Assembly: GCA_021324185.1 (NCBI GenBank) | Contig: JAJPJN010000045.1 | Span: forward strand, 1 to 55,111 | Source of the DNA: Terriglobia bacterium | Lineage (GTDB): Bacteria; Acidobacteriota; Terriglobia; Bryobacterales; Bryobacteraceae | Length of the DNA: 55,111 bases | Direction of reading: 5' to 3' | In this document: in pieces, positions 1-55,111 of the stretch | Numbering within the stretch: position 1 is the first letter of the stretch | How the letters are laid out: the number at the start of each line of letters is the position of its first letter | Position numbers and translations under genes: made by a program | Notes under the pieces: generated by a model | Seen by the model: only the letters and a program-made list of their open reading frames with translations | Database searches by the model: none | Told to the model about the DNA's origin: nothing

Positions 1-106
1 GGGTGCGGCGATTTTCGGAGACCTTGGCCTTGGTCTCAGCAGACTTGGGGCCACAGGACTCTTGTGCATTGCGGCGGTTGGCCGCGATCTGTTTGGCGGT
101 TGCCAT
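1..106 (-). CDS. Small hypothetical protein, N-terminal fragment (left edge)
   Basis: An ATG at 106 opens a minus-strand frame that runs off the left edge, leaving 35 residues that begin MATAKQIAANRRNAQ and continue with a GPKSAETKAK stretch. This N-terminal pattern (AANRRNAQ, then STGP-like and EGKA-like words) is one I recognise from a family of small to mid-sized hypothetical proteins common in Acidobacteria and Planctomycetes. The family has no established function that I know of. The start is supported by this N-terminal match, but the upstream sequence has no strong Shine-Dalgarno. The rest of the gene lies outside the window. Confidence 0.7.
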   Translation of the reverse strand, partial: MATAKQIAANRRNAQESCGPKSAETKAKVSENRRT

Positions 107-285
107 AGGTTTATATTTCTCCGGGTGTGGGCGGCTTTGGATTTGCGCCACACGAGGGAATTATTGGGCGGGGGCGTGCCGGGTTCGGGGCAATACAGAA
201 GTTAAGTTGCTGGGGTGAAAGGAAATATATCGCGGACTACTTTTGTGACTGGCTGAGGAAGATTACGATAGGCTCGTAGAAAATC

Positions 286-1179
286 ATGAGATTTCCTCGC
301 ATTGTTTTTCTCGTTTTCGTTGTCTTCCGGCTTTCGGCGCAATCGACCGAATACGGACCGGAAAACGGCCATCTTGTCATTCAGGGCGGCGGCTCGGCGG
401 AAGGAACCGGAATTTACGAGACCTTCGTCAACCTTGCAGGTGGCCGTGACGCAAAAATCATTATTGTTCCGACTGCGGGCGGCAATCGAAGCGCTGACGG
501 CAAGCTGATCCTCTACGACGAAGAGAAAATTGTGGCCCCCTGGAAAAAACTGGGCCTCACCAACGTGCACATGCTGCACACGGCCGATCCGAAAGTTGCG
601 AACACGGAAGCATTCGCCGCCACGCTGCGCGATGCCAGGGGTGTCTGGTTTAATGGCGGCCGCCAGTGGAATTGCGTCGATTCCTATGCGGGCACACTGA
701 CGCTACAGGAGTTCCGAAACGTACTCAGTCGCGGAGGTGTGATCGGCGGCAGTTCGGCTGGTGCGACAATTCAGGGCGACTATTTAGTCCGAGGCGCCGT
801 GGCCGGTCCGAACATCGTGATGGCGCCCGAGCCGGAACATCAACACGGGTTTGCGTTTCTGCGACATTCCGCGATCGATCAGCACATCAATACGCGAAAT
901 CGCTGGGACGATCTCATCCCAGTCATCAAAAAGTACCCGGATCTGCTCGGCATCGGCTTGTCAGAAGGCACAGCCATTGTGGTAACCGGAGATCGTTTTG
1001 AGGTGATCGGGAAATGGAAAGTCGCCATCCACGACGACACCCGGCCTTATGAGCCGTGGGAGAAGCCCTATTATGTGCTTTCGCCAGGTGATGTGTACAA
1101 CATGAAGACTCGCAAGGTAGAAAAATACGGCACCGGCGTGTTGGTTCCGGCGAAGATTAATGATTCGGTGAGCAAATAA
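286..1179 (+). CDS. Cyanophycinase-like peptidase (family S51), secreted
   Basis: A 297-residue protein with a short hydrophobic N-terminus ending near SAQS (residue 20), which looks like a signal peptide, so it probably acts outside the cytoplasm. The S51 serine-peptidase signature is clear: GGSSAGA at 154-160 with the nucleophile at Ser157, FNGGRQW at 122-128 (FTGGDQ-like in cyanophycinases), DQHINTRNR at 198-206 (DQHFSQRGR-like), and GIGLSEGTA at 222-230 (GIGIDENTA-like). S51 enzymes cleave cyanophycin (beta-Asp-Arg) or aspartyl dipeptides. No cyanophycin synthetase is nearby, so the substrate may be an environmental polymer or another beta-aspartyl peptide. It stands alone and converges on the next gene. 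Family confidence is high; substrate is unknown. Confidence 0.85.
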   Translation: MRFPRIVFLVFVVFRLSAQSTEYGPENGHLVIQGGGSAEGTGIYETFVNLAGGRDAKIIIVPTAGGNRSADGKLILYDEEKIVAPWKKLGLTNVHMLHTADPKVANTEAFAATLRDARGVWFNGGRQWNCVDSYAGTLTLQEFRNVLSRGGVIGGSSAGATIQGDYLVRGAVAGPNIVMAPEPEHQHGFAFLRHSAIDQHINTRNRWDDLIPVIKKYPDLLGIGLSEGTAIVVTGDRFEVIGKWKVAIHDDTRPYEPWEKPYYVLSPGDVYNMKTRKVEKYGTGVLVPAKINDSVSK

Positions 1180-1210
1180 CCGCGCTAGTCCGAATTCGGG
1201 AGATGCCCGC

Positions 1211-2275
1211 TCAGTGGACGTGCGAAGTGATCTGCGGCGGTGGCGGGATGTTGCGGTCCTTAAACCACTGAATGCTGTCGTTTGATGCGGGTTTCGAGCG
1301 GATATCACGCCGGTCCGGGATGAAGATCTGGAGCCCGGAATCAGGGGTCATGCGCGTATAGCCGTTCACGAATTGATCGCGATAGCTACTCAAATCGAGA
1401 TCAAACCATGGATTGCTGGAAATATCGATGATGATGATATTCACCGGATGCATGGTGAGATTGCCGAAATCGATTGTGCCGCCTTTCATGCTGAAAAAAT
1501 TGCGCCACAGTTCTACGCGCTCCACATCCTGAGCCGCATTGCCAAAATCCGCTTCTATATCGGGGCTGTCCACCCATACACGCGTGAGGTGACCGCGGAT
1601 GTGAGGCGGCGGCAGCAGCTTTTGCGTATCCAATACCAGATCATTTCCTTCGATGTGCACGCCATCTATCTTGCTCTTGATGAGATCCGCAGCAGAGATA
1701 TGGAACAAACCCAGCAGGCCTTTCGCGGGTATTTTGAGGACGTCTATCTTGGCAATATGGACGCGTACCTGATCGTCCGGAAGGGCGGCTACCGATGCAA
1801 TGACCTGGACCGGCAGTGGAATTATTTTGTGAAGAACTCCCGTTAATTTGAGGTTAGGGCCATCCGCCAGCAGCGTGACGTTCTTGAGTGGCGAGCCGGC
1901 CAGCCCGCTATTGATATAGTGCCCGATATCGCCGATGTTGATTCGAATGACACCGGTTTGGATGTCGAGGGCGAAAGAATCCGGATGATCGAACGAAGGA
2001 TTTGTATTGGGTCGAGTGCGCGCCAGATATCCGTCGAGCCACCTCACATAAATCCGGAAGTCGGGCCCTTTTCGTAGTAACAGATTATGAGCGTGAATGC
2101 TGGTAGCGGATCTGTCCGGGTGAGAAACCAGGGCTGGGGCAGGCGGAGTTTCGCTTGCCACCGATGCCGGCGCCTGATTCGGCGCCAGATGGCGGCTGCT
2201 CCAAAGCCATAAAACCAGAGCTATTACGAGCAGCGCGAATAACGAAAGCAGCAGCAGATTGCGACGATAGGTCAT
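1211..2275 (-). CDS. Membrane-anchored hypothetical protein
   Basis: A 354-residue protein starting MTYRRN, with one hydrophobic segment at about residues 5-24 followed by a Pro/Ala-rich linker. This suggests a signal anchor with the bulk outside the membrane. The C-terminal body alternates hydrophobic beta-strand-like stretches with charged turns and contains a hydrophobic run VNIIIIDIS; it loosely recalls lipid-binding LmeA/DUF2993-type domains, but I cannot assign it. A TTG start at 2305 is also open; I prefer the ATG at 2275 because the hydrophobic anchor then sits at the very N-terminus. It follows the membrane/spermidine synthase fusion on the same strand after about 60 bases, so the two may be co-transcribed. 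Confidence 0.65.
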   Translation of the reverse strand: MTYRRNLLLLSLFALLVIALVLWLWSSRHLAPNQAPASVASETPPAPALVSHPDRSATSIHAHNLLLRKGPDFRIYVRWLDGYLARTRPNTNPSFDHPDSFALDIQTGVIRINIGDIGHYINSGLAGSPLKNVTLLADGPNLKLTGVLHKIIPLPVQVIASVAALPDDQVRVHIAKIDVLKIPAKGLLGLFHISAADLIKSKIDGVHIEGNDLVLDTQKLLPPPHIRGHLTRVWVDSPDIEADFGNAAQDVERVELWRNFFSMKGGTIDFGNLTMHPVNIIIIDISSNPWFDLDLSSYRDQFVNGYTRMTPDSGLQIFIPDRRDIRSKPASNDSIQWFKDRNIPPPPQITSHVH

Positions 2276-2333
2276 CCGTTTGTTAGAGCCAGCCAGCCGT
2301 GTCAAACAATCACAGCATCTGGATTGAGCCTGT

Positions 2334-4772
2334 TTACGGCTGAGACTGCCGGTACAGCGCTTCCTTCAGCGCTTGTATTGTGGCAGGCGAACCCGTGAAG
2401 GCCTTCATCGGATCGCCGCGGTATTCGGCAATTTTGTGCCAAAGCGCATTGGCTGCAACAGAATTGATGGCCATGCCGGCCAGATAGGAAAGGCGCAGAT
2501 TGGCGTCGGTGTTGATTTCGGCGCCATCGCTCCAACGGCCCACGCCGGCATTTTCGCCTGCATAAGTGCTGAACAGATCGAGCGCTGAGCTCATTCCGAT
2601 ATCGCGCAGCGATGCCAGTACACCGGCGTAGCCGGGGCGTGCAAGCCGCTGCTCAATCTGGTCCACATTGAGACGCGATGGTTCGGTCCTGGCCATGAAA
2701 ACCATATCGTAGCCTTCGCCGTTGCGTGTGTTTGACCAGAGGGTCGCATTGGGAAAGGCGGCAAAAAATGTGGCTAACTCGCTGCGAATCGTGGGTTCGT
2801 CGGTTTCATAAAGAGGCACATAGAGCGAGAACATGCCGCCCGGATTCAGACGTTGCTTGACGGCTTCAAAGTACTCGCGCGTGTATAAAGCGGCCGTGCC
2901 TTTTGCGAAGACATCCAGCGGGTCGGAGGCGATGATGTCGAACTTATCGCGCGTTGTGAGCAAGTAATGGCGAGCGTCGTCATAAACAATGCGGGTGCGC
3001 GGGTCATGATAGACGTCGTAGTTAGCCTGGGCAAAAAAGCGCGCCGAGCCGGGCGGTATGACAGGTTCAATCTCGCAGATGGTGATTCGCTCAATGCCGG
3101 GATAGCGCGTAAAAGATCCGGCGGTTACCCCGGCCCCGAAGCCGATGCCCAAAACGGACTTCGGATTCGGATGTGCCAGGCCGGGCAGATGCGCCACCAT
3201 ACGCTGAAGGCGCATATCGTACTGTTCCGTTGTGGCCTCCACATGGCCGTTGACACTGATGTAAGTAAGATCGTTGCCGGACCAGCGCATAATCACCACC
3301 GACGAGTTGCGGCCTTCGGCCATATATACAGGCTCACTGAAGGGCCGTAAGTAGGCGCTCCGCCCAAAGGCGATAGCCTCCGGTGGAAAGCGTGGGACGG
3401 AGTAGGTCAACCATACGGTGGCGAAAGAAGCGAGAGTAAGCGCCGTTGTTGTCCATTTCTTCCCGGATGCTTTCAGCGGCTTGACAGCCAGCAGCACCAA
3501 AAAGGCCGACAGGCCTGCAAGGACCAATAAAACGCGCTGTGATTGCTGGGTTCCGATCCACGGAATCAACACGAGGCTGACGGCCAGAGCGCCGGCGATA
3601 CTGCCCGCAGTGTTTGCGGCGTAAATCCCGCCCGCCACGCGCGCCGGATCGTCCTTTGGCGATCGCACGGCCGCGGCACATGCCAGAGGGAAACTCGCAC
3701 CCCAGGCAAGCGCAGCCGGGAAAATGGCCCACACGGCAAAGACAAGATCGAGCAGAAACATGTGCGGAACCGATGCATTCACCAGCTTTCCGCATGCTGC
3801 CGGCAAGTGTAAACAGATGACAATGGCCGCCCAGGCTATTCCCGCAGCAACAAGAACCTGGCACCAGCCGAGGGCAGAATCGGTTTTGGTTTTTCGAATA
3901 AACCACGACGAGATCGCTGCACCAATGGCAAGACCGGCCAGAAACACCGCAAGAATCACCGAGAATGCGTAGACCGTCGCCATAAACAAGATGCTTAAAA
4001 GACGTGTCCATACGACTTCAGCGCCCAGTGCGCATGCGCCCGAAAGGGCCGCCACGGCATAGATAATCCAAAGCGGTGCATTAGCACGTGGGAGTTGGAG
4101 ATCCTGCCCCGATCCGGCACTTACTTCGGTCTCACGGGAATTTTTGGAGAGCGCCCAAGCAGATACTGCAACCAGTAAGTTGATGGCTGCCGCGGCGTAG
4201 GTCGTCTCCGCCATGTTATACACGCGCAGGAAGTAAAAGCCGGCCAACAAGCAGCCGGTGACCGCGCCCGCCGTGTTACTGCCATAGAGCAGCGCCCAAC
4301 GTGAAACGCCAGCTTGCGAAAGCGGGATGCCGCGCACCAGGACGGGAAGGGAGGCCCCCATCAAAATAGTGGAGGGGAGCATAGCGAGCGCGGCCACGCA
4401 GCCGCGAAGCAACATGCCGGGAAGACCATGCTCGGCCCCGGTGAGGTACAGGCGGGAGATGCCCGGCATAGCTGCCGTAACTATCACACCGAATAAGCCA
4501 ATACCAGCTTCCAGGGTTGCGAAGATCCGGAATGCATGCAGCCGGTAGGTTGTGAGGCGCGGCACAATCAAGCTGCCGATTGCGAGCCCGCCCATAAACG
4601 TGGCGAGTAAGATGCCAAGCGACACGGCAGTAGACCCGATCGCGAGCTGCAGTTCCTGATACCACGTCACCTCATAGATCAGCGCGGCGCAGCCACTTCC
4701 GGCAAGCAGCAAAAGGAGTAATACAAACGTTTTGGTGCGGTGCGTCAAAGTGAATCCGACCGAGGATAGCAC
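2334..4772 (-). CDS. Membrane-embedded spermidine synthase-like fusion protein
   Basis: A protein of about 812 residues with two parts. The N-terminal ~470 residues hold many hydrophobic segments typical of the MFS-like region of such fusions. The C-terminal ~330 residues form a spermidine synthase-type Rossmann domain: an LGIGFGAG glycine loop, an acidic strand end in CEIEP, then DDARHYL and DPLDVF. True aminopropyltransferases have an E-X2-D-type pair for decarboxylated SAM and an acidic polyamine pocket; here the second motif reads SDPLDVF, so the substrate is open. The frame opens at a GTG at 4772, only 36 bases from the divergent amidase start; a TTG at 4748 is an alternative. It is paralogous in architecture to the gene at 50805-52874. 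Confidence 0.8.
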   Translation of the reverse strand: MLSSVGFTLTHRTKTFVLLLLLLAGSGCAALIYEVTWYQELQLAIGSTAVSLGILLATFMGGLAIGSLIVPRLTTYRLHAFRIFATLEAGIGLFGVIVTAAMPGISRLYLTGAEHGLPGMLLRGCVAALAMLPSTILMGASLPVLVRGIPLSQAGVSRWALLYGSNTAGAVTGCLLAGFYFLRVYNMAETTYAAAAINLLVAVSAWALSKNSRETEVSAGSGQDLQLPRANAPLWIIYAVAALSGACALGAEVVWTRLLSILFMATVYAFSVILAVFLAGLAIGAAISSWFIRKTKTDSALGWCQVLVAAGIAWAAIVICLHLPAACGKLVNASVPHMFLLDLVFAVWAIFPAALAWGASFPLACAAAVRSPKDDPARVAGGIYAANTAGSIAGALAVSLVLIPWIGTQQSQRVLLVLAGLSAFLVLLAVKPLKASGKKWTTTALTLASFATVWLTYSVPRFPPEAIAFGRSAYLRPFSEPVYMAEGRNSSVVIMRWSGNDLTYISVNGHVEATTEQYDMRLQRMVAHLPGLAHPNPKSVLGIGFGAGVTAGSFTRYPGIERITICEIEPVIPPGSARFFAQANYDVYHDPRTRIVYDDARHYLLTTRDKFDIIASDPLDVFAKGTAALYTREYFEAVKQRLNPGGMFSLYVPLYETDEPTIRSELATFFAAFPNATLWSNTRNGEGYDMVFMARTEPSRLNVDQIEQRLARPGYAGVLASLRDIGMSSALDLFSTYAGENAGVGRWSDGAEINTDANLRLSYLAGMAINSVAANALWHKIAEYRGDPMKAFTGSPATIQALKEALYRQSQP

Positions 4773-4808
4773 GCCCCCAACCGCGCAGATCCGTCAGAGG
4801 ACTGTACA

Positions 4809-6647
4809 ATGCGCTTCAGAAATCCCCTTCCAAAACCTATGCCGAAATTCCGAGCGAAATCCCGCAGGCAGTTCCTTTCCGGCGCATCCGCTGCCGTAGC
4901 CGCTGCAGTTGCGCTTCCCACAAATGCGATGCAGACTCCCGCGGGCGCACCCCCGGGAACGCCGCCTGCATTCGGCACGGCACCGCCCGCGGGACCGGAA
5001 GTATCAGCCGCTACTTTTGCACAAGCTGAAAAGCTGGTTCAGGTACAAATGACCCCGCGCGAGCGCGCGGAAGCGGCGGGAAGCTGGCGCGTATCGATGG
5101 CGCCGCTGCTTGAACGGCGAACCGGCCCGCGCAAGGTGGAACTAGAAGCCACGCTTGCCCCCTATTCGCGATCGGATCCGTCAGAATTTTATTCCAAAAC
5201 CGGTCCCGACCGCAACCGGTTTATACGCAGCCGGCCCGAGCCGCAGGGTTTGCCGGCGAATGAAGAAGACATCGCTTTTGCGCCTGTTACGCAGTTATCC
5301 CGCTGGATCGAAGAGCGCAAGCTGAAATCGCAGCATCTGACTGAGATCTATCTCAACCGGCTGCAGAAGTTTAATCCCAAGCTGCGTTGCGCGATTACCC
5401 TTACCCGCGAGCTGGCGCTGGCGCAAGCGCGGCGCGCAGACGAGGAGATTGCGGCGGGTCATTATCGCGGCCCGCTGCACGGAATTCCGTGGGGCGCGAA
5501 AGATCTTCTGGATACCGCCGGCATTCCCACCACCTACGGGGCCGAGCCGTTTCGCAACCGCATCCCGCGCCAGAATGCCACCGTGGTGAACCGGTTGAAT
5601 GATGCCGGCGCGGTGCTGGTGGCCAAGCTGAGCCTGGGCGCTCTTGCGCTTAACGACATCTGGTTCGGAGGGCAGACCATGAATCCCTGGCTGCTCGAAG
5701 AAGGTTCTTCCGGTTCCAGCGCCGGGCCCGGAGCCGCAACGGCCGCAGGCTTAGCCGGCTTTGCAATCGGCAGCGAAACGGGCGGCAGCATCGTCGGGCC
5801 AAGCATGCGCTGCGGGGTTACCGGTCTGCGTCCGACATTCGGACGCGTCGCTCGCACAGGCGCGATGACGCTCTGCTGGTCACTCGATAAACTCGGCCCC
5901 ATGGCGCGCAGCGTGGAGGACACGATGCTGGTTCTCGCTGCCATGACAGGTCCGGATGCCGGCGACGCTTCGAGCGTGCCGAGCAAGCTCGACTATGATG
6001 CCAGCGAAAGCATTCAAGGCTTGCGCGTGGGGTACTTTCCAGGATGGATGAAAGAGAGCCCGGCAACGGAGGTGGACCGTGCCGCTCTCGCGACAGTTCG
6101 TAAAGTTGGCATGCGACCTGTGGAGGTATCGATCCCCGACTGGCCCTATGACTCACTCGAATTGATTCTCTTTGCCGAAGCCGCGGCGGCTTTCGAAGAT
6201 CTCGCGTTGACTCACCGGCTCGATCAACTCAAGATGCAAGTGCCTGATGCCTGGCCGAACATTTTCCGGCAATCGCGTTTTCTATCCGCTGTTGATTTCG
6301 TTCAGGCCGACCGTTTACGGCGCAAGGTGGCGCTCGAAATGGCCCGAGTGTTTTCAGAAGTCGATCTGCTGCTGGCGCCTTCGTTGCGGGACGAAATGCT
6401 GACCATTACGAACTTCACGGGTCATCCGTCGCTCACGCTGCGGGCCGGCTTCATAGAAGTGAGCCAGGCGCGAAGCGATTGGGCGCCCGATCCCAAGCAT
6501 CCATTACCCACTTTCAATCCGCCGCGCCGCGTCCCTCATGGCGTGACCTTGATCGGACGCCTGTTCGAAGAAGGCACGCTGGGCCGGGCTGGTCTGGCGC
6601 TTGAGCGCAGCTTTGGTGTGGCCGCCGAACGCCCGCCTGGCTTTTAG
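4809..6647 (+). CDS. Tat-exported amidase (amidase signature family)
   Basis: A 612-residue amidase signature enzyme that hydrolyses amide bonds using a Ser-Ser-Lys triad. The triad is visible as Lys231 in WGAKDLL, Ser303 in SGSSAGP, and Ser327 in GSETGGS, with the 24-residue Ser-Ser spacing normal for the family. A twin-arginine motif SRRQFL at 18-23 followed by an Ala-rich hydrophobic segment predicts Tat export. About 150 residues precede the catalytic domain, including a Pro/Ala/Gly-rich stretch, making it longer than the usual 450-500. An AGAGGA Shine-Dalgarno-like element supports the ATG at 4809; the ATG at 4839 would also keep the Tat motif. It is not GatA, since it is exported and stands alone. 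The natural amide substrate cannot be read from sequence. Confidence 0.87.
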   Translation: MRFRNPLPKPMPKFRAKSRRQFLSGASAAVAAAVALPTNAMQTPAGAPPGTPPAFGTAPPAGPEVSAATFAQAEKLVQVQMTPRERAEAAGSWRVSMAPLLERRTGPRKVELEATLAPYSRSDPSEFYSKTGPDRNRFIRSRPEPQGLPANEEDIAFAPVTQLSRWIEERKLKSQHLTEIYLNRLQKFNPKLRCAITLTRELALAQARRADEEIAAGHYRGPLHGIPWGAKDLLDTAGIPTTYGAEPFRNRIPRQNATVVNRLNDAGAVLVAKLSLGALALNDIWFGGQTMNPWLLEEGSSGSSAGPGAATAAGLAGFAIGSETGGSIVGPSMRCGVTGLRPTFGRVARTGAMTLCWSLDKLGPMARSVEDTMLVLAAMTGPDAGDASSVPSKLDYDASESIQGLRVGYFPGWMKESPATEVDRAALATVRKVGMRPVEVSIPDWPYDSLELILFAEAAAAFEDLALTHRLDQLKMQVPDAWPNIFRQSRFLSAVDFVQADRLRRKVALEMARVFSEVDLLLAPSLRDEMLTITNFTGHPSLTLRAGFIEVSQARSDWAPDPKHPLPTFNPPRRVPHGVTLIGRLFEEGTLGRAGLALERSFGVAAERPPGF

Positions 6648-6673
6648 ACACGAGCATAAAGGGCCAAGGGCGT

Positions 6674-7753
6674 TCAAACCGGAACTGTGAAATGAAATCG
6701 GGATCCTTCCCCGACTTTAGATTCCACCCAAATCTGCCCGTGATTGCGCTCAATAATGCGGCGGCAGAGAGATAATCCGATGCCTGTGCCTGAATAAGCG
6801 CCGCTGCCGTGGAGGCGTTTGAATAACCCGAAAATATGCTCCCGGTACTGCTCCTCTATGCCGATGCCGTTATCGGCAACAATAAAATGCGCAACGCCAT
6901 CCTCCACTCGAGCAGAGACGTGTACGACCGGCGGCACCTGCGGGCGCCGGTATTTCAATGCGTTGCCGATGAGGTTTTGAAAGACCTGTTCGAGCCGGGT
7001 GCGTTGGATTTTGACACTCGGTAACGGATCAAACGTGACTGTACCCTCAGTCTCCTTGATGGAGGCCGACAGATTCCGGATAGCTGTTTTGAGGCATGCA
7101 GTGGCTTCGGTCCGTTGCGTTACCCGTGTTGATCTGCCCGCTTGCGTGTAAGCGAAGAGATCCTGGATGAGAGTTTCCATCCTGGACGCGCAGCCTGCGA
7201 GAAGTTGCAGAGTGTCCAACGCCTGACCATCCAGAGAGGCCGCGTACTTCTTTGCCAGCCAGTCGCTAAATAGCCTAATGGTTCGCGCAGGTTCCTGAAG
7301 ATCGTGCGTGGTTGCATAAGCAAACTCTTCGAGGTCCTGGTTCGCACGCAAGAGCGCTTCCTCAGCGCGCTTGCGCTCCGTGATATCACTTGCCGCTCCG
7401 AACCATTCCTGAATCTCGCCGTTGGCGTCACATATGGGTATCGCGCGGGAAAAGGTCCAACCCACCGTTCCATCCACGCGTATGACGCGATGCTCCAACT
7501 CAAACACGCTCTTCGTTTCGATGGCGCGTTGGATGGCTGCCATTACAAAAGGCCGGTCTTCCGGAAGAATATATTTTTCAATCCAGCCTTTGGTCGCCTC
7601 TGTTGTATCGGCGATGAAGTATTTGCCCCATAGGTGGCGCATCTCGCTCCAATCGGGGCTCATCTGGTAAACGACGTCCGAACTGGCTAAGACAAAAGCC
7701 CGGAATCGTTCTTCTGAGCGGATGATTTCACCCGATAGCGGAACTTCTTTCAT
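6674..7753 (-). CDS. PAS-domain sensor histidine kinase (orphan)
   Basis: A soluble 359-residue kinase. One PAS/PAC domain spans about residues 11-128, ending in the PAC-type sequence FGAASDITERKRAEE, followed by a short coiled linker. The dimerisation/phosphoacceptor helix carries His150 in ATTHDLQEP, the version found in bacteriophytochrome-like and light- or redox-sensing kinases. The catalytic domain shows the N box with Asn264 in LIGNALKY, DNGIGI at 294-299 and GTGIGL at 322-327. No membrane segment is seen, so the signal should be cytoplasmic. No response regulator gene is adjacent, so the partner is elsewhere. The ATG at 7753 lacks an obvious Shine-Dalgarno, but the PAS domain requires a start close to it. 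Confidence 0.9.
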   Translation of the reverse strand: MKEVPLSGEIIRSEERFRAFVLASSDVVYQMSPDWSEMRHLWGKYFIADTTEATKGWIEKYILPEDRPFVMAAIQRAIETKSVFELEHRVIRVDGTVGWTFSRAIPICDANGEIQEWFGAASDITERKRAEEALLRANQDLEEFAYATTHDLQEPARTIRLFSDWLAKKYAASLDGQALDTLQLLAGCASRMETLIQDLFAYTQAGRSTRVTQRTEATACLKTAIRNLSASIKETEGTVTFDPLPSVKIQRTRLEQVFQNLIGNALKYRRPQVPPVVHVSARVEDGVAHFIVADNGIGIEEQYREHIFGLFKRLHGSGAYSGTGIGLSLCRRIIERNHGQIWVESKVGEGSRFHFTVPV

Positions 7754-7821
7754 TGCAGGAGGTCCGGCGGAAAAAGTTCTCTACAAGAAGGCAGCTTAGC
7801 ATCAGCGCTTGCCGCTCCCAG

Positions 7822-8319
7822 TTACGCTTTCCGGGCATCGGGGTTAGTCAGAACCGGAAGCTCTTTGGAAAAAACGACGGAGGTTTTGGTTCGTGAATAT
7901 CCTTCGCGAAGATAAAACCGGTGAGCTGATTCCCGGGTAATCCGCGAGCGAACGACTACCTGCGTAATACCTCGCTCCCGAATCCAGCTCTCCGCTTTCG
8001 CCAGGAGAATTCGGCCGACGCCTTGGCTGCGATATGCACCGGACACCACAAACCCGCCAATCTCACCGTACGGCTCACCCTGAAGGTGGTGCACAACGCC
8101 TACATCAATCCACCCGATCACTACCGGGCCCGCGCAGGCAACGTAGACGACATGGTCCGGCAAGTCCTGCACCGTGCGGATTCGCTTCTGCATTGCATCC
8201 ACGGAAACCGGATATCCCAGTTCTCCGGAGAGCTGCGCGGCTGCTTCCGCATCATCAATTGCAATCTCTCGAACCAGCAAGCTTTCCGGAGACGTGCTCC
8301 GAGTCTGATCTTGTGGCAT
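7822..8319 (-). CDS. GNAT family N-acetyltransferase
   Basis: A 165-residue single-domain GNAT protein. The acetyl-CoA-binding motif A is seen as GGFVVSGAYRSQGVGRILL, with the usual R/Q-x-x-G-x-G/A pattern, and motif B follows in HRFYLREGYSRTKTSVVF. Substrates of this broad family range from antibiotics to amino acids and proteins, so no substrate is assigned. A GTG three bases upstream is also open, but an AGGAG element sits 7 bases before the ATG at 8319, so that ATG is preferred. It follows the sigma54-type activator gene with virtually no gap (TGA at 8323-8325), which points to co-transcription and perhaps translational coupling. Confidence 0.85.
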   Translation of the reverse strand: MPQDQTRSTSPESLLVREIAIDDAEAAAQLSGELGYPVSVDAMQKRIRTVQDLPDHVVYVACAGPVVIGWIDVGVVHHLQGEPYGEIGGFVVSGAYRSQGVGRILLAKAESWIRERGITQVVVRSRITRESAHRFYLREGYSRTKTSVVFSKELPVLTNPDARKA

Positions 8320-8322
8320 CAC

Positions 8323-9834
8323 TCATCTCCTGGATCGCGCCGCCAGACATTCCTGCACTTTCGCTTTGACAGTCCTGCGGTCGAGCCCCAGCCGTTGCGC
8401 CGCACTCTCATAGCTGCCGGTCTGATGGTAAACAAGCGCCGCGTAATACGCAATCACCTCTGAAGCTTTTAATTGTCCCTTGCGAAAACCATCAAAAAAG
8501 CCGTCTCCTGCTTCAGCTTCCGCGGCCTGCCTTACGGGGCGGTACGAGCGCCGGATTACGATGTTCCTGACGCACTGTTCCAATTCGCGGTAATTGCCGG
8601 GCCAGCTATAGTTTTTTGGCAGGTGTTGGCTGATCCAGGATTCCACTTCCGGCATCGTTTTATCCGCCTCATCGCCTACCGCACGCCGCGTCATGTAAAA
8701 CAATAGCTCCTTGAACACGTCGGGCGAACCGGCGATCTGTTCTGCCAGCGAAGGCGTTTCGATTAAGTCAGCACAGAGGCGGTAGTAGAGATCTTCGCGG
8801 AAGCGGTGCTCGTGAATTTCGGTGGATAAATCACGATTTGTTGCGGCAATCAGCTTGCCATGAAACTCCCGCTGCGCCGTGTCGCCGACCGGGGAAAATT
8901 TGCGGGTCTCAATCACCCGCAACAACTTGACCTGAATGGCAAGATCCATCTCGCCTAATTCATCGAGAAAGACCGATCCGAGCCGGGGACATGTTTCCAA
9001 CCATCCTTTGCGATCCGAAACTGCCCCGGTGAATGCGCCGCGACGATGTCCGAACAACTCGGATTCGATCAAAGCCGGGGACAGCGCGGCAATATTAATC
9101 GGTAAAAAGATCTCATTGCGTTCCTCTGTGAACTCGAGCCGCTCGACATCGAAGGGCACGTAGCGCGAGCCCGCAATGGCTCTTGCCACCAGTTCCTTGC
9201 CGGTGCCCGATGGACCCGTGATGAGCGTTGGGAATTCGCGCATTTTGGCATACATCGTGCGCCGGTAGCGGCGCATGTCATGTGTGAAGATGGATTCCCA
9301 AATGCTGGCGCGCAGCCGCGCGGCGGGAATCGAGCTGCCGATAATGTTGTCGAAAATGAAACCGAAGGCTCGTTGAATCTGGCGAAAGCACGCGAACACG
9401 TGCGCCGTCTGCTGCAGGGTGTCGAAAGATTTCCCGGGAACATCGAAGAAGAAGTGACAATCCGCGGCAAAATCGCGATAGAACTTACACTTGCTGCCAG
9501 CGCCGAGGAATTGCGGATAATAACGCAGATACAGCAGATGCTGAACGCATTCTTCATATATCGCCAGATCTTCCGGGCTGATACCGGCTGCGGCATGGAG
9601 TCGCGATCGAATGCTATTTAGCAGCGGCTCCAGCCTGGAATGAATGCGCAAGACGTTTGGCCGCGGCAGATCGGGCGCTGCTACCGAAGCACTCCAAACC
9701 GGTTCACCGGGCACGAAGTCGCGCCCAAGCGCTGCCTTCTCATACTCCACGCGTTCCGGCAGAAAATGATTGCAATATGCCAGCCTGGCGACCTCCTGCA
9801 GAAAGTGCCGTTCGGGCGGCTTGAACAGAGGCAT
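8323..9834 (-). CDS. Sigma54-dependent transcriptional activator with unclassified N-terminal domain
   Basis: A 503-residue bacterial enhancer-binding protein. The AAA+ domain has Walker A GPSGTGKE (207-214), the sigma54-contact loop GAFTGA (266-271) and Walker B VFLDELGE (288-295). A Fis-type helix-turn-helix lies at about 455-500 (SYESAAQRLGLDRRTVKAKV). The first ~190 residues are neither a receiver nor an obvious PAS or GAF domain; they are mainly helical, with aromatic-rich words such as LLYLRYYPQFLG and CHFFF, and look like an unassigned sensor. It should activate RpoN-dependent promoters, but its targets are unknown. It precedes and nearly overlaps a GNAT gene. A promoter candidate lies directly against the start codon (see 9841-9870). 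Confidence 0.9.
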   Translation of the reverse strand: MPLFKPPERHFLQEVARLAYCNHFLPERVEYEKAALGRDFVPGEPVWSASVAAPDLPRPNVLRIHSRLEPLLNSIRSRLHAAAGISPEDLAIYEECVQHLLYLRYYPQFLGAGSKCKFYRDFAADCHFFFDVPGKSFDTLQQTAHVFACFRQIQRAFGFIFDNIIGSSIPAARLRASIWESIFTHDMRRYRRTMYAKMREFPTLITGPSGTGKELVARAIAGSRYVPFDVERLEFTEERNEIFLPINIAALSPALIESELFGHRRGAFTGAVSDRKGWLETCPRLGSVFLDELGEMDLAIQVKLLRVIETRKFSPVGDTAQREFHGKLIAATNRDLSTEIHEHRFREDLYYRLCADLIETPSLAEQIAGSPDVFKELLFYMTRRAVGDEADKTMPEVESWISQHLPKNYSWPGNYRELEQCVRNIVIRRSYRPVRQAAEAEAGDGFFDGFRKGQLKASEVIAYYAALVYHQTGSYESAAQRLGLDRRTVKAKVQECLAARSRR

Positions 9835-9840
9835 GCAGAA

Positions 9841-9870
9841 ATTGTACGGGAGTGTACCTCACATGTCCAA
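9841..9870 (-). promoter_or_regulatory. Promoter candidate of the sigma54-type activator gene
   Basis: On the minus strand TTGGAC (9865-9870) and TACAAT (9841-9846) are separated by 18 bases, a plausible sigma70-type pair. The predicted transcription start falls at or within a few bases of the ATG at 9834, so the mRNA would be nearly leaderless. No Shine-Dalgarno is present upstream of that ATG, which agrees. Confidence 0.4.
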
Positions 9871-9960
9871 GCGCCCCCGCCGGAACGCCATTTCGCCGGA
9901 GCTAAATACTGATATTGCTAGTAAATCGGCTATGGCCGGAGAGGTGCTTCTAAGACCAGC

Positions 9961-12900
9961 ATGAACGGCAACAATCACGAAACGCGCAGCGGTAACTACA
10001 AGCGCCTGCTTTCGAGCTTCGGATTTGAGGCGTTTCTCTGGACGCAGTTTCTGGGCGCGTTTAACGACAACGTTTACAAAATGATGGTTTCGATGCTGGC
10101 GGTCGATATCGCGGCCAACCAGCAGCTAGGGGCGCGCTATCTCTCCATCTCGCTGGCGGTTTTTGTTTTGCCCTATCTTTTGTTCGCCGGGTGGGCGGGC
10201 CAGCTTGCCGACCGGTACAGCAAGACGCGCGTTCTGCAGGTAACCAAAGCTCTCGAGATATTCACGATGGTGCTCGGGCTGGCTGCGCTTTTGCTGAATC
10301 GCGTCGAGTTGTTGCTGGGCGTCTTGTTCCTGCTGGCTACGCAAGCGAATTTTTTCAGCCCGGCGAAATACGGCATTCTGCCCGAGATCACGACCGAAGC
10401 GGAAATCACCTCGGCAAACGGGCTGGTCGAATTCACCACGCTGGCCGCCATCGTATTGGGCACCGGCTTCGGCGGATTTTTGATTCATCTCTGGAAACAT
10501 AACGCCTGGAACCTGGGAGGCACGCTTCTAGCGATCGCCGTTGCTGGAACAGTGTGCAGCCTCAAGATTCCGCGCGTGCCCGCGTCCGGCGCCCGGGAAG
10601 CATTTCGCTGGAATCCGTTTCATGAGGTCTGGCTGGGATTCGGCCGCTTGCGCCAAAGCCGCGCATTGGCCCTGGCCATTACCGGGCTGTCCTATTTCTG
10701 GTTCATTGGCGCGTTGTTTCAGGCCGTCATTCTATTGATCGGGAAGGAAACCCTGCATGCGAGCGATCTGCAACTGGACGGGCTGGTCAGTTTTCTGGCA
10801 TTAGGCATCGGGGTGGGCAGCATCGCCGCGGGCTGGCTCTCGCGGACACACATCGAACTGGGGCTAGTACCGATCGGCTCGCTGCTGTTGGGCGCGTTTT
10901 CTCTCCTGCTGGGCTTTGCGCGCTCTTTCGATTGGACGCTCGTCTGGCTTGTAGCCGCGGGATTCGCAGGCGGCTTATTTTTCGTGCCGTTAAACGCCTT
11001 TTTGCAGGAGCGCTCCGGCGAGCAGGAGAAGGGCCGCATGCTGGCGGTAAACAATTTCGTGAATACCATCGGAATGCTCCTCGCCGCTGGTCTCTTATCG
11101 CTTCTGCACGACGTATTGCACTGGTCCGCGAGTACGATTCTGTCTGCGCTCGGTATTCTGACTTTGGCCGCAACGGTGTATGTTGTGGCCGTGCTACCGG
11201 CAAATCTGCTGCGCCTGATGCTCTTTGGGGCCAGCCGCCTGTTGTTCCGCATCCGGGTCGCCGGCGCGGAAAATATTCCGGCGGCGGGGCCGGCCATCAT
11301 CATCTCCAATCACGTTTCGTACGTTGATGCGGTGCTCATCGGCGGCTGCACACATCGCTTTATCCGCTTCTTAATGTGGAAGCCGATCTTCGAGCTGCGG
11401 TTTGGCCGGCCTTTCTTCTGCTTGCTCGAAGCGATCCCGATCGATACCGCGTCACCGAAAGAATCTTTACGCGCGCTGCGCAGAGCGGCGGATGAACTCA
11501 AAGCCGGCGAACTCGTCTGCATCTTTCCGGAAGGCGGGCTTACGCGAACAGGCCATGTGCAAGCCTTCCAGCGTGGAATCGAACGCCTGGCGAATTACGC
11601 ACCCGGCACTCCGATTGTTCCCGTCTATCTCGACGGGCTTTGGCGCCATCCGCTCAGCGCCGTTGGATCACGGCGTTTACGCGATTGGTTGCGCGCGTGG
11701 CGCAACGAGGTCACGATACTTATCGGCTCTCCGATTACCACCCCGCAATCCGCGTTCGAATTGCGCAATCGCATTCTTGAATTGGGGGCAGATGCCGCTG
11801 AATATCGCAAGAAGCCGGATGCCACACTGCCGCACGCGCTGATTCGTTCCGCGCGGCGGAAATGGTCACAACCTGCAATTGCCGATTCGACTAAAAAACA
11901 GTTGAACTACGGCGAGACCTTGACTGCTGCTTTGCTGATTCGTGACTGGCTGAACCGGAATCATCCGAATGAGCGGCACATCGGATTGCTTCTGCCTTCG
12001 TCGGTGGGCGGCGCGCTGGCCAATATGGGCGTGACGCTTGCAGGCCGCGCAGCCGTGAACTTCAACTTTACGGCGGGCGAAGCGAATTGCCGTTCAGCAC
12101 TCGAACAATGCGGCATCCGCACCGTACTGACCTCGCGCGCATTCCTTCAGAAAGCCGGTCTGTTCACGTGGCCCGAGATGGTGTATCTCGAAGATCTGCT
12201 GCCGCGCTTCAGTAAGACGCAGAAGCTGCGCGCGCTTTTTACAGCGCGGTTCGCGCCAACCAGCAAGCTCGCCGGCCACATCCGCCCGGATGATGCCGCC
12301 ACCGTTCTTTTTTCCAGCGGCAGCACCGGCGTGCCGAAGGGCATTGAGCTGACCCACTGGAATATTCTGACCAACATCGAGATGGCGGGATCGGTATTCC
12401 CGCGACAAGGCGACCACTGCATGCTCGGCGTGCTTCCGTTCTTTCACTCGTTCGGCTACACGTTTGCGCTTTGGTTTCCTATCGTGCAGGCGTTTCGCGC
12501 CGCATTTCATCCGAACCCAACCGAGGCCAAAGCGGTAGGCGATCTCGCGCAGCAGCAGCGAGCGACTTATTTCCTATCTACCCCAACGTTCTGCACACAG
12601 TACATTCGCAAGTGCACTCCAGAGCAGTTCGCAACGCTTCGCTACATCCTCGTGGGCGCGGAAAAGCTGCGCGAATCCACCGCCAAAGATTTCAAAGAAA
12701 AATTCGGGGTGGATCTTCTGGCGGGCTATGGCGCTACAGAACTCGGCCCATGCGTATCGGTGAATACTCCTGAATTGCGGGGCAACGGTGGGCAACCTGG
12801 TATTCGCGCGGGAAGCACCGGCCGCCCGCTGCCAAATATTGCGTTGCGCATCGTTCATCCGGAGACGTTTGAACCTCTGCCCGGCGGCGAACAAGGGATG

Positions 12901-13377
12901 CTGCTGGTAAAGAGCCCGAGCCGGATGCGGGGTTATTACGGCAGTCCGCAGAAAACGGCTGACGTTCTGCACGATGGCTTTTATATTACGGGCGATCTCG
13001 CCAGCATGGATGAAGACGGCTTTCTGTTTATCAAAGATCGCCTGGCCCGCTTCAGCAAAATCGGCGGCGAGATGGTTCCTCATCTCCGCATCGAAGAGGC
13101 TGCGTGCGCGGCGCTAAAGGACGGCGCTTGCTTCGTGACTGGCATTGCCGACGAGCGCCGCGGCGAACGTCTCGTTATGCTCTATACTTCGGAAAATATC
13201 TCGCCAGCAGAAATTATTCAACAACTAAATGAGGCCGGCCTGCCGCAGCTCTGGATACCAAAGCGCGACAACATCCATCGGATCGAAGCGATTCCCATGC
13301 TTGGAACCGGCAAAGTGGATTTGGGTAGAGCCCGAATGCTGGCGATGGAAAAGGCGAGTCTGTTAACGGCTTCCTAA
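9961..13377 (+). CDS. aas: MFS transporter / PlsC acyltransferase / acyl-ACP synthetase fusion (LplT-Aas type)
   Basis: An 1138-residue three-domain protein. Residues ~1-420 are an MFS-type transporter with many hydrophobic segments, LplT-like. Residues ~430-630 are a PlsC-type acyltransferase with HVSYVD (H-X4-D, about 451-456) and FPEGG. Residues ~640-1138 are an AMP-binding acyl-ACP/CoA synthetase with SSGSTGVPKG (about 785-794), GYGATELGP and ITGDLASMDEDGF. In E. coli, LplT flips lysophospholipids inward and Aas reacylates them; here all three steps are joined in one chain, a known arrangement. It acts at the inner membrane. It diverges from the activator gene and its stop overlaps tail-to-tail by 4 bases with the next gene. 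No upstream Shine-Dalgarno is obvious. Confidence 0.92.
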   Translation: MNGNNHETRSGNYKRLLSSFGFEAFLWTQFLGAFNDNVYKMMVSMLAVDIAANQQLGARYLSISLAVFVLPYLLFAGWAGQLADRYSKTRVLQVTKALEIFTMVLGLAALLLNRVELLLGVLFLLATQANFFSPAKYGILPEITTEAEITSANGLVEFTTLAAIVLGTGFGGFLIHLWKHNAWNLGGTLLAIAVAGTVCSLKIPRVPASGAREAFRWNPFHEVWLGFGRLRQSRALALAITGLSYFWFIGALFQAVILLIGKETLHASDLQLDGLVSFLALGIGVGSIAAGWLSRTHIELGLVPIGSLLLGAFSLLLGFARSFDWTLVWLVAAGFAGGLFFVPLNAFLQERSGEQEKGRMLAVNNFVNTIGMLLAAGLLSLLHDVLHWSASTILSALGILTLAATVYVVAVLPANLLRLMLFGASRLLFRIRVAGAENIPAAGPAIIISNHVSYVDAVLIGGCTHRFIRFLMWKPIFELRFGRPFFCLLEAIPIDTASPKESLRALRRAADELKAGELVCIFPEGGLTRTGHVQAFQRGIERLANYAPGTPIVPVYLDGLWRHPLSAVGSRRLRDWLRAWRNEVTILIGSPITTPQSAFELRNRILELGADAAEYRKKPDATLPHALIRSARRKWSQPAIADSTKKQLNYGETLTAALLIRDWLNRNHPNERHIGLLLPSSVGGALANMGVTLAGRAAVNFNFTAGEANCRSALEQCGIRTVLTSRAFLQKAGLFTWPEMVYLEDLLPRFSKTQKLRALFTARFAPTSKLAGHIRPDDAATVLFSSGSTGVPKGIELTHWNILTNIEMAGSVFPRQGDHCMLGVLPFFHSFGYTFALWFPIVQAFRAAFHPNPTEAKAVGDLAQQQRATYFLSTPTFCTQYIRKCTPEQFATLRYILVGAEKLRESTAKDFKEKFGVDLLAGYGATELGPCVSVNTPELRGNGGQPGIRAGSTGRPLPNIALRIVHPETFEPLPGGEQGMLLVKSPSRMRGYYGSPQKTADVLHDGFYITGDLASMDEDGFLFIKDRLARFSKIGGEMVPHLRIEEAACAALKDGACFVTGIADERRGERLVMLYTSENISPAEIIQQLNEAGLPQLWIPKRDNIHRIEAIPMLGTGKVDLGRARMLAMEKASLLTAS

Positions 13378-14921
13378 CGTTCCGCCACCAGCATAATCTC
13401 GTAGGCAAATAAGCCCGGCGCCACGGCCGTCAGCCCGCGCAAGAGCCAGTTGGCCACGCGCAGTAGTTTGCTGTCGGGCCGAAGAGCGATGATCCGCTCG
13501 AGCGGCATGATTGTGTTGCGGCGCGCCGTGACACGGAATCCGTTCTTTTCTAAAAGCTGCCGCGCGGTTCTGGCAGTGAAGAAGCGCAGATGTGACCAGT
13601 CCAGGATGCCGCGGTCGCTGTAGCGGAACGCGCCGAACAGAACCATCAGCCGCACCGTTACATTGACGGCGTTGGGAACCGAAACAATCATCTTGCCGCG
13701 CGGGCCCAACACTTTCCTGCAATCTTCGAGCAGCCTTGCGGGATCGCGGAGGTGCTCTAAGATATCGAACACAAGAATACGATCGAATTGACCAGACGTC
13801 CTGGCCGCATCACCCAAGCCGTGCTCCAGATCGGCTTGTACGACGTTTGCGTATCCGGCGCTGAGCGGCACTTGCGGATTGGGATCCACGCCTACAACCT
13901 GATTGCCGGCACGCACCAGCTCCGTCCCGAAAGATCCATCTCCACACCCGATTTCGAGGACGCGCTGGTCTGTTCCAATCAGCTTCGCTGCAAAATAATG
14001 GCAGGAAAACAGGCTACGCTTGATGGCATACGGAACGAAATATTCTTCGTATTCGGGATAGCTGCGAACCGATCTGGCGGTCGCATGATAGCGATTCACG
14101 GCGCGCACAATCGCCTTGGCGTATTTGAGCCCGTTGACGTAGCAGATCTCGTCTCCGTAGAACGTCGGAATGGGAACTTCTTTAATCCGGAAATTCTGGT
14201 GATGAAGCTTGATGATGATTTCCGTATCGAAGTGGAAATCGTCTGTCATCTTGTCGAGCTTGATCTGAGACAGCGCGTGCAAGTTATAGGCCCGGTAGCC
14301 GCTGTGGAACTCTGTCAAATTGAGCCCGAGCGCCCGGTTTTCAAATGCGGTCAGTACGCGATTTCCGATGTACTTGTAGAGCGGCATGCCGCCCTTTAGC
14401 GGACCGCCGAAATCCTTCATCATGCGCGAGCCGAATACGGCATCGGCTTCTCCACGCACCAGCGGGGCATACATGTGCGACAGCAGCTCCGGAGCATATT
14501 GCCCGTCTCCGTGCAGCAGCACAACAATATCGAAGCCCTGCTCAATGAAATACTTATAGCCCGCTTTCTGATTGCCGCCGTAACCAAGATTTTTTCGATG
14601 CTTCAGAACCCGCAGCTTGGGCAGGTTCGTCATTGCCTGGATACCCACGGCCAGTTCATACGTAGCATCCTGGCTCGCATCGTCGAACACGACGACTTGT
14701 TCCACGTTCTTCCACACTTCGGGCGTGATGCGCTTCAGAACCTTACTCAACGTGGTCAGCGCGTTATAAGCAACGATGAAAATCCCGATGCGCTTGCCGC
14801 GGTTGCTGGCACGCTCGGGCGATTCTTCCAGCGCGCTCTGCTGGAACTGCGGCAATGGCTCGAATGGCAGCTCGAGAGGCTGCCGGTCCAGGTGAACGCC
14901 GGGAATAACGGGGGTACTCAA
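13374..14921 (-). CDS. Bifunctional family 2 glycosyltransferase - SAM methyltransferase
   Basis: A 515-residue two-domain protein. Residues ~45-280 form a GT2 domain of the dolichol-phosphate-mannose-synthase type: IFIVAYNA, VFDDASQD (79-86) and HGDGQ (137-141) for the nucleotide-sugar/metal site. Residues ~315-480 form a class I methyltransferase: VLEIGCGDGS (321-330), VVGVDPNP, and FDILEHLRDP, as in UbiG-like enzymes. The likely role is transfer of a sugar to a lipid carrier or nascent glycan together with methylation. The frame starts at TTG with AGAGG upstream; no in-frame ATG exists near the start. The MT-GT2 protein at 25913-27445 carries the same two activities in reverse order. Sugar and methyl acceptors are unknown. 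Confidence 0.85.
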   Translation of the reverse strand: MSTPVIPGVHLDRQPLELPFEPLPQFQQSALEESPERASNRGKRIGIFIVAYNALTTLSKVLKRITPEVWKNVEQVVVFDDASQDATYELAVGIQAMTNLPKLRVLKHRKNLGYGGNQKAGYKYFIEQGFDIVVLLHGDGQYAPELLSHMYAPLVRGEADAVFGSRMMKDFGGPLKGGMPLYKYIGNRVLTAFENRALGLNLTEFHSGYRAYNLHALSQIKLDKMTDDFHFDTEIIIKLHHQNFRIKEVPIPTFYGDEICYVNGLKYAKAIVRAVNRYHATARSVRSYPEYEEYFVPYAIKRSLFSCHYFAAKLIGTDQRVLEIGCGDGSFGTELVRAGNQVVGVDPNPQVPLSAGYANVVQADLEHGLGDAARTSGQFDRILVFDILEHLRDPARLLEDCRKVLGPRGKMIVSVPNAVNVTVRLMVLFGAFRYSDRGILDWSHLRFFTARTARQLLEKNGFRVTARRNTIMPLERIIALRPDSKLLRVANWLLRGLTAVAPGLFAYEIMLVAER

Positions 14922-15000
14922 AGGAGCCTCTGTAGCAATTTTGACGTACTGAAGGAAAAAGCGCTACTGCGTGAAACAGCTACTCCGGATGAACATCTCT

Positions 15001-16263
15001 TCAGCTAAGACTGGAGTAAATCAGCGCCGCCGTTAATGCAATCATCACGATGGCCGTTGACCATGCAATCCAGTTCTGCCAGCCTTTATTTCTGTAGCTG
15101 CCCATCAGGCGCGTGCGATTGACGAGTAACAGCATGTAAACCAACACGAAGGGCAGTAGGATTCCGTTGGCCACCTGCGAGAGCAGAATGAACTTCAATA
15201 ACGGGAGCTGCGGAATCAAAACGATGCCTGCGCCACCGCCGATCAGCAACGTATAAAGCCAGTAAAAAACCGGCGCTTCGGAAAAGCGCTTGTCGACTCC
15301 GGATTCAAAGCCAAGGCCTTCGCAGATGTTGTAAGAAGTCGCAAGCGGAAGAATTGCCGCCGATAGCAGGGAGGCGTTGATCAATCCCACAGCGAAAAGC
15401 AGCGATGCGAATTTTCCGGCAAACGGGCGCAGCGCAATTGCCGCTTGCGCGACGTCTGTAATCTCGGGGTGGTTGGAGTGATAAATGGTCGCGCCGCACG
15501 CCACCACAATAAAGAACGCAATGACATCCGTGACAATGCATCCGGTAATCACATCCAGCCGGCACAGGCCGTAATGCCGTGTATCCACGCCTTTTTCCAC
15601 CACAGCCGCTTGTAAATAAAACTGCATCCAAGGGGTGATGGTTGTCCCGATCAATCCGACAATCATCACCAGATAAGCCGGATCGGCCGATAACGTGGGA
15701 ATAAACGTCTGCTTTAACGCCTCATTCCAATTCGGTTTTGCGAACAAGGCTGAGACCGGATACGCGAAATAGATCAAAGATGCGAGAACAAGAATTCTCT
15801 CGACGGGTTTGTATCTGCCGCGCACAATCAACGTCCACACCAGCACCGCTCCAATCGGCACGACGATGTATTTGGAAACCCCAAAGATGCCCATTCCTGA
15901 AGCAAGACCGGCAAACTCCGCAACGATGTTTCCGAAGTCCGCCATGCCGAGCACCAGCATCGTGAAAAATGCCGCACGCAGGCCGAACTCCTCGCGAATC
16001 AGATCGGACAATCCCTTGCCGGTGACTGCACCCATACGCGCCGCCATCTCCTGCACTACAATCAGGGCGATTGTGGTGGGCACAAGCGTCCACAACAGCT
16101 TGTAACCGAATTGTGCGCCGGCCTGCGAGTAAGTCAGGATGCCGCCGGGATCGTTATCTACATTTGCCGTGATGAATCCAGGCCCGAGAACAGCCATAAA
16201 CGCAAACAGGCGCGTGCTGATCAGGGCAAGCAGGGGCCTCCTGCGTACGGCGCGTGGAATCAT
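15001..16263 (-). CDS. Nramp-fold divalent metal transporter, variant metal site
   Basis: A 420-residue polytopic protein with about 11 hydrophobic helices and the Nramp fold. In helix 1 the canonical DPGN metal-site motif reads DPGG (in NVDNDPGGILT), and in helix 6 the methionine-bearing MPHN-type motif is replaced by TITPWMQFY. Canonical Mn/Fe transporters rely on the helix-1 Asn and helix-6 Met, so this is not a standard MntH. Divergent Nramp clades, including a described Mg2+-transporting one, depart from the canonical motifs at this site. I see the substitutions directly; the substrate change is inference. It starts at ATG 16263 and follows the S9 peptidase gene by 12 bases, so they may share a transcript. 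Confidence 0.85.
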   Translation of the reverse strand: MIPRAVRRRPLLALISTRLFAFMAVLGPGFITANVDNDPGGILTYSQAGAQFGYKLLWTLVPTTIALIVVQEMAARMGAVTGKGLSDLIREEFGLRAAFFTMLVLGMADFGNIVAEFAGLASGMGIFGVSKYIVVPIGAVLVWTLIVRGRYKPVERILVLASLIYFAYPVSALFAKPNWNEALKQTFIPTLSADPAYLVMIVGLIGTTITPWMQFYLQAAVVEKGVDTRHYGLCRLDVITGCIVTDVIAFFIVVACGATIYHSNHPEITDVAQAAIALRPFAGKFASLLFAVGLINASLLSAAILPLATSYNICEGLGFESGVDKRFSEAPVFYWLYTLLIGGGAGIVLIPQLPLLKFILLSQVANGILLPFVLVYMLLLVNRTRLMGSYRNKGWQNWIAWSTAIVMIALTAALIYSSLS

Positions 16264-16275
16264 CGTTTGGAGAGT

Positions 16276-18375
16276 CTAATTACCCGGCCCGGTTTTAGCG
16301 CCGGACGGAAGCTTCTTTGAGTATTGTGTTAACCAGTCAAGAACAGTTGCGTACCAAAACTGGCTGTTCTGCGGTTTGAGAATCCAATGCCCTTCATCGG
16401 GAAACAGTACTAACTTAGACGGGATCTTTTGTTCCTGCAGCGCAGTGAAGAGCTGTTGCGATTGCCCCAGCGGCACGCGGTAGTCGATCTCTCCCTGTGT
16501 CACCAGCGTCGGCGTTTTGAAATTTTTCACATACGAACTTGGTGACCATTTCTCATACAGCTCCGGGTTTTCCCACGGAAAGCCCTGGAACTCCCATTTC
16601 ACAAACCACAACTCGTCGGTAGTGCCGGCTTCGCTGCGCAGATCGAACACGCCCGCATGCGAAACGAGCGCCTTAAATCGATCGGTGTGGCCGAGAATCC
16701 AATCGATCATGTAGGCGCCATAGGACGCGCCGGCGGCCAGCATTCGATCTTTGTCGATATAGGGCAAGTTGGCAACACCGTCGACGGTGGCCATGAGATC
16801 GTCGTAAGGACGCCCGCCCCAGTCGCCATTCACGGCATCCGTAAATGCTTGTCCATACCCGATAGATCCGGCCGGATTCGGCAGTACCACCACGAATCCC
16901 GCCGCGGCAAAAACCTGCGCGTTCCAACGGTAGCTCCAGGATTGACCCCAATCGCCCTCCGGGCCGCCATGAATCGCAAACAGGACCGGATATTTGACGC
17001 CGGAATTGAAATCGGGTGGCTTGACGATATAGCTGTCCACCTTCGCTCCGTCTGAACCATCCAGAGTTATCTTTTCGAAAGGCGTGAGTTGATATTGGTC
17101 CAGTAGCGCGTCGTTAAGGCGCGTCAGCGGCACAGCCGCGCCGCCTTTCGAGAGTGCCTTATTAATTTCCGGCGGCTTCGATCCGCTTTGCTCGATATAG
17201 ATCATGGCGTGATCGTCAGGGGTAAATTGCATCGATGAGATCGATGTGGGGCCTTGTGCAACAGTGCGAATCGCGCCGCCCGTCACCGGGATCATCAGCA
17301 GCGGATTTGTACCATGATCGTCCACGGTGAAGAAAATGCGCTTTGAATCCTGTGACCAGGTGTAGGATTCCACCCACCGGTCCAGCGAGTCGGTCAATGT
17401 ATTCATCTTGCCGCTTTGCAGATCCAGTACCGCCAAACGCCACCGATCGCTCTCATAACCGCCGCGCAGTTGCGTTCGATAGGCGAGGTATTTGCCGTCG
17501 GGCGAGTAGACCGGCCCCTCGTCTGCCCCCGGGTTTGTTGTTATGCGCTGCGCGGCCCCGCCGGCAACGGGAACCGTGAACAGATCGCTATTGGTGCTGG
17601 TGGCGAGATCGGGGTCGGTATTGGCAACGTAAGTGACCTGCGTGCTGTCGGGTGAAAACGCGTAACCTTCCGGTCCGCCGAGCGAAAAAGGCGGAACGCT
17701 CAAATCACCCGGCGTGAGATCGCGCACCTTGCCCGTTGCGTCCAGGGTCTGAATCAAGATGTGCTGCCTGCGCCGCCCCTGATAAGCCGTCCAATGCCGG
17801 TACATCAAAGACGTATAGACGCGCGCCTTCATCTTGCCGGCCGCGTCCTGATCGAGATTCGTTTTGTTGCAAGCGGCATCGTAATCCACGCCAGGAGCAC
17901 TATTGGCGGGCCCGCAATTCGGATAAACGTTGCTTGTGAACAGCAGGTACTTGCCGTCGTGCGACACAACTTCGCCATCGGCTTCAGTTGGAATGTCGGT
18001 GATCTCGCGCTGATCCGAACCGTCCGGGTTCATCGACCAGATCTGCGAGCCGTTGCGGCGGTCGGAGGCAAAAAAGATGCGCTTGGAATCCGGCGACCAT
18101 CTCGGGCGCGTGTTGCTGCCCTCGTTGGTGATACGTTGCGGTGTTCCGCCGTCCAGCGGGACGACGTAGATCTGCGCCGGCTTGCTGTTGTTCGGCAGAT
18201 CCACGGTTTGCACCTGAAAAGCTACCAGTCGTCCGTCGGGTGAAAGCGCCGGCTCATCAATGCGCGCAATCTTCATCATTGCGTCGAATGTGAATGGAGC
18301 TTTCGCGCAGAACGCAAACGAAACGCTCACCATGCCCAGCGCAAATGCAAAGACGGCAAGTCGCATGATTCTCAT
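16276..18375 (-). CDS. Secreted S9 family (prolyl oligopeptidase-type) peptidase
   Basis: A 699-residue protein with an N-terminal signal peptide (hydrophobic core LAVFAFALGMVSVSFAF, ending near CAKA). The first ~400 residues contain TolB/WD40-like beta-propeller blades, repeatedly reading SPDG-, SPDSK- and SQDSKRIFF-like words. The C-terminal alpha/beta hydrolase domain has the nucleophile in GASYGAYM (about residue 548), Asp in DYRVPLGQS and His in DEGHW, the full S9 triad. Such enzymes cleave short peptides, often after proline or from acylated N-termini. Probably periplasmic or outer-surface; fits a lifestyle of peptide scavenging together with the two M14 peptidases here. Length is normal for S9C-type enzymes. 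Confidence 0.92.
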   Translation of the reverse strand: MRIMRLAVFAFALGMVSVSFAFCAKAPFTFDAMMKIARIDEPALSPDGRLVAFQVQTVDLPNNSKPAQIYVVPLDGGTPQRITNEGSNTRPRWSPDSKRIFFASDRRNGSQIWSMNPDGSDQREITDIPTEADGEVVSHDGKYLLFTSNVYPNCGPANSAPGVDYDAACNKTNLDQDAAGKMKARVYTSLMYRHWTAYQGRRRQHILIQTLDATGKVRDLTPGDLSVPPFSLGGPEGYAFSPDSTQVTYVANTDPDLATSTNSDLFTVPVAGGAAQRITTNPGADEGPVYSPDGKYLAYRTQLRGGYESDRWRLAVLDLQSGKMNTLTDSLDRWVESYTWSQDSKRIFFTVDDHGTNPLLMIPVTGGAIRTVAQGPTSISSMQFTPDDHAMIYIEQSGSKPPEINKALSKGGAAVPLTRLNDALLDQYQLTPFEKITLDGSDGAKVDSYIVKPPDFNSGVKYPVLFAIHGGPEGDWGQSWSYRWNAQVFAAAGFVVVLPNPAGSIGYGQAFTDAVNGDWGGRPYDDLMATVDGVANLPYIDKDRMLAAGASYGAYMIDWILGHTDRFKALVSHAGVFDLRSEAGTTDELWFVKWEFQGFPWENPELYEKWSPSSYVKNFKTPTLVTQGEIDYRVPLGQSQQLFTALQEQKIPSKLVLFPDEGHWILKPQNSQFWYATVLDWLTQYSKKLPSGAKTGPGN

Positions 18376-18480
18376 TCTAAGTGCCAGGGAGATGACAGCC
18401 GTTCAACTGCGGCGATGCGCAGTCGCCTTACCCGCGATCATGGCTGGCAAGTTGCGCGGGAGTTGCCCTGCTTTGATCGC

Positions 18481-18705
18481 TCAACAGCCGTGCTTGAGGC
18501 GATGATGGGCAAGTTCCGCTCGCAGCGCTTCCCCTTCATCGCGCAGCCGCTCCATCTCTAGTTTGGCGCGAAGAAATGCTTCATTTTCGCTGGTCCCCGT
18601 GGCGCGTGCAACCTCGACCGCCGCGATTGAGAGCCGTATGGCTACATCGGTTAACAGCTCCGCCAGTTCATTGCGCCGCTCGCAATATTGCTTCGGCTCC
18701 GGCAT
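18481..18705 (-). CDS. Small helical hypothetical protein
   Basis: A 74-residue protein with no membrane segment, rich in Glu, Arg, Leu and Ala and predicted to be largely helical or coiled-coil (for example AFLRAKLEMERLRDEGEAL). A good AAAGAGGT Shine-Dalgarno lies 5-6 bases before the ATG at 18705, which supports translation despite the small size. It sits alone between the GH31 and S9 genes on the same strand. I do not recognise a family, and no function is proposed. Confidence 0.55.
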   Translation of the reverse strand: MPEPKQYCERRNELAELLTDVAIRLSIAAVEVARATGTSENEAFLRAKLEMERLRDEGEALRAELAHHRLKHGC

Positions 18706-18818
18706 TCGTAACCTCTTTGCCCGGCAGGTTATCGCGCGAAAGCGGGACAGCGCTAGGGACTACACCGTGCTGGAAGTAATAGAACTAGCGGCGATTTGCT
18801 TCTATCCAGTGCGAAGCG

Positions 18819-21098
18819 TCACAATTTTATGGTTATCGATTTGCCCTCGAAAACAAGAGAGCGGCTGTTGGCCTCTCGGGCTATCTGCACGACGAAATTG
18901 CGTTTCGCTCGCAATACGCGCGAGCCTGGAGCACGCTGAATTTGAAGCCGGCGGTGCGAATCGTTCCAGCTTATTTCGATGCGTTCCCATTCACCGTTTC
19001 GATAGTTGAAAGTCCTGCCATCATCGTCATACAGCGAGAAGACGCCATCGGCGCCGGGATGCACCGATAGAGTAAGCGGCGCGTCCGACTGCTCACCCGT
19101 GTACTGCTTGACCGGGCCCATTGGAAAGATCGCACCGGCGCGAACATACAGCGGGATCGTTGAGAGATCGACGTTTCGGGTGATGGTTCTTCCGCCTTCC
19201 ACAGGCTCGTGAGTCCAAAAGTCGTACCAACCTCCGCGCGGAAGATACAGGACGCGAGAGCCCGCGGCCTTCTCGACAACGGGCGCCACCAGCAGGTCGC
19301 GGCCGAAGAGATATTCGTCAGCACAATTGACAGCCATCTCATCTTCCGGGTAATGAAGCCACAGCGCCCGAATAATGGGCATCGCTGATTCGCACGTCTC
19401 TTTAACAGCCGAATACAGGTAGGGCAACATCTGATAACGCAGCTCGAGATATTTTTTGCAGATCGGCTCAATCGCCGGATTGTCCAGCTCTTTCGGATCG
19501 GGATGGTAAGACGGCGTCTCCGGGTAGCCGATCTCTCCTTTCGTCCAACCCCAGGGCAGATGCAGACGCCAGTCGCGCCCGTGAGAGCGGAACAATGGAT
19601 TGAAAGCGGCAAATTGAAACCAGCGCACAAAGAGCTCGCCGGTGTATTCCTGAGTCGGGACAAAGCCGCCAATATCGGTTCCCCAGAAGGGTATGCCGCT
19701 GAGCCCGGCATTAATGCCTACCGGCACATGCGTTTTCAATGTTTCCCAGGTAGATTGGACATCGCCTGACCACAAAAACGCGGCGTAACGCTGCATACCC
19801 GCATATCCGTTTCGATGCAGCGCGTATACGCGTTCATTCGGACGATACATCTGAGAGCCTTCGAAGTACATGCGGTTCCGCGCCAGGCGGGAGGGGGCGT
19901 CGAAGCCGTCACCCTGATCGGGCCACCAGCCATCGACCTGTTGATCGAAGAGCGGTTTATGGAACGGCCAGTAGCAACTCACCTGGCGGTCGGGAGGCCA
20001 GTGGCCATCGGGCGTGCGGCCGCTCGGAAGCGGGGGCGCGGTGCAGGGGTCATCGACCGTGCCGGTAAGCCGGTGTCCCTCGACCACAATGTGCAGCACG
20101 ATCTTGAAATTATCCGAGTGCAACTGCTGAATGGCGTTCGCAGGATCGGGGAAGGCATTTGGATTCCACGTGAACTCGCCGTTATGGGTATTCCAGCCGT
20201 TGGGGCAGAAATCCGTGCCGAGGTAGATCATGGCATCACACGGCATCTTTTTGTCGCGAAAAATTTTCGCTTCCTGCATTGTTTCTTCGGGCGTACCGAG
20301 GGTGCGGTGAGATTGCTGATAGCCGAATGCCCATAGAGGCGGCATTTCGGGGTAGCCGGTGAGTTTGGCATATTCGGCCAGGATCGATGACGGGTCGCCG
20401 GCAGCGATGATAAAGATGTCGACCGGCAAGGGGGATCCGGTGCGCGCGGCTAGCAAACGGCCTTGTGGTCCTGTCAGATCAAAGGCAGCCGTGGGCGAAT
20501 GAACGAACATGCCCCAGCCGGCGGTTCCGATGAGAAAAGGGATGGGCACTCTGGCGCCATGGGTTCGCAACTGATAGCCGCCTTGGCCGCTGATCATCCG
20601 GTCGAGGCTGCCGCGGCGATCAAACTGTGGCCCGCCTTGGCCGAGGCCGAAAACCGGGCGCCCACCCGTCAAAAATGAGATAGCGCCAGTTTCGCCGTCG
20701 CACTGAAGTTCCTGCACCAACCGGCCGCCTCTGCTCTCGATGCGAAGGGTCAAAGGGGCGCCACTCAGCCGTATCGCCAGTTGGTCCTGCCGGATGAGCT
20801 GAGGCGCGCTCAAGCTGCGCAAACGCGCTCGCGCCGGTTTCCAAGCGGTGTTGATTAAGGAGCCGTCCTGGGGGATGGGGACGGCGGCTCCGTCGTCGAG
20901 TTCTTGAGCGGTAAAGCGGACGGTATGGGCGCTGACGGGCGTGATAGCGATTTCGACAGGCCGCCCGGCAATGAGAATGGGTTCCGCAGCCGGTGTGGCC
21001 CTGGCTGCGGAAGCGGCGAGCGCGCCAGTTCCTCTCACCATCGTCTGGATAGCATCTCGCCGCGTCATTTGGTCAGACATTGCCTTGTTTCCTAACAT
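18819..21098 (-). CDS. GH31 family alpha-glycosidase, probably exported
   Basis: A retaining alpha-glycosidase of family GH31 (alpha-glucosidase, alpha-xylosidase or relative), up to 759 residues. The TIM-barrel shows MIYLGTDF, a WWPDQGDGF stretch whose Asp (about residue 395) is the likely nucleophile, WSGDVQSTW whose Asp (about 445) is the likely acid/base, and GIPFWGTDIGG. A beta-sandwich domain follows (YDDDGRTFNYRNG). The N-terminus contains TRRDAIQTMVRG followed by an Ala-rich stretch, a Tat-like leader, so a folded enzyme may be exported. The frame opens at ATG 21098; ATG 21080 (MSDQM) is an equally plausible start. No transporter or other glycosidase is adjacent, so the substrate is open. 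Confidence 0.9.
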   Translation of the reverse strand: MLGNKAMSDQMTRRDAIQTMVRGTGALAASAARATPAAEPILIAGRPVEIAITPVSAHTVRFTAQELDDGAAVPIPQDGSLINTAWKPARARLRSLSAPQLIRQDQLAIRLSGAPLTLRIESRGGRLVQELQCDGETGAISFLTGGRPVFGLGQGGPQFDRRGSLDRMISGQGGYQLRTHGARVPIPFLIGTAGWGMFVHSPTAAFDLTGPQGRLLAARTGSPLPVDIFIIAAGDPSSILAEYAKLTGYPEMPPLWAFGYQQSHRTLGTPEETMQEAKIFRDKKMPCDAMIYLGTDFCPNGWNTHNGEFTWNPNAFPDPANAIQQLHSDNFKIVLHIVVEGHRLTGTVDDPCTAPPLPSGRTPDGHWPPDRQVSCYWPFHKPLFDQQVDGWWPDQGDGFDAPSRLARNRMYFEGSQMYRPNERVYALHRNGYAGMQRYAAFLWSGDVQSTWETLKTHVPVGINAGLSGIPFWGTDIGGFVPTQEYTGELFVRWFQFAAFNPLFRSHGRDWRLHLPWGWTKGEIGYPETPSYHPDPKELDNPAIEPICKKYLELRYQMLPYLYSAVKETCESAMPIIRALWLHYPEDEMAVNCADEYLFGRDLLVAPVVEKAAGSRVLYLPRGGWYDFWTHEPVEGGRTITRNVDLSTIPLYVRAGAIFPMGPVKQYTGEQSDAPLTLSVHPGADGVFSLYDDDGRTFNYRNGEWERIEISWNDSHRRLQIQRAPGSRVLRAKRNFVVQIAREANSRSLVFEGKSITIKL

Positions 21099-21174
21099 CT
21101 CACCTCGAGAAACATCGTTTCGAATGCGTAACCGAGGCGCTGCAAATACCGCCTTTAGCTCAAAGCTACTCGCA

Positions 21175-21180
21175 TATAAT
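21175..21180 (+). promoter_or_regulatory. -10 element of the M14 peptidase gene
   Basis: TATAAT matches the -10 consensus exactly and lies 15 bases before the ATG at 21196. The -35 region is weak (CTTTAG-like). The predicted transcript would start about 8-10 bases before the ATG, leaving little room for a Shine-Dalgarno, and none is seen. Confidence 0.45.
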
Positions 21181-21195
21181 CTCTAGGTCCCAACT

Positions 21196-24189
21196 ATGTC
21201 GAAATCCAGCCGCATCGCCCGTTTCTCGTGTGCTGCCTCCGCTTGCGCATTTACGCTGATCCTGACGCTGCCGGTATTAGCGCAAAACAGCGGCACCAAA
21301 TCTGCTCAGAAGAACGATGAAGAGTACGGAAAGCTCATCAAGCAGTATTTGCAGGATCCACGCATCACCACCGAGCTGGTGGATCACCTCCCGGCTTCAA
21401 ACACGGTTCCTACGCCGCTGAAATTTTTCGGCCGGATCCCCGGGACGCCCGGCGAACTGACGTATGCCAAAGACATCTACCGCTATTACGAAGAGCTCGC
21501 AAAGACGTCTCCGCGCGCAAAGTTCTGGAAAATCGGCCAGACGGAAGAGGGCCGGGACCAGGTGCTGCTGGCCATCTCCGACGAGAAGACGATTCGGGGG
21601 CTCGACAAGTACAAGACCATGCTCGCCGAGCTAGGCGACCCGCGCAAGACCTCTGAGGAACGCGCGCGAGAAATCATCAAAACCGGCAAGCCGATTTACT
21701 GGTTGACGAGCGGCATTCATTCCCCGGAGACGGGCGGTCCGGAAATGCTGATCGAGCTCGCCTACCGGCTGATTGTCGAGGAGTCGCCTCTGGTCCAGAA
21801 CATTCGCAACAACACGATCGTGTTCATCACGCCCGTGGTTGAAGTCGATGGCCGTGAAAAAGAGGTGGATACCTATTATTACGGCAAGAAGACCGGCAAG
21901 CCGCGGCCGCCGCTGATGTATTGGGGCAAATACGTTCAGCACGACAATAACCGCGACGGCATGGGCCAGTATCTCAAGATCACTCAGAACATTACCCGCA
22001 CATTTCTGGAGTGGCATCCGACGATTCTGCACGATCTGCATGAAGCGCAATCGTATCTATACGTTTCGACCGGCACCGGCCCTTATAACGATTCGCTGGA
22101 TCCTATTCAGATCGATGAATGGTGGCTGCTGGCGCAAACCGAATTGATGGAGATGGCCAAGCGCGGCGTACCCGGCGTTTTTACGTATGGTTTTTACGAC
22201 GGCTGGGTGCCGAATTACCTCTTCTGGATTGCGATCACCCACAATGCCTTCGGCCGTTTTTATGAAGTGCAGAGCTATGGTCCCGATATCAACAAAAATC
22301 TCCGGCTCAGTCCTACCCAGATCAGCCGCGAATGGTATCGATCGAACCCGCCGCTGCCGGTAATTGCGTGGGGACCCCGTAATAACACGAACATCCAGGA
22401 ATCGGCTTTGCTGTTCGCACTGAACAAAGTGGCAACGGATCGTGATCTGTATCTGGAAAATTATTGGCTGAAAACAAAGCGCTCCATCGATAAAGGTAAG
22501 AACGGTCCGACGTATGCCTGGGTGATTCCCGCTGCGCAGCGGCGGCGGGCGGATGCTGCCGACATGGTGAATGCTTTGCGCCGTCAGGGTGTCGAAGTGG
22601 AGACCGCAAACTCGGCCTTCAAAGCGGGCAATTTGCAAATCGCGCAAGGCGATTACATCATCCGCGCCGATCAGCCGTATCGCGAGCTCGCGGACATGTA
22701 TTTCTCCATCCAGAACTATCCGGTGGCCAATCCGCGGCCGTACGATGACACGGGCTGGACCATGCAGTTGATGCGCAATGTGGAACTGCATCCGATCCGC
22801 GATAAATCGATTCTGGATTCGCCCATGGCGCTGCTTTCTGCCGATGCCAAGGCGCCGGCAATTTTGGAAGGCACCGGCAATGTGCTGGTTATCGATCACA
22901 CCACAGACAACAATCTGATGGCGTTCCGCATGCGCAATAAAGACGTGAAGATGCTTGCGGCAGAGGATGATTTCGACTTGAACGGACACAAATTCCGGGC
23001 TGGGGCGTTTATTATCCCGGAAGCGAACCGGAGCGCGCTAGAACCGCAGATTAAAGAGCTGGGCCTTACGGCTTGGGCGACAGAGAGTGTTCCCTCGGTG
23101 AAAACACACGAGATGCAGCCGCCGCGCATCGGCTATGTGCATTCCTGGTCGCGCACGCAGGATGAAGGTTGGGTACGCGCCGCGCTGGACTACTACGGTG
23201 TGCCCTACACATACTTTGCAGATCAGAAGTTGCGCGATGGCCATCTGCGCGAGAAGTATGACGTCATCATCTTTCCTCATGTGGGCGGCACATCGCAATC
23301 GGAAGTGAACGGCATCGCGCGAACAGGCAAAGATGCTATTCCATATAAAAAGAGCGACTTGACGCCGAACCTTGGCGCCAATGACCAGAGCGACGATATT
23401 CGCGGGGGCATGGGAATCGATGGCCTGAGCGAGCTTGCCAAATTTGTTGAGGAAGGCGGCACGCTGATTACGGAAGGCTCTACCGCGGCGCTAATGGCCG
23501 ATTACGGTTTGGCAACCGGCGTGACGGTGGAACATCCGCAAGATCTGGCGGCGCGCGGCACCATTCTTCGCGGCGTGATTGCCGACGCCAAGAGCCCGGT
23601 TCTGTATGGCTATGACGGCAAAGATCTGCCCATTTACTTCAATCAAGACCCGGTGTTTAGCGCGGGCGGTGGAGGTGGGTTCGGCGGAGGTGGTGGTTTT
23701 GGCGGAGGCGCAGGCGGGCGCGGCGGAGTAACGTTCGGCCAGAACGTGACGCCGAACGCGACGCCCGTGCACATCTCGCAATGGCAACCGGATGAGGGCG
23801 ACACGACGCCGGAGCTGGCGCATGCCCCGCAGACGTCGCAAGCCGATCAAGCCGAAAGCATGCGCCAGATGATGCGCGCATTCGGCGTGCAGGAAGAGAC
23901 GCGACCGCGCATCCTGATGCAATTCCCAACCAATCCCAACGACATGCTTCTTTCCGGCATGCTTTCGGGCGGCCAGGAATTATCGGGCAAGCCGGTCGCG
24001 TTAGATGTCAGCCTGGGGCAGGGGCACATTGTCATGTTTGCGCTGCGTCCGTTTTGGCGCTGGCAGACACAAGGGACATATTTCCTCGGCTTCAACGCGA
24101 TTTTGAACTGGAATCATCTCGACGCGGGAAAGCCGGAGCAACCGCAAAGACGCCAGCGCGGCTCCGATACACCAGGAAACAACAAATAA
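21196..24189 (+). CDS. Large secreted M14 zinc carboxypeptidase-like protein
   Basis: A 997-residue protein with a signal peptide ending near VLAQ (about residue 30). The M14 site is readable: HSPE (His ~175, Glu ~178) for zinc, HDNNRDG for substrate carboxylate, DLHE (His ~281) as third zinc ligand, and Glu ~357 in FYEVQSYG as the catalytic base at normal spacing. The C-terminal half contains a second alpha/beta region resembling class I glutamine amidotransferase-like folds (YDVIIFPHVGG, then FVEEGGTLITEGSTA) and a Gly-rich linker at residues 824-844. Length is about three times a simple carboxypeptidase. A paralog lies at 42285-45080. Specificity is unknown; scavenging of extracellular peptides is the likely role. 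Confidence 0.9.
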   Translation: MSKSSRIARFSCAASACAFTLILTLPVLAQNSGTKSAQKNDEEYGKLIKQYLQDPRITTELVDHLPASNTVPTPLKFFGRIPGTPGELTYAKDIYRYYEELAKTSPRAKFWKIGQTEEGRDQVLLAISDEKTIRGLDKYKTMLAELGDPRKTSEERAREIIKTGKPIYWLTSGIHSPETGGPEMLIELAYRLIVEESPLVQNIRNNTIVFITPVVEVDGREKEVDTYYYGKKTGKPRPPLMYWGKYVQHDNNRDGMGQYLKITQNITRTFLEWHPTILHDLHEAQSYLYVSTGTGPYNDSLDPIQIDEWWLLAQTELMEMAKRGVPGVFTYGFYDGWVPNYLFWIAITHNAFGRFYEVQSYGPDINKNLRLSPTQISREWYRSNPPLPVIAWGPRNNTNIQESALLFALNKVATDRDLYLENYWLKTKRSIDKGKNGPTYAWVIPAAQRRRADAADMVNALRRQGVEVETANSAFKAGNLQIAQGDYIIRADQPYRELADMYFSIQNYPVANPRPYDDTGWTMQLMRNVELHPIRDKSILDSPMALLSADAKAPAILEGTGNVLVIDHTTDNNLMAFRMRNKDVKMLAAEDDFDLNGHKFRAGAFIIPEANRSALEPQIKELGLTAWATESVPSVKTHEMQPPRIGYVHSWSRTQDEGWVRAALDYYGVPYTYFADQKLRDGHLREKYDVIIFPHVGGTSQSEVNGIARTGKDAIPYKKSDLTPNLGANDQSDDIRGGMGIDGLSELAKFVEEGGTLITEGSTAALMADYGLATGVTVEHPQDLAARGTILRGVIADAKSPVLYGYDGKDLPIYFNQDPVFSAGGGGGFGGGGGFGGGAGGRGGVTFGQNVTPNATPVHISQWQPDEGDTTPELAHAPQTSQADQAESMRQMMRAFGVQEETRPRILMQFPTNPNDMLLSGMLSGGQELSGKPVALDVSLGQGHIVMFALRPFWRWQTQGTYFLGFNAILNWNHLDAGKPEQPQRRQRGSDTPGNNK
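23665..23727 (+). repeat. Glycine-rich low-complexity linker in the M14 peptidase
   Basis: Repeated GGN and GGTTT(C)GG units encode 21 residues, nearly all Gly with two Phe, one Ala and one Arg. It interrupts the C-terminal amidotransferase-like region and is probably a flexible surface loop. Repeat slippage may change its length between strains. Confidence 0.8.
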
Positions 24190-24198
24190 TCGGCGGGT

Positions 24199-25791
24199 TC
24201 ACTTGCTTTCCGGTGAGTTGTGCCTTGACTTGGACGCAACTAGCGCCTGATAAATCCGGCTGTTTAAGACGTCGTCCGGGAAATCGGACATCGAAGAATG
24301 GTTTTTCTCCAGCAGATCGGGGCGCGCCTGGAGTTTGAGCGCATAGAGCAGAGCCTTGGTAAATCCCGGAGATCTTTCATCGCCTCTACCGGGATCTTGC
24401 GAGTGGTCGAACGTACTGAACGTCTTGAAAGCAACCAGGTTGCTCACAATCAGCAAAAGAAGCAGCAATTGTAACTTGCTCGCCCGGATGTATCCCTTGC
24501 GGATGCATCTGGCCAGCGTTGCAGCCAGAAAAATCAGCAGCACCGCCGTCAGCGGAAAGATGTACACCGTCTGACGCACATCTATCCACATAATTGGTGG
24601 GTGACGCGAAATCATACCGTAGAGGCAGATCAGCATCAGCGCAGTGCCGGCGATGATCAACGTGAGTGGCTGTTGCCGCTTGAGATACCGCCAGAGCCGG
24701 GATGCACGGACATTCCCGTTGGGAAGGAACTGCTGCCAGACCGAGATCAAAAGGAGGAAAAGCACCAACCCGATAGTTCCCGGCACACGCCCCATCAGAC
24801 TGCCCAGAGTATCGGTAAAGACGGAAACGGCGCCGGCAAGAAAGATTGCTGGATGGCTGAGCAGATCATGCATTGTATCGGCCTGGTATGCCATCGAAAC
24901 TTTCGCGCCTGAAAACATCCAGACGAGTTTTGGATGCAGAACCAAGTCATAGCAGGCGAAGGTCCCCAGCACGACGATGCACGTGATCAGTGATGGCAGC
25001 AGCGCCCGGGAGATGGCCGACTTCCTGTCAAGGACGAATTGCAGGCAGAGGATCACCAGTGCAGCGGCGGTGTAGGCGATCGGGATTTCATCGTAAAGAC
25101 AGGCACAGAACAGAAGTATTGCTCCCAAGGCGTCAAAGATCACAGCCTTTATAAGAGAGCCCTTACGCTTCGACCAGAACGATTCGACAAACAAGACGAA
25201 TGCGGCGAGCATAAAAAATACTCCCCCGGGCTTGGCAGAACGGAAGTAATCTACGCCCGAAAAGACGACGGGTGCAGTTGACCAAAAAGCGATTACCAGG
25301 CCTGAGGTGAGCCTGTCGAGAACCAGCCGCTTACGAAAAAAGAACCACAGCAGAATACAATCGAGAACCCAAAAAACATAGTAACTGGCGGAAAGAAAAT
25401 GGGGATAACCGCGCCGGAATGACCATGCGATAAAAGCTACATCCAGATCGTCAGTCAGATAAGACAGCGGACGCGGGCGGTAGAACTCAGGCGATAGTTC
25501 TACTCCATTCACGTCGAAGATCTTCTGTAAAATCGGCCGGTTTGAAAGGTAATGCGGAAGATAACGCTCCAGCTCCGGATGAGCATAATAGCCCCCTTTA
25601 CTGATCCAGACTGAAGCAACTAGAATCAGCACGATTCCGATTGCGATAGCAGCGGTAGGAACCCTCGGCCCGAAGCGTTGAACGGCCGTCAATAGCGCTT
25701 CCGTCCATCTCCAGAAAAAGAGGCGCCGCACGGGAGAATCGCCGGTGTGAGGCCGGTTATCCCGGTAGTTCTGCAGAGAAGCATCTTGCAT
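24199..25791 (-). CDS. Polytopic membrane protein, possible GT-C type glycosyltransferase
   Basis: A 530-residue protein with roughly 10-11 hydrophobic helices and a large extracytoplasmic loop after the first helix containing the acidic word LTDDLD, an arrangement that resembles GT-C glycosyltransferases (dolichyl/undecaprenyl-phosphate-sugar users). No diagnostic motif lets me name the family. An AGGAG element 8 bases upstream favours ATG 25791 over the TTG at 25794. It is divergent from the methyltransferase-glycosyltransferase gene and near gmd/fcl, so a role in cell-surface glycan assembly is inferred. It converges on the M14 peptidase gene with 9 bases between the stops. Confidence 0.7.
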   Translation of the reverse strand: MQDASLQNYRDNRPHTGDSPVRRLFFWRWTEALLTAVQRFGPRVPTAAIAIGIVLILVASVWISKGGYYAHPELERYLPHYLSNRPILQKIFDVNGVELSPEFYRPRPLSYLTDDLDVAFIAWSFRRGYPHFLSASYYVFWVLDCILLWFFFRKRLVLDRLTSGLVIAFWSTAPVVFSGVDYFRSAKPGGVFFMLAAFVLFVESFWSKRKGSLIKAVIFDALGAILLFCACLYDEIPIAYTAAALVILCLQFVLDRKSAISRALLPSLITCIVVLGTFACYDLVLHPKLVWMFSGAKVSMAYQADTMHDLLSHPAIFLAGAVSVFTDTLGSLMGRVPGTIGLVLFLLLISVWQQFLPNGNVRASRLWRYLKRQQPLTLIIAGTALMLICLYGMISRHPPIMWIDVRQTVYIFPLTAVLLIFLAATLARCIRKGYIRASKLQLLLLLLIVSNLVAFKTFSTFDHSQDPGRGDERSPGFTKALLYALKLQARPDLLEKNHSSMSDFPDDVLNSRIYQALVASKSRHNSPESK

Positions 25792-25912
25792 CAAATCGTC
25801 TCCTGCCCGGCGCGAATAGCATTACGAGCCAAATTGATTATCCACTGTCGTTGAGCAGCGAACATCGCAAACCGGCCGTCTGGTACTATCCTGATCTACA
25901 GTTCTCGCGCTT

Positions 25913-27445
25913 GTGAATTTCCGTCCGGTTATGAGAAACTTCCAGCACATGGACGAGATTGCCTGGAACGAACAGATCAAGCAAGGAACAACTGCTGATC
26001 AAGACTCCGGCACTCTGGATACATCGAAAGATCCGGTGCCCTACACCGTCCAGCGCATTGAGTTCTGGAACTCTTTCGCCAATGAAATCGACAAGTGGGC
26101 CGGCAGACGAGAGAATTATCAACGCCCTCTCCGCCATATTTACCAAACACTGGTGCCGCCAGGAATGCGAGTTCTGGAGCTAGGGTGCTCTCAGGGTGAC
26201 TTACTCGCATCGCTGCAGCCGGCGTATGGGGTGGGAGTAGATTTTTCAACCGAAATGGTCGCGCGCGCTCGCCGCCGTTATCCGGAGCATCATTTTGTGC
26301 AGGCCGACGCTCACTCGGTCGATTTACGCGAACGCTTCGACTACATCGTCTGTGCCGATCTGGTAAATGATTTGTGGGATGTACAACGCGTCTTTGAAGC
26401 GGTCGCCCGCCACAGCCATTCTGAAACCCGTCTTATTGTCAATGCATACAGCCGTGTCTGGGAACTGCCGCGCAAAGCAGCCGAGTTCGCAGGCATCGTC
26501 AAATCGCAGCTACCACAGAACTGGCTGACTGCCAGCGATATCGAGGATCTATTATTTCTGGCTGGATTCGAAACGCTAAGGACGTTCCAGGAAATATTGT
26601 TGCCAATTGGCGTGCCGGTGTTGAGCAATTTTGCGAACCGGTTTCTGGTGAAGCTGCCCCCGTTTCGCTGGTTTGCACTGGCGAATTTCGTCGTTGCCCG
26701 GCCGCGCCCGGCGGCAAAAAGAGCCGTTGAGCCAATCGTTACGGTGGTTGTCCCGGCGAGAAATGAAGCCGGCAATGTACCGGAAATTTTTGCCCGCGTA
26801 CCGGAGATGGGCGCCGGGACAGATCTGATCTTTGTGGAGGGAAATTCAAGCGATAACACCTACGCTGCAATAGAAGCCGAGATTGCTAAAACGGCGCGCC
26901 CGCGCGTCCGATTGCTGAAGCAACCCGGCAAAGGAAAAGGCGACGCCGTGCGCACGGGCTTCGATGCGGCCGAAGGAGATATTCTGATGATCCTCGATGC
27001 AGATCTAACGGTGCCGCCTGAAGATCTGCCGCGATTCTATGAAGCATGGCTGGCCGGCGCCGATTTTGTAAACGGAGTGCGCCTTGTCTATCCAATGGAA
27101 GAAAAGGCGATGCGCTTCTTCAACATGCTCGGCAATAAATTTTTCAGCCTGGTGTTCACCTGGCTTTTGGGGCAGAGCATCAAGGATACGTTATGCGGCA
27201 CGAAAGTTCTGAGTAAGAAGCATTACCAGATGATTGCGGCTAACCGCGATTACTTCGGCGACATCGATCCGTTCGGCGACTTCGATCTGTTGTTTGGCGC
27301 CGCAAAATATAACCTGAAGATTGCCGGTCTGCCCGTGCGCTATCGCCAGCGAGTTTATGGCACAACGAACATACAACGTTGGAAACATGGTGTTCTTCTG
27401 CTCAGAATGGCAGCCAAGGCTATGTTTAAACTGAAATTTGTTTAG
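25913..27445 (+). CDS. Bifunctional SAM methyltransferase - family 2 glycosyltransferase
   Basis: A 510-residue two-domain protein. Residues ~80-200 form a class I methyltransferase with VLELGCSQGD (87-96), VGVDFS (108-112) and FDYIVCADL (142-150). Residues ~275-505 form a GT2 domain of the dolichol-phosphate-sugar synthase type with VVVPARNEAGN, ILDADLTVPP (the DxD) and VYGTTNIQRWKHG, a word frequent in such enzymes. The order is the reverse of the fusion at 13374-14921. The frame opens at GTG 25913; ATG 25931 and ATG 25949 are alternatives, none with a clear Shine-Dalgarno. A TACTAT at 25884-25889 may be its -10. It precedes gmd and fcl by 54 bases, so methylated or fucosylated glycan synthesis is inferred. 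Confidence 0.83.
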   Translation: MNFRPVMRNFQHMDEIAWNEQIKQGTTADQDSGTLDTSKDPVPYTVQRIEFWNSFANEIDKWAGRRENYQRPLRHIYQTLVPPGMRVLELGCSQGDLLASLQPAYGVGVDFSTEMVARARRRYPEHHFVQADAHSVDLRERFDYIVCADLVNDLWDVQRVFEAVARHSHSETRLIVNAYSRVWELPRKAAEFAGIVKSQLPQNWLTASDIEDLLFLAGFETLRTFQEILLPIGVPVLSNFANRFLVKLPPFRWFALANFVVARPRPAAKRAVEPIVTVVVPARNEAGNVPEIFARVPEMGAGTDLIFVEGNSSDNTYAAIEAEIAKTARPRVRLLKQPGKGKGDAVRTGFDAAEGDILMILDADLTVPPEDLPRFYEAWLAGADFVNGVRLVYPMEEKAMRFFNMLGNKFFSLVFTWLLGQSIKDTLCGTKVLSKKHYQMIAANRDYFGDIDPFGDFDLLFGAAKYNLKIAGLPVRYRQRVYGTTNIQRWKHGVLLLRMAAKAMFKLKFV

Positions 27446-27499
27446 GCAGGGCGATACGAGGTGCGCTGTTCACGAACGGAATATCCAGAAAGGAAATGA

Positions 27500-28537
27500 T
27501 TGGCGAAATCTGCCCTCATCACCGGGATAACCGGTCAAGACGGATCTTATCTAACGGAGCTCCTGCTTTCCAAGGGTTACCTGGTCCATGGAATCGTGCG
27601 CCGAAGTTCGAGCTTCAATACCGCGCGCATCGATCACGTCTATAAAGATCCGCACGACCCGAATCGCCGCGTAATTCTGCACTATGGCGATTTGACGGAT
27701 TCCACCGGGCTTCGCCGTGTTCTGGAAGCAGCCGCCCCAGAGGAAGTCTATAATCTCGGGGCACAATCCCATGTGAAGGTTTCGTTTGAAAATCCGGAAT
27801 ACACCGCGGATGCGGACGCCCTGGGAACGCTGCGCTTGCTCGACTGCATTCGCGACCATGTGCAACATACCGGCAGAAAGGTCCGGTTTTACCAGGCCGG
27901 CTCTTCAGAAATGTTCGGAGCCGCAAAACCGCCACAAAATGAAACCACCGCTTTTTACCCGCGCAGTCCGTATGCAGTTTCGAAAGTAGCCGCGCACTGG
28001 TATGCAGTAAATTACCGCGAAGCGTACGGGCTGTTTATCACCAACGGCATTCTGTTCAACCATGAATCACCGCGGCGAGGAGAGACGTTCGTGACGCGAA
28101 AAATCACCCGAGCGGTGGGGCGCATCAAGGCCGGTTTGCAGGACAAATTATTTCTCGGCAACTTGGACGCTCGCCGCGACTGGGGATTTGCGGGAGATTA
28201 TGTCGATGCCATGTGGCGCATGCTTCAGCATTCAGAACCGGGAGATTTCGTTGTCGCCACGGGAAAAGCTTATTCGGTGCGAGAATTCGCCGAAGCGGCA
28301 TTCGCGGCCGCAGGACTCGACTGGCAGAAATATGTACAGATCGATCCTTCTTACTTCCGCCCCACCGAAGTGGATTTTCTGCTCGGAGATGCGACAAAAG
28401 CAGAAACCGTTCTCGGATGGTCACCGAAAACGGATTTCAGCCAGCTCGTGAAGATGATGGTAGAAGCCGACATAGGACTTGCCGAGGGCGAGCGGCTTGT
28501 CTGGGCGAACAACTGCCAGACGTACTCCATGGCTTAA
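27500..28537 (+). CDS. gmd: GDP-mannose 4,6-dehydratase
   Basis: A 345-residue short-chain dehydrogenase-type enzyme that converts GDP-D-mannose to GDP-4-keto-6-deoxy-D-mannose, the first step to GDP-L-fucose. The NADP-binding [12 protein letters not shown], the [16 protein letters not shown] stretch, and the active-site PRSPYAVSK (Tyr-X3-Lys) are characteristic of Gmd, as is [17 protein letters not shown]. The frame starts at TTG 27500 with AAAGGAA about 6 bases upstream; the ATG at 27496 is out of frame. fcl follows after 5 bases, so the pair is an operon. Normal length for the family. Confidence 0.96.
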
Positions 28538-28542
28538 CGCGC

Positions 28543-29514
28543 ATGCTGGCTCCCAATAGTCGCATCTTTGTAGCTGGCCATCGCGGTTTGGCCGGATCAG
28601 CCATTGTCCGGCGCCTCAGTGCGGCCGGATTCAAGAATCTTCTTTTGCGAACGAGAAGCGAGCTCGACCTCACCTGCCGCGCCGAAGTCGAGCGGTTTTT
28701 CGAACAGGAACGGCCGGAGTACGTATTCTTAGCGGCTGCCAAGGTGGGCGGCATCTTAGCCAACAGCACATACCCGGTGGAATTTCTCCGCGACAATCTT
28801 GCTATTGAGCTCAACGTCATCGATTGCGCGTATCGCTCGGGAGTCAAAAAATTGCAGTTCCTGGGTTCTTCCTGCATTTACCCTAAACTGGCGCCGCAGC
28901 CGCTCAAAGAAGACTATCTGCTTAGCGGGCCGCTTGAACCGACGAACGAATTCTATGCCATTGCCAAAATCGCCGGAATCAAGTTGTGCCAGGCGTACCG
29001 GGCACAATACGGATTCCATGCCATCAGCCTGATGCCGACTAATCTCTACGGACCCGGCGACAATTTTGATTTGGCAAACTCCCACGTACTTCCCGCGCTG
29101 ATGCGCAAAATACATGAGGCGCATGTGCGCGGTGATTCCAAGGTGGTCATCTGGGGAACAGGAAAGCCGAGGCGTGAATTCCTGCACGTTGATGACCTGG
29201 CGGATGCAGCCTTGTTTCTAATGCAGCATTACGATGAGCCGGAGATCGTGAACGTTGGAACAGGGGAAGATATCGCTATCGCAGATCTGGCCGCAATGCT
29301 TGGACGTGTGATTGGCTTTCAAGGGAAGTTTGTGTATGATTCGTCCAAGCCAGATGGAACGCCACGCAAACTGCTTGATGTGAGCCGGCTCGAAGCGCTT
29401 GGCTGGAAGCATGGAATATCGTTGCAGCACGGCATTGAAGATACATACCGCTGGTTTCTCGACTATTGCGCGCCGTCAGAATCGGCTTGTTTGCCCGAGC
29501 GAGCGCTTACTTAG
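28543..29514 (+). CDS. fcl: GDP-L-fucose synthase
   Basis: A 323-residue epimerase/reductase that turns GDP-4-keto-6-deoxy-D-mannose into GDP-L-fucose with NADPH. The N-terminal glycine motif is VAGHRGLAGSAIVRRL; the conserved GSSCIYP and the YAIAKIAGIKLC (Tyr-X3-Lys) active site follow, then NLYGPGDNFD. The reading frame is open far upstream to 28213, but that extension lies inside gmd in another frame and lacks family similarity, so ATG 28543 is the start. Together with gmd this gives a complete route from GDP-mannose to GDP-L-fucose. The stop overlaps the paaJ stop tail-to-tail by 4 bases (29511-29514). Confidence 0.96.
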   Translation: MLAPNSRIFVAGHRGLAGSAIVRRLSAAGFKNLLLRTRSELDLTCRAEVERFFEQERPEYVFLAAAKVGGILANSTYPVEFLRDNLAIELNVIDCAYRSGVKKLQFLGSSCIYPKLAPQPLKEDYLLSGPLEPTNEFYAIAKIAGIKLCQAYRAQYGFHAISLMPTNLYGPGDNFDLANSHVLPALMRKIHEAHVRGDSKVVIWGTGKPRREFLHVDDLADAALFLMQHYDEPEIVNVGTGEDIAIADLAAMLGRVIGFQGKFVYDSSKPDGTPRKLLDVSRLEALGWKHGISLQHGIEDTYRWFLDYCAPSESACLPERALT

Positions 29515-30716
29515 CTTCGTTCCAAAATCATCGCGATTCCCTGCCCTACGCCAATGCACATCGTGCAGAGAGCATATCGCGCCTGCATCTTTTCGAGCTG
29601 ATAGACAGCGGTTGCGATTAAGCGCGCGCCGCTGGCTCCGAGGGGGTGGCCGATGGCAATGGCGCCCCCCGCCGGGTTGACGAAATCGGCATCTTCGGGC
29701 AGTCCAATTTCGCGCAGCACGGCAACAGCTTGTGATGCGAAGGCCTCGTTTAATTCAACCAGGTTGATGTCGCTCAATTGCAGCCCGGCTTTCGCCAGGA
29801 CTTTGCGCGTGGCCGGAGCCGGAGCGATGCCCATAATGCGCGGCGCAACTCCGACGACCGCCGATGTGACGACGCGAGCCTTGGGCCGCAGCGCGTATTT
29901 GCGAACGGCTTCTTCGCTCGCAACCAGCACAGCCGCCGCGCCATCGTTGATGCCCGATGCATTGCCGGCGGTTACCGTGCCGTTCGGTTTCACGACGGGC
30001 TTGAGCTTCGAAAGTGCTTCAAGCGTTGTATCGGGACGCGGGTGCTCATCCGTATCGAAGATTTTAGGAACCCCCTTCTTTTGCGGAATTTCGACCGGAA
30101 TGATTTCGCAACGGAAGAAGCCTTCGTCATGAGCGCGCTTCCATCGTTGCTGGCTGCGCAGAGCAAAGGCATCCTGGTCCTCGCGTGAAATGTGAAACTC
30201 TTCCGCTACGTTTTCTGCCGTCTGCGGCATCGAATCGACTCCGTACTTCGCCTTCATGACAGGATTAATAAATCGCCAGCCGATTGTGGTGTCGAAGGCA
30301 TCAATATTGCGCGCAAAGCCTGTTTCAGATTTGCCGATGACGAATGGCGCGCGCGACATGCTTTCCACACCGCCCGCGATCACCAGGTCCATATCTCCCA
30401 CCTGAATGGCGCGCGCTGCGGTTGCCACGGCATCCATGCTCGATCCGCAGAGCCTGTTTATGGTGGCGCCAGGCACGCCAACGGGCAGTCCGGCCAGCAA
30501 TGCGGCCATGCGGCCCACATTGCGGTTATCTTCGCCGGCTTGGTTTGCGCAGCCGAAAATGACGTCGTCCACGGCCGCCCAGTCGACCCGCTGATTGCGC
30601 TGCATCAGCGCACGGATTGGGAGGGCCGCCAAGTCATCGGTGCGGATGGCCGAAAGCGACCCGGCATGGCGGCCGAACGGGGTGCGCAGCGCGTCACAGA
30701 CATAAGCCTCGTTCAC
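29511..30716 (-). CDS. paaJ: 3-oxoadipyl-CoA / 3-oxo-5,6-dehydrosuberyl-CoA thiolase
   Basis: A 401-residue thiolase, the same length as E. coli PaaJ. It cleaves the beta-keto CoA intermediates of phenylacetate breakdown to acetyl-CoA and, finally, succinyl-CoA. Visible are the nucleophile Cys in NRLCGSSMDA, the GHPLGASGAR His motif, and the C-terminal Cys in CTMCIGVGQG. The frame opens at GTG 30737, but an AGGAGG sits 5 bases before the GTG at 30716, which also gives a GTGA overlap with the paaH stop, so 30716 is chosen. It is the last gene of the phenylacetate operon. Confidence 0.94.
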   Translation of the reverse strand: MNEAYVCDALRTPFGRHAGSLSAIRTDDLAALPIRALMQRNQRVDWAAVDDVIFGCANQAGEDNRNVGRMAALLAGLPVGVPGATINRLCGSSMDAVATAARAIQVGDMDLVIAGGVESMSRAPFVIGKSETGFARNIDAFDTTIGWRFINPVMKAKYGVDSMPQTAENVAEEFHISREDQDAFALRSQQRWKRAHDEGFFRCEIIPVEIPQKKGVPKIFDTDEHPRPDTTLEALSKLKPVVKPNGTVTAGNASGINDGAAAVLVASEEAVRKYALRPKARVVTSAVVGVAPRIMGIAPAPATRKVLAKAGLQLSDINLVELNEAFASQAVAVLREIGLPEDADFVNPAGGAIAIGHPLGASGARLIATAVYQLEKMQARYALCTMCIGVGQGIAMILERS

Positions 30717-32005
30717 TGCGTCCTCCTGATTCGCCACTCGAGCGGTCCAAGCGGATAATTCACTCCTTTGCGCATCGCGATGTTCAACGCCTCCTCTGTG
30801 CAGATGCCTTCGTTCACCGCCCTGCTCGCTTCTTCGGCTAACGCGCGAACGATGCGATTGACGATCATGCGCTCATTCGAAACGCGAGTTACGGCAAATC
30901 CGGCTGCTTGCAACGACGCAAGCGCATGCAGGTACACGTCCTCAGAACATCGCTTGAAGACTGCCACGCGCCGGGCGGTTCTGTAATCGAGCGCCAGGTC
31001 CACAATGACAGCTTCGCGTTGGCCGTCATCCTCGGTGATGGTAACGAGAATGCCGCCGTACTCACCTTTCGTGGCAAGCGCTTCGCGTACACCTGAGCCG
31101 TCCACGTTCAAATCAATTTTGGGCTCCGTGCCGGGCAGCACCGGTTGCTCATTCCCGCTGTATTCGTACCATCCGCGGCCGGTCTTGCGGCCCAGGCGTC
31201 CCGCATGCACAAGATCCTGTTGCAAAAGCGATGGCCGGAATCGAGGCTCGTAGAAAAAAGCTTCAAACATCGACTTCGTTACCGCAAAGTTCACGTCGTT
31301 GCCGATGAGGTCCATCAGTTCGAATGGCCCCATGCGGAATCCGCCGCATTCGCGCATGGCTGCGTCAATTGTCGGCGCAATCGCAACCCGTTCCTGCAGC
31401 ATTCTGAGCGCTTCAAGATAGAACGGTCGCGCTACGCGGTTCACGATAAATCCCGGACTCGATTTCACATGCACGGGGGTTTTACCCCAGGCCTTCGCGG
31501 CCGCAAAGATCGTTTCGGCGCAAGGGGGATCGGTCGCGAGCCCGCTTACAACTTCTACTAATTCCATCAGCGGAGCCGGATTGAAAAAATGCATGCCTAC
31601 CACGCGGCCGGGGTTCTGCAGCCTGCCCGCAATTGCCGTAATCGAAATCGAAGACGTGTTTGTGGCCAAAATGCAATCGCTTGCCACGACCGCTTCGAGC
31701 TTTCCGAAGACGTCGCGCTTCGCTTCGAGATCTTCGAGGACGGCTTCAATGACGAGCCGCGCAGGGGCGAGATCTTCCCTTGATGCTGCGGCTCTGATTT
31801 GCGCGTTCGCGGCGGCGTGCGCGCTCAGCTTGCCTTTCGCGACAAGCTTCTGGAGATTATTTCTGATATCGCTGATTGCTTTTGCAACTACGTCTGCTCT
31901 GATGTCGAATAGCAGAACAGGATGGCCGGCGGCTGCCGCCACCTGCGCGATGCCCGCTCCCATGGTTCCCGCGCCGACCACAGCGATTGTGTCCCCAGGC
32001 GCCAT
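30713..32005 (-). CDS. paaH: 3-hydroxyacyl-CoA dehydrogenase
   Basis: A 430-residue NAD-dependent dehydrogenase for the 3-hydroxyadipyl-CoA step of phenylacetate degradation. The Rossmann motif VVGAGTMGAGIAQVAA lies at residues 9-24; HFFNPAPLMELVE, SPGFIVNRVARP and a second C-terminal helical domain (YPLGPLEWRI) follow as in PaaH/FadB-type enzymes. It is somewhat shorter than E. coli PaaH (475). Its ATG at 32005 overlaps the stop of paaG by one base (TAATG), and its own stop overlaps the paaJ start, so translational coupling is likely on both sides. Confidence 0.93.
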   Translation of the reverse strand: MAPGDTIAVVGAGTMGAGIAQVAAAAGHPVLLFDIRADVVAKAISDIRNNLQKLVAKGKLSAHAAANAQIRAAASREDLAPARLVIEAVLEDLEAKRDVFGKLEAVVASDCILATNTSSISITAIAGRLQNPGRVVGMHFFNPAPLMELVEVVSGLATDPPCAETIFAAAKAWGKTPVHVKSSPGFIVNRVARPFYLEALRMLQERVAIAPTIDAAMRECGGFRMGPFELMDLIGNDVNFAVTKSMFEAFFYEPRFRPSLLQQDLVHAGRLGRKTGRGWYEYSGNEQPVLPGTEPKIDLNVDGSGVREALATKGEYGGILVTITEDDGQREAVIVDLALDYRTARRVAVFKRCSEDVYLHALASLQAAGFAVTRVSNERMIVNRIVRALAEEASRAVNEGICTEEALNIAMRKGVNYPLGPLEWRIRRTQ

Positions 32006-32790
32006 TAATGACCGGCGAACTTCGGTGGGCGTTTTTCGAGAAACGCCGCAACCCCTTCGCGGAAATCTGCCGAACGGCCGAGCACGCGCATGGTATCGCG
32101 CTCAAAATCGAGTTGCTCATCAAGCGAACGCTGGCCCGACGAATAGATCGCCTGCTTGATACGCGCCAAGCCCATCGTAGGCGCGGCAGCTAATTGCGCC
32201 GCAAGTTTCTCAACCGTACCCGCAAACTCCGCATCATCCACACACTTCCAGATCAGGCCCCATTCCTCTGCTTGCTCAGCCGAAACTTTCTCGCCAAGCA
32301 AAGCCATTCCCATAGCGCGCGCCGTTCCAATCAGCCGCGGAAGAAAATAGGTGCCGCCCGTATCGGGAATCAGACCAAGCTTGCAAAATGATTCGATAAA
32401 GCTGGCCGACTTCGCCGCGATTACCAGATCACACGCGAAAGCGAGATTCGCTCCGGCCCCTGCAGCCACTCCATTGACAGCAGCAATGACCGGCAGCGGC
32501 AGGTTGCGCAAGCGCCTGACAAGCGGCGCATAGTAATTCTCGATCGACGCCCCCAGATCCATCTCGCCAGCATTGACCGCGCGATCGCCTAAATCCTGGC
32601 CCGCGCAAAAACCTCGGCCCGCTCCTGCCAGCACCAGGACACGAACACTGCCATCCGCTTCGATTGCATTGAGCACATCGCGCAGTTCTTCATGCATCTG
32701 CACGTTGAAGCTGTTCAATTTGTCCGGACGGTTCAGCGTAATGCGCGCAATCGCGTCACGCACATTGAACAGGATAGTGGCCGAATTCAT
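32005..32790 (-). CDS. paaG: Oxepin-CoA forming ring isomerase (enoyl-CoA hydratase family)
   Basis: A 261-residue crotonase-fold enzyme, one residue shorter than E. coli PaaG and matching its characteristic words: [59 protein letters not shown] and [10 protein letters not shown]. PaaG isomerises ring-1,2-epoxyphenylacetyl-CoA to oxepin-CoA and also shifts double bonds later in the pathway. The ATG at 32790 overlaps the stop of the paaY-like gene (ATGA). No second crotonase (PaaF, dehydroadipyl-CoA hydratase) is in the cluster, so that step must be done elsewhere or by this enzyme. Confidence 0.95.
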
Positions 32791-33404
32791 TGCTCCCTCG
32801 ACAGCTTCCTCGATGCGAACAGCGGCTTGAAATCGACGGGTGCAATGCGCGGCCGGTTTGCTTCGATTTCGCGCAGCGGTTCGGCAGCCTTCATGGTTTC
32901 AAGACTGCGAATCGCCAATCTTTGATACGTTTCGGTTCCGCGCTGCTTCCATGCAATCTCTTCTGCTGTTAGCTCGCGGACGACCTTCGCGGGAACGCCA
33001 AGAACCAGGCTCCGCGGCGGAATTTTATGGGCCGATTTGATGAACGACATGGCTGCAACGATGCTCATCTCGCCGATGTCGGCTTCGTCCATAACGACGG
33101 TATTCATGCCAATCATGGCGTTTCGGCCCACGCGGCAGCCGTGCAAAATCGCGCCGTGTCCAATATGGCCGTTCGTCTCTACAACCGTATCCATTCCCGG
33201 AAAACTGTGCATCACGCATGTGTCCTGCAGATTGCTGCCGTCCTCGAGAACAACTCGTCCGAAATCGCCGCGTAGCGATGCGTTCGGACCGACGTAGCAT
33301 CCCGCCCCGACGATGACATCCCCGATCAAAACCGCAGTCGGATGCAGAAAGGCGCTCGGATGCACGACCGGCACGATGCCATCAATTGAGAAGATTTGCG
33401 CCAT
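32787..33404 (-). CDS. paaY: PaaY-like hexapeptide-repeat protein (gamma carbonic anhydrase fold)
   Basis: A 205-residue left-handed beta-helix protein. Hexapeptide repeats run from about residue 15 to 150, and the three zinc-site histidines are in the usual places (MHSF, then HIGHG). The C-terminal part has the helical tail found in PaaY. PaaY is a trimeric metalloprotein reported to act as a thioesterase that removes dead-end CoA thioesters in phenylacetate breakdown. The operon position, between paaN and paaG with a 3-base gap and a 4-base overlap, supports this over a general carbonic anhydrase. Confidence 0.88.
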
Positions 33405-33407
33405 CGG

Positions 33408-35072
33408 CTAAACGTGCGCGCGCGTCTGCGCCACGCGAAAGCGGCTTGCCACAAAGGCAGTGTCGGTCAACGAAGCATTTGCCGCCGGATTCGCGCCGCT
33501 CGCGTGAAAGTCGCTGTAGGCCGCGGACTGATTGACGTAGACGCCTCCTGTCAAATTGCACGACAGTCCCACACCCGCTTCTGCGGCCACATCGGAAACT
33601 TCATCAAGGACTTTTTGATCGCTTGAGTAAACCGACATCGTAATCGCGCCATGCTTCGTCGCCGCCTGGCGCGCGAGTGTAGTGCTGTGCTGCGTATCGT
33701 TTGTCGCGATCACAAACGCAATCGGTCCAAAAAATTCGTGCATGAATTTAGACGGATCGCTTGCATCCATCTTCAGTATTAGCGGTGTTCGCACGCATGC
33801 ATGGGCGAATTGCGGATGCTGAAGCGGTTTACTATCTACGACCACTTCGCCCAGCCCGCGCGCCTGCTCAATGCGCTGCAAAATGCCGTCATTCTGGATC
33901 GCGCCAAGCACTTCGACAGCGCGGGCCGGATCACCTAAGAGCTTGTTCATGGCGTCGCCAATACCCGACGCGACCTGGTCAAAGCTCAGATGGCCCTCCG
34001 GCGTGTCAATGCCGTTTTTCGGGACATAGATGTTCTGCGGAGCCGTACACATCTGACCCGAATAAAGCGCAAGCGAAAAGGCGATGTTGCGCGCCATGCC
34101 TTTGAAATCGTTTGTCGAGTCAATGAGGATCTGGTTCACTCCCGCTTTTTCCGTGAACACCTGCGCCTGATGCGCATTCCGTTCCAGCCAGACTCCGTTT
34201 TCCGGACTACCCGTGAAATCGATCACCTTTATCTCTGGCCGCAGGGCCAGCTTTTGCGCCACATCGTCGCCCTTCTCGTGAGCGACTAGCGTGACCACGT
34301 TCGGATCGAATCCCGCTTCGCTTAGTACCTCACGCGCAACCTGAACCGTTATGGCGAGCGGCAAAATCGCGCCGGGATGCGGTTTCACGATAACAGCGTT
34401 TCCCGTCGCGAGGTTCGCAAACAGGCCTGGATAACTGTTCCAGGTGGGGAATGTACAGCAGCCAATCACCAGGCCAATGCCGCGCGGAACGATGCGATAT
34501 CGCTTCTCCATTTTGAGCGGCTCATTTTTGCCTTGCGGCTTTTCCCACATGGCCGTTCTTGGAATATGGCTCATCTCCAACCATGCGTACGCAACAGCTT
34601 CGACGCCGCGATCCTGCGCGTGCGGCCCGCCCGCCTGAAACGCCATCAGGAACGCCTGCCCGGATGTATGCATCACCGCGTATGCAATTTCGAAGCTGCG
34701 TTTATTCAAACGCGAAAGAATCTCGAGCGAAACACCGGACCACGTCTCCGGGCCTGCATTGCGCCACTGCGCTTCAGCTTTCTGTACGGCTGCAAGCAAC
34801 GTATCGAGATCCGGCTTTGGATATTTCACCCCCAGATCGATTCCAAACGGCGAACGTTCGCTGCCGGTTTCTCCGGCAGTTCCGGGCTGATCGATCGGAA
34901 ATGGCTTGTTGAGCAAGTTTTCAAATGCTCTTTTGCCGTCGTCGTTTGCTGTCTCGCCATAAGCCTTCGGGCTCGGCATTTCAGAGAACGCGCTCCAGTA
35001 GCCCCGCGAGTGAATCGCTTCAACAGCTTTATCCAACAGCGCTTTATGGCGCGCAAAAAAATCTTGTGGCAT
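33408..35072 (-). CDS. paaN: PaaN-type aldehyde dehydrogenase of phenylacetate degradation
   Basis: A 554-residue aldehyde dehydrogenase of the PaaN family, which oxidises 3-oxo-5,6-dehydrosuberyl-CoA semialdehyde after ring opening. The N-terminal SRGYWSAFSEMPSPKAYGE is typical of PaaN, and the active-site Cys is in YSGQMCTAPQN; FTGSPENG marks the cofactor region. Unlike E. coli PaaZ (681 residues), there is no C-terminal MaoC hydratase domain, so ring-opening hydrolysis of oxepin-CoA must come from another protein. It lies 4 bases from paaE and 3 from paaY. Specific function follows from family and operon context. Confidence 0.93.
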   Translation of the reverse strand: MPQDFFARHKALLDKAVEAIHSRGYWSAFSEMPSPKAYGETANDDGKRAFENLLNKPFPIDQPGTAGETGSERSPFGIDLGVKYPKPDLDTLLAAVQKAEAQWRNAGPETWSGVSLEILSRLNKRSFEIAYAVMHTSGQAFLMAFQAGGPHAQDRGVEAVAYAWLEMSHIPRTAMWEKPQGKNEPLKMEKRYRIVPRGIGLVIGCCTFPTWNSYPGLFANLATGNAVIVKPHPGAILPLAITVQVAREVLSEAGFDPNVVTLVAHEKGDDVAQKLALRPEIKVIDFTGSPENGVWLERNAHQAQVFTEKAGVNQILIDSTNDFKGMARNIAFSLALYSGQMCTAPQNIYVPKNGIDTPEGHLSFDQVASGIGDAMNKLLGDPARAVEVLGAIQNDGILQRIEQARGLGEVVVDSKPLQHPQFAHACVRTPLILKMDASDPSKFMHEFFGPIAFVIATNDTQHSTTLARQAATKHGAITMSVYSSDQKVLDEVSDVAAEAGVGLSCNLTGGVYVNQSAAYSDFHASGANPAANASLTDTAFVASRFRVAQTRAHV

Positions 35073-35076
35073 TCGG

Positions 35077-36192
35077 TTAACTGTCCTGATCGTAATCGAC
35101 CGTCACGTGATCGGTTACCGGGTAGCTCTGACAAGTCAGGATGAATCCGCGCGCCACTTCGTAATCTTCGAGCGCGTAATTCGCATCCATATCGACCTGG
35201 CCTTCGACAAGCCTTGCCCGGCAGGTTGCGCAGACGCCGCTCTTGCAGGAGTAGCGCACATCGATGCCGCGCGCCAGTGCCGCATCGAGAATCGTCTCAT
35301 TCCTCTGCATCGAAAACTGATGCAGGGCGCCGTCCATCATGAGCTTCACCTGGCATTCTGCGTTCTCGTCCAGTGCGGCTGCCTTGCGCCGGATCTGCTG
35401 CTCGTTTTCCTGCACTGTGAACAGTTCGATTTTGATGTGCGCGGGCGGCAACCCCATGGCCTTCAGGCGCGCGGTAATGCTGTCCACCATCTCCTGCGGG
35501 CCACACAGAAACACCTCATCTATGGCTTCGAACCGGCAAAAATGCCGCAACAGTTCTTCGGCTTTCTCGCCGTCGATGCGCCCGTTCAGCAGATCGACAT
35601 CCTGATGCTCACGCGTCATCACATGGATGAGGCTGAAGCGGTCGAGATAAATATCCTTCAATTCCGCCAGTTCTTCGCGAAACAGAATCGTGCTCGATGC
35701 ACGGTTGCCGTAGAAAAGCGTGAACCGGCTGTTGGGCTCGGTAAGGAGCGTCGTTTTGATGATGGACAGAATGGGGGTGATGCCGCTGCCCGCTGCGAAC
35801 GCAACATATTCTTTCGTATGAGCCGGCGAGAGTGGCACATGAAAACGGCCTTCGGGCGGCATGACTTCGAGCGTGTCGCCCGGTTTCGCGTGCTGCATGA
35901 GCCAGTTCGAAAAAATTCCGCCCGGCACGCGCTTCACCGCGACTCGCAACATACGATCCTGCACGGCGGAACAGATGGAATAGGAGCGGCGAACTTCCGC
36001 GCCATCAATTGCGGCGCGCAAGGTCACATACTGGCCCTGCGTGTAACGGAATTGTTCTTCTAGTTCCGGTGGAACATCGAAAACCACCGTAACCGCATCG
36101 CGCGTTTCGGGTTTAATTGCGCGAATCGTTAACGGAAAAAAGCGGCCTGTGGCTGCAGCCGCCGGTTGCTCTTCAATGGCGCTTGAAGGCAT
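35077..36192 (-). CDS. paaE: Phenylacetyl-CoA epoxidase reductase subunit
   Basis: A 371-residue reductase that passes electrons from NADPH to the PaaABCD oxygenase. A ferredoxin-reductase FAD domain is at the N-terminus (RRSYSICS for FAD), a nucleotide domain follows (AAGSGITPILSI, FYGNR, FLCGPQ), and a plant-type [2Fe-2S] domain ends the protein with Cys in YSCKSGVCATC and later LTCQSYP. The frame is open to 36312, but GGAG 7 bases before the ATG at 36192 and family length support 36192. The start overlaps the paaD stop by 20 bases. Confidence 0.95.
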   Translation of the reverse strand: MPSSAIEEQPAAAATGRFFPLTIRAIKPETRDAVTVVFDVPPELEEQFRYTQGQYVTLRAAIDGAEVRRSYSICSAVQDRMLRVAVKRVPGGIFSNWLMQHAKPGDTLEVMPPEGRFHVPLSPAHTKEYVAFAAGSGITPILSIIKTTLLTEPNSRFTLFYGNRASSTILFREELAELKDIYLDRFSLIHVMTREHQDVDLLNGRIDGEKAEELLRHFCRFEAIDEVFLCGPQEMVDSITARLKAMGLPPAHIKIELFTVQENEQQIRRKAAALDENAECQVKLMMDGALHQFSMQRNETILDAALARGIDVRYSCKSGVCATCRARLVEGQVDMDANYALEDYEVARGFILTCQSYPVTDHVTVDYDQDS

Positions 36193-36655
36193 CAAATGGC
36201 TCCAGGCAGGACAAGCATTGGTAGTGCGCTTTGCAGGGCGTCGAACCAAACCGGCTAACCAGCCTGGTTTCGACGGAACCGCATCGCGGGCACGCCGGCT
36301 TCGCGGCTTCAATCTGAACGAGAGAGCTAGCCGGCGGCGCGATTCCGTAATCGCGCAAGCGCTGCCTGGCTGCGTCGCTCATCCAGTCGGTGGTCCATGG
36401 CGGCGACAGTTCTGTCACGAGGTGGAGATGTTCGATTCCATGCTCCTTGGCAGACCTGCGAATCTCCTCCGCAATGGCATCCATCGCCGGGCAACCTGAA
36501 TAAGTCGGCGTGATCGTGATGGTGACCTCATCTTCATTCACCTGCACGTCACGAACAATGCCGAGATCAGTGATCGACAGAACCGGAATCTCCGGATCGG
36601 CGATTTTGGCCAGCCAACCCCAGACTCCTGTCGCGGTAGGACACGTTGCTACCAT
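36173..36655 (-). CDS. paaD: Phenylacetyl-CoA epoxidase subunit PaaD
   Basis: A 160-residue protein of the MIP18/SufT (DUF59) type. The N-terminal domain shows DPEIPVLSITDLGIVRDV and TYSGCPAMDAI, and the C-terminus has a four-Cys zinc-type module (CPRCGS, then CLSC). PaaD is needed for an active epoxidase and probably helps with metal-cluster assembly rather than catalysis. It overlaps paaC by 7 bases and paaE by 20, the arrangement of a translationally coupled operon. Confidence 0.95.
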   Translation of the reverse strand: MVATCPTATGVWGWLAKIADPEIPVLSITDLGIVRDVQVNEDEVTITITPTYSGCPAMDAIAEEIRRSAKEHGIEHLHLVTELSPPWTTDWMSDAARQRLRDYGIAPPASSLVQIEAAKPACPRCGSVETRLVSRFGSTPCKAHYQCLSCLEPFDAFKRH

Positions 36656-37401
36656 TGCGCTCCCGGGTAGGCTCGCTGCAAAAACTGCATTTCAGCGAGT
36701 AGATAACCTAATTTTTCGGTATGCACGCCACGCTTCCCGCCGCGCTGCATCCATTTCCCGGGCGGGACTTCGAGCGTAGCTTTCGCAAACGTTTTTTGGA
36801 GGTGCTCTGTCCATTTCGGACGCAACGCCTCGAGGTCAGCGCCGACACCCCTGCGAAGCATTTCGGCATCGATATCGTCCATCTCAAACAGCTCACCGGT
36901 GTACATCCAGAGATCGTCCACGGCATGTTGCATGCGGCGATGACTTTCTTCTGTTCCATCGCCCAGCCGCATGATCCAATCCGTGCTGCGCTCCAGATGA
37001 TACGTAACCTCCTTCAATGCCTTTTGTGCGATAGCGGCAATGCGCGAATCAGTCGATTGTTGCAGCGCGCTCAATAGATGAAAGTGCCACGTATCGAAAT
37101 AAAACTGGCGCGCCGTAGTCATTGCATAATCGCCATTCGGCTGCTCGACTAACAGGACATTGCGGAACTCGCCTGCATCGCGCAGAAACGCCAGCTTGTC
37201 TTCATCGCGGCCGGCCCCTTCCACTTCTCCTGCATAAGACAGCCAAAAACGCGCATGGCCCAGCAGATCGAGCGCGATGTTCGTCAGCGCGATGTCTTCT
37301 TCAAGCACTGGCCCATGGCCGCACCATTCAGACAAGCGCTGGCTGAGAATGAGGCAGTTATCGCCGAGCCGCAGTAGATATTCAACCAACGGTGCCGCCA
37401 T
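36649..37401 (-). CDS. paaC: Phenylacetyl-CoA epoxidase structural subunit PaaC
   Basis: A 250-residue ferritin-like, largely helical protein. PaaC partners PaaA in the epoxidase core but normally lacks the di-iron site. Typical words are LGDNCLILSQRLSEWCGHGP, FLRDAGEFRNVLLVEQPNGD, TYHLERSTDW and a C-terminal HTEKLGYLLAEMQFLQRAYPGAQW-like ending split here for length. Two bases separate it from paaB. Length matches the family. Confidence 0.95.
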   Translation of the reverse strand: MAAPLVEYLLRLGDNCLILSQRLSEWCGHGPVLEEDIALTNIALDLLGHARFWLSYAGEVEGAGRDEDKLAFLRDAGEFRNVLLVEQPNGDYAMTTARQFYFDTWHFHLLSALQQSTDSRIAAIAQKALKEVTYHLERSTDWIMRLGDGTEESHRRMQHAVDDLWMYTGELFEMDDIDAEMLRRGVGADLEALRPKWTEHLQKTFAKATLEVPPGKWMQRGGKRGVHTEKLGYLLAEMQFLQRAYPGAQW

Positions 37402-37403
37402 CG

Positions 37404-37685
37404 CTAGAGGTTCTTCACTTCCTCGGGTACTTCGTAGAACGTGGGGTGCCTATAGATTTTGCTATTGGCCGGCTCAAACAAGGGTTCTTTTTCACCCGGA
37501 CTGCTGGCCGTAATATCGGAGGATTTCACCACCCAGATGCTCACGCCTTCATTGCGGCGCGTATAAACATCGCGCGCGTTCTTGATCGCCATCTCAGCGT
37601 CGGGAGCGTGCAGGCTACCTACATGTTTGTGCGCCAGCCCGTGCTGGCTGCGAATAAAAATCTCCCAAAGCGGCCAATCGTTCAT
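37404..37685 (-). CDS. paaB: Phenylacetyl-CoA epoxidase subunit PaaB
   Basis: A 93-residue subunit that starts [14 protein letters not shown] and contains [16 protein letters not shown] and [11 protein letters not shown], all typical of PaaB. It is thought to bridge or stabilise the PaaAC complex. The frame is open 20 codons further upstream within paaA, but the ATG at 37685, overlapping the paaA stop as ATGA, matches family length and operon style. Confidence 0.95.
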
Positions 37686-38671
37686 GCGGCGGCTTTCTTC
37701 TGTGCGTGCTTGCGTGCATAAGCTGCGGCCGCTTCGCGCACCCACGCGCCTTGCTCGTGCGCCTCAATTCGAGCACGCAGACGTTCGCGGTTACAGGGGC
37801 CGTTTCCCTGAATGACGTTGTAAAACTCGTCCCAGTCGATCCTGCCGAAATCGTAATGCCCGCGCTCGGGATTCCACTTCAACTCCGGATCCGGGATCTT
37901 GAGGCCGAGATATTCGGCTTGCGGAACCGTCTGATCCACAAATTTCTGGCGCAGCTCGTCATTCGAAAATAGTTTGACCTTCCAGCGCATCGACTGCGCG
38001 CTGTGTTTCGAATCTGAGTCTGCCGGCCCATGCATCATCAGCGATGGCCACCACCAGCGGTTCAGCGCGTCCTGTGCCATCGCCTTTTGCTCCGGCGTAC
38101 CGCGGCAAAGGGCCAGCATGATGTCGAATCCTTGCCGGGTATGAAACGTTTCTTCTTTGCAGATCCGCACCATCGCGCGCGCATATGGGCCATAAGAGCA
38201 GCGGCAAATCGGGATCTGGTTAATGATGGCCGAGCCGTCCACCAGCCACCCGATCGCGCCGATATCAGCCCAAGTCAAGGTCGGATAATTGAAGATACTC
38301 GAGTATTTGGCTTTGCCGCTCAGCAGATCTTCAATAGTCTGCTCGCGCGTGACGCCCAGCGTCTCGACTGCACTGTAAAGGTAGAGCCCATGTCCGGCCT
38401 CATCCTGCACTTTGGCGAGCAGAATTGCTTTGCGCTTTAGCGTAGGCGCGCGCGTGATCCAGTTCCCTTCCGGCAACTGTCCGACGATTTCTGAATGTGC
38501 ATGCTGCGAAATCTGCCGGATCAGCGTCTTGCGGTACGCCTCCGGCATGAAATCCTTCGGCTCAATTTTTATACCTGCGTCGATGCGCTCCTGAAAGTGC
38601 TGCTCTTCAGGACTCATCTCGCCTGCGGGACGCACTCGCTCGGGACCTGCATCTACCATCTGTGCGTACAT
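37682..38671 (-). CDS. paaA: Phenylacetyl-CoA epoxidase catalytic subunit PaaA
   Basis: A 329-residue di-iron subunit that epoxidises the aromatic ring of phenylacetyl-CoA. Iron-ligand motifs are visible as [11 protein letters not shown] and [12 protein letters not shown] (E-X2-H pairs). The N-terminal [22 protein letters not shown]-like region, the substrate-side words and the length match PaaA. It is the first of the five epoxidase genes, 20 bases after the E1 gene, and overlaps paaB by 4 bases. Confidence 0.97.
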
Positions 38672-38691
38672 AAGCTATCGTCCTAATACCA

Positions 38692-40761
38692 TTAGATCGC
38701 CAGCAGTTCCTGCATCCTGGCCGCAATGGTTTCTACACCCGGCAGAATGGCTTTGAGCAAGCCGGTGTTGTAGGGCAAGGGAACGTCAGGAACTGCTAAT
38801 CGGTCAATCGGGGCATCGAGATGGAAGAAACACTCCTTACTCACGACTGCGGCGACCTCCGCGCCAAAGCCGGCCGTGATTGTATCTTCATGCACGATGA
38901 GGCAGCGGTGCGTTTTATTCACGGATGCGATGACAGCCTGGCGATCCCACGGAACAATCGTTCTGAGATCGATCACTTCGATAGATGCGTTCGTGTTTTC
39001 CGCAGCCGCCAGGCAGCGCTCCACCATCGCGCCCCAGGTGATTACGGACAGCTTGTCCCCGCTGCGCACCACGCTGGCAACGCCTAGCGGCAAAAGAAAC
39101 TCGTCGCCCGGATAAGGCCGCCGCGCCGAGGGCGCATCCAGCAAAGCGCGGTGCTCAAAAAAGATGCTTGGATTCGGACTGCGCAGAGCCGTCCGCAACA
39201 GACCCACCGCATCTTCGGCATTTGATGGCATAATGACCTGCCAGCCGGGAGCATGCGCGAACGTCACTTCACTCGAGACGCTGTGCCACGGGTCACCGCA
39301 TTTGCTGAACCCGCCGGGCATGCGCACCACAATCGGCGCGCTAAACTTTCCCGCCGTACGCCAGCGCATTGTTCCGCAATCGTCCAATTGCTCCGCCGCC
39401 GGCTCGGCGTATTTACGAAATTGAATTTCGGCCACCGGCCGCAAGCCCGCCAATGCCAGCCCTACCGCGTTACCAATAATTCCTTCTTCGGAAAGGCTGG
39501 TATCGAAGACGCGATCCTCACCGAAGGTACGCTGCAGATCCAATGTCGCTGCATGCACGCCACCTTTCGGCCCCACGTCCTCACCAAAGATGAGCACTTT
39601 GGGGTTGACTCGCAACTCGTGTTCGAGCGTGCGCCGGATGGCATCGAGCATATTGATGCGTGCGCGCTCCGGCTGAAATTTTGATTGCGGCTGAGTATTT
39701 TGGGCAAACAGAAAGTAGGTCGCGCGGGAAGGATCCGGCTCGGGCCGCGCCGAAGCCTCTTCCAGAGCGCGTTGCACTTCGATTTCTGCGTCCTGTTCCA
39801 GCGAGTGCCATTCATCCTCGGGAAGGAATGCCGGAACCAGATATCGTTTCAGAGCGGGTAGTGGATCTTTGGCGCGCTCGGCATTCAGCAATTCCGGCCT
39901 TTTGTAAGCCTGGGTGTCCTGTCCGGAATGCCCGCTCAAGCGCGGCACAATGAGTCTCAAAAGCACCGGGCCTTCGTCTGCCCGCACCATGGTGACAGCT
40001 TCACGCACCAATTGCGCGGCTTCGGCGGGATTCCATCCATCGCCGGAAAGCACCGTCAGATTGCGAAAGGCTGCCAGGTTTGCCGCGATATCGCCGCCCG
40101 GCGTCTGCTTCGACGCAGGCACCGAAATCCCGAAGCCGTTGTCTTCGATGTAGAAGAGGATCGGCAGGCGCTCGGTTGTAGCGGTATTCAGAGCGGACCA
40201 GAATCCGTTCGTGGCAACAGATCCGTCGCCACCGGCGGCAACTGCTATCGCGCCGCGATAACTTTTATCGCCCAACGTTTCAGAGTAGTAGCGAATCGCA
40301 CGAGCCCAGCCCGCCGTCATGGTGTATTGTGTACCGACGCCGCCCGCCATCGGCAGAACAATCGGACCATCCGCACGCGGCAGGTTGAAAACTACCCCTA
40401 TGTCGCGCCCATCACTCACTCCGCCCGATTTCGCCATATCGCTTGCCAGCGCATCCGTTAACGTCAAGCCGAGCGTCAGCAACAGCGGGCGGCAGCGATA
40501 ATAGGCGCCTACCGCATCATGCGTTTCCACGAGCAGTGTCCCGAGCAGTGCCTGGCCCAGTTCATGCCCGCGCGCCGAAAACTGATACAGAACTTTCTTC
40601 TCAGGAAACAGCCTGGTCTCTTCAAGCAGATCCAGCGCGCGGGAACACAGGCATATTCTCGCCACTTTACGCCAGTCAAAATGCGGATCGACTGAACGTA
40701 AGACTGTAGTCGAAGCTTGGCTGCGCTGCTCTTCGAGCGCTACTGAAGTCGAAAGGCCCAT
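38692..40761 (-). CDS. Fused 2-oxoacid dehydrogenase E1 alpha-beta
   Basis: A 689-residue thiamine-diphosphate enzyme with both E1 subunits in one chain. The alpha part (1-~360) has the TPP motif GGDGSVATNGFW through EDNGFGIS. The beta part (~370-689) has FGEDVGPKGGVHAAT, DTSLSEEGIIGNAVGLALAG and MPGGFSKCGDPWHS-type words of branched-chain/pyruvate E1 beta. E1 decarboxylates a 2-oxoacid and transfers the acyl group to an E2 lipoyl arm; E2 and E3 are not in the window. It lies 7 bases from the aminotransferase gene and 20 from paaA. Family reading is firm; phenylpyruvate as substrate is inferred from the operon. Confidence 0.9.
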   Translation of the reverse strand: MGLSTSVALEEQRSQASTTVLRSVDPHFDWRKVARICLCSRALDLLEETRLFPEKKVLYQFSARGHELGQALLGTLLVETHDAVGAYYRCRPLLLTLGLTLTDALASDMAKSGGVSDGRDIGVVFNLPRADGPIVLPMAGGVGTQYTMTAGWARAIRYYSETLGDKSYRGAIAVAAGGDGSVATNGFWSALNTATTERLPILFYIEDNGFGISVPASKQTPGGDIAANLAAFRNLTVLSGDGWNPAEAAQLVREAVTMVRADEGPVLLRLIVPRLSGHSGQDTQAYKRPELLNAERAKDPLPALKRYLVPAFLPEDEWHSLEQDAEIEVQRALEEASARPEPDPSRATYFLFAQNTQPQSKFQPERARINMLDAIRRTLEHELRVNPKVLIFGEDVGPKGGVHAATLDLQRTFGEDRVFDTSLSEEGIIGNAVGLALAGLRPVAEIQFRKYAEPAAEQLDDCGTMRWRTAGKFSAPIVVRMPGGFSKCGDPWHSVSSEVTFAHAPGWQVIMPSNAEDAVGLLRTALRSPNPSIFFEHRALLDAPSARRPYPGDEFLLPLGVASVVRSGDKLSVITWGAMVERCLAAAENTNASIEVIDLRTIVPWDRQAVIASVNKTHRCLIVHEDTITAGFGAEVAAVVSKECFFHLDAPIDRLAVPDVPLPYNTGLLKAILPGVETIAARMQELLAI

Positions 40762-40768
40762 TCGGAAG

Positions 40769-41728
40769 TTAAGCCGGTTGCGCGATCAGAGCATCCTTAT
40801 ACACGGGCCATAGCCAGTGCCGGTAAGCGGGGATGCGGCCGCGCGCGGCGTCTCCATATAAAGAGCGTATCTTTTCCGTAACCGGACCCATTTCGCCCTT
40901 TCCTACCGGACGGTGATCCACTTCCACAATGGGCGCCACCTCGACTGCCGTCCCCACAAAAAAGACCTCATCGCAAACGTAGAGCTCGCTGCGGTCAATC
41001 GAGCGCTCCACCACATCCATTCCTAATTCATTGCGCGCCAGTTCCATTACGCTCGCCCGGGTAATTCCTTCCAGGATGTTATCAGTAGCGGGCGGCGTAA
41101 TCAGCTTGCCTTTGCGCAGCATAAAAATATTGCACGTGGCGCCCTCGGCAACATGGCCGTCCTGATTCAAAAAGATCGCCTCGTCGTGGCCGTTGTGGCG
41201 CGCCTCGTCACCCGCCAGGACACTGTTCACGTACGAACCACAGATCTTCGCACGGCCGGGAATCATGGTGTCGTCAATGCGCCGCCACGAGACCACACCC
41301 GCTTTCAGCCCCTTTGTGTTTTCAAAATAGCTGCCAAAGGGAATGGCGATGATTGAATACGCATCGTTGTCATCGGCCGCAACGCCGATGCGCGCCGAAG
41401 CCTTATAGGCGATGGGGCGCACATAAACGTTCGTTTGAAAATCGTTGCGGCGGCAGAGTTCGGCGGTGATCTCGCAAAGCTCCTCGGCGGAGGGGGGAAC
41501 AGCGATTCGGAGGATGCCGCAGTTCTGCTTCCAGCGCTGATAATGATCCAGCAAACGGAACAGAAACAGATCGCGCGCCTGCCTGTCGTAGTAGCCGCGA
41601 ATTCCCTCGAATACGCCCGCGCCGTAGTGCAACGCGTGGGTCAGTATGTTTACGTTCGCCTCGCCCAGCCGGATAAAGCGGTTCTGGAACCACACAATGG
41701 TGTTCGGATTTGGCGCCTCGGTCTTCAT
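40769..41728 (-). CDS. ilvE: Branched-chain-type aminotransferase (class IV)
   Basis: A 319-residue PLP fold-type IV aminotransferase. Visible are the N-terminal HALHYGAGVFEGIRGY, the PLP lysine in GRAKICGSYVNS, NGHDEAIFLNQDGHVAEGATCNIF, and the phosphate loop near EGITRASVMELA. Such enzymes interconvert Leu/Ile/Val, and often Phe, with their 2-oxoacids. The frame is open to 41878, but AGGAGG 4 bases before the ATG at 41728 and family length fix the start. It is the first gene of the operon running into E1 and paaA-J. IlvE by family; an aromatic role is inferred from context. Confidence 0.9.
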   Translation of the reverse strand: MKTEAPNPNTIVWFQNRFIRLGEANVNILTHALHYGAGVFEGIRGYYDRQARDLFLFRLLDHYQRWKQNCGILRIAVPPSAEELCEITAELCRRNDFQTNVYVRPIAYKASARIGVAADDNDAYSIIAIPFGSYFENTKGLKAGVVSWRRIDDTMIPGRAKICGSYVNSVLAGDEARHNGHDEAIFLNQDGHVAEGATCNIFMLRKGKLITPPATDNILEGITRASVMELARNELGMDVVERSIDRSELYVCDEVFFVGTAVEVAPIVEVDHRPVGKGEMGPVTEKIRSLYGDAARGRIPAYRHWLWPVYKDALIAQPA

Positions 41729-41744
41729 GCAGCCTCCTGATTCG

Positions 41745-41786
41745 ATTCTAAGCCAAGTGAGCACCACATGGAAGTGGTGCTTACTT
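41745..41786 (-). promoter_or_regulatory. Promoter candidate with inverted repeat for the aminotransferase-paa operon
   Basis: On the minus strand TAGAAT (41745-41750) is a 5/6 match to a -10. An inverted repeat, arms AAGTGAGCACCAC (41755-41767) and GTGGTGCTTACTT (41774-41786) with a 6-base spacer, has 12 of 13 pairs matching and covers the place where a -35 should be. No good -35 is seen, so the repeat may bind a repressor or an activator. The predicted start is about 41738, next to the AGGAGG. Confidence 0.45.
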
Positions 41787-41886
41787 GTCCAACTTCTCAA
41801 AAAGGCCTGCCTTGGCCACTGGTCCAGTTCGGACGTGTGTTGTTTTGTTTGCGCCGGTGTTGAAGGTTTCGCTATCATGCGCTTGC

Positions 41887-42177
41887 ATGAAGCCCTCCGA
41901 AGCGCTCAGGGCCCACGGCAAGGAATTACGGCAACTAGTAAGCCGCTACAATGTTGCGCGGCCGCGCGTGTACGGCTCTGCCGTCACGGGCCGAAATGAC
42001 GAGGAGAGCGACCTCGATCTTTTGGTCGATCCTACGGAGTCAACAACTTTATTCACACTGGCGGGCTTGGAGCATGAGGCGCAACAGCTACTTGGCGTGC
42101 GTGTATCCGTGCTGACACCCGGTTTTTTGTCGCCTAAGTTCCGCGAGCAGGTTTTAGAGCAGGCTCAAGCATTGTGA
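41887..42177 (+). CDS. MNT-type nucleotidyltransferase (MntA-like), without HEPN partner
   Basis: A 96-residue minimal nucleotidyltransferase starting MKPSEALRAHGKEL. The signature GSAVTGRNDEESDLD is a GS-X10-DXD motif, identifying the polymerase-beta-type fold used by MNT antitoxins that AMPylate HEPN RNases. The frame is open to 41785, but ATG 41887 matches family length. The expected HEPN gene is not downstream: a GTG overlapping the stop (42174) opens only 17 codons, and the next gene on the other strand ends at 42285. It may be a solitary survivor of a HEPN/MNT module. Confidence 0.8.
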   Translation: MKPSEALRAHGKELRQLVSRYNVARPRVYGSAVTGRNDEESDLDLLVDPTESTTLFTLAGLEHEAQQLLGVRVSVLTPGFLSPKFREQVLEQAQAL

Positions 42178-42284
42178 AGCCGCTTGCTACAGCGATAGCG
42201 CGCGGCATCAACGCTGGTTTGCCTTAATTCTGAATTTCCCTGCTCTCTATCCTCACCTGTCTTTCCGCGGACAGCTCATGTGTT

Positions 42285-45080
42285 TCATTGGTTTGTTTCA
42301 CTGCTTACGCCCTGGCGATTTGGCCCGGTTTTCGAGTTCATGTCATCAAAATTGAGCAGCGCGTTAAACATCATTCGGAACTCGCCCAGATTTTGCCAGC
42401 GATAGCAGGGATTGGTCGCGAACATCACCACACGTCCCTCGCCCACGGGCACATCGAGAATCGCCGGGCGGTTGCGAATTTCGTTGGCGCCGCGCATGAA
42501 CCCGCTCAGCACGGTTTGATCGCCGCCGGGGAAGCGCATCAGAATCTGCTGCTCGCGGTCATTTTGCGGAACGGCCAGCAGCGGCCCGTTTGCATAACGC
42601 ACCGGCATCGTTTTATCGGTGTAGCCGTAGAAGATCGGGTGATGCGGGCGGAGGACTTCTGCTTCCACAATAGGACCCGGAGCATAAAACTGCGCGGACG
42701 TGTGGGCTGCTTCCACTCGCCGGGTAAGCCCGAATTCCGCCGGGAAATAACTTGCCACCCCAAGGGTGATCAGAACGCCGCCTTTGTCCACAAATTTCTG
42801 GAACTCGACGACGCCATCCAGGCCCATACCACCCGTGATGTCAGGCGATGATCCGTAGTCGCCAAGGTACTTGAAGCGATCGGTCTTCGTGTATGCGAGC
42901 GGGATCTTCTTGGGCTCAATATCAAATACCAGTTGCTTGGCTGTGCGTCCCTGGTTCGGGATCAGAATCACATCGTAGGCCGAGCGCAGATCGCCTTGCT
43001 TGACACGCTCTTTGAAGATCAGGTCGTACGGCACATCATAGTGATCAAAGGCGTAGCGAACCCAGCCGACGTCCTGCGTGCTGCCCCAAGTGCTGTAAAT
43101 GGCCACGCGCGGTACGTTCGCATCGTGCGTGGGCACGGAAGGCGCCGCGGCGAGCGCGACCGCCGTCAGGCCGAGCGGCTGGAGGGCCGTTTTCAGTTTG
43201 TCTGCCGCATTCGCCGGCACAAGGAAAGAACCGGCGGGAATCGTCTGATTGCCCGATTTAAACTCCTGCTCGGCGATCTTGACCGGGACATCTTTCAAGC
43301 GCCAGCGCAATGTGGCCATTTCGACAGCGCCGTTGTCCAGCACCGCGAAGCCGGCGCTTGCCGCTGTGCCGGTGACAGCGCCCTTCGGCTCGAAGCGGTC
43401 TACAGCTTCTACCGGCACATCGAGGAGCTTGGGGTCGGCGCTTTCCACCACCTTCGTGTGTGTCATCAGCCCCATCGTCCAGGCGGCATCATCGTAGGTG
43501 CGCAGATTGGCGTCGGGATAGATCTGCTTTTCAAGCAGAATTTTCGCTAAGCGCCCGTACGGTTGATTGCGTTTAATAACAAACGAACCGGCGGGGAAGG
43601 TACCTTCTTTCAGGGTGACGGCGTTATTCGCGCGGCCGATTTCTATACCTTGCAGGCGCAGAACATTCACCACAAAAGCAATGCGCGTCGGGTCCGCCTG
43701 ATCTTCGGGAATGACGTATCCGTACGGCGCATCCTTTTTGCCGGATTCAATCGAATTGCGGCTCTTGCGATAAAAATCGTCAAGGACCACTTGCGGAAAC
43801 GCCGAGGTCATCTGCAATGCGGTCAGAACGCCAGTCTCCATGTAATTCGTGTTATTGCGCATTGACCAATCGGTTTCTTTGTACGGCGGCAAAGGACGAT
43901 ACCATTCGCGCTCGGTCGGCGGCCCGCCACGTTCCGGTCCACCGGCCCCGCCCCCGGCTGCAAGACTGGCGCCAGGGCCACCGCCCGGACCAAATCCGCC
44001 ACTGATGTGGCGATGCATGGTGTTGGCGCCGCCATTACCGAAGGTTTCGTACATGCGCAGCATGCCGTTGTGATTCGAAGACATGAAGCCCAAGTAACCC
44101 GGCGACCACATATCGACGAATGCGTGCGTCCACACGCCCGGCATGCCGTATTTGATCATTTGCGCCATCTCAAAATTGGCAAACCAGGGTAGTTCGCCGT
44201 ACAAGATCGGATCAAGCGTGGGATTCTGCGGCGCCTGCCCGCTGAAGGTGTACATAAACGGCTCGGATTCATGCAGCTCGTGCATGATGGGCGGATGCCA
44301 TTGCAGGTACCAGCGCAACAGGTTACGCATCGGTATTTGCGAATAATTGATGTCGCGGTTGTCGTCATGGAAGATGTATTTGCCCCAATAGGGAGGGCCG
44401 CCCATGTTGTCCTGCTCGCCGGTTTCGTTGATCTTGTAGCGGTAATACCAGTCTGTGTAGCGGTCGCGGCCGTCGGGATCGGCTGCCGGATAAATAGAAA
44501 CGATCACGTGATCGCGAATGCCTTTGATGATGGGAGTCTCCTCGGTCGCGAGCCGGTATGCCAGTTCCATCAGCATCTCCGGCGGGCCCGTCTCGCCGCT
44601 GTGCAGGCCACCCATAACGGTATAGAGCGGCTTCGCTTTCGCAATAATCTCCTGTGCCTGCGCTTCGGTCAGGTTTCGCGGGTCGGCGAGTTGCGCCAGA
44701 TATTTGCGATAGGTCTCCAGGTTCTGAATGCTCTCTTCCGAGCCGACGAAGACCATAATGCATTCGCGCCCTTCATCCGTTTTGCCGATATCGATCACCT
44801 TCACGCGCGGCGATTTTTGCGCCAGCGTGCGGTAATAGCGCAGCAGGTCTTCGTAATACGTCAGGTGCTTGGGCGCGCCCACGTAATAGCCCAGCAGATC
44901 TTTGGGCGACGGGACGGTGGCGGATTTGGGCAAGTGATCGACCAGGGGGCTGGAAAATTCGGGCCGGGTCGTCCATTCTTTTTGGGCCTTGGCGAAATCG
45001 GGGTCCATCTGCTGCGCGGAGGCAATGCAGGCGAGCGCCAGTGCGCACGGCAGTAGCCGGAGCAGGAAATTACGATGCAT
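42285..45080 (-). CDS. Large secreted M14 zinc carboxypeptidase-like protein, paralog
   Basis: A 931-residue protein with a signal peptide (LLPCALALACIASAQQ). The M14 site is complete: HSGE in GGLHSGETG for zinc, HDDNRD for substrate binding, HELHE as the third ligand, and Glu in RMYETFG as the base. The C-terminal part again has an amidotransferase-like region (YDVILIPNQG, FVDKGGVLITLG). A Gly/Pro-rich insertion (GGFGPGGGPG and GGGAGG words) lies near residue 375. The frame is open to 45101; ATG 45080 begins the signal peptide cleanly. Architecture matches the gene at 21196-24189, so the two are ancient duplicates. Likely an extracellular or periplasmic peptide hydrolase. Confidence 0.9.
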   Translation of the reverse strand: MHRNFLLRLLPCALALACIASAQQMDPDFAKAQKEWTTRPEFSSPLVDHLPKSATVPSPKDLLGYYVGAPKHLTYYEDLLRYYRTLAQKSPRVKVIDIGKTDEGRECIMVFVGSEESIQNLETYRKYLAQLADPRNLTEAQAQEIIAKAKPLYTVMGGLHSGETGPPEMLMELAYRLATEETPIIKGIRDHVIVSIYPAADPDGRDRYTDWYYRYKINETGEQDNMGGPPYWGKYIFHDDNRDINYSQIPMRNLLRWYLQWHPPIMHELHESEPFMYTFSGQAPQNPTLDPILYGELPWFANFEMAQMIKYGMPGVWTHAFVDMWSPGYLGFMSSNHNGMLRMYETFGNGGANTMHRHISGGFGPGGGPGASLAAGGGAGGPERGGPPTEREWYRPLPPYKETDWSMRNNTNYMETGVLTALQMTSAFPQVVLDDFYRKSRNSIESGKKDAPYGYVIPEDQADPTRIAFVVNVLRLQGIEIGRANNAVTLKEGTFPAGSFVIKRNQPYGRLAKILLEKQIYPDANLRTYDDAAWTMGLMTHTKVVESADPKLLDVPVEAVDRFEPKGAVTGTAASAGFAVLDNGAVEMATLRWRLKDVPVKIAEQEFKSGNQTIPAGSFLVPANAADKLKTALQPLGLTAVALAAAPSVPTHDANVPRVAIYSTWGSTQDVGWVRYAFDHYDVPYDLIFKERVKQGDLRSAYDVILIPNQGRTAKQLVFDIEPKKIPLAYTKTDRFKYLGDYGSSPDITGGMGLDGVVEFQKFVDKGGVLITLGVASYFPAEFGLTRRVEAAHTSAQFYAPGPIVEAEVLRPHHPIFYGYTDKTMPVRYANGPLLAVPQNDREQQILMRFPGGDQTVLSGFMRGANEIRNRPAILDVPVGEGRVVMFATNPCYRWQNLGEFRMMFNALLNFDDMNSKTGPNRQGVSSETNQ

Positions 45081-45399
45081 AGTGGACTTTATTATATTCA
45101 TCAGCCAGGCAGAGCCTCATCGTTTTCAGGCCGCCCCGAACGCCAAGTCAGAGAATGCAAGGGAGCCTCACCGCCGGCGGATCTCGCGTTCATCAGTGGT
45201 GGGCAAAACGGCGGCGCGTGCCGTTGCCGGTTTGGAGGCACGTTACGATGAGCGTTTGCGCGGCGTTGGATGTGTTTAGCAGGGCGATCAAAGGGAACCG
45301 CCTGCGGAGGGCGCCACCGCTCTGTACGCGGCGGGCATCATACCTGATCCCGTCATCGCAACCTTTGACGGATACCCGGCGGCGTCGCCCCATGGCCGG
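45081..45399. other. Gene-free stretch
   Basis: About 320 bases between the M14 gene and the next small frame. Both strands carry only short frames with Arg-rich low-quality translations (up to 82 codons) and no Shine-Dalgarno or family similarity. No tRNA, insertion sequence ends or clear terminator is seen. It may hold the M14 promoter near its left end and decayed sequence on the right. Confidence 0.5.
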
Positions 45400-45702
45400 T
45401 TAGTCCTTTACCGGATAATCTAGGAATAACTTCGATTTCCGGGTGATGGTGTCTCGCGTAGCGTCTGCGTTTTGGATGCCGTTGGCACCGGTGGAGAAAT
45501 CAAGCTCCATCTTGATGTACTCACACTCCCGATAAACGTATCGGCTATGTTCTCTGAATTGAGGTCCTCCGTCGTCCTTGAACGCTTGCTCCACATCCTT
45601 ACGCAACATGCCTAGGTTGAGTTTCCCGTATGCGCGAAGGGCCCGTTCGATGAGGTCGCAATTCGTATCTGCGATGGCAAGCGCAGTGGGACGGAGCAGC
45701 AA
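45400..45702 (-). CDS. Small hypothetical protein, possibly truncated
   Basis: A 100-residue frame with a well-formed, protein-like translation: LIERALRAYGKLNLGMLRKDV, then HSRYVYRECEYIKMELDF and a C-terminal SKLFLDYPVKD. The start is TTG and an in-frame stop lies only 18 bases upstream, so the N-terminus is short or lost; a signal peptide would be expected from the upstream word LLLRPTALAIADTNC but is incomplete. I do not recognise a characterised family. It could be a remnant of a longer secreted protein. Confidence 0.45.
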   Translation of the reverse strand: MLLRPTALAIADTNCDLIERALRAYGKLNLGMLRKDVEQAFKDDGGPQFREHSRYVYRECEYIKMELDFSTGANGIQNADATRDTITRKSKLFLDYPVKD

Positions 45703-45849
45703 CGCAGCGGCTCCGTACTAGCCTGCAGAGTGAGTCTTCTTCTGGATATTTTCATTCGGGTAGTGTAGTTGTGGCCGTCTGACCGGGCTAGCGCACGGCC
45801 CAGGCGTTCTTCGGCCAGAGTGCGGCCATCGTGTGGCGCGGCGTCCTGA

Positions 45850-47022
45850 TCAGACTGCAGGGAGCGCTTCGAGCACCTGCTCGATTTCTTCTGAACTGAT
45901 GTAAAAATGCGGCGAGAGACGCACCCAGCCCTGACGTGGCGCGGCTGAAATCCTTTGCTGCTTCAACTGGCTCACGATCACCCGGGCGTCCAGATGCGGA
46001 TGGCGCAATGTCACTATTCCCGAACCGGTTTTCGCGTCGCGTGGCACCATCACCTCGTAGCCTTTCTGGCGCGCTCCTGCTTCGAGTTGGCCTGCCAGGC
46101 GCATGACGGCGGCGGAAATATTCCCGATTCCGACTTCCAACAAAAAATCGAGCGCTGCGCGCAAGCCGAAACAGCTAACGGTGTTCAGCGTGCCGCATTC
46201 GTAACGCCCGGCGTCCGGGCGCAGAGTCATGTCGCGCGAGGCGTAATCGGCATAGTTGGCCGGATTGGTCCAGCCAAATTCGGATGGCTCAATGGCGTCC
46301 AGCCATTTGCGCCGTATATATAGGACGCCATTGCCTTCGGGTCCGAGCATCCATTTATGCCCGTCGGCAGCCAGCGCATCGATATGGCTCGCTTCGACAT
46401 CGAGCGGCAACGCGCCCAAGCCCTGAATGGCATCCACTAAGAAAAAGCAGTTGTGCTCATGGCATAACTTGCCAATAGCGTCCAGATCAACCCGAAACCC
46501 GCTCAGGTAGTTGACAAAGCTGATGGCGAGCAATCGAGCGCCGGGTATAGCAGCGGCGATCGCCTCCAGCGGATCGTAAATCGATAGCCAGGTTATCTGT
46601 ACGCCGCGTGTTTCCAAACGAAGCCACGGGTAATAATTGGACGGAAACTCTTCGCGAAAGGCAATCACGCGGTCGCCGGGCCGCCAATCGAGCCCAAGCG
46701 CGACGGTAGCAATGCCTTCCGAGGTATTCTTCACGATTGCGATCTCATGGGGCGAAGCGTTGATCAGCCGGGCGGCGCTGCGGCGAAGACCGTCGTAGCT
46801 CTCCAGCCAGCGATCGTAATGGAGCGAGCCATACAGGCAGGCATCATCGGTGAGGGCCCTCATGGCCTCGGCCGCCGGCCGGCAAAGCGGCGCGACAGCC
46901 GCATGGTTCAGGTAGATCAGATTGCGAGTGACAGGAAATTGATCGCGATAACGCGTGCAGAGCGCCTCGGAGGCGTCAGCCAGCGCGATCGAATCTTTTT
47001 CGAAACCCATGTTCTTGAGCAT
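45850..47022 (-). CDS. Class V aminotransferase (cysteine desulfurase/epimerase-like)
   Basis: A 390-residue PLP fold-type I enzyme of the class V group, which includes cysteine desulfurases, isopenicillin N epimerases and kynureninases. The N-terminal IYLNHAAVAPL, the KNTSEGI, the LVDAIQGLGALPLDV Asp/Gln pair, and the PLP lysine in ADGHKWMLGPEG are clear. No Cys loop typical of NifS/IscS desulfurases is seen, so an epimerase, lyase or sulfur-unrelated role is more likely. ATG 47022 and ATG 47010 are both possible starts, neither with a clear Shine-Dalgarno. It diverges from the M48 protease gene across 180 bases. Confidence 0.86.
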   Translation of the reverse strand: MLKNMGFEKDSIALADASEALCTRYRDQFPVTRNLIYLNHAAVAPLCRPAAEAMRALTDDACLYGSLHYDRWLESYDGLRRSAARLINASPHEIAIVKNTSEGIATVALGLDWRPGDRVIAFREEFPSNYYPWLRLETRGVQITWLSIYDPLEAIAAAIPGARLLAISFVNYLSGFRVDLDAIGKLCHEHNCFFLVDAIQGLGALPLDVEASHIDALAADGHKWMLGPEGNGVLYIRRKWLDAIEPSEFGWTNPANYADYASRDMTLRPDAGRYECGTLNTVSCFGLRAALDFLLEVGIGNISAAVMRLAGQLEAGARQKGYEVMVPRDAKTGSGIVTLRHPHLDARVIVSQLKQQRISAAPRQGWVRLSPHFYISSEEIEQVLEALPAV

Positions 47023-47128
47023 ACGTTAACGTTTGTGAATCTCCTGTGCGCCATGCGGGCGCGGCGCCCGGCTTAGAGAAACCAGACGTACAGTTGTTGC
47101 CGGATGCCGCGCCGCCGGGCGTTCCGAA

Positions 47129-47156
47129 GTCCCCAGATCGGCTTTATACTGGGGAC
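47129..47156. promoter_or_regulatory. Inverted repeat around a -10 element upstream of the M48 protease
   Basis: GTCCCCAG (47129-47136) and CTGGGGAC (47149-47156) form a perfect 8-base inverted repeat with a 12-base spacer. The spacer and first arm bases contain TATACT (47145-47150), a good -10 for the gene starting at 47204. A protein bound here would block that promoter, so this is an operator candidate. The -35 is weak. Confidence 0.4.
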
Positions 47157-47203
47157 AGACCGTATTGTGCGTTTTCCCGGTCTGTTGCCGTAAAGGAGTT
47201 CTT

Positions 47204-48292
47204 GTGAACCGTATATCCCCTCTAAGACCGTTCGTCAGCGTGGCCCTGGCATTTGCGCTGGCGCTTCCTTTCACCGCTTTCGGTCAGAGCAGCAAGGAAA
47301 AGAACCCGGACGAAATCGGCGACCGCAATGTCAGCGGCAAAGTCAATTTCTATTCCCTCGAAAAAGAGATCGCGCTGGGCAAGCAACTGGCGCAACAAGT
47401 GGAACGGCAAAGCAAAGTCATCAACGACCCGGTTGTCTCCGAGTACGTGAACCGCATTGGTCAGAACCTGGTTCGCAACTCCGATGCGAAAGTGCCGTTC
47501 ACAATCAAGGTGATTGAAGACCCTTCGATCAATGCCTTCGCGCTGCCCGGCGGCTTCTTCTTTGTGCAGACCGGATTGATTCTGCACGCCGATACGGAAG
47601 CCGAGCTGGCGGGTGTCATGGCGCATGAGATTGCTCACGTTGCTGCCCGCCACGGCACGCGGCAGGCAACCCGAGCCGACATTGCACAATTGGCCACGAT
47701 TCCGCTGATCTTTATGGGTGGCCCCGCGGCCTACGGCATTTACGAAGCGTCCGGACTGCTGGTACCCATGTCGTTTTTAAAGTTCTCGCGCAATTTCGAA
47801 ACGGAAGCGGATTATCTCGGCATTCAGTACATGTACAAGACCGGCTACGATCCGACTGCTTTCGTCGACTTCTTCGAAAAAATCCAAACCCTCGAGAAGC
47901 GCAAGCCCGGCACACTTTCTAAAATGTTCTCTACTCATCCTCCGACAGACGACCGCATTGAGAAATCGCAGAAAGAGATTGCCGGTTTGAAGCCGAAGCC
48001 GGAATATGTGGTCACCACGTCGGAATTCAATGATGTGAAGGCGCGCCTGGCGATGCTCGAGAACCAGCGCCGTCCTGATAAGACCAGCGACGATCCGAAC
48101 AAGCCGACACTACGCCGCAACCCGAACTCAAACACGCCAATCGAGGATGAGACCGATCCTTCTAAGAAGAACAAGGGAGACGATGAGGACCGGCCGAAAC
48201 TGAAGCGGCGGCCGGATTCCGGCGATACAGGCGACTCGGGAAGCCCGACTAGTACAACCAGCACCAGTACACAGCCGCCCGCGAGTCTTTAA
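47204..48292 (+). CDS. M48 family zinc metalloprotease, BepA/LoiP-like, exported
   Basis: A 362-residue protein with a signal peptide (VSVALAFALALPFTAFGQ). The zinc motif HEIAH (in MAHEIAHVAARH, about residue 140) and the third ligand Glu in FETEADYLG are present, as in M48C enzymes that police outer-membrane protein assembly. After the catalytic domain (STHPPTDDRIEKSQ) a ~100-residue tail is rich in Pro, Asp, Lys and Ser/Thr with poly-Thr/Ser words, probably disordered. The frame opens at 47165, but AAAGGAG 6 bases before GTG 47204 and the signal peptide fix the start. Probable periplasmic quality-control protease. Confidence 0.9.
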   Translation: MNRISPLRPFVSVALAFALALPFTAFGQSSKEKNPDEIGDRNVSGKVNFYSLEKEIALGKQLAQQVERQSKVINDPVVSEYVNRIGQNLVRNSDAKVPFTIKVIEDPSINAFALPGGFFFVQTGLILHADTEAELAGVMAHEIAHVAARHGTRQATRADIAQLATIPLIFMGGPAAYGIYEASGLLVPMSFLKFSRNFETEADYLGIQYMYKTGYDPTAFVDFFEKIQTLEKRKPGTLSKMFSTHPPTDDRIEKSQKEIAGLKPKPEYVVTTSEFNDVKARLAMLENQRRPDKTSDDPNKPTLRRNPNSNTPIEDETDPSKKNKGDDEDRPKLKRRPDSGDTGDSGSPTSTTSTSTQPPASL

Positions 48293-48302
48293 GGGAACTA
48301 AC

Positions 48303-48332
48303 TGTCAGGGACCGTGAGTCCGGTCCCTGACA
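48303..48332. terminator. Perfect 11-base inverted repeat between convergent genes
   Basis: TGTCAGGGACC (48303-48313) and GGTCCCTGACA (48322-48332) are exact inverted copies around an 8-base loop. The site is 11 bases past the M48 stop and 24 bases from the stop of the small gene on the other strand, where a bidirectional terminator belongs. No T-run follows on either strand, so it may instead be a repeated extragenic palindrome. Confidence 0.5.
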
Positions 48333-48355
48333 ATCGGAATCAGGAAGGAAAAAAC

Positions 48356-48598
48356 TTAACCTGCTACGGCTGCGTGTCTGTACTGGGACATCATCTCGTT
48401 CATCTGGTCCTTTACACGTAGTTTCAATTTCTTCAGGCGCTGCTCCTCGGTCTCATCAGCCGAGGTCAGATAAGGCTTCGACTCAATCGCCTCAATCTGT
48501 TTCTTCAACTGCGCATGCTGCTCGGCAAGCGCCCGGAATTGTTCGTTTGTGGCGAGCAGATGCGCTTTTAAATCATCGTCTTGCGTGTGATTCTCCAT
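48356..48598 (-). CDS. Small DUF465/YdcH-like protein
   Basis: An 80-residue helical protein beginning MENHTQDDDL, with the pattern FRALAEQHAQLKKQIEAIES, then ETEEQRLKKLKLRVKDQM. This is the layout of the DUF465 (YdcH) family of small coiled-coil proteins of unknown role. The frame opens at 48628, but AAGGAG 8 bases before ATG 48598 is the better start. It stands alone, convergent with the M48 gene. Confidence 0.75.
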   Translation of the reverse strand: MENHTQDDDLKAHLLATNEQFRALAEQHAQLKKQIEAIESKPYLTSADETEEQRLKKLKLRVKDQMNEMMSQYRHAAVAG

Positions 48599-48726
48599 CA
48601 AGGGATCTCCTTTTTGTTGAAGTACCACGCCGAGTCTGGTTCTGAGGATTGGAAGAGAATCTGGCCCGGTGGGTGAGAGTGCATTGGTTCACTCGCGGAT
48701 GGCCATCCGCATACCAACTATTAGCA

Positions 48727-49140
48727 TCATTTCATCTTCATGACAATAGCTGTTTCCGGAGGGGCCTGGTAGTACTGCGGACGGCGGCCGATTTCCACAA
48801 AGCCGAATTTCCGATAGAGCTCCTGGGCGGCCAGGTTGGACTCCCGCACTTCTAAAAAGAACTCGCCGGGGTGACGCTTCAGTTCATGCTGAATCAGAGC
48901 GCTAGCAACTCCCTGCCGACGAAAGGCGCGAGAAACGGCGAGGTTCAGGATCTCCCGTTCGCCGGGGAGAATTTCGCGCGAGACCAGAAACCCGGCGATT
49001 TTGCCGTCCACTTCAGCGAGCTGGCAATCGTGCTTCAGGAAATCAGCCGCCTGCCAGTTGGCATATGTAAAGCACTCGTTCTCAATAGCGACCAATTCGT
49101 CCAGGTCCGGCGAGACGGCGGGCCGTATGACCAGGGTCAC
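48727..49140 (-). CDS. rimI: Ribosomal-protein-alanine N-acetyltransferase-like GNAT
   Basis: A 137-residue GNAT with the RimI pattern: REILNLAVSRAFRRQGVASALI (acetyl-CoA loop), FFLEVRESNLAAQELYRKFGF and the GRRPQYYQ stretch, with VMKM near the end. RimI acetylates the N-terminal alanine of ribosomal protein S18 in E. coli; other substrates are known for relatives. The start is GTG 49140, overlapping the stop of the upstream gene as GTGA, so translation is coupled to the TPR-like protein. It is usually near tsaB/tsaD, but neither is here. Confidence 0.87.
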   Translation of the reverse strand: MTLVIRPAVSPDLDELVAIENECFTYANWQAADFLKHDCQLAEVDGKIAGFLVSREILPGEREILNLAVSRAFRRQGVASALIQHELKRHPGEFFLEVRESNLAAQELYRKFGFVEIGRRPQYYQAPPETAIVMKMK

Positions 49141-50780
49141 TGCAGCTTGAGAGCTGTAATCAGCCCGGCGGTTTGGAAACGATCGTCAGGCTGTGCCGAG
49201 TAGGTGAGCGATATTGTTCGGCCGGGCTTCTGCGAACCGCACGTGAGACCCGACTCGCTGACGTTCTTGAGCAACAGCCGGATGCTGGCGCCGTGCTGAT
49301 CCTTTATTTCGAGGCGCGCATTCCCGCCCAGGCATTCGACATTCACCAGCTTTCCCGATAGATGTTTTGACGGCACTACAGCGCTCCAGGGCACGACTTC
49401 TTCGGGTGTGTTGTCCTTGCCGCGATTGGCGCGTTCTTCTGCCGCGCGGATGCGCTCGGCTTCCGCCTGCTGCGCCCGTTCGTCGGCTTCGCGAGCAGCG
49501 TCGCGCTCACGTTTGGCGGCCTTTTCTTCGGCATCCAGGCGCTCCTGTTCTGAATCTGCATATTCGCGATGAATCTGCTCCCGCATTTGTTCGTTCGGGG
49601 CGGAGTCTTCCGCCCGAGCCCAACTGCTTTGCGCCGCTGAGGCTTGTCCCAAGCTGGTCTGAAGCTTCGCCAATTCCACCCACCACGCGGTCATACGCGG
49701 ATCAAGCTGAGTTGCCTTTTTGAGCAAAGCCAATTTTTGAGCCGGGTCAGCCGTTACGAGAGATTCATCGTGAACCGGTACGGCCCAGCGTGGGTTCAGT
49801 TGCTCGGCTCTTTTCAACAGAGGCAGGGCTTGTTCATCCAGGACATCCGGGATATACACTGGAGCGCTGCGGCTTCCGGCTTTGCGGGCGGCTTCGCAAA
49901 AGGCCGTGGAATCCTGGTTTCTTGTCTCGGCCAGAACGCATAAACCCTGGTAGCCGAGCGCGGCGGCCGATCCGCCGGCCGCTACTGCATCCTTGTAGGC
50001 CTTTTCGGCAGCGCCCAAATCATTGACATCAGCGCTTGCGATGTACGCCTGGGCGGATGGCTCGTCCAGACCGTGCTCGCCGAAATCGCGTTTAGGGTCC
50101 AGCGGGCGTCCTGAAACCGGGACCGGCTGCCAGTTGCCGGCGGCGAGATTTGCGGCGGCCTCCTTTTCGAGCGCGTCCGGGTCTTTGCCGAAAGCGTTGC
50201 GCTCGGCCGCGCGCAGATCGGTTCCCGTTTTCAGAGCCGCCAGAAAGACATGGAAGCTCAAGGAGTACTCGAATTTGGTGGCAAAGAGCTGCATGCGGGC
50301 CCAAGCCAGGTCCGGATGCGCCGGCGGGCCGCCCCAGGTCACACGGGCACCGTGCGCCTCTAAAGTGGAAAACAACTCCGGGAGGCCTTTCTCGACATTG
50401 GGCGGCAGTCGCGGCGTATTGTCATCCAGGAGGATACGCGCGACCTGATCGAGGGGGAGGCGCGCTTCCGGAGGGCATACGAAGACCCATTGGCCCAAAC
50501 GGAAAACAAAGCCATTTGGGTTCGTTTTTGCATTTTGGGTCAAAATGAGCCGGATGGGCCATATGCTGGTCAGGTCTGGCGACTCCAGCAGGCCGCCCAA
50601 AACCCAGCGGACTTGTTCCAATTGGGTTAAATCATTACGGGCAGCGCCGATATCGCCGCCGGTATCGACGTAGAACGGCCCGATGTTCAGCTCGGTCCAT
50701 TTATCACGCGCCAAAACCCGATTTGAAAAAACGAACCCACACAGGAGGAGGAGTGAAACAAAGCCAAACCGGCGGAACAT
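49137..50780 (-). CDS. Secreted TPR-like protein with coiled-coil
   Basis: A 547-residue protein with a signal peptide (VSLLLLCGFVFSNRVLA). The first ~200 residues resemble the domain that precedes TPRs in some acidobacterial proteins (FYVDTGGDIGAARNDLTQLE), which in relatives is a gluzincin-type fold; no HExxH is present here. TPR-like helical repeats span ~230-400, then a strongly charged Glu/Ala/Arg coiled-coil at ~395-455, and a C-terminal beta-rich ~90-residue domain with two Cys. Function unknown. It is translationally coupled to rimI downstream. Confidence 0.7.
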   Translation of the reverse strand: MFRRFGFVSLLLLCGFVFSNRVLARDKWTELNIGPFYVDTGGDIGAARNDLTQLEQVRWVLGGLLESPDLTSIWPIRLILTQNAKTNPNGFVFRLGQWVFVCPPEARLPLDQVARILLDDNTPRLPPNVEKGLPELFSTLEAHGARVTWGGPPAHPDLAWARMQLFATKFEYSLSFHVFLAALKTGTDLRAAERNAFGKDPDALEKEAAANLAAGNWQPVPVSGRPLDPKRDFGEHGLDEPSAQAYIASADVNDLGAAEKAYKDAVAAGGSAAALGYQGLCVLAETRNQDSTAFCEAARKAGSRSAPVYIPDVLDEQALPLLKRAEQLNPRWAVPVHDESLVTADPAQKLALLKKATQLDPRMTAWWVELAKLQTSLGQASAAQSSWARAEDSAPNEQMREQIHREYADSEQERLDAEEKAAKRERDAAREADERAQQAEAERIRAAEERANRGKDNTPEEVVPWSAVVPSKHLSGKLVNVECLGGNARLEIKDQHGASIRLLLKNVSESGLTCGSQKPGRTISLTYSAQPDDRFQTAGLITALKLQ

Positions 50781-50804
50781 GGCGGGGTTAATTCTGGTGC
50801 CATT

Positions 50805-52874
50805 CTAGCGCCCGGGTTTTGGCGATTTCAGGATCTGGAACAGATTACTGTAATCGTCGGTCCAGAGGCGCAGGCCGGGAATGCGGGAGATTGGGGCGGA
50901 GCGCAGCTTCACGGCTTCGTTGTTCAGGATGCCCGGATTGTTGGTGACGAGGACCCAATCCGCGGCGAGAACCAGATCGTCGCCAGAGTGGCTTCGCACC
51001 AGGACTGTCTGGTAGCCCATACTGGTTGCAAGCTGCTGGACGACGGGAGCCAAGTCCAGAAAGTCATTCGAGACATGAAAGGCTATGACGCCGTTCGGCT
51101 TCAGGTGCCTGCGATAGAGCTCGCCGGCCTGTCTGGTCAGCAGGTGAACCGGGATGGCATCGCCCGAAAAAGCGTCGAGGGCCAGGACATCGAACGGCGG
51201 GCCCGTGTCTTGTTGTAAAGAAAGGCGGCCGTCCCCCTCAACAATAGAAAGCCGCGCCTTCGTTTCCCGCAAATAGAAGAACAGCGACTGCGCCAGATCA
51301 ACTACTTGCCGGTTGATTTCATAAAACCGGAAGTCGTCACCCGGCTGGCCATAGGCGGCGAGGGTGCCGACGCCCAGGCCCACCAATCCGACATGCTTCG
51401 GGCCGGCAAAGCCCTCGCGCAAGACGATGCCGATGCCGGAATCGGGGCCGTAATAGGTAGTCGGACGGTAGCACAGGGGCGGCCAGAGATATTGGGCACC
51501 GTGCTCTATAGTTCCGTGAAAGAGCATACGATTCTGTTCGGGACCGGCCAGCGGCGACTGTACGACACGCAAAGCGCCATAAAAGCTGCGCCGAAGCGAG
51601 AGCGAGTTCTCGTGATATTGGCGCCAGTTCGAGCCTAAGACGTAGAGCATCGCTGCGGTTACGCCGGCCCAAAGAAGGCGATTCGACCAACCGCCATTCC
51701 AGACGACGATTATTGCCAAAACGGCGGTAACGGACAGCGTGAGCGGCAGTTCATAAAGGGCATCGAAGATGTTTGGCGCGATCAGGCCGATGAAGATGGC
51801 TCCGGCAGCGCCACCAGCGGCGATGACAAGATAGAAATCCATGAGTTGATCCGGCGGCGGGCGCAGGCGATGCAGCTCGCCGTGGCAGAACATGCAGGCG
51901 ACACAGAGGGCGATTAGAAAGATGGGCACGCTGACCTGCAGCGGCAGCATGAAATTAATGTTGGAGATGGCATAGCCGAGGAGGCCCAGCATGAGCGCGA
52001 GCAGACGCAGCCAGAAGCCCTGGGGATGCGCGCTTGTGCGGCCGAATGCGAGCACGAAAGTGAGCAAATAAACGGCAAGCGGCAAGACCCAGAGCAGCGG
52101 AATGGCAGCCACATTCTGCGTGAGGTGATTTGTGATGGATAACAAGAGCATGCCGCCGCAGGCAGCCAGCGCAAACCACAGGGCTTTGCGCCAGGGCGGA
52201 ATCCACAGAAACTCGGGTCGACTTACGCTTTGCTTCGGAGCGGCATAGCCGCGCCAGGCCGAAGCTGCGCAGAGCAGCACGAAGAATCCGTACCCGAATG
52301 ACCACCAGATCCGCTGTGTTCCCAAATCTAATTTCGGTTCGATCCAAACGGGATATGCGAGCAAGGCGGCCAGCGAGGCGAAGTTTGACACGCTGAAGAA
52401 CCGATATGGAGAGGCTTTTTCTGCGCGAGCAAACCAGTACTGGAGTAAAGGAGTGGTAGCGGAAAGCGCGATGAACGGAACGGCGATGGTGCCGCTAAGG
52501 AGCCCGAGTATTTGCCAGGCCGGGTGATACAGTGCCGCGGGGCTCCAGCGGGCGCGTGGACCGATGGGCAGAAACCATAAGCTGGCCGCCAGCAGCAGCA
52601 CGTGCACAAGGAACTGCAGCTTCGAAGAGCCGTAATGGGTCAGCAGGCGAGCATACGCATAGCCCAGCAGCAACGCTACCTGGAAGAACACCAGGCAGGT
52701 GGACCAAACGGCTGCGGAGCCACCGTACCAGGGCAGAATGCGTTTGGCGATCAGCGGCTCGACTGCAAACAGCAGGAACGCACTGAGGAAGACGGTCGCG
52801 GCGAACAGCAGTCGAGCGGCCCGGGCCCCGGTGAGATGCGGTGAAGAAACAGTGACTCGCAAAGAAAACGGCAA
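50805..52874 (-). CDS. Membrane-embedded spermidine synthase-like fusion protein
   Basis: A 689-residue protein with about 10-12 hydrophobic helices in the first ~430 residues, starting FAATVFLSAFLLFAVEPLIAKRILP, which is a common opening of these fusions. The C-terminal ~250 residues form a spermidine synthase-type Rossmann domain with LVGLGVGTLAAYG, FYEINRQVVDLA, VEGDGRLSL and LDAFSGDAIPVHLLT. The DAFSGD word replaces the classic D-X-X-D polyamine motif. The frame begins with a TTG just after an in-frame stop, so the exact start is uncertain. It is divergent from uppP and a second copy of the architecture at 2334-4772. Substrate unknown. Confidence 0.82.
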   Translation of the reverse strand: MPFSLRVTVSSPHLTGARAARLLFAATVFLSAFLLFAVEPLIAKRILPWYGGSAAVWSTCLVFFQVALLLGYAYARLLTHYGSSKLQFLVHVLLLAASLWFLPIGPRARWSPAALYHPAWQILGLLSGTIAVPFIALSATTPLLQYWFARAEKASPYRFFSVSNFASLAALLAYPVWIEPKLDLGTQRIWWSFGYGFFVLLCAASAWRGYAAPKQSVSRPEFLWIPPWRKALWFALAACGGMLLLSITNHLTQNVAAIPLLWVLPLAVYLLTFVLAFGRTSAHPQGFWLRLLALMLGLLGYAISNINFMLPLQVSVPIFLIALCVACMFCHGELHRLRPPPDQLMDFYLVIAAGGAAGAIFIGLIAPNIFDALYELPLTLSVTAVLAIIVVWNGGWSNRLLWAGVTAAMLYVLGSNWRQYHENSLSLRRSFYGALRVVQSPLAGPEQNRMLFHGTIEHGAQYLWPPLCYRPTTYYGPDSGIGIVLREGFAGPKHVGLVGLGVGTLAAYGQPGDDFRFYEINRQVVDLAQSLFFYLRETKARLSIVEGDGRLSLQQDTGPPFDVLALDAFSGDAIPVHLLTRQAGELYRRHLKPNGVIAFHVSNDFLDLAPVVQQLATSMGYQTVLVRSHSGDDLVLAADWVLVTNNPGILNNEAVKLRSAPISRIPGLRLWTDDYSNLFQILKSPKPGR

Positions 52875-52958
52875 TGGTTAGCGTATCGTCTTCGGGCAAT
52901 CGATAGCATGCCGGGGTAGACGAACACTCGCGGATTAGCGTACCCCTAAAGTAAGAAC

Positions 52959-53816
52959 ATGTCCTTTATCCAACTGATCATCCTGGCGATCATCCAGGGA
53001 TTAGCTGAGCTGCTTCCCGTTTCCAGTTCCGCGCACGTCGTTGTAGCGGAAAAGCTGATGGGACTTGATCCGTCGGCCCCGGAGATGACGCTGATCCTGG
53101 TGATGCTCCACACGGGAACGATGCTAGCAGTCATCCTTTATTTCTGGAATGACTGGCGCAAAACCTATTTCGAAAGCGCGGCCGCCTTGAAGAGTTTTCT
53201 GTGGCACCTGATTTTGGCCACGGCGCTTACCGGAATCATCGGTGAAGCAATTATTAAGCTGATTGAGAAGACCCTGTTCCGCAATGTCCCTCATGCAGAA
53301 GTGGAAGACCTCTTCAGCCATTTGGAACTGATCGCACCGGCTTTGGCTTGTGCCGGCGTTCTCATCATCGTTGCGGGGCTTCGCCGCAAACATGAAGATC
53401 CGAATGACGTGCACGCAACCAAGCGGCTCACCACGGCGCAAGCAGGACTAATCGGCATTGTGCAGGGATTTTGTTTGCCGTTTCGCGGCTTTTCCCGTTC
53501 CGGCGCGACTATCTCGACGGGCATGCTGGCGGGCGTTTCGAAGTTTCGCGCGGAAACGTTCAGCTTTGCGCTGGCCGTGGTGCTTACTCCGATCGTTGTT
53601 GGCCGCGAAGTGCTCCGGCTTTTTCATGCTCAGGCCGGCGGAGTGGCGGCTGGCGTGGGATTCAGTCTCGTGGGGGCCGTGTTCGCGTTTCTTGCCGGGC
53701 TGCTTGCATTGAGGTGGCTCAGCCGCTGGCTGGAATCCGGCCGCTGGCATTATTTCGGCATTTATTGCTTGATTGCGGCAATAGCGGTTTTCGTGCTACA
53801 TCGGATGGGATATTAA
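52959..53816 (+). CDS. uppP: Undecaprenyl-diphosphate phosphatase
   Basis: A 285-residue membrane enzyme that dephosphorylates undecaprenyl diphosphate so that the lipid carrier can be reused in cell-wall and glycan synthesis. The signature GLAELLPVSSSAH (Glu-rich first motif) is at about residues 15-27, and the second catalytic motif reads FRGFSRSGATIST. About eight hydrophobic helices follow the family layout. It is followed by pgi after 21 bases. It feeds the same carrier pool that the glycosyltransferases in this window probably use. Confidence 0.96.
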   Translation: MSFIQLIILAIIQGLAELLPVSSSAHVVVAEKLMGLDPSAPEMTLILVMLHTGTMLAVILYFWNDWRKTYFESAAALKSFLWHLILATALTGIIGEAIIKLIEKTLFRNVPHAEVEDLFSHLELIAPALACAGVLIIVAGLRRKHEDPNDVHATKRLTTAQAGLIGIVQGFCLPFRGFSRSGATISTGMLAGVSKFRAETFSFALAVVLTPIVVGREVLRLFHAQAGGVAAGVGFSLVGAVFAFLAGLLALRWLSRWLESGRWHYFGIYCLIAAIAVFVLHRMGY

Positions 53817-53837
53817 CGTCAGAATCAAGAGTGAATC

Positions 53838-55111
53838 ATGCCAGCAGCCGCAAAACCGCTCACCAATATCCGTCCGACCGACCTACCCGCCTGGAAGGCT
53901 CTTGAATCGCACTGTGCCGAAATTCGCCCGCTGCATCTGCGGCAACTTTTTGCCGAAGATCCCCAGCGGGGTGAACGCCTGGCGATAGAAGCGGTGGGCC
54001 TGTATCTGGATTACTCGAAGAACCGCATTACAGATGAAACGTTACGACTGCTGGTACAGCTTGCCGAGCAGGCCAGCCTGCGCGAGCGGATTGACGGGAT
54101 GTTCAACGGCGAGAAAATCAACATCACGGAAAATCGAGCGGTTCTTCATGTGGCGTTGCGAGCTCCCCGGGACGCGACCATCGTGGTGGATGGCCGCAAC
54201 GTTGTTCCCGATGTTCATGCGGTCCTCAACAAAATGGCGGCGTTCGCCAATCGCATTCGCAACGGGGAATGGAAAGGACATACGGGCCAGCGCATCCGCA
54301 ACGTGGTGAATATCGGCATTGGCGGGTCCGATCTGGGACCTGTCATGGCCTATGAAGCGCTCAAACATTACAGCGATCGCGATCTGACTTTTCGGTTCGT
54401 TTCGAACGTAGATTCTACTGATTTCGCCGAAGCCGTTCAGGATCTCGATCCTGCCGAAACGCTCTTCATCGTGTCTTCGAAGACGTTCACCACGCTCGAA
54501 ACCATGACGAATGCGCATACCGCGCGCGAGTGGGCGCTCAAGGGATTAGGAGACGACGAGAAATCGATTGCGCGGCATTTTGTCGCCGTTTCGACCAACG
54601 CGAAAGAGGTCTCTAAATTCGGCATCGATACGGCCAACATGTTCGAATTCTGGGATTGGGTAGGCGGCCGCTATTCGATGGACTCGGCCATCGGCCTATC
54701 GACCATGATTGCGATAGGGCCAGAGAATTTCCAGTCCATGCTCAACGGATTTCATGAGATGGACGAGCACTTCCGCACGGCGCCGTTTGAACGCAACCTG
54801 CCCGTCCTGATGGGCCTGCTGGCAGTCTGGTATGCGGATTTCTTTCATGCGGAGACCGCCGCAGTTCTGCCTTATGAGCAATATCTCAAGCGCTTTCCGG
54901 CGTATTTACAGCAACTCACGATGGAGAGCAACGGCAAGCACGTGACGCTCAGCGGCGCGCAGGTTGACTATGCGACCGGAGCCATCTACTGGGGCGAACC
55001 GGGCACAAACGGCCAGCATTCTTTTTATCAGCTCATTCATCAAGGCACGCGCCTGATACCGTGCGACTTCATCGCTTTTTATCACACGCTGAATCCGCTC
55101 GGCCGGCATCA
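53838..55111 (+). CDS. pgi: Glucose-6-phosphate isomerase, 3' end cut by the window
   Basis: An ATG at 53838 opens a frame that stays open to the right edge: 424 complete codons of an enzyme that is usually ~550 residues. It interconverts glucose-6-phosphate and fructose-6-phosphate. Diagnostic words are [42 protein letters not shown] and [19 protein letters not shown]. The GRYS word is normally followed by LWSA; here it reads MDSA, a minor change. The start has only a weak AAGAG upstream. It follows uppP by 21 bases and may be co-transcribed. Confidence 0.95.

Follow-up and report, generated by a model that had tools for sequence, protein, structure and literature searches.

The window, which is the whole 55,111-nt stretch of DNA analysed here, contains a cluster encoding 12 proteins on its minus strand. 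The operon opens with an ilvE-like class IV aminotransferase gene, continues with a fused alpha/beta E1 gene of a 2-oxoacid dehydrogenase and then runs through a set of paa genes (Table 1). A palindrome is located between the aminotransferase gene and a divergent nucleotidyltransferase-like gene on the plus strand, the start of which is probably that listed in Table 1. The latter is a lone NTP_transf_2 (MNT-like) gene that has no apparent partner before the next gene and that is possibly a toxin-antitoxin remnant.

Table 1 Features of the window around the palindrome and the aminotransferase-paa operon.
Feature	Position	Strand	Remark
Palindrome (putative operator)	41754-41787	.	arms 41754-41767 (CAAGTGAGCACCAC) and 41774-41787 (GTGGTGCTTACTTG), spacer 41768-41773; inverted-repeat analysis, genome count
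Conserved core GCACCAC-N6-GTGGTGC	41761-41780	.	retained in relatives
Probable -10 hexamer TAGAAT, aminotransferase promoter	41745-41750	minus	TANAAT 7-10 bases past core in 6/7 orthologous promoters
Shine-Dalgarno AGGAGG (strong)	41733-41738	minus	from sequence; followed by ATG at 41728
Aminotransferase class IV, ilvE-like	40769-41728	minus	first gene of operon
Fused alpha/beta E1 of 2-oxoacid dehydrogenase	38692-40761	minus	
paaA	37682-38671	minus	
paaB	37404-37745	minus	
paaC	36649-37401	minus	
paaD	36173-36655	minus	
paaE	35077-36312	minus	
paaN	33408-35072	minus	NCBIfam PaaN_2
paaY-like	32787-33404	minus	just under model cut-off
paaG	32005-32790	minus	
paaH-like 3-hydroxyacyl-CoA dehydrogenase	30713-32005	minus	under PaaH model cut-off
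3-oxoadipyl-CoA thiolase (paaJ/pcaF type)	29511-30737	minus	
Nucleotidyltransferase-like gene	41887-42177	plus	NTP_transf_2 (MNT-like)

The inverted-repeat analysis confirmed a palindrome with 14-nt arms that pair at 13 of 14 positions (93% complementary) around a 6-nt spacer. The original prediction, made from the letters of this DNA, had described a 13-base repeat of 12 pairs with a 6-base spacer; the repeat and its spacer stand, and the arms had been slightly under-counted. The interval given for it, 41745-41786, does contain the repeat but also takes in the TAGAAT hexamer of the probable aminotransferase promoter. Exactly 17 nt upstream of this hexamer lies the palindrome spacer, TTCCAT, in agreement with the proposed placement of the repeat on the -35 position. 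No -35 hexamer is recognisable at the window promoter when spacings of 16-18 are tried, the best candidate having 3/6 letters. With a start site expected 7 nt past TAGAAT, the centre of the palindrome lies some 32.5 nt upstream of that site, matching the distance of about 33 bases originally put forward, and 42 nt upstream of the start codon.

In a scan of the 55 kb for inverted repeats with 3-12-nt loops, the palindrome ties for the second-strongest place. The strongest inverted repeat in the same scan is found at 48303-48332 and has perfect 12-bp arms (TGTCAGGGACCG...CGGTCCCTGACA). Matches of the palindrome's strength number five in the real window and 0-6 in each of 10 Markov-resampled windows, a count in which a single place may be included more than once. 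By itself, the palindrome is within the chance level for a 55-kb window and is suggestive at most; its conservation exceeds chance.

The full palindrome pattern is present at one place in its own genome (4.70 Mb in 184 contigs, 96.85% complete) at up to three mismatches. The 16-base core is likewise present at one place at zero or one mismatch, with one more at two mismatches, and at up to three mismatches it has 29 places versus 31 for the backwards control. When an autoregulation site was sought among the 28 further loose matches in this genome, one was found to carry two mismatches, near an exported-protein-like frame, and the remaining 27 carry three. Across the family, the exact core occurs at one to three places in each of 65 genomes and is not found in 172. 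A core scan of the named genome collection returned 20 stretches, seven of which are from Acidobacteriota; the other 13 are spread over phyla and look like chance. Because of the low genome counts, the palindrome is not a dispersed repeat.

Conservation of the palindrome was examined at aminotransferase orthologues from 150 relatives. The best 30 loci were taken and one that starts at a contig edge (L029) was dropped, leaving 29, with same-genus orthologues defined by at least 65% identity (or as the window itself) and paralogues near 40% left out. The palindrome is present at all eight same-genus orthologues, with 12/12 core letters at seven and 10/12 at one (G010). Thus, the comparison with relatives that the original prediction had called for shows the repeat to be kept with the gene. 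None of the remaining 21 aminotransferase loci has the palindrome (core scores 6-9), and in most of the family members among them the aminotransferase gene lies directly behind another gene. With seven orthologous promoters aligned on the palindrome, each 7-base arm shows a mean pairwise identity of 0.96 against a fully diverged background: the spacer and the left flank are both at 0.29 and the right flank is at 0.30-0.36. A TANAAT hexamer follows 7-10 bases past the core in six of these seven promoters. Arm changes can be compensated: the arms read ACACCAC/GTGGTGT in G011 and GACCCAC/GTGGGTC at a phenylalanine hydroxylase (PAH) locus, L093. Conservation is limited to the inner 7-8 positions of each 14-base arm and leaves out the outer bases CAAGT/ACTTG. 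Behind the aminotransferase gene, E1 is observed in five of seven relatives and paa genes in three; loci L006, L008 and L017 do not extend far enough for paa to be seen. The site accompanies the aminotransferase gene in G011 as well, where no E1 or paa gene was found in the surrounding 19.5 kb.

The core consensus (A/G)CACCAC-N6-GTGGTG(C/T) recurs family-wide at genes of aromatic amino-acid catabolism. The core was searched first at one mismatch in 90 relatives and then exactly in 237 family genomes, 65 of which contain 73 exact sites, versus 40 for the backwards control (summed by hand). All 73 sites were fetched with their flanks, neighbours were assigned by tblastn with eight proteins, and the gene classes were picked after reading the loci. 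By this assignment, 51 of the 73 exact sites adjoin PAH, aminotransferase, CoA-transferase or ammonia-lyase genes. PAH is the commonest neighbour (25/73), either alone (17 sites) or divergent from homogentisate dioxygenase (HGD), with the site between the two genes (8 sites). A further 16 sites precede a CoA-transferase gene, seven of them also facing a class V aminotransferase-fold gene and two a cysteine-synthase-like gene; seven precede the aminotransferase gene and three an ammonia-lyase gene. The other 22 sites are at different genes, with four near an HlyD-type gene and 18 elsewhere. Among these 18, L112 (G057) and L122 (G070) are at matches of the PAH protein search and L123 looks like PAH by eye. 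The HlyD-type (membrane-fusion) gene belongs to four genomes of genus g25 (L150, L151, L153, L154), where the palindrome is 147-151 bp away from it, falls outside the aromatic regulon and may serve another regulator with a similar site.

An independent PAH protein search gave a comparable picture: among the best 30 of 40 matches, 25 loci have at least 10/12 core letters within 150 bp upstream, a score reached by 0.8% of resampled background sequences. Five of the 30 loci are below this threshold, including G056, in which an exact site is present slightly further in. One PAH clade has a diverged right arm. At the PAH promoters L096-L099, L102, L104 and L105, the left arm (A/G)CACCAC is kept and the right arm reads GAGGTTGT or GGGGTTGT, as if the operator had turned asymmetric. 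In the CoA-transferase operons, the next gene encodes a VorB-like alpha subunit in 14 loci; 13 of these continue with a gene for a fused beta/gamma subunit of a 2-oxoacid:ferredoxin oxidoreductase, and 11 of the 14 after that with an orthologue of the aminotransferase gene of the window. Outside the genus, 13 more aminotransferase loci were compared, at least two of the 13 falling short of the operon front; three have a 10/12 site shortly before the CoA-transferase gene. The PAH assignment passes the NCBIfam cut-off, and those of HGD, CoA-transferase and ammonia-lyase pass that of Pfam only. As the ammonia-lyase passes no NCBIfam cut-off, it may be a histidine enzyme. Two proteins, the aminotransferase and the oxidoreductase alpha subunit (VorB), pass NCBIfam models named for branched-chain substrates.

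Within the genus, 17 genomes were compared, several of which are incomplete: the aminotransferase orthologue is found in eight and a PAH match in six (one at 48% identity). The two genes occur together in one of the 17, G011, which carries the operator at both; in G005, PAH is present without it. The operator can stand at either kind of gene, as though alternative routes were under a single regulator. The original prediction did not recognise the site as the mark of a wider regulon.

Two-fold symmetry, conservation above background at orthologous promoters and recurrence before functionally linked genes in many genomes are all observed for this palindrome. On the strength of these comparisons, it is very probably the operator of a dimeric regulator that is encoded elsewhere and that would control phenylalanine and tyrosine breakdown in the family. 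Given such a regulon, the regulator is more probably a repressor than an activator, because the core overlaps either the -35/-10 spacer or the -35 at varying offsets. A repressor bound there would block RNA polymerase at the core promoter, and would be expected to release the DNA upon accumulation of an aromatic amino acid or of the corresponding 2-oxoacid. In the seven aminotransferase promoters, 7-10 bases separate the core from the -10, and the -35 scores 0-3/6. Many PAH promoters have their 17-base spacer occupied by the operator, with TTGACA running into the left arm. This hexamer is exact in five of 28 PAH promoters and has 5/6 letters in five more; the exact cases are not independent, because genus g48 supplies four of the five. 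Three of the six letters of TTGACA belong to the operator. The part outside it, TTG, averages 1.39/3 letters versus a background of 0.78 (largest of 2000 resamplings, 1.21), and the -10-like hexamer that abuts the right arm averages 3.0/6 versus 1.54 (largest, 2.18). In 10 of the 16 CoA-transferase operons, the site is 151-173 bp from the gene. MerR-type operators sit in an over-long -35/-10 spacer of 19-20 bp. An operator of this type does not match the PAH promoters that have TTGACA, in which the spacer is consistent with 17 bp.

The lack of a -35 at the seven aminotransferase promoters and the distance of the CoA-transferase sites mean that an activator also fits. In this arrangement, the regulon would be the same, and the protein, perhaps TyrR/PhhR-like with another half-site, would bind just upstream of the -10 and replace the missing -35. 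The TyrR box, TGTAAA-N6-TTTACA, is palindromic and shares the 6-6-6 layout. In the account of Leyn et al. (PMC5343134), TyrR/PhhR governs the same kind of genes in Proteobacteria. Furthermore, seven of the eight genomes with an aminotransferase site share a conserved candidate gene, which is short, enhancer-binding-protein-like and has a Fis-type end (pairs 67-77% identical). This protein family was derived from 19 PF18024-type genes, of which eight loci yielded no frame under the motif filter. An activator is nevertheless rather unlikely: the gap between site and -10 varies from 7 to 10 here and shrinks to as little as 0 at the PAH promoters, among which several have TTGACA. Moreover, the TyrR-type helix-turn-helix PF18024 has weak matches in 53 of 60 genomes, so that the family does not track the sites, and in the window's own genome one match is just over the cut-off of 27 bits (27.1) and two are under it (25.7 and 22.6). 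A general regulator of the use of 2-oxoacids from amino acids, both branched-chain and aromatic, for which PAH and the homogentisate genes would be only part of the targets, is suggested by the branched-chain label that NCBIfam gives the aminotransferase and by the naming of the oxidoreductase alpha subunit as VorB. This reading is improbable, given that PAH is the most frequent neighbour of the site and that the window's aminotransferase heads genes of phenylacetyl-CoA degradation.

The remaining explanations do not involve a regulon of this kind. As RNA, either strand of the palindrome gives a strong fold (-21.1 and -24.1 kcal/mol; z -4.8 and -5.4), with the odd position paired as G-U on the plus strand; this would suit an RNA hairpin, or a terminator, located in a leader or past the end of a gene. 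However, it is placed between divergent genes and upstream of a conserved -10, no terminator, Rfam match or tail was found there, the conservation is confined to the inner arm bases and the core recurs at other promoters, all of which make an RNA function very improbable. An intrinsic terminator, with a hairpin and T-tract at a gene end, was rejected, as the palindrome is flanked in the window by divergent genes on both sides. An operator for the divergent nucleotidyltransferase gene, as part of a possible toxin-antitoxin remnant, is suggested by the common intergenic region and the NTP_transf_2 match. It is equally hard to credit, since this gene has no match in the loci of seven relatives that keep the aminotransferase, and other genes occupy that side in the relatives (one common to G001 and G013, different ones in the others). 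Least plausible of all, to the point of being negligible, is the ordinary repeated palindrome that the original prediction had offered as an alternative, that is, a REP-like element or mobile-element end present here by chance. The genome-wide count that was proposed alongside it, now carried out, gives a single place for the full pattern and no excess of the core over its control, and the flanks and spacers of the sites are unrelated, yet the genes behind them are orthologous.

Having weighed these alternatives, we return to the operator of an unlinked regulator. No regulator is encoded among the 12 proteins of the cluster, as had been stated at the outset. Near the sites, no regulator family is common to three or more genera among clustered ORFs of at least 80 aa from 39 fetched loci and the window's right-hand 30 kb. 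PaaX is found in 0 of 54 family genomes (E 1e-5; in several, the best 57 candidates were scored). Together, these results support the suggestion that the site belongs to an unlinked regulator. Lrp/AsnC and IclR are each found in two of the eight genomes with an aminotransferase site (E 1e-6) and are each missing from six in all, including the window's own genome, in which the roughly 3% of sequence that is missing could be the cause of the absence. PaaX, Lrp and IclR are largely excluded as the regulator by this presence and absence in site-bearing genomes. In another family of the class (G125:C6:36265-37632), a PAH match is at most 0.5 kb from an Lrp/AsnC match on the opposite strand, which hints at a different regulator there. 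A published description of this operator was not found among titles and abstract openings, a search that most subscription journals fall outside and that leaves its absence unproven.

The genes of the window operon probably break down phenylalanine. From the co-marked genes and the operon content, the simplest reading is a route from phenylalanine through phenylpyruvate and phenylacetyl-CoA into the Paa pathway. The aminotransferase would yield phenylpyruvate; the E1, with E2 and E3 encoded elsewhere, would turn phenylpyruvate straight into phenylacetyl-CoA; and the Paa ring-opening route would then degrade this product. PaaK is absent among the 12 proteins of the cluster. This absence, in a paa cluster led by an aminotransferase and a fused E1, suggests a direct supply of phenylacetyl-CoA from phenylpyruvate, and in other genera a 2-oxoacid:ferredoxin oxidoreductase is encoded beside the same aminotransferase. 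In this way, the operator points to a Paa pathway that may be fed from phenylalanine via phenylpyruvate and not from phenylacetate. We tentatively suggest, as a possibility that we rate a little short of probable, that an undescribed unlinked regulator, not of the PaaX, Lrp or IclR kind and perhaps of a kind new to aromatic amino acids, governs how phenylalanine is used, whatever the route in a given genome: hydroxylation to tyrosine and homogentisate, transamination plus oxidoreductase, ammonia elimination, or transamination plus dehydrogenase into Paa. The operator would then follow the substrate while the pathway is swapped. Acidobacteriota are common soil bacteria in which, in our judgement, regulation is little charted, and an operator found across the family, with its targets defined, provides direct bait for the regulator.

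Several known systems share features with the one proposed here. PaaX and PaaR (TetR) are repressors of paa operons, and a repressor over a paa promoter is likewise the putative arrangement in the window. The site here differs in also preceding PAH and HGD, and PaaX was not detected in any of the family genomes surveyed. The NtrC site, TGCACC-N5-GGTGCA, has the GCACC half-site letters in common with the core; its spacing is off by five bases, and the promoters here look sigma-70-like. Relative to TyrR, the half-site differs (CACCAC here, TGTAAA in TyrR), the window's own genome has no convincing TyrR, and the sites also precede paa, 2-oxoacid oxidoreductase and ammonia-lyase operons. As outlined by Leyn et al. 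(2016, PMC5343134), TyrR/PhhR of gammaproteobacteria regulates aromatic amino-acid genes including phhAB, hmg and hpd, and HmgR (IclR), HmgS (MarR) and HmgQ (LysR) are local replacements of TyrR in that group. The sites at PAH and HGD, judged by position, resemble the former. The latter offer a parallel in which a non-orthologous regulator takes over the homogentisate pathway within a lineage (PMC5343134). HmgR itself does not match, in that the IclR family is missing from most of the genus members with an aminotransferase site. Because the TyrR half-site differs and IclR is missing, the sites are classed as a new regulon of a known kind, and not as a TyrR regulon.
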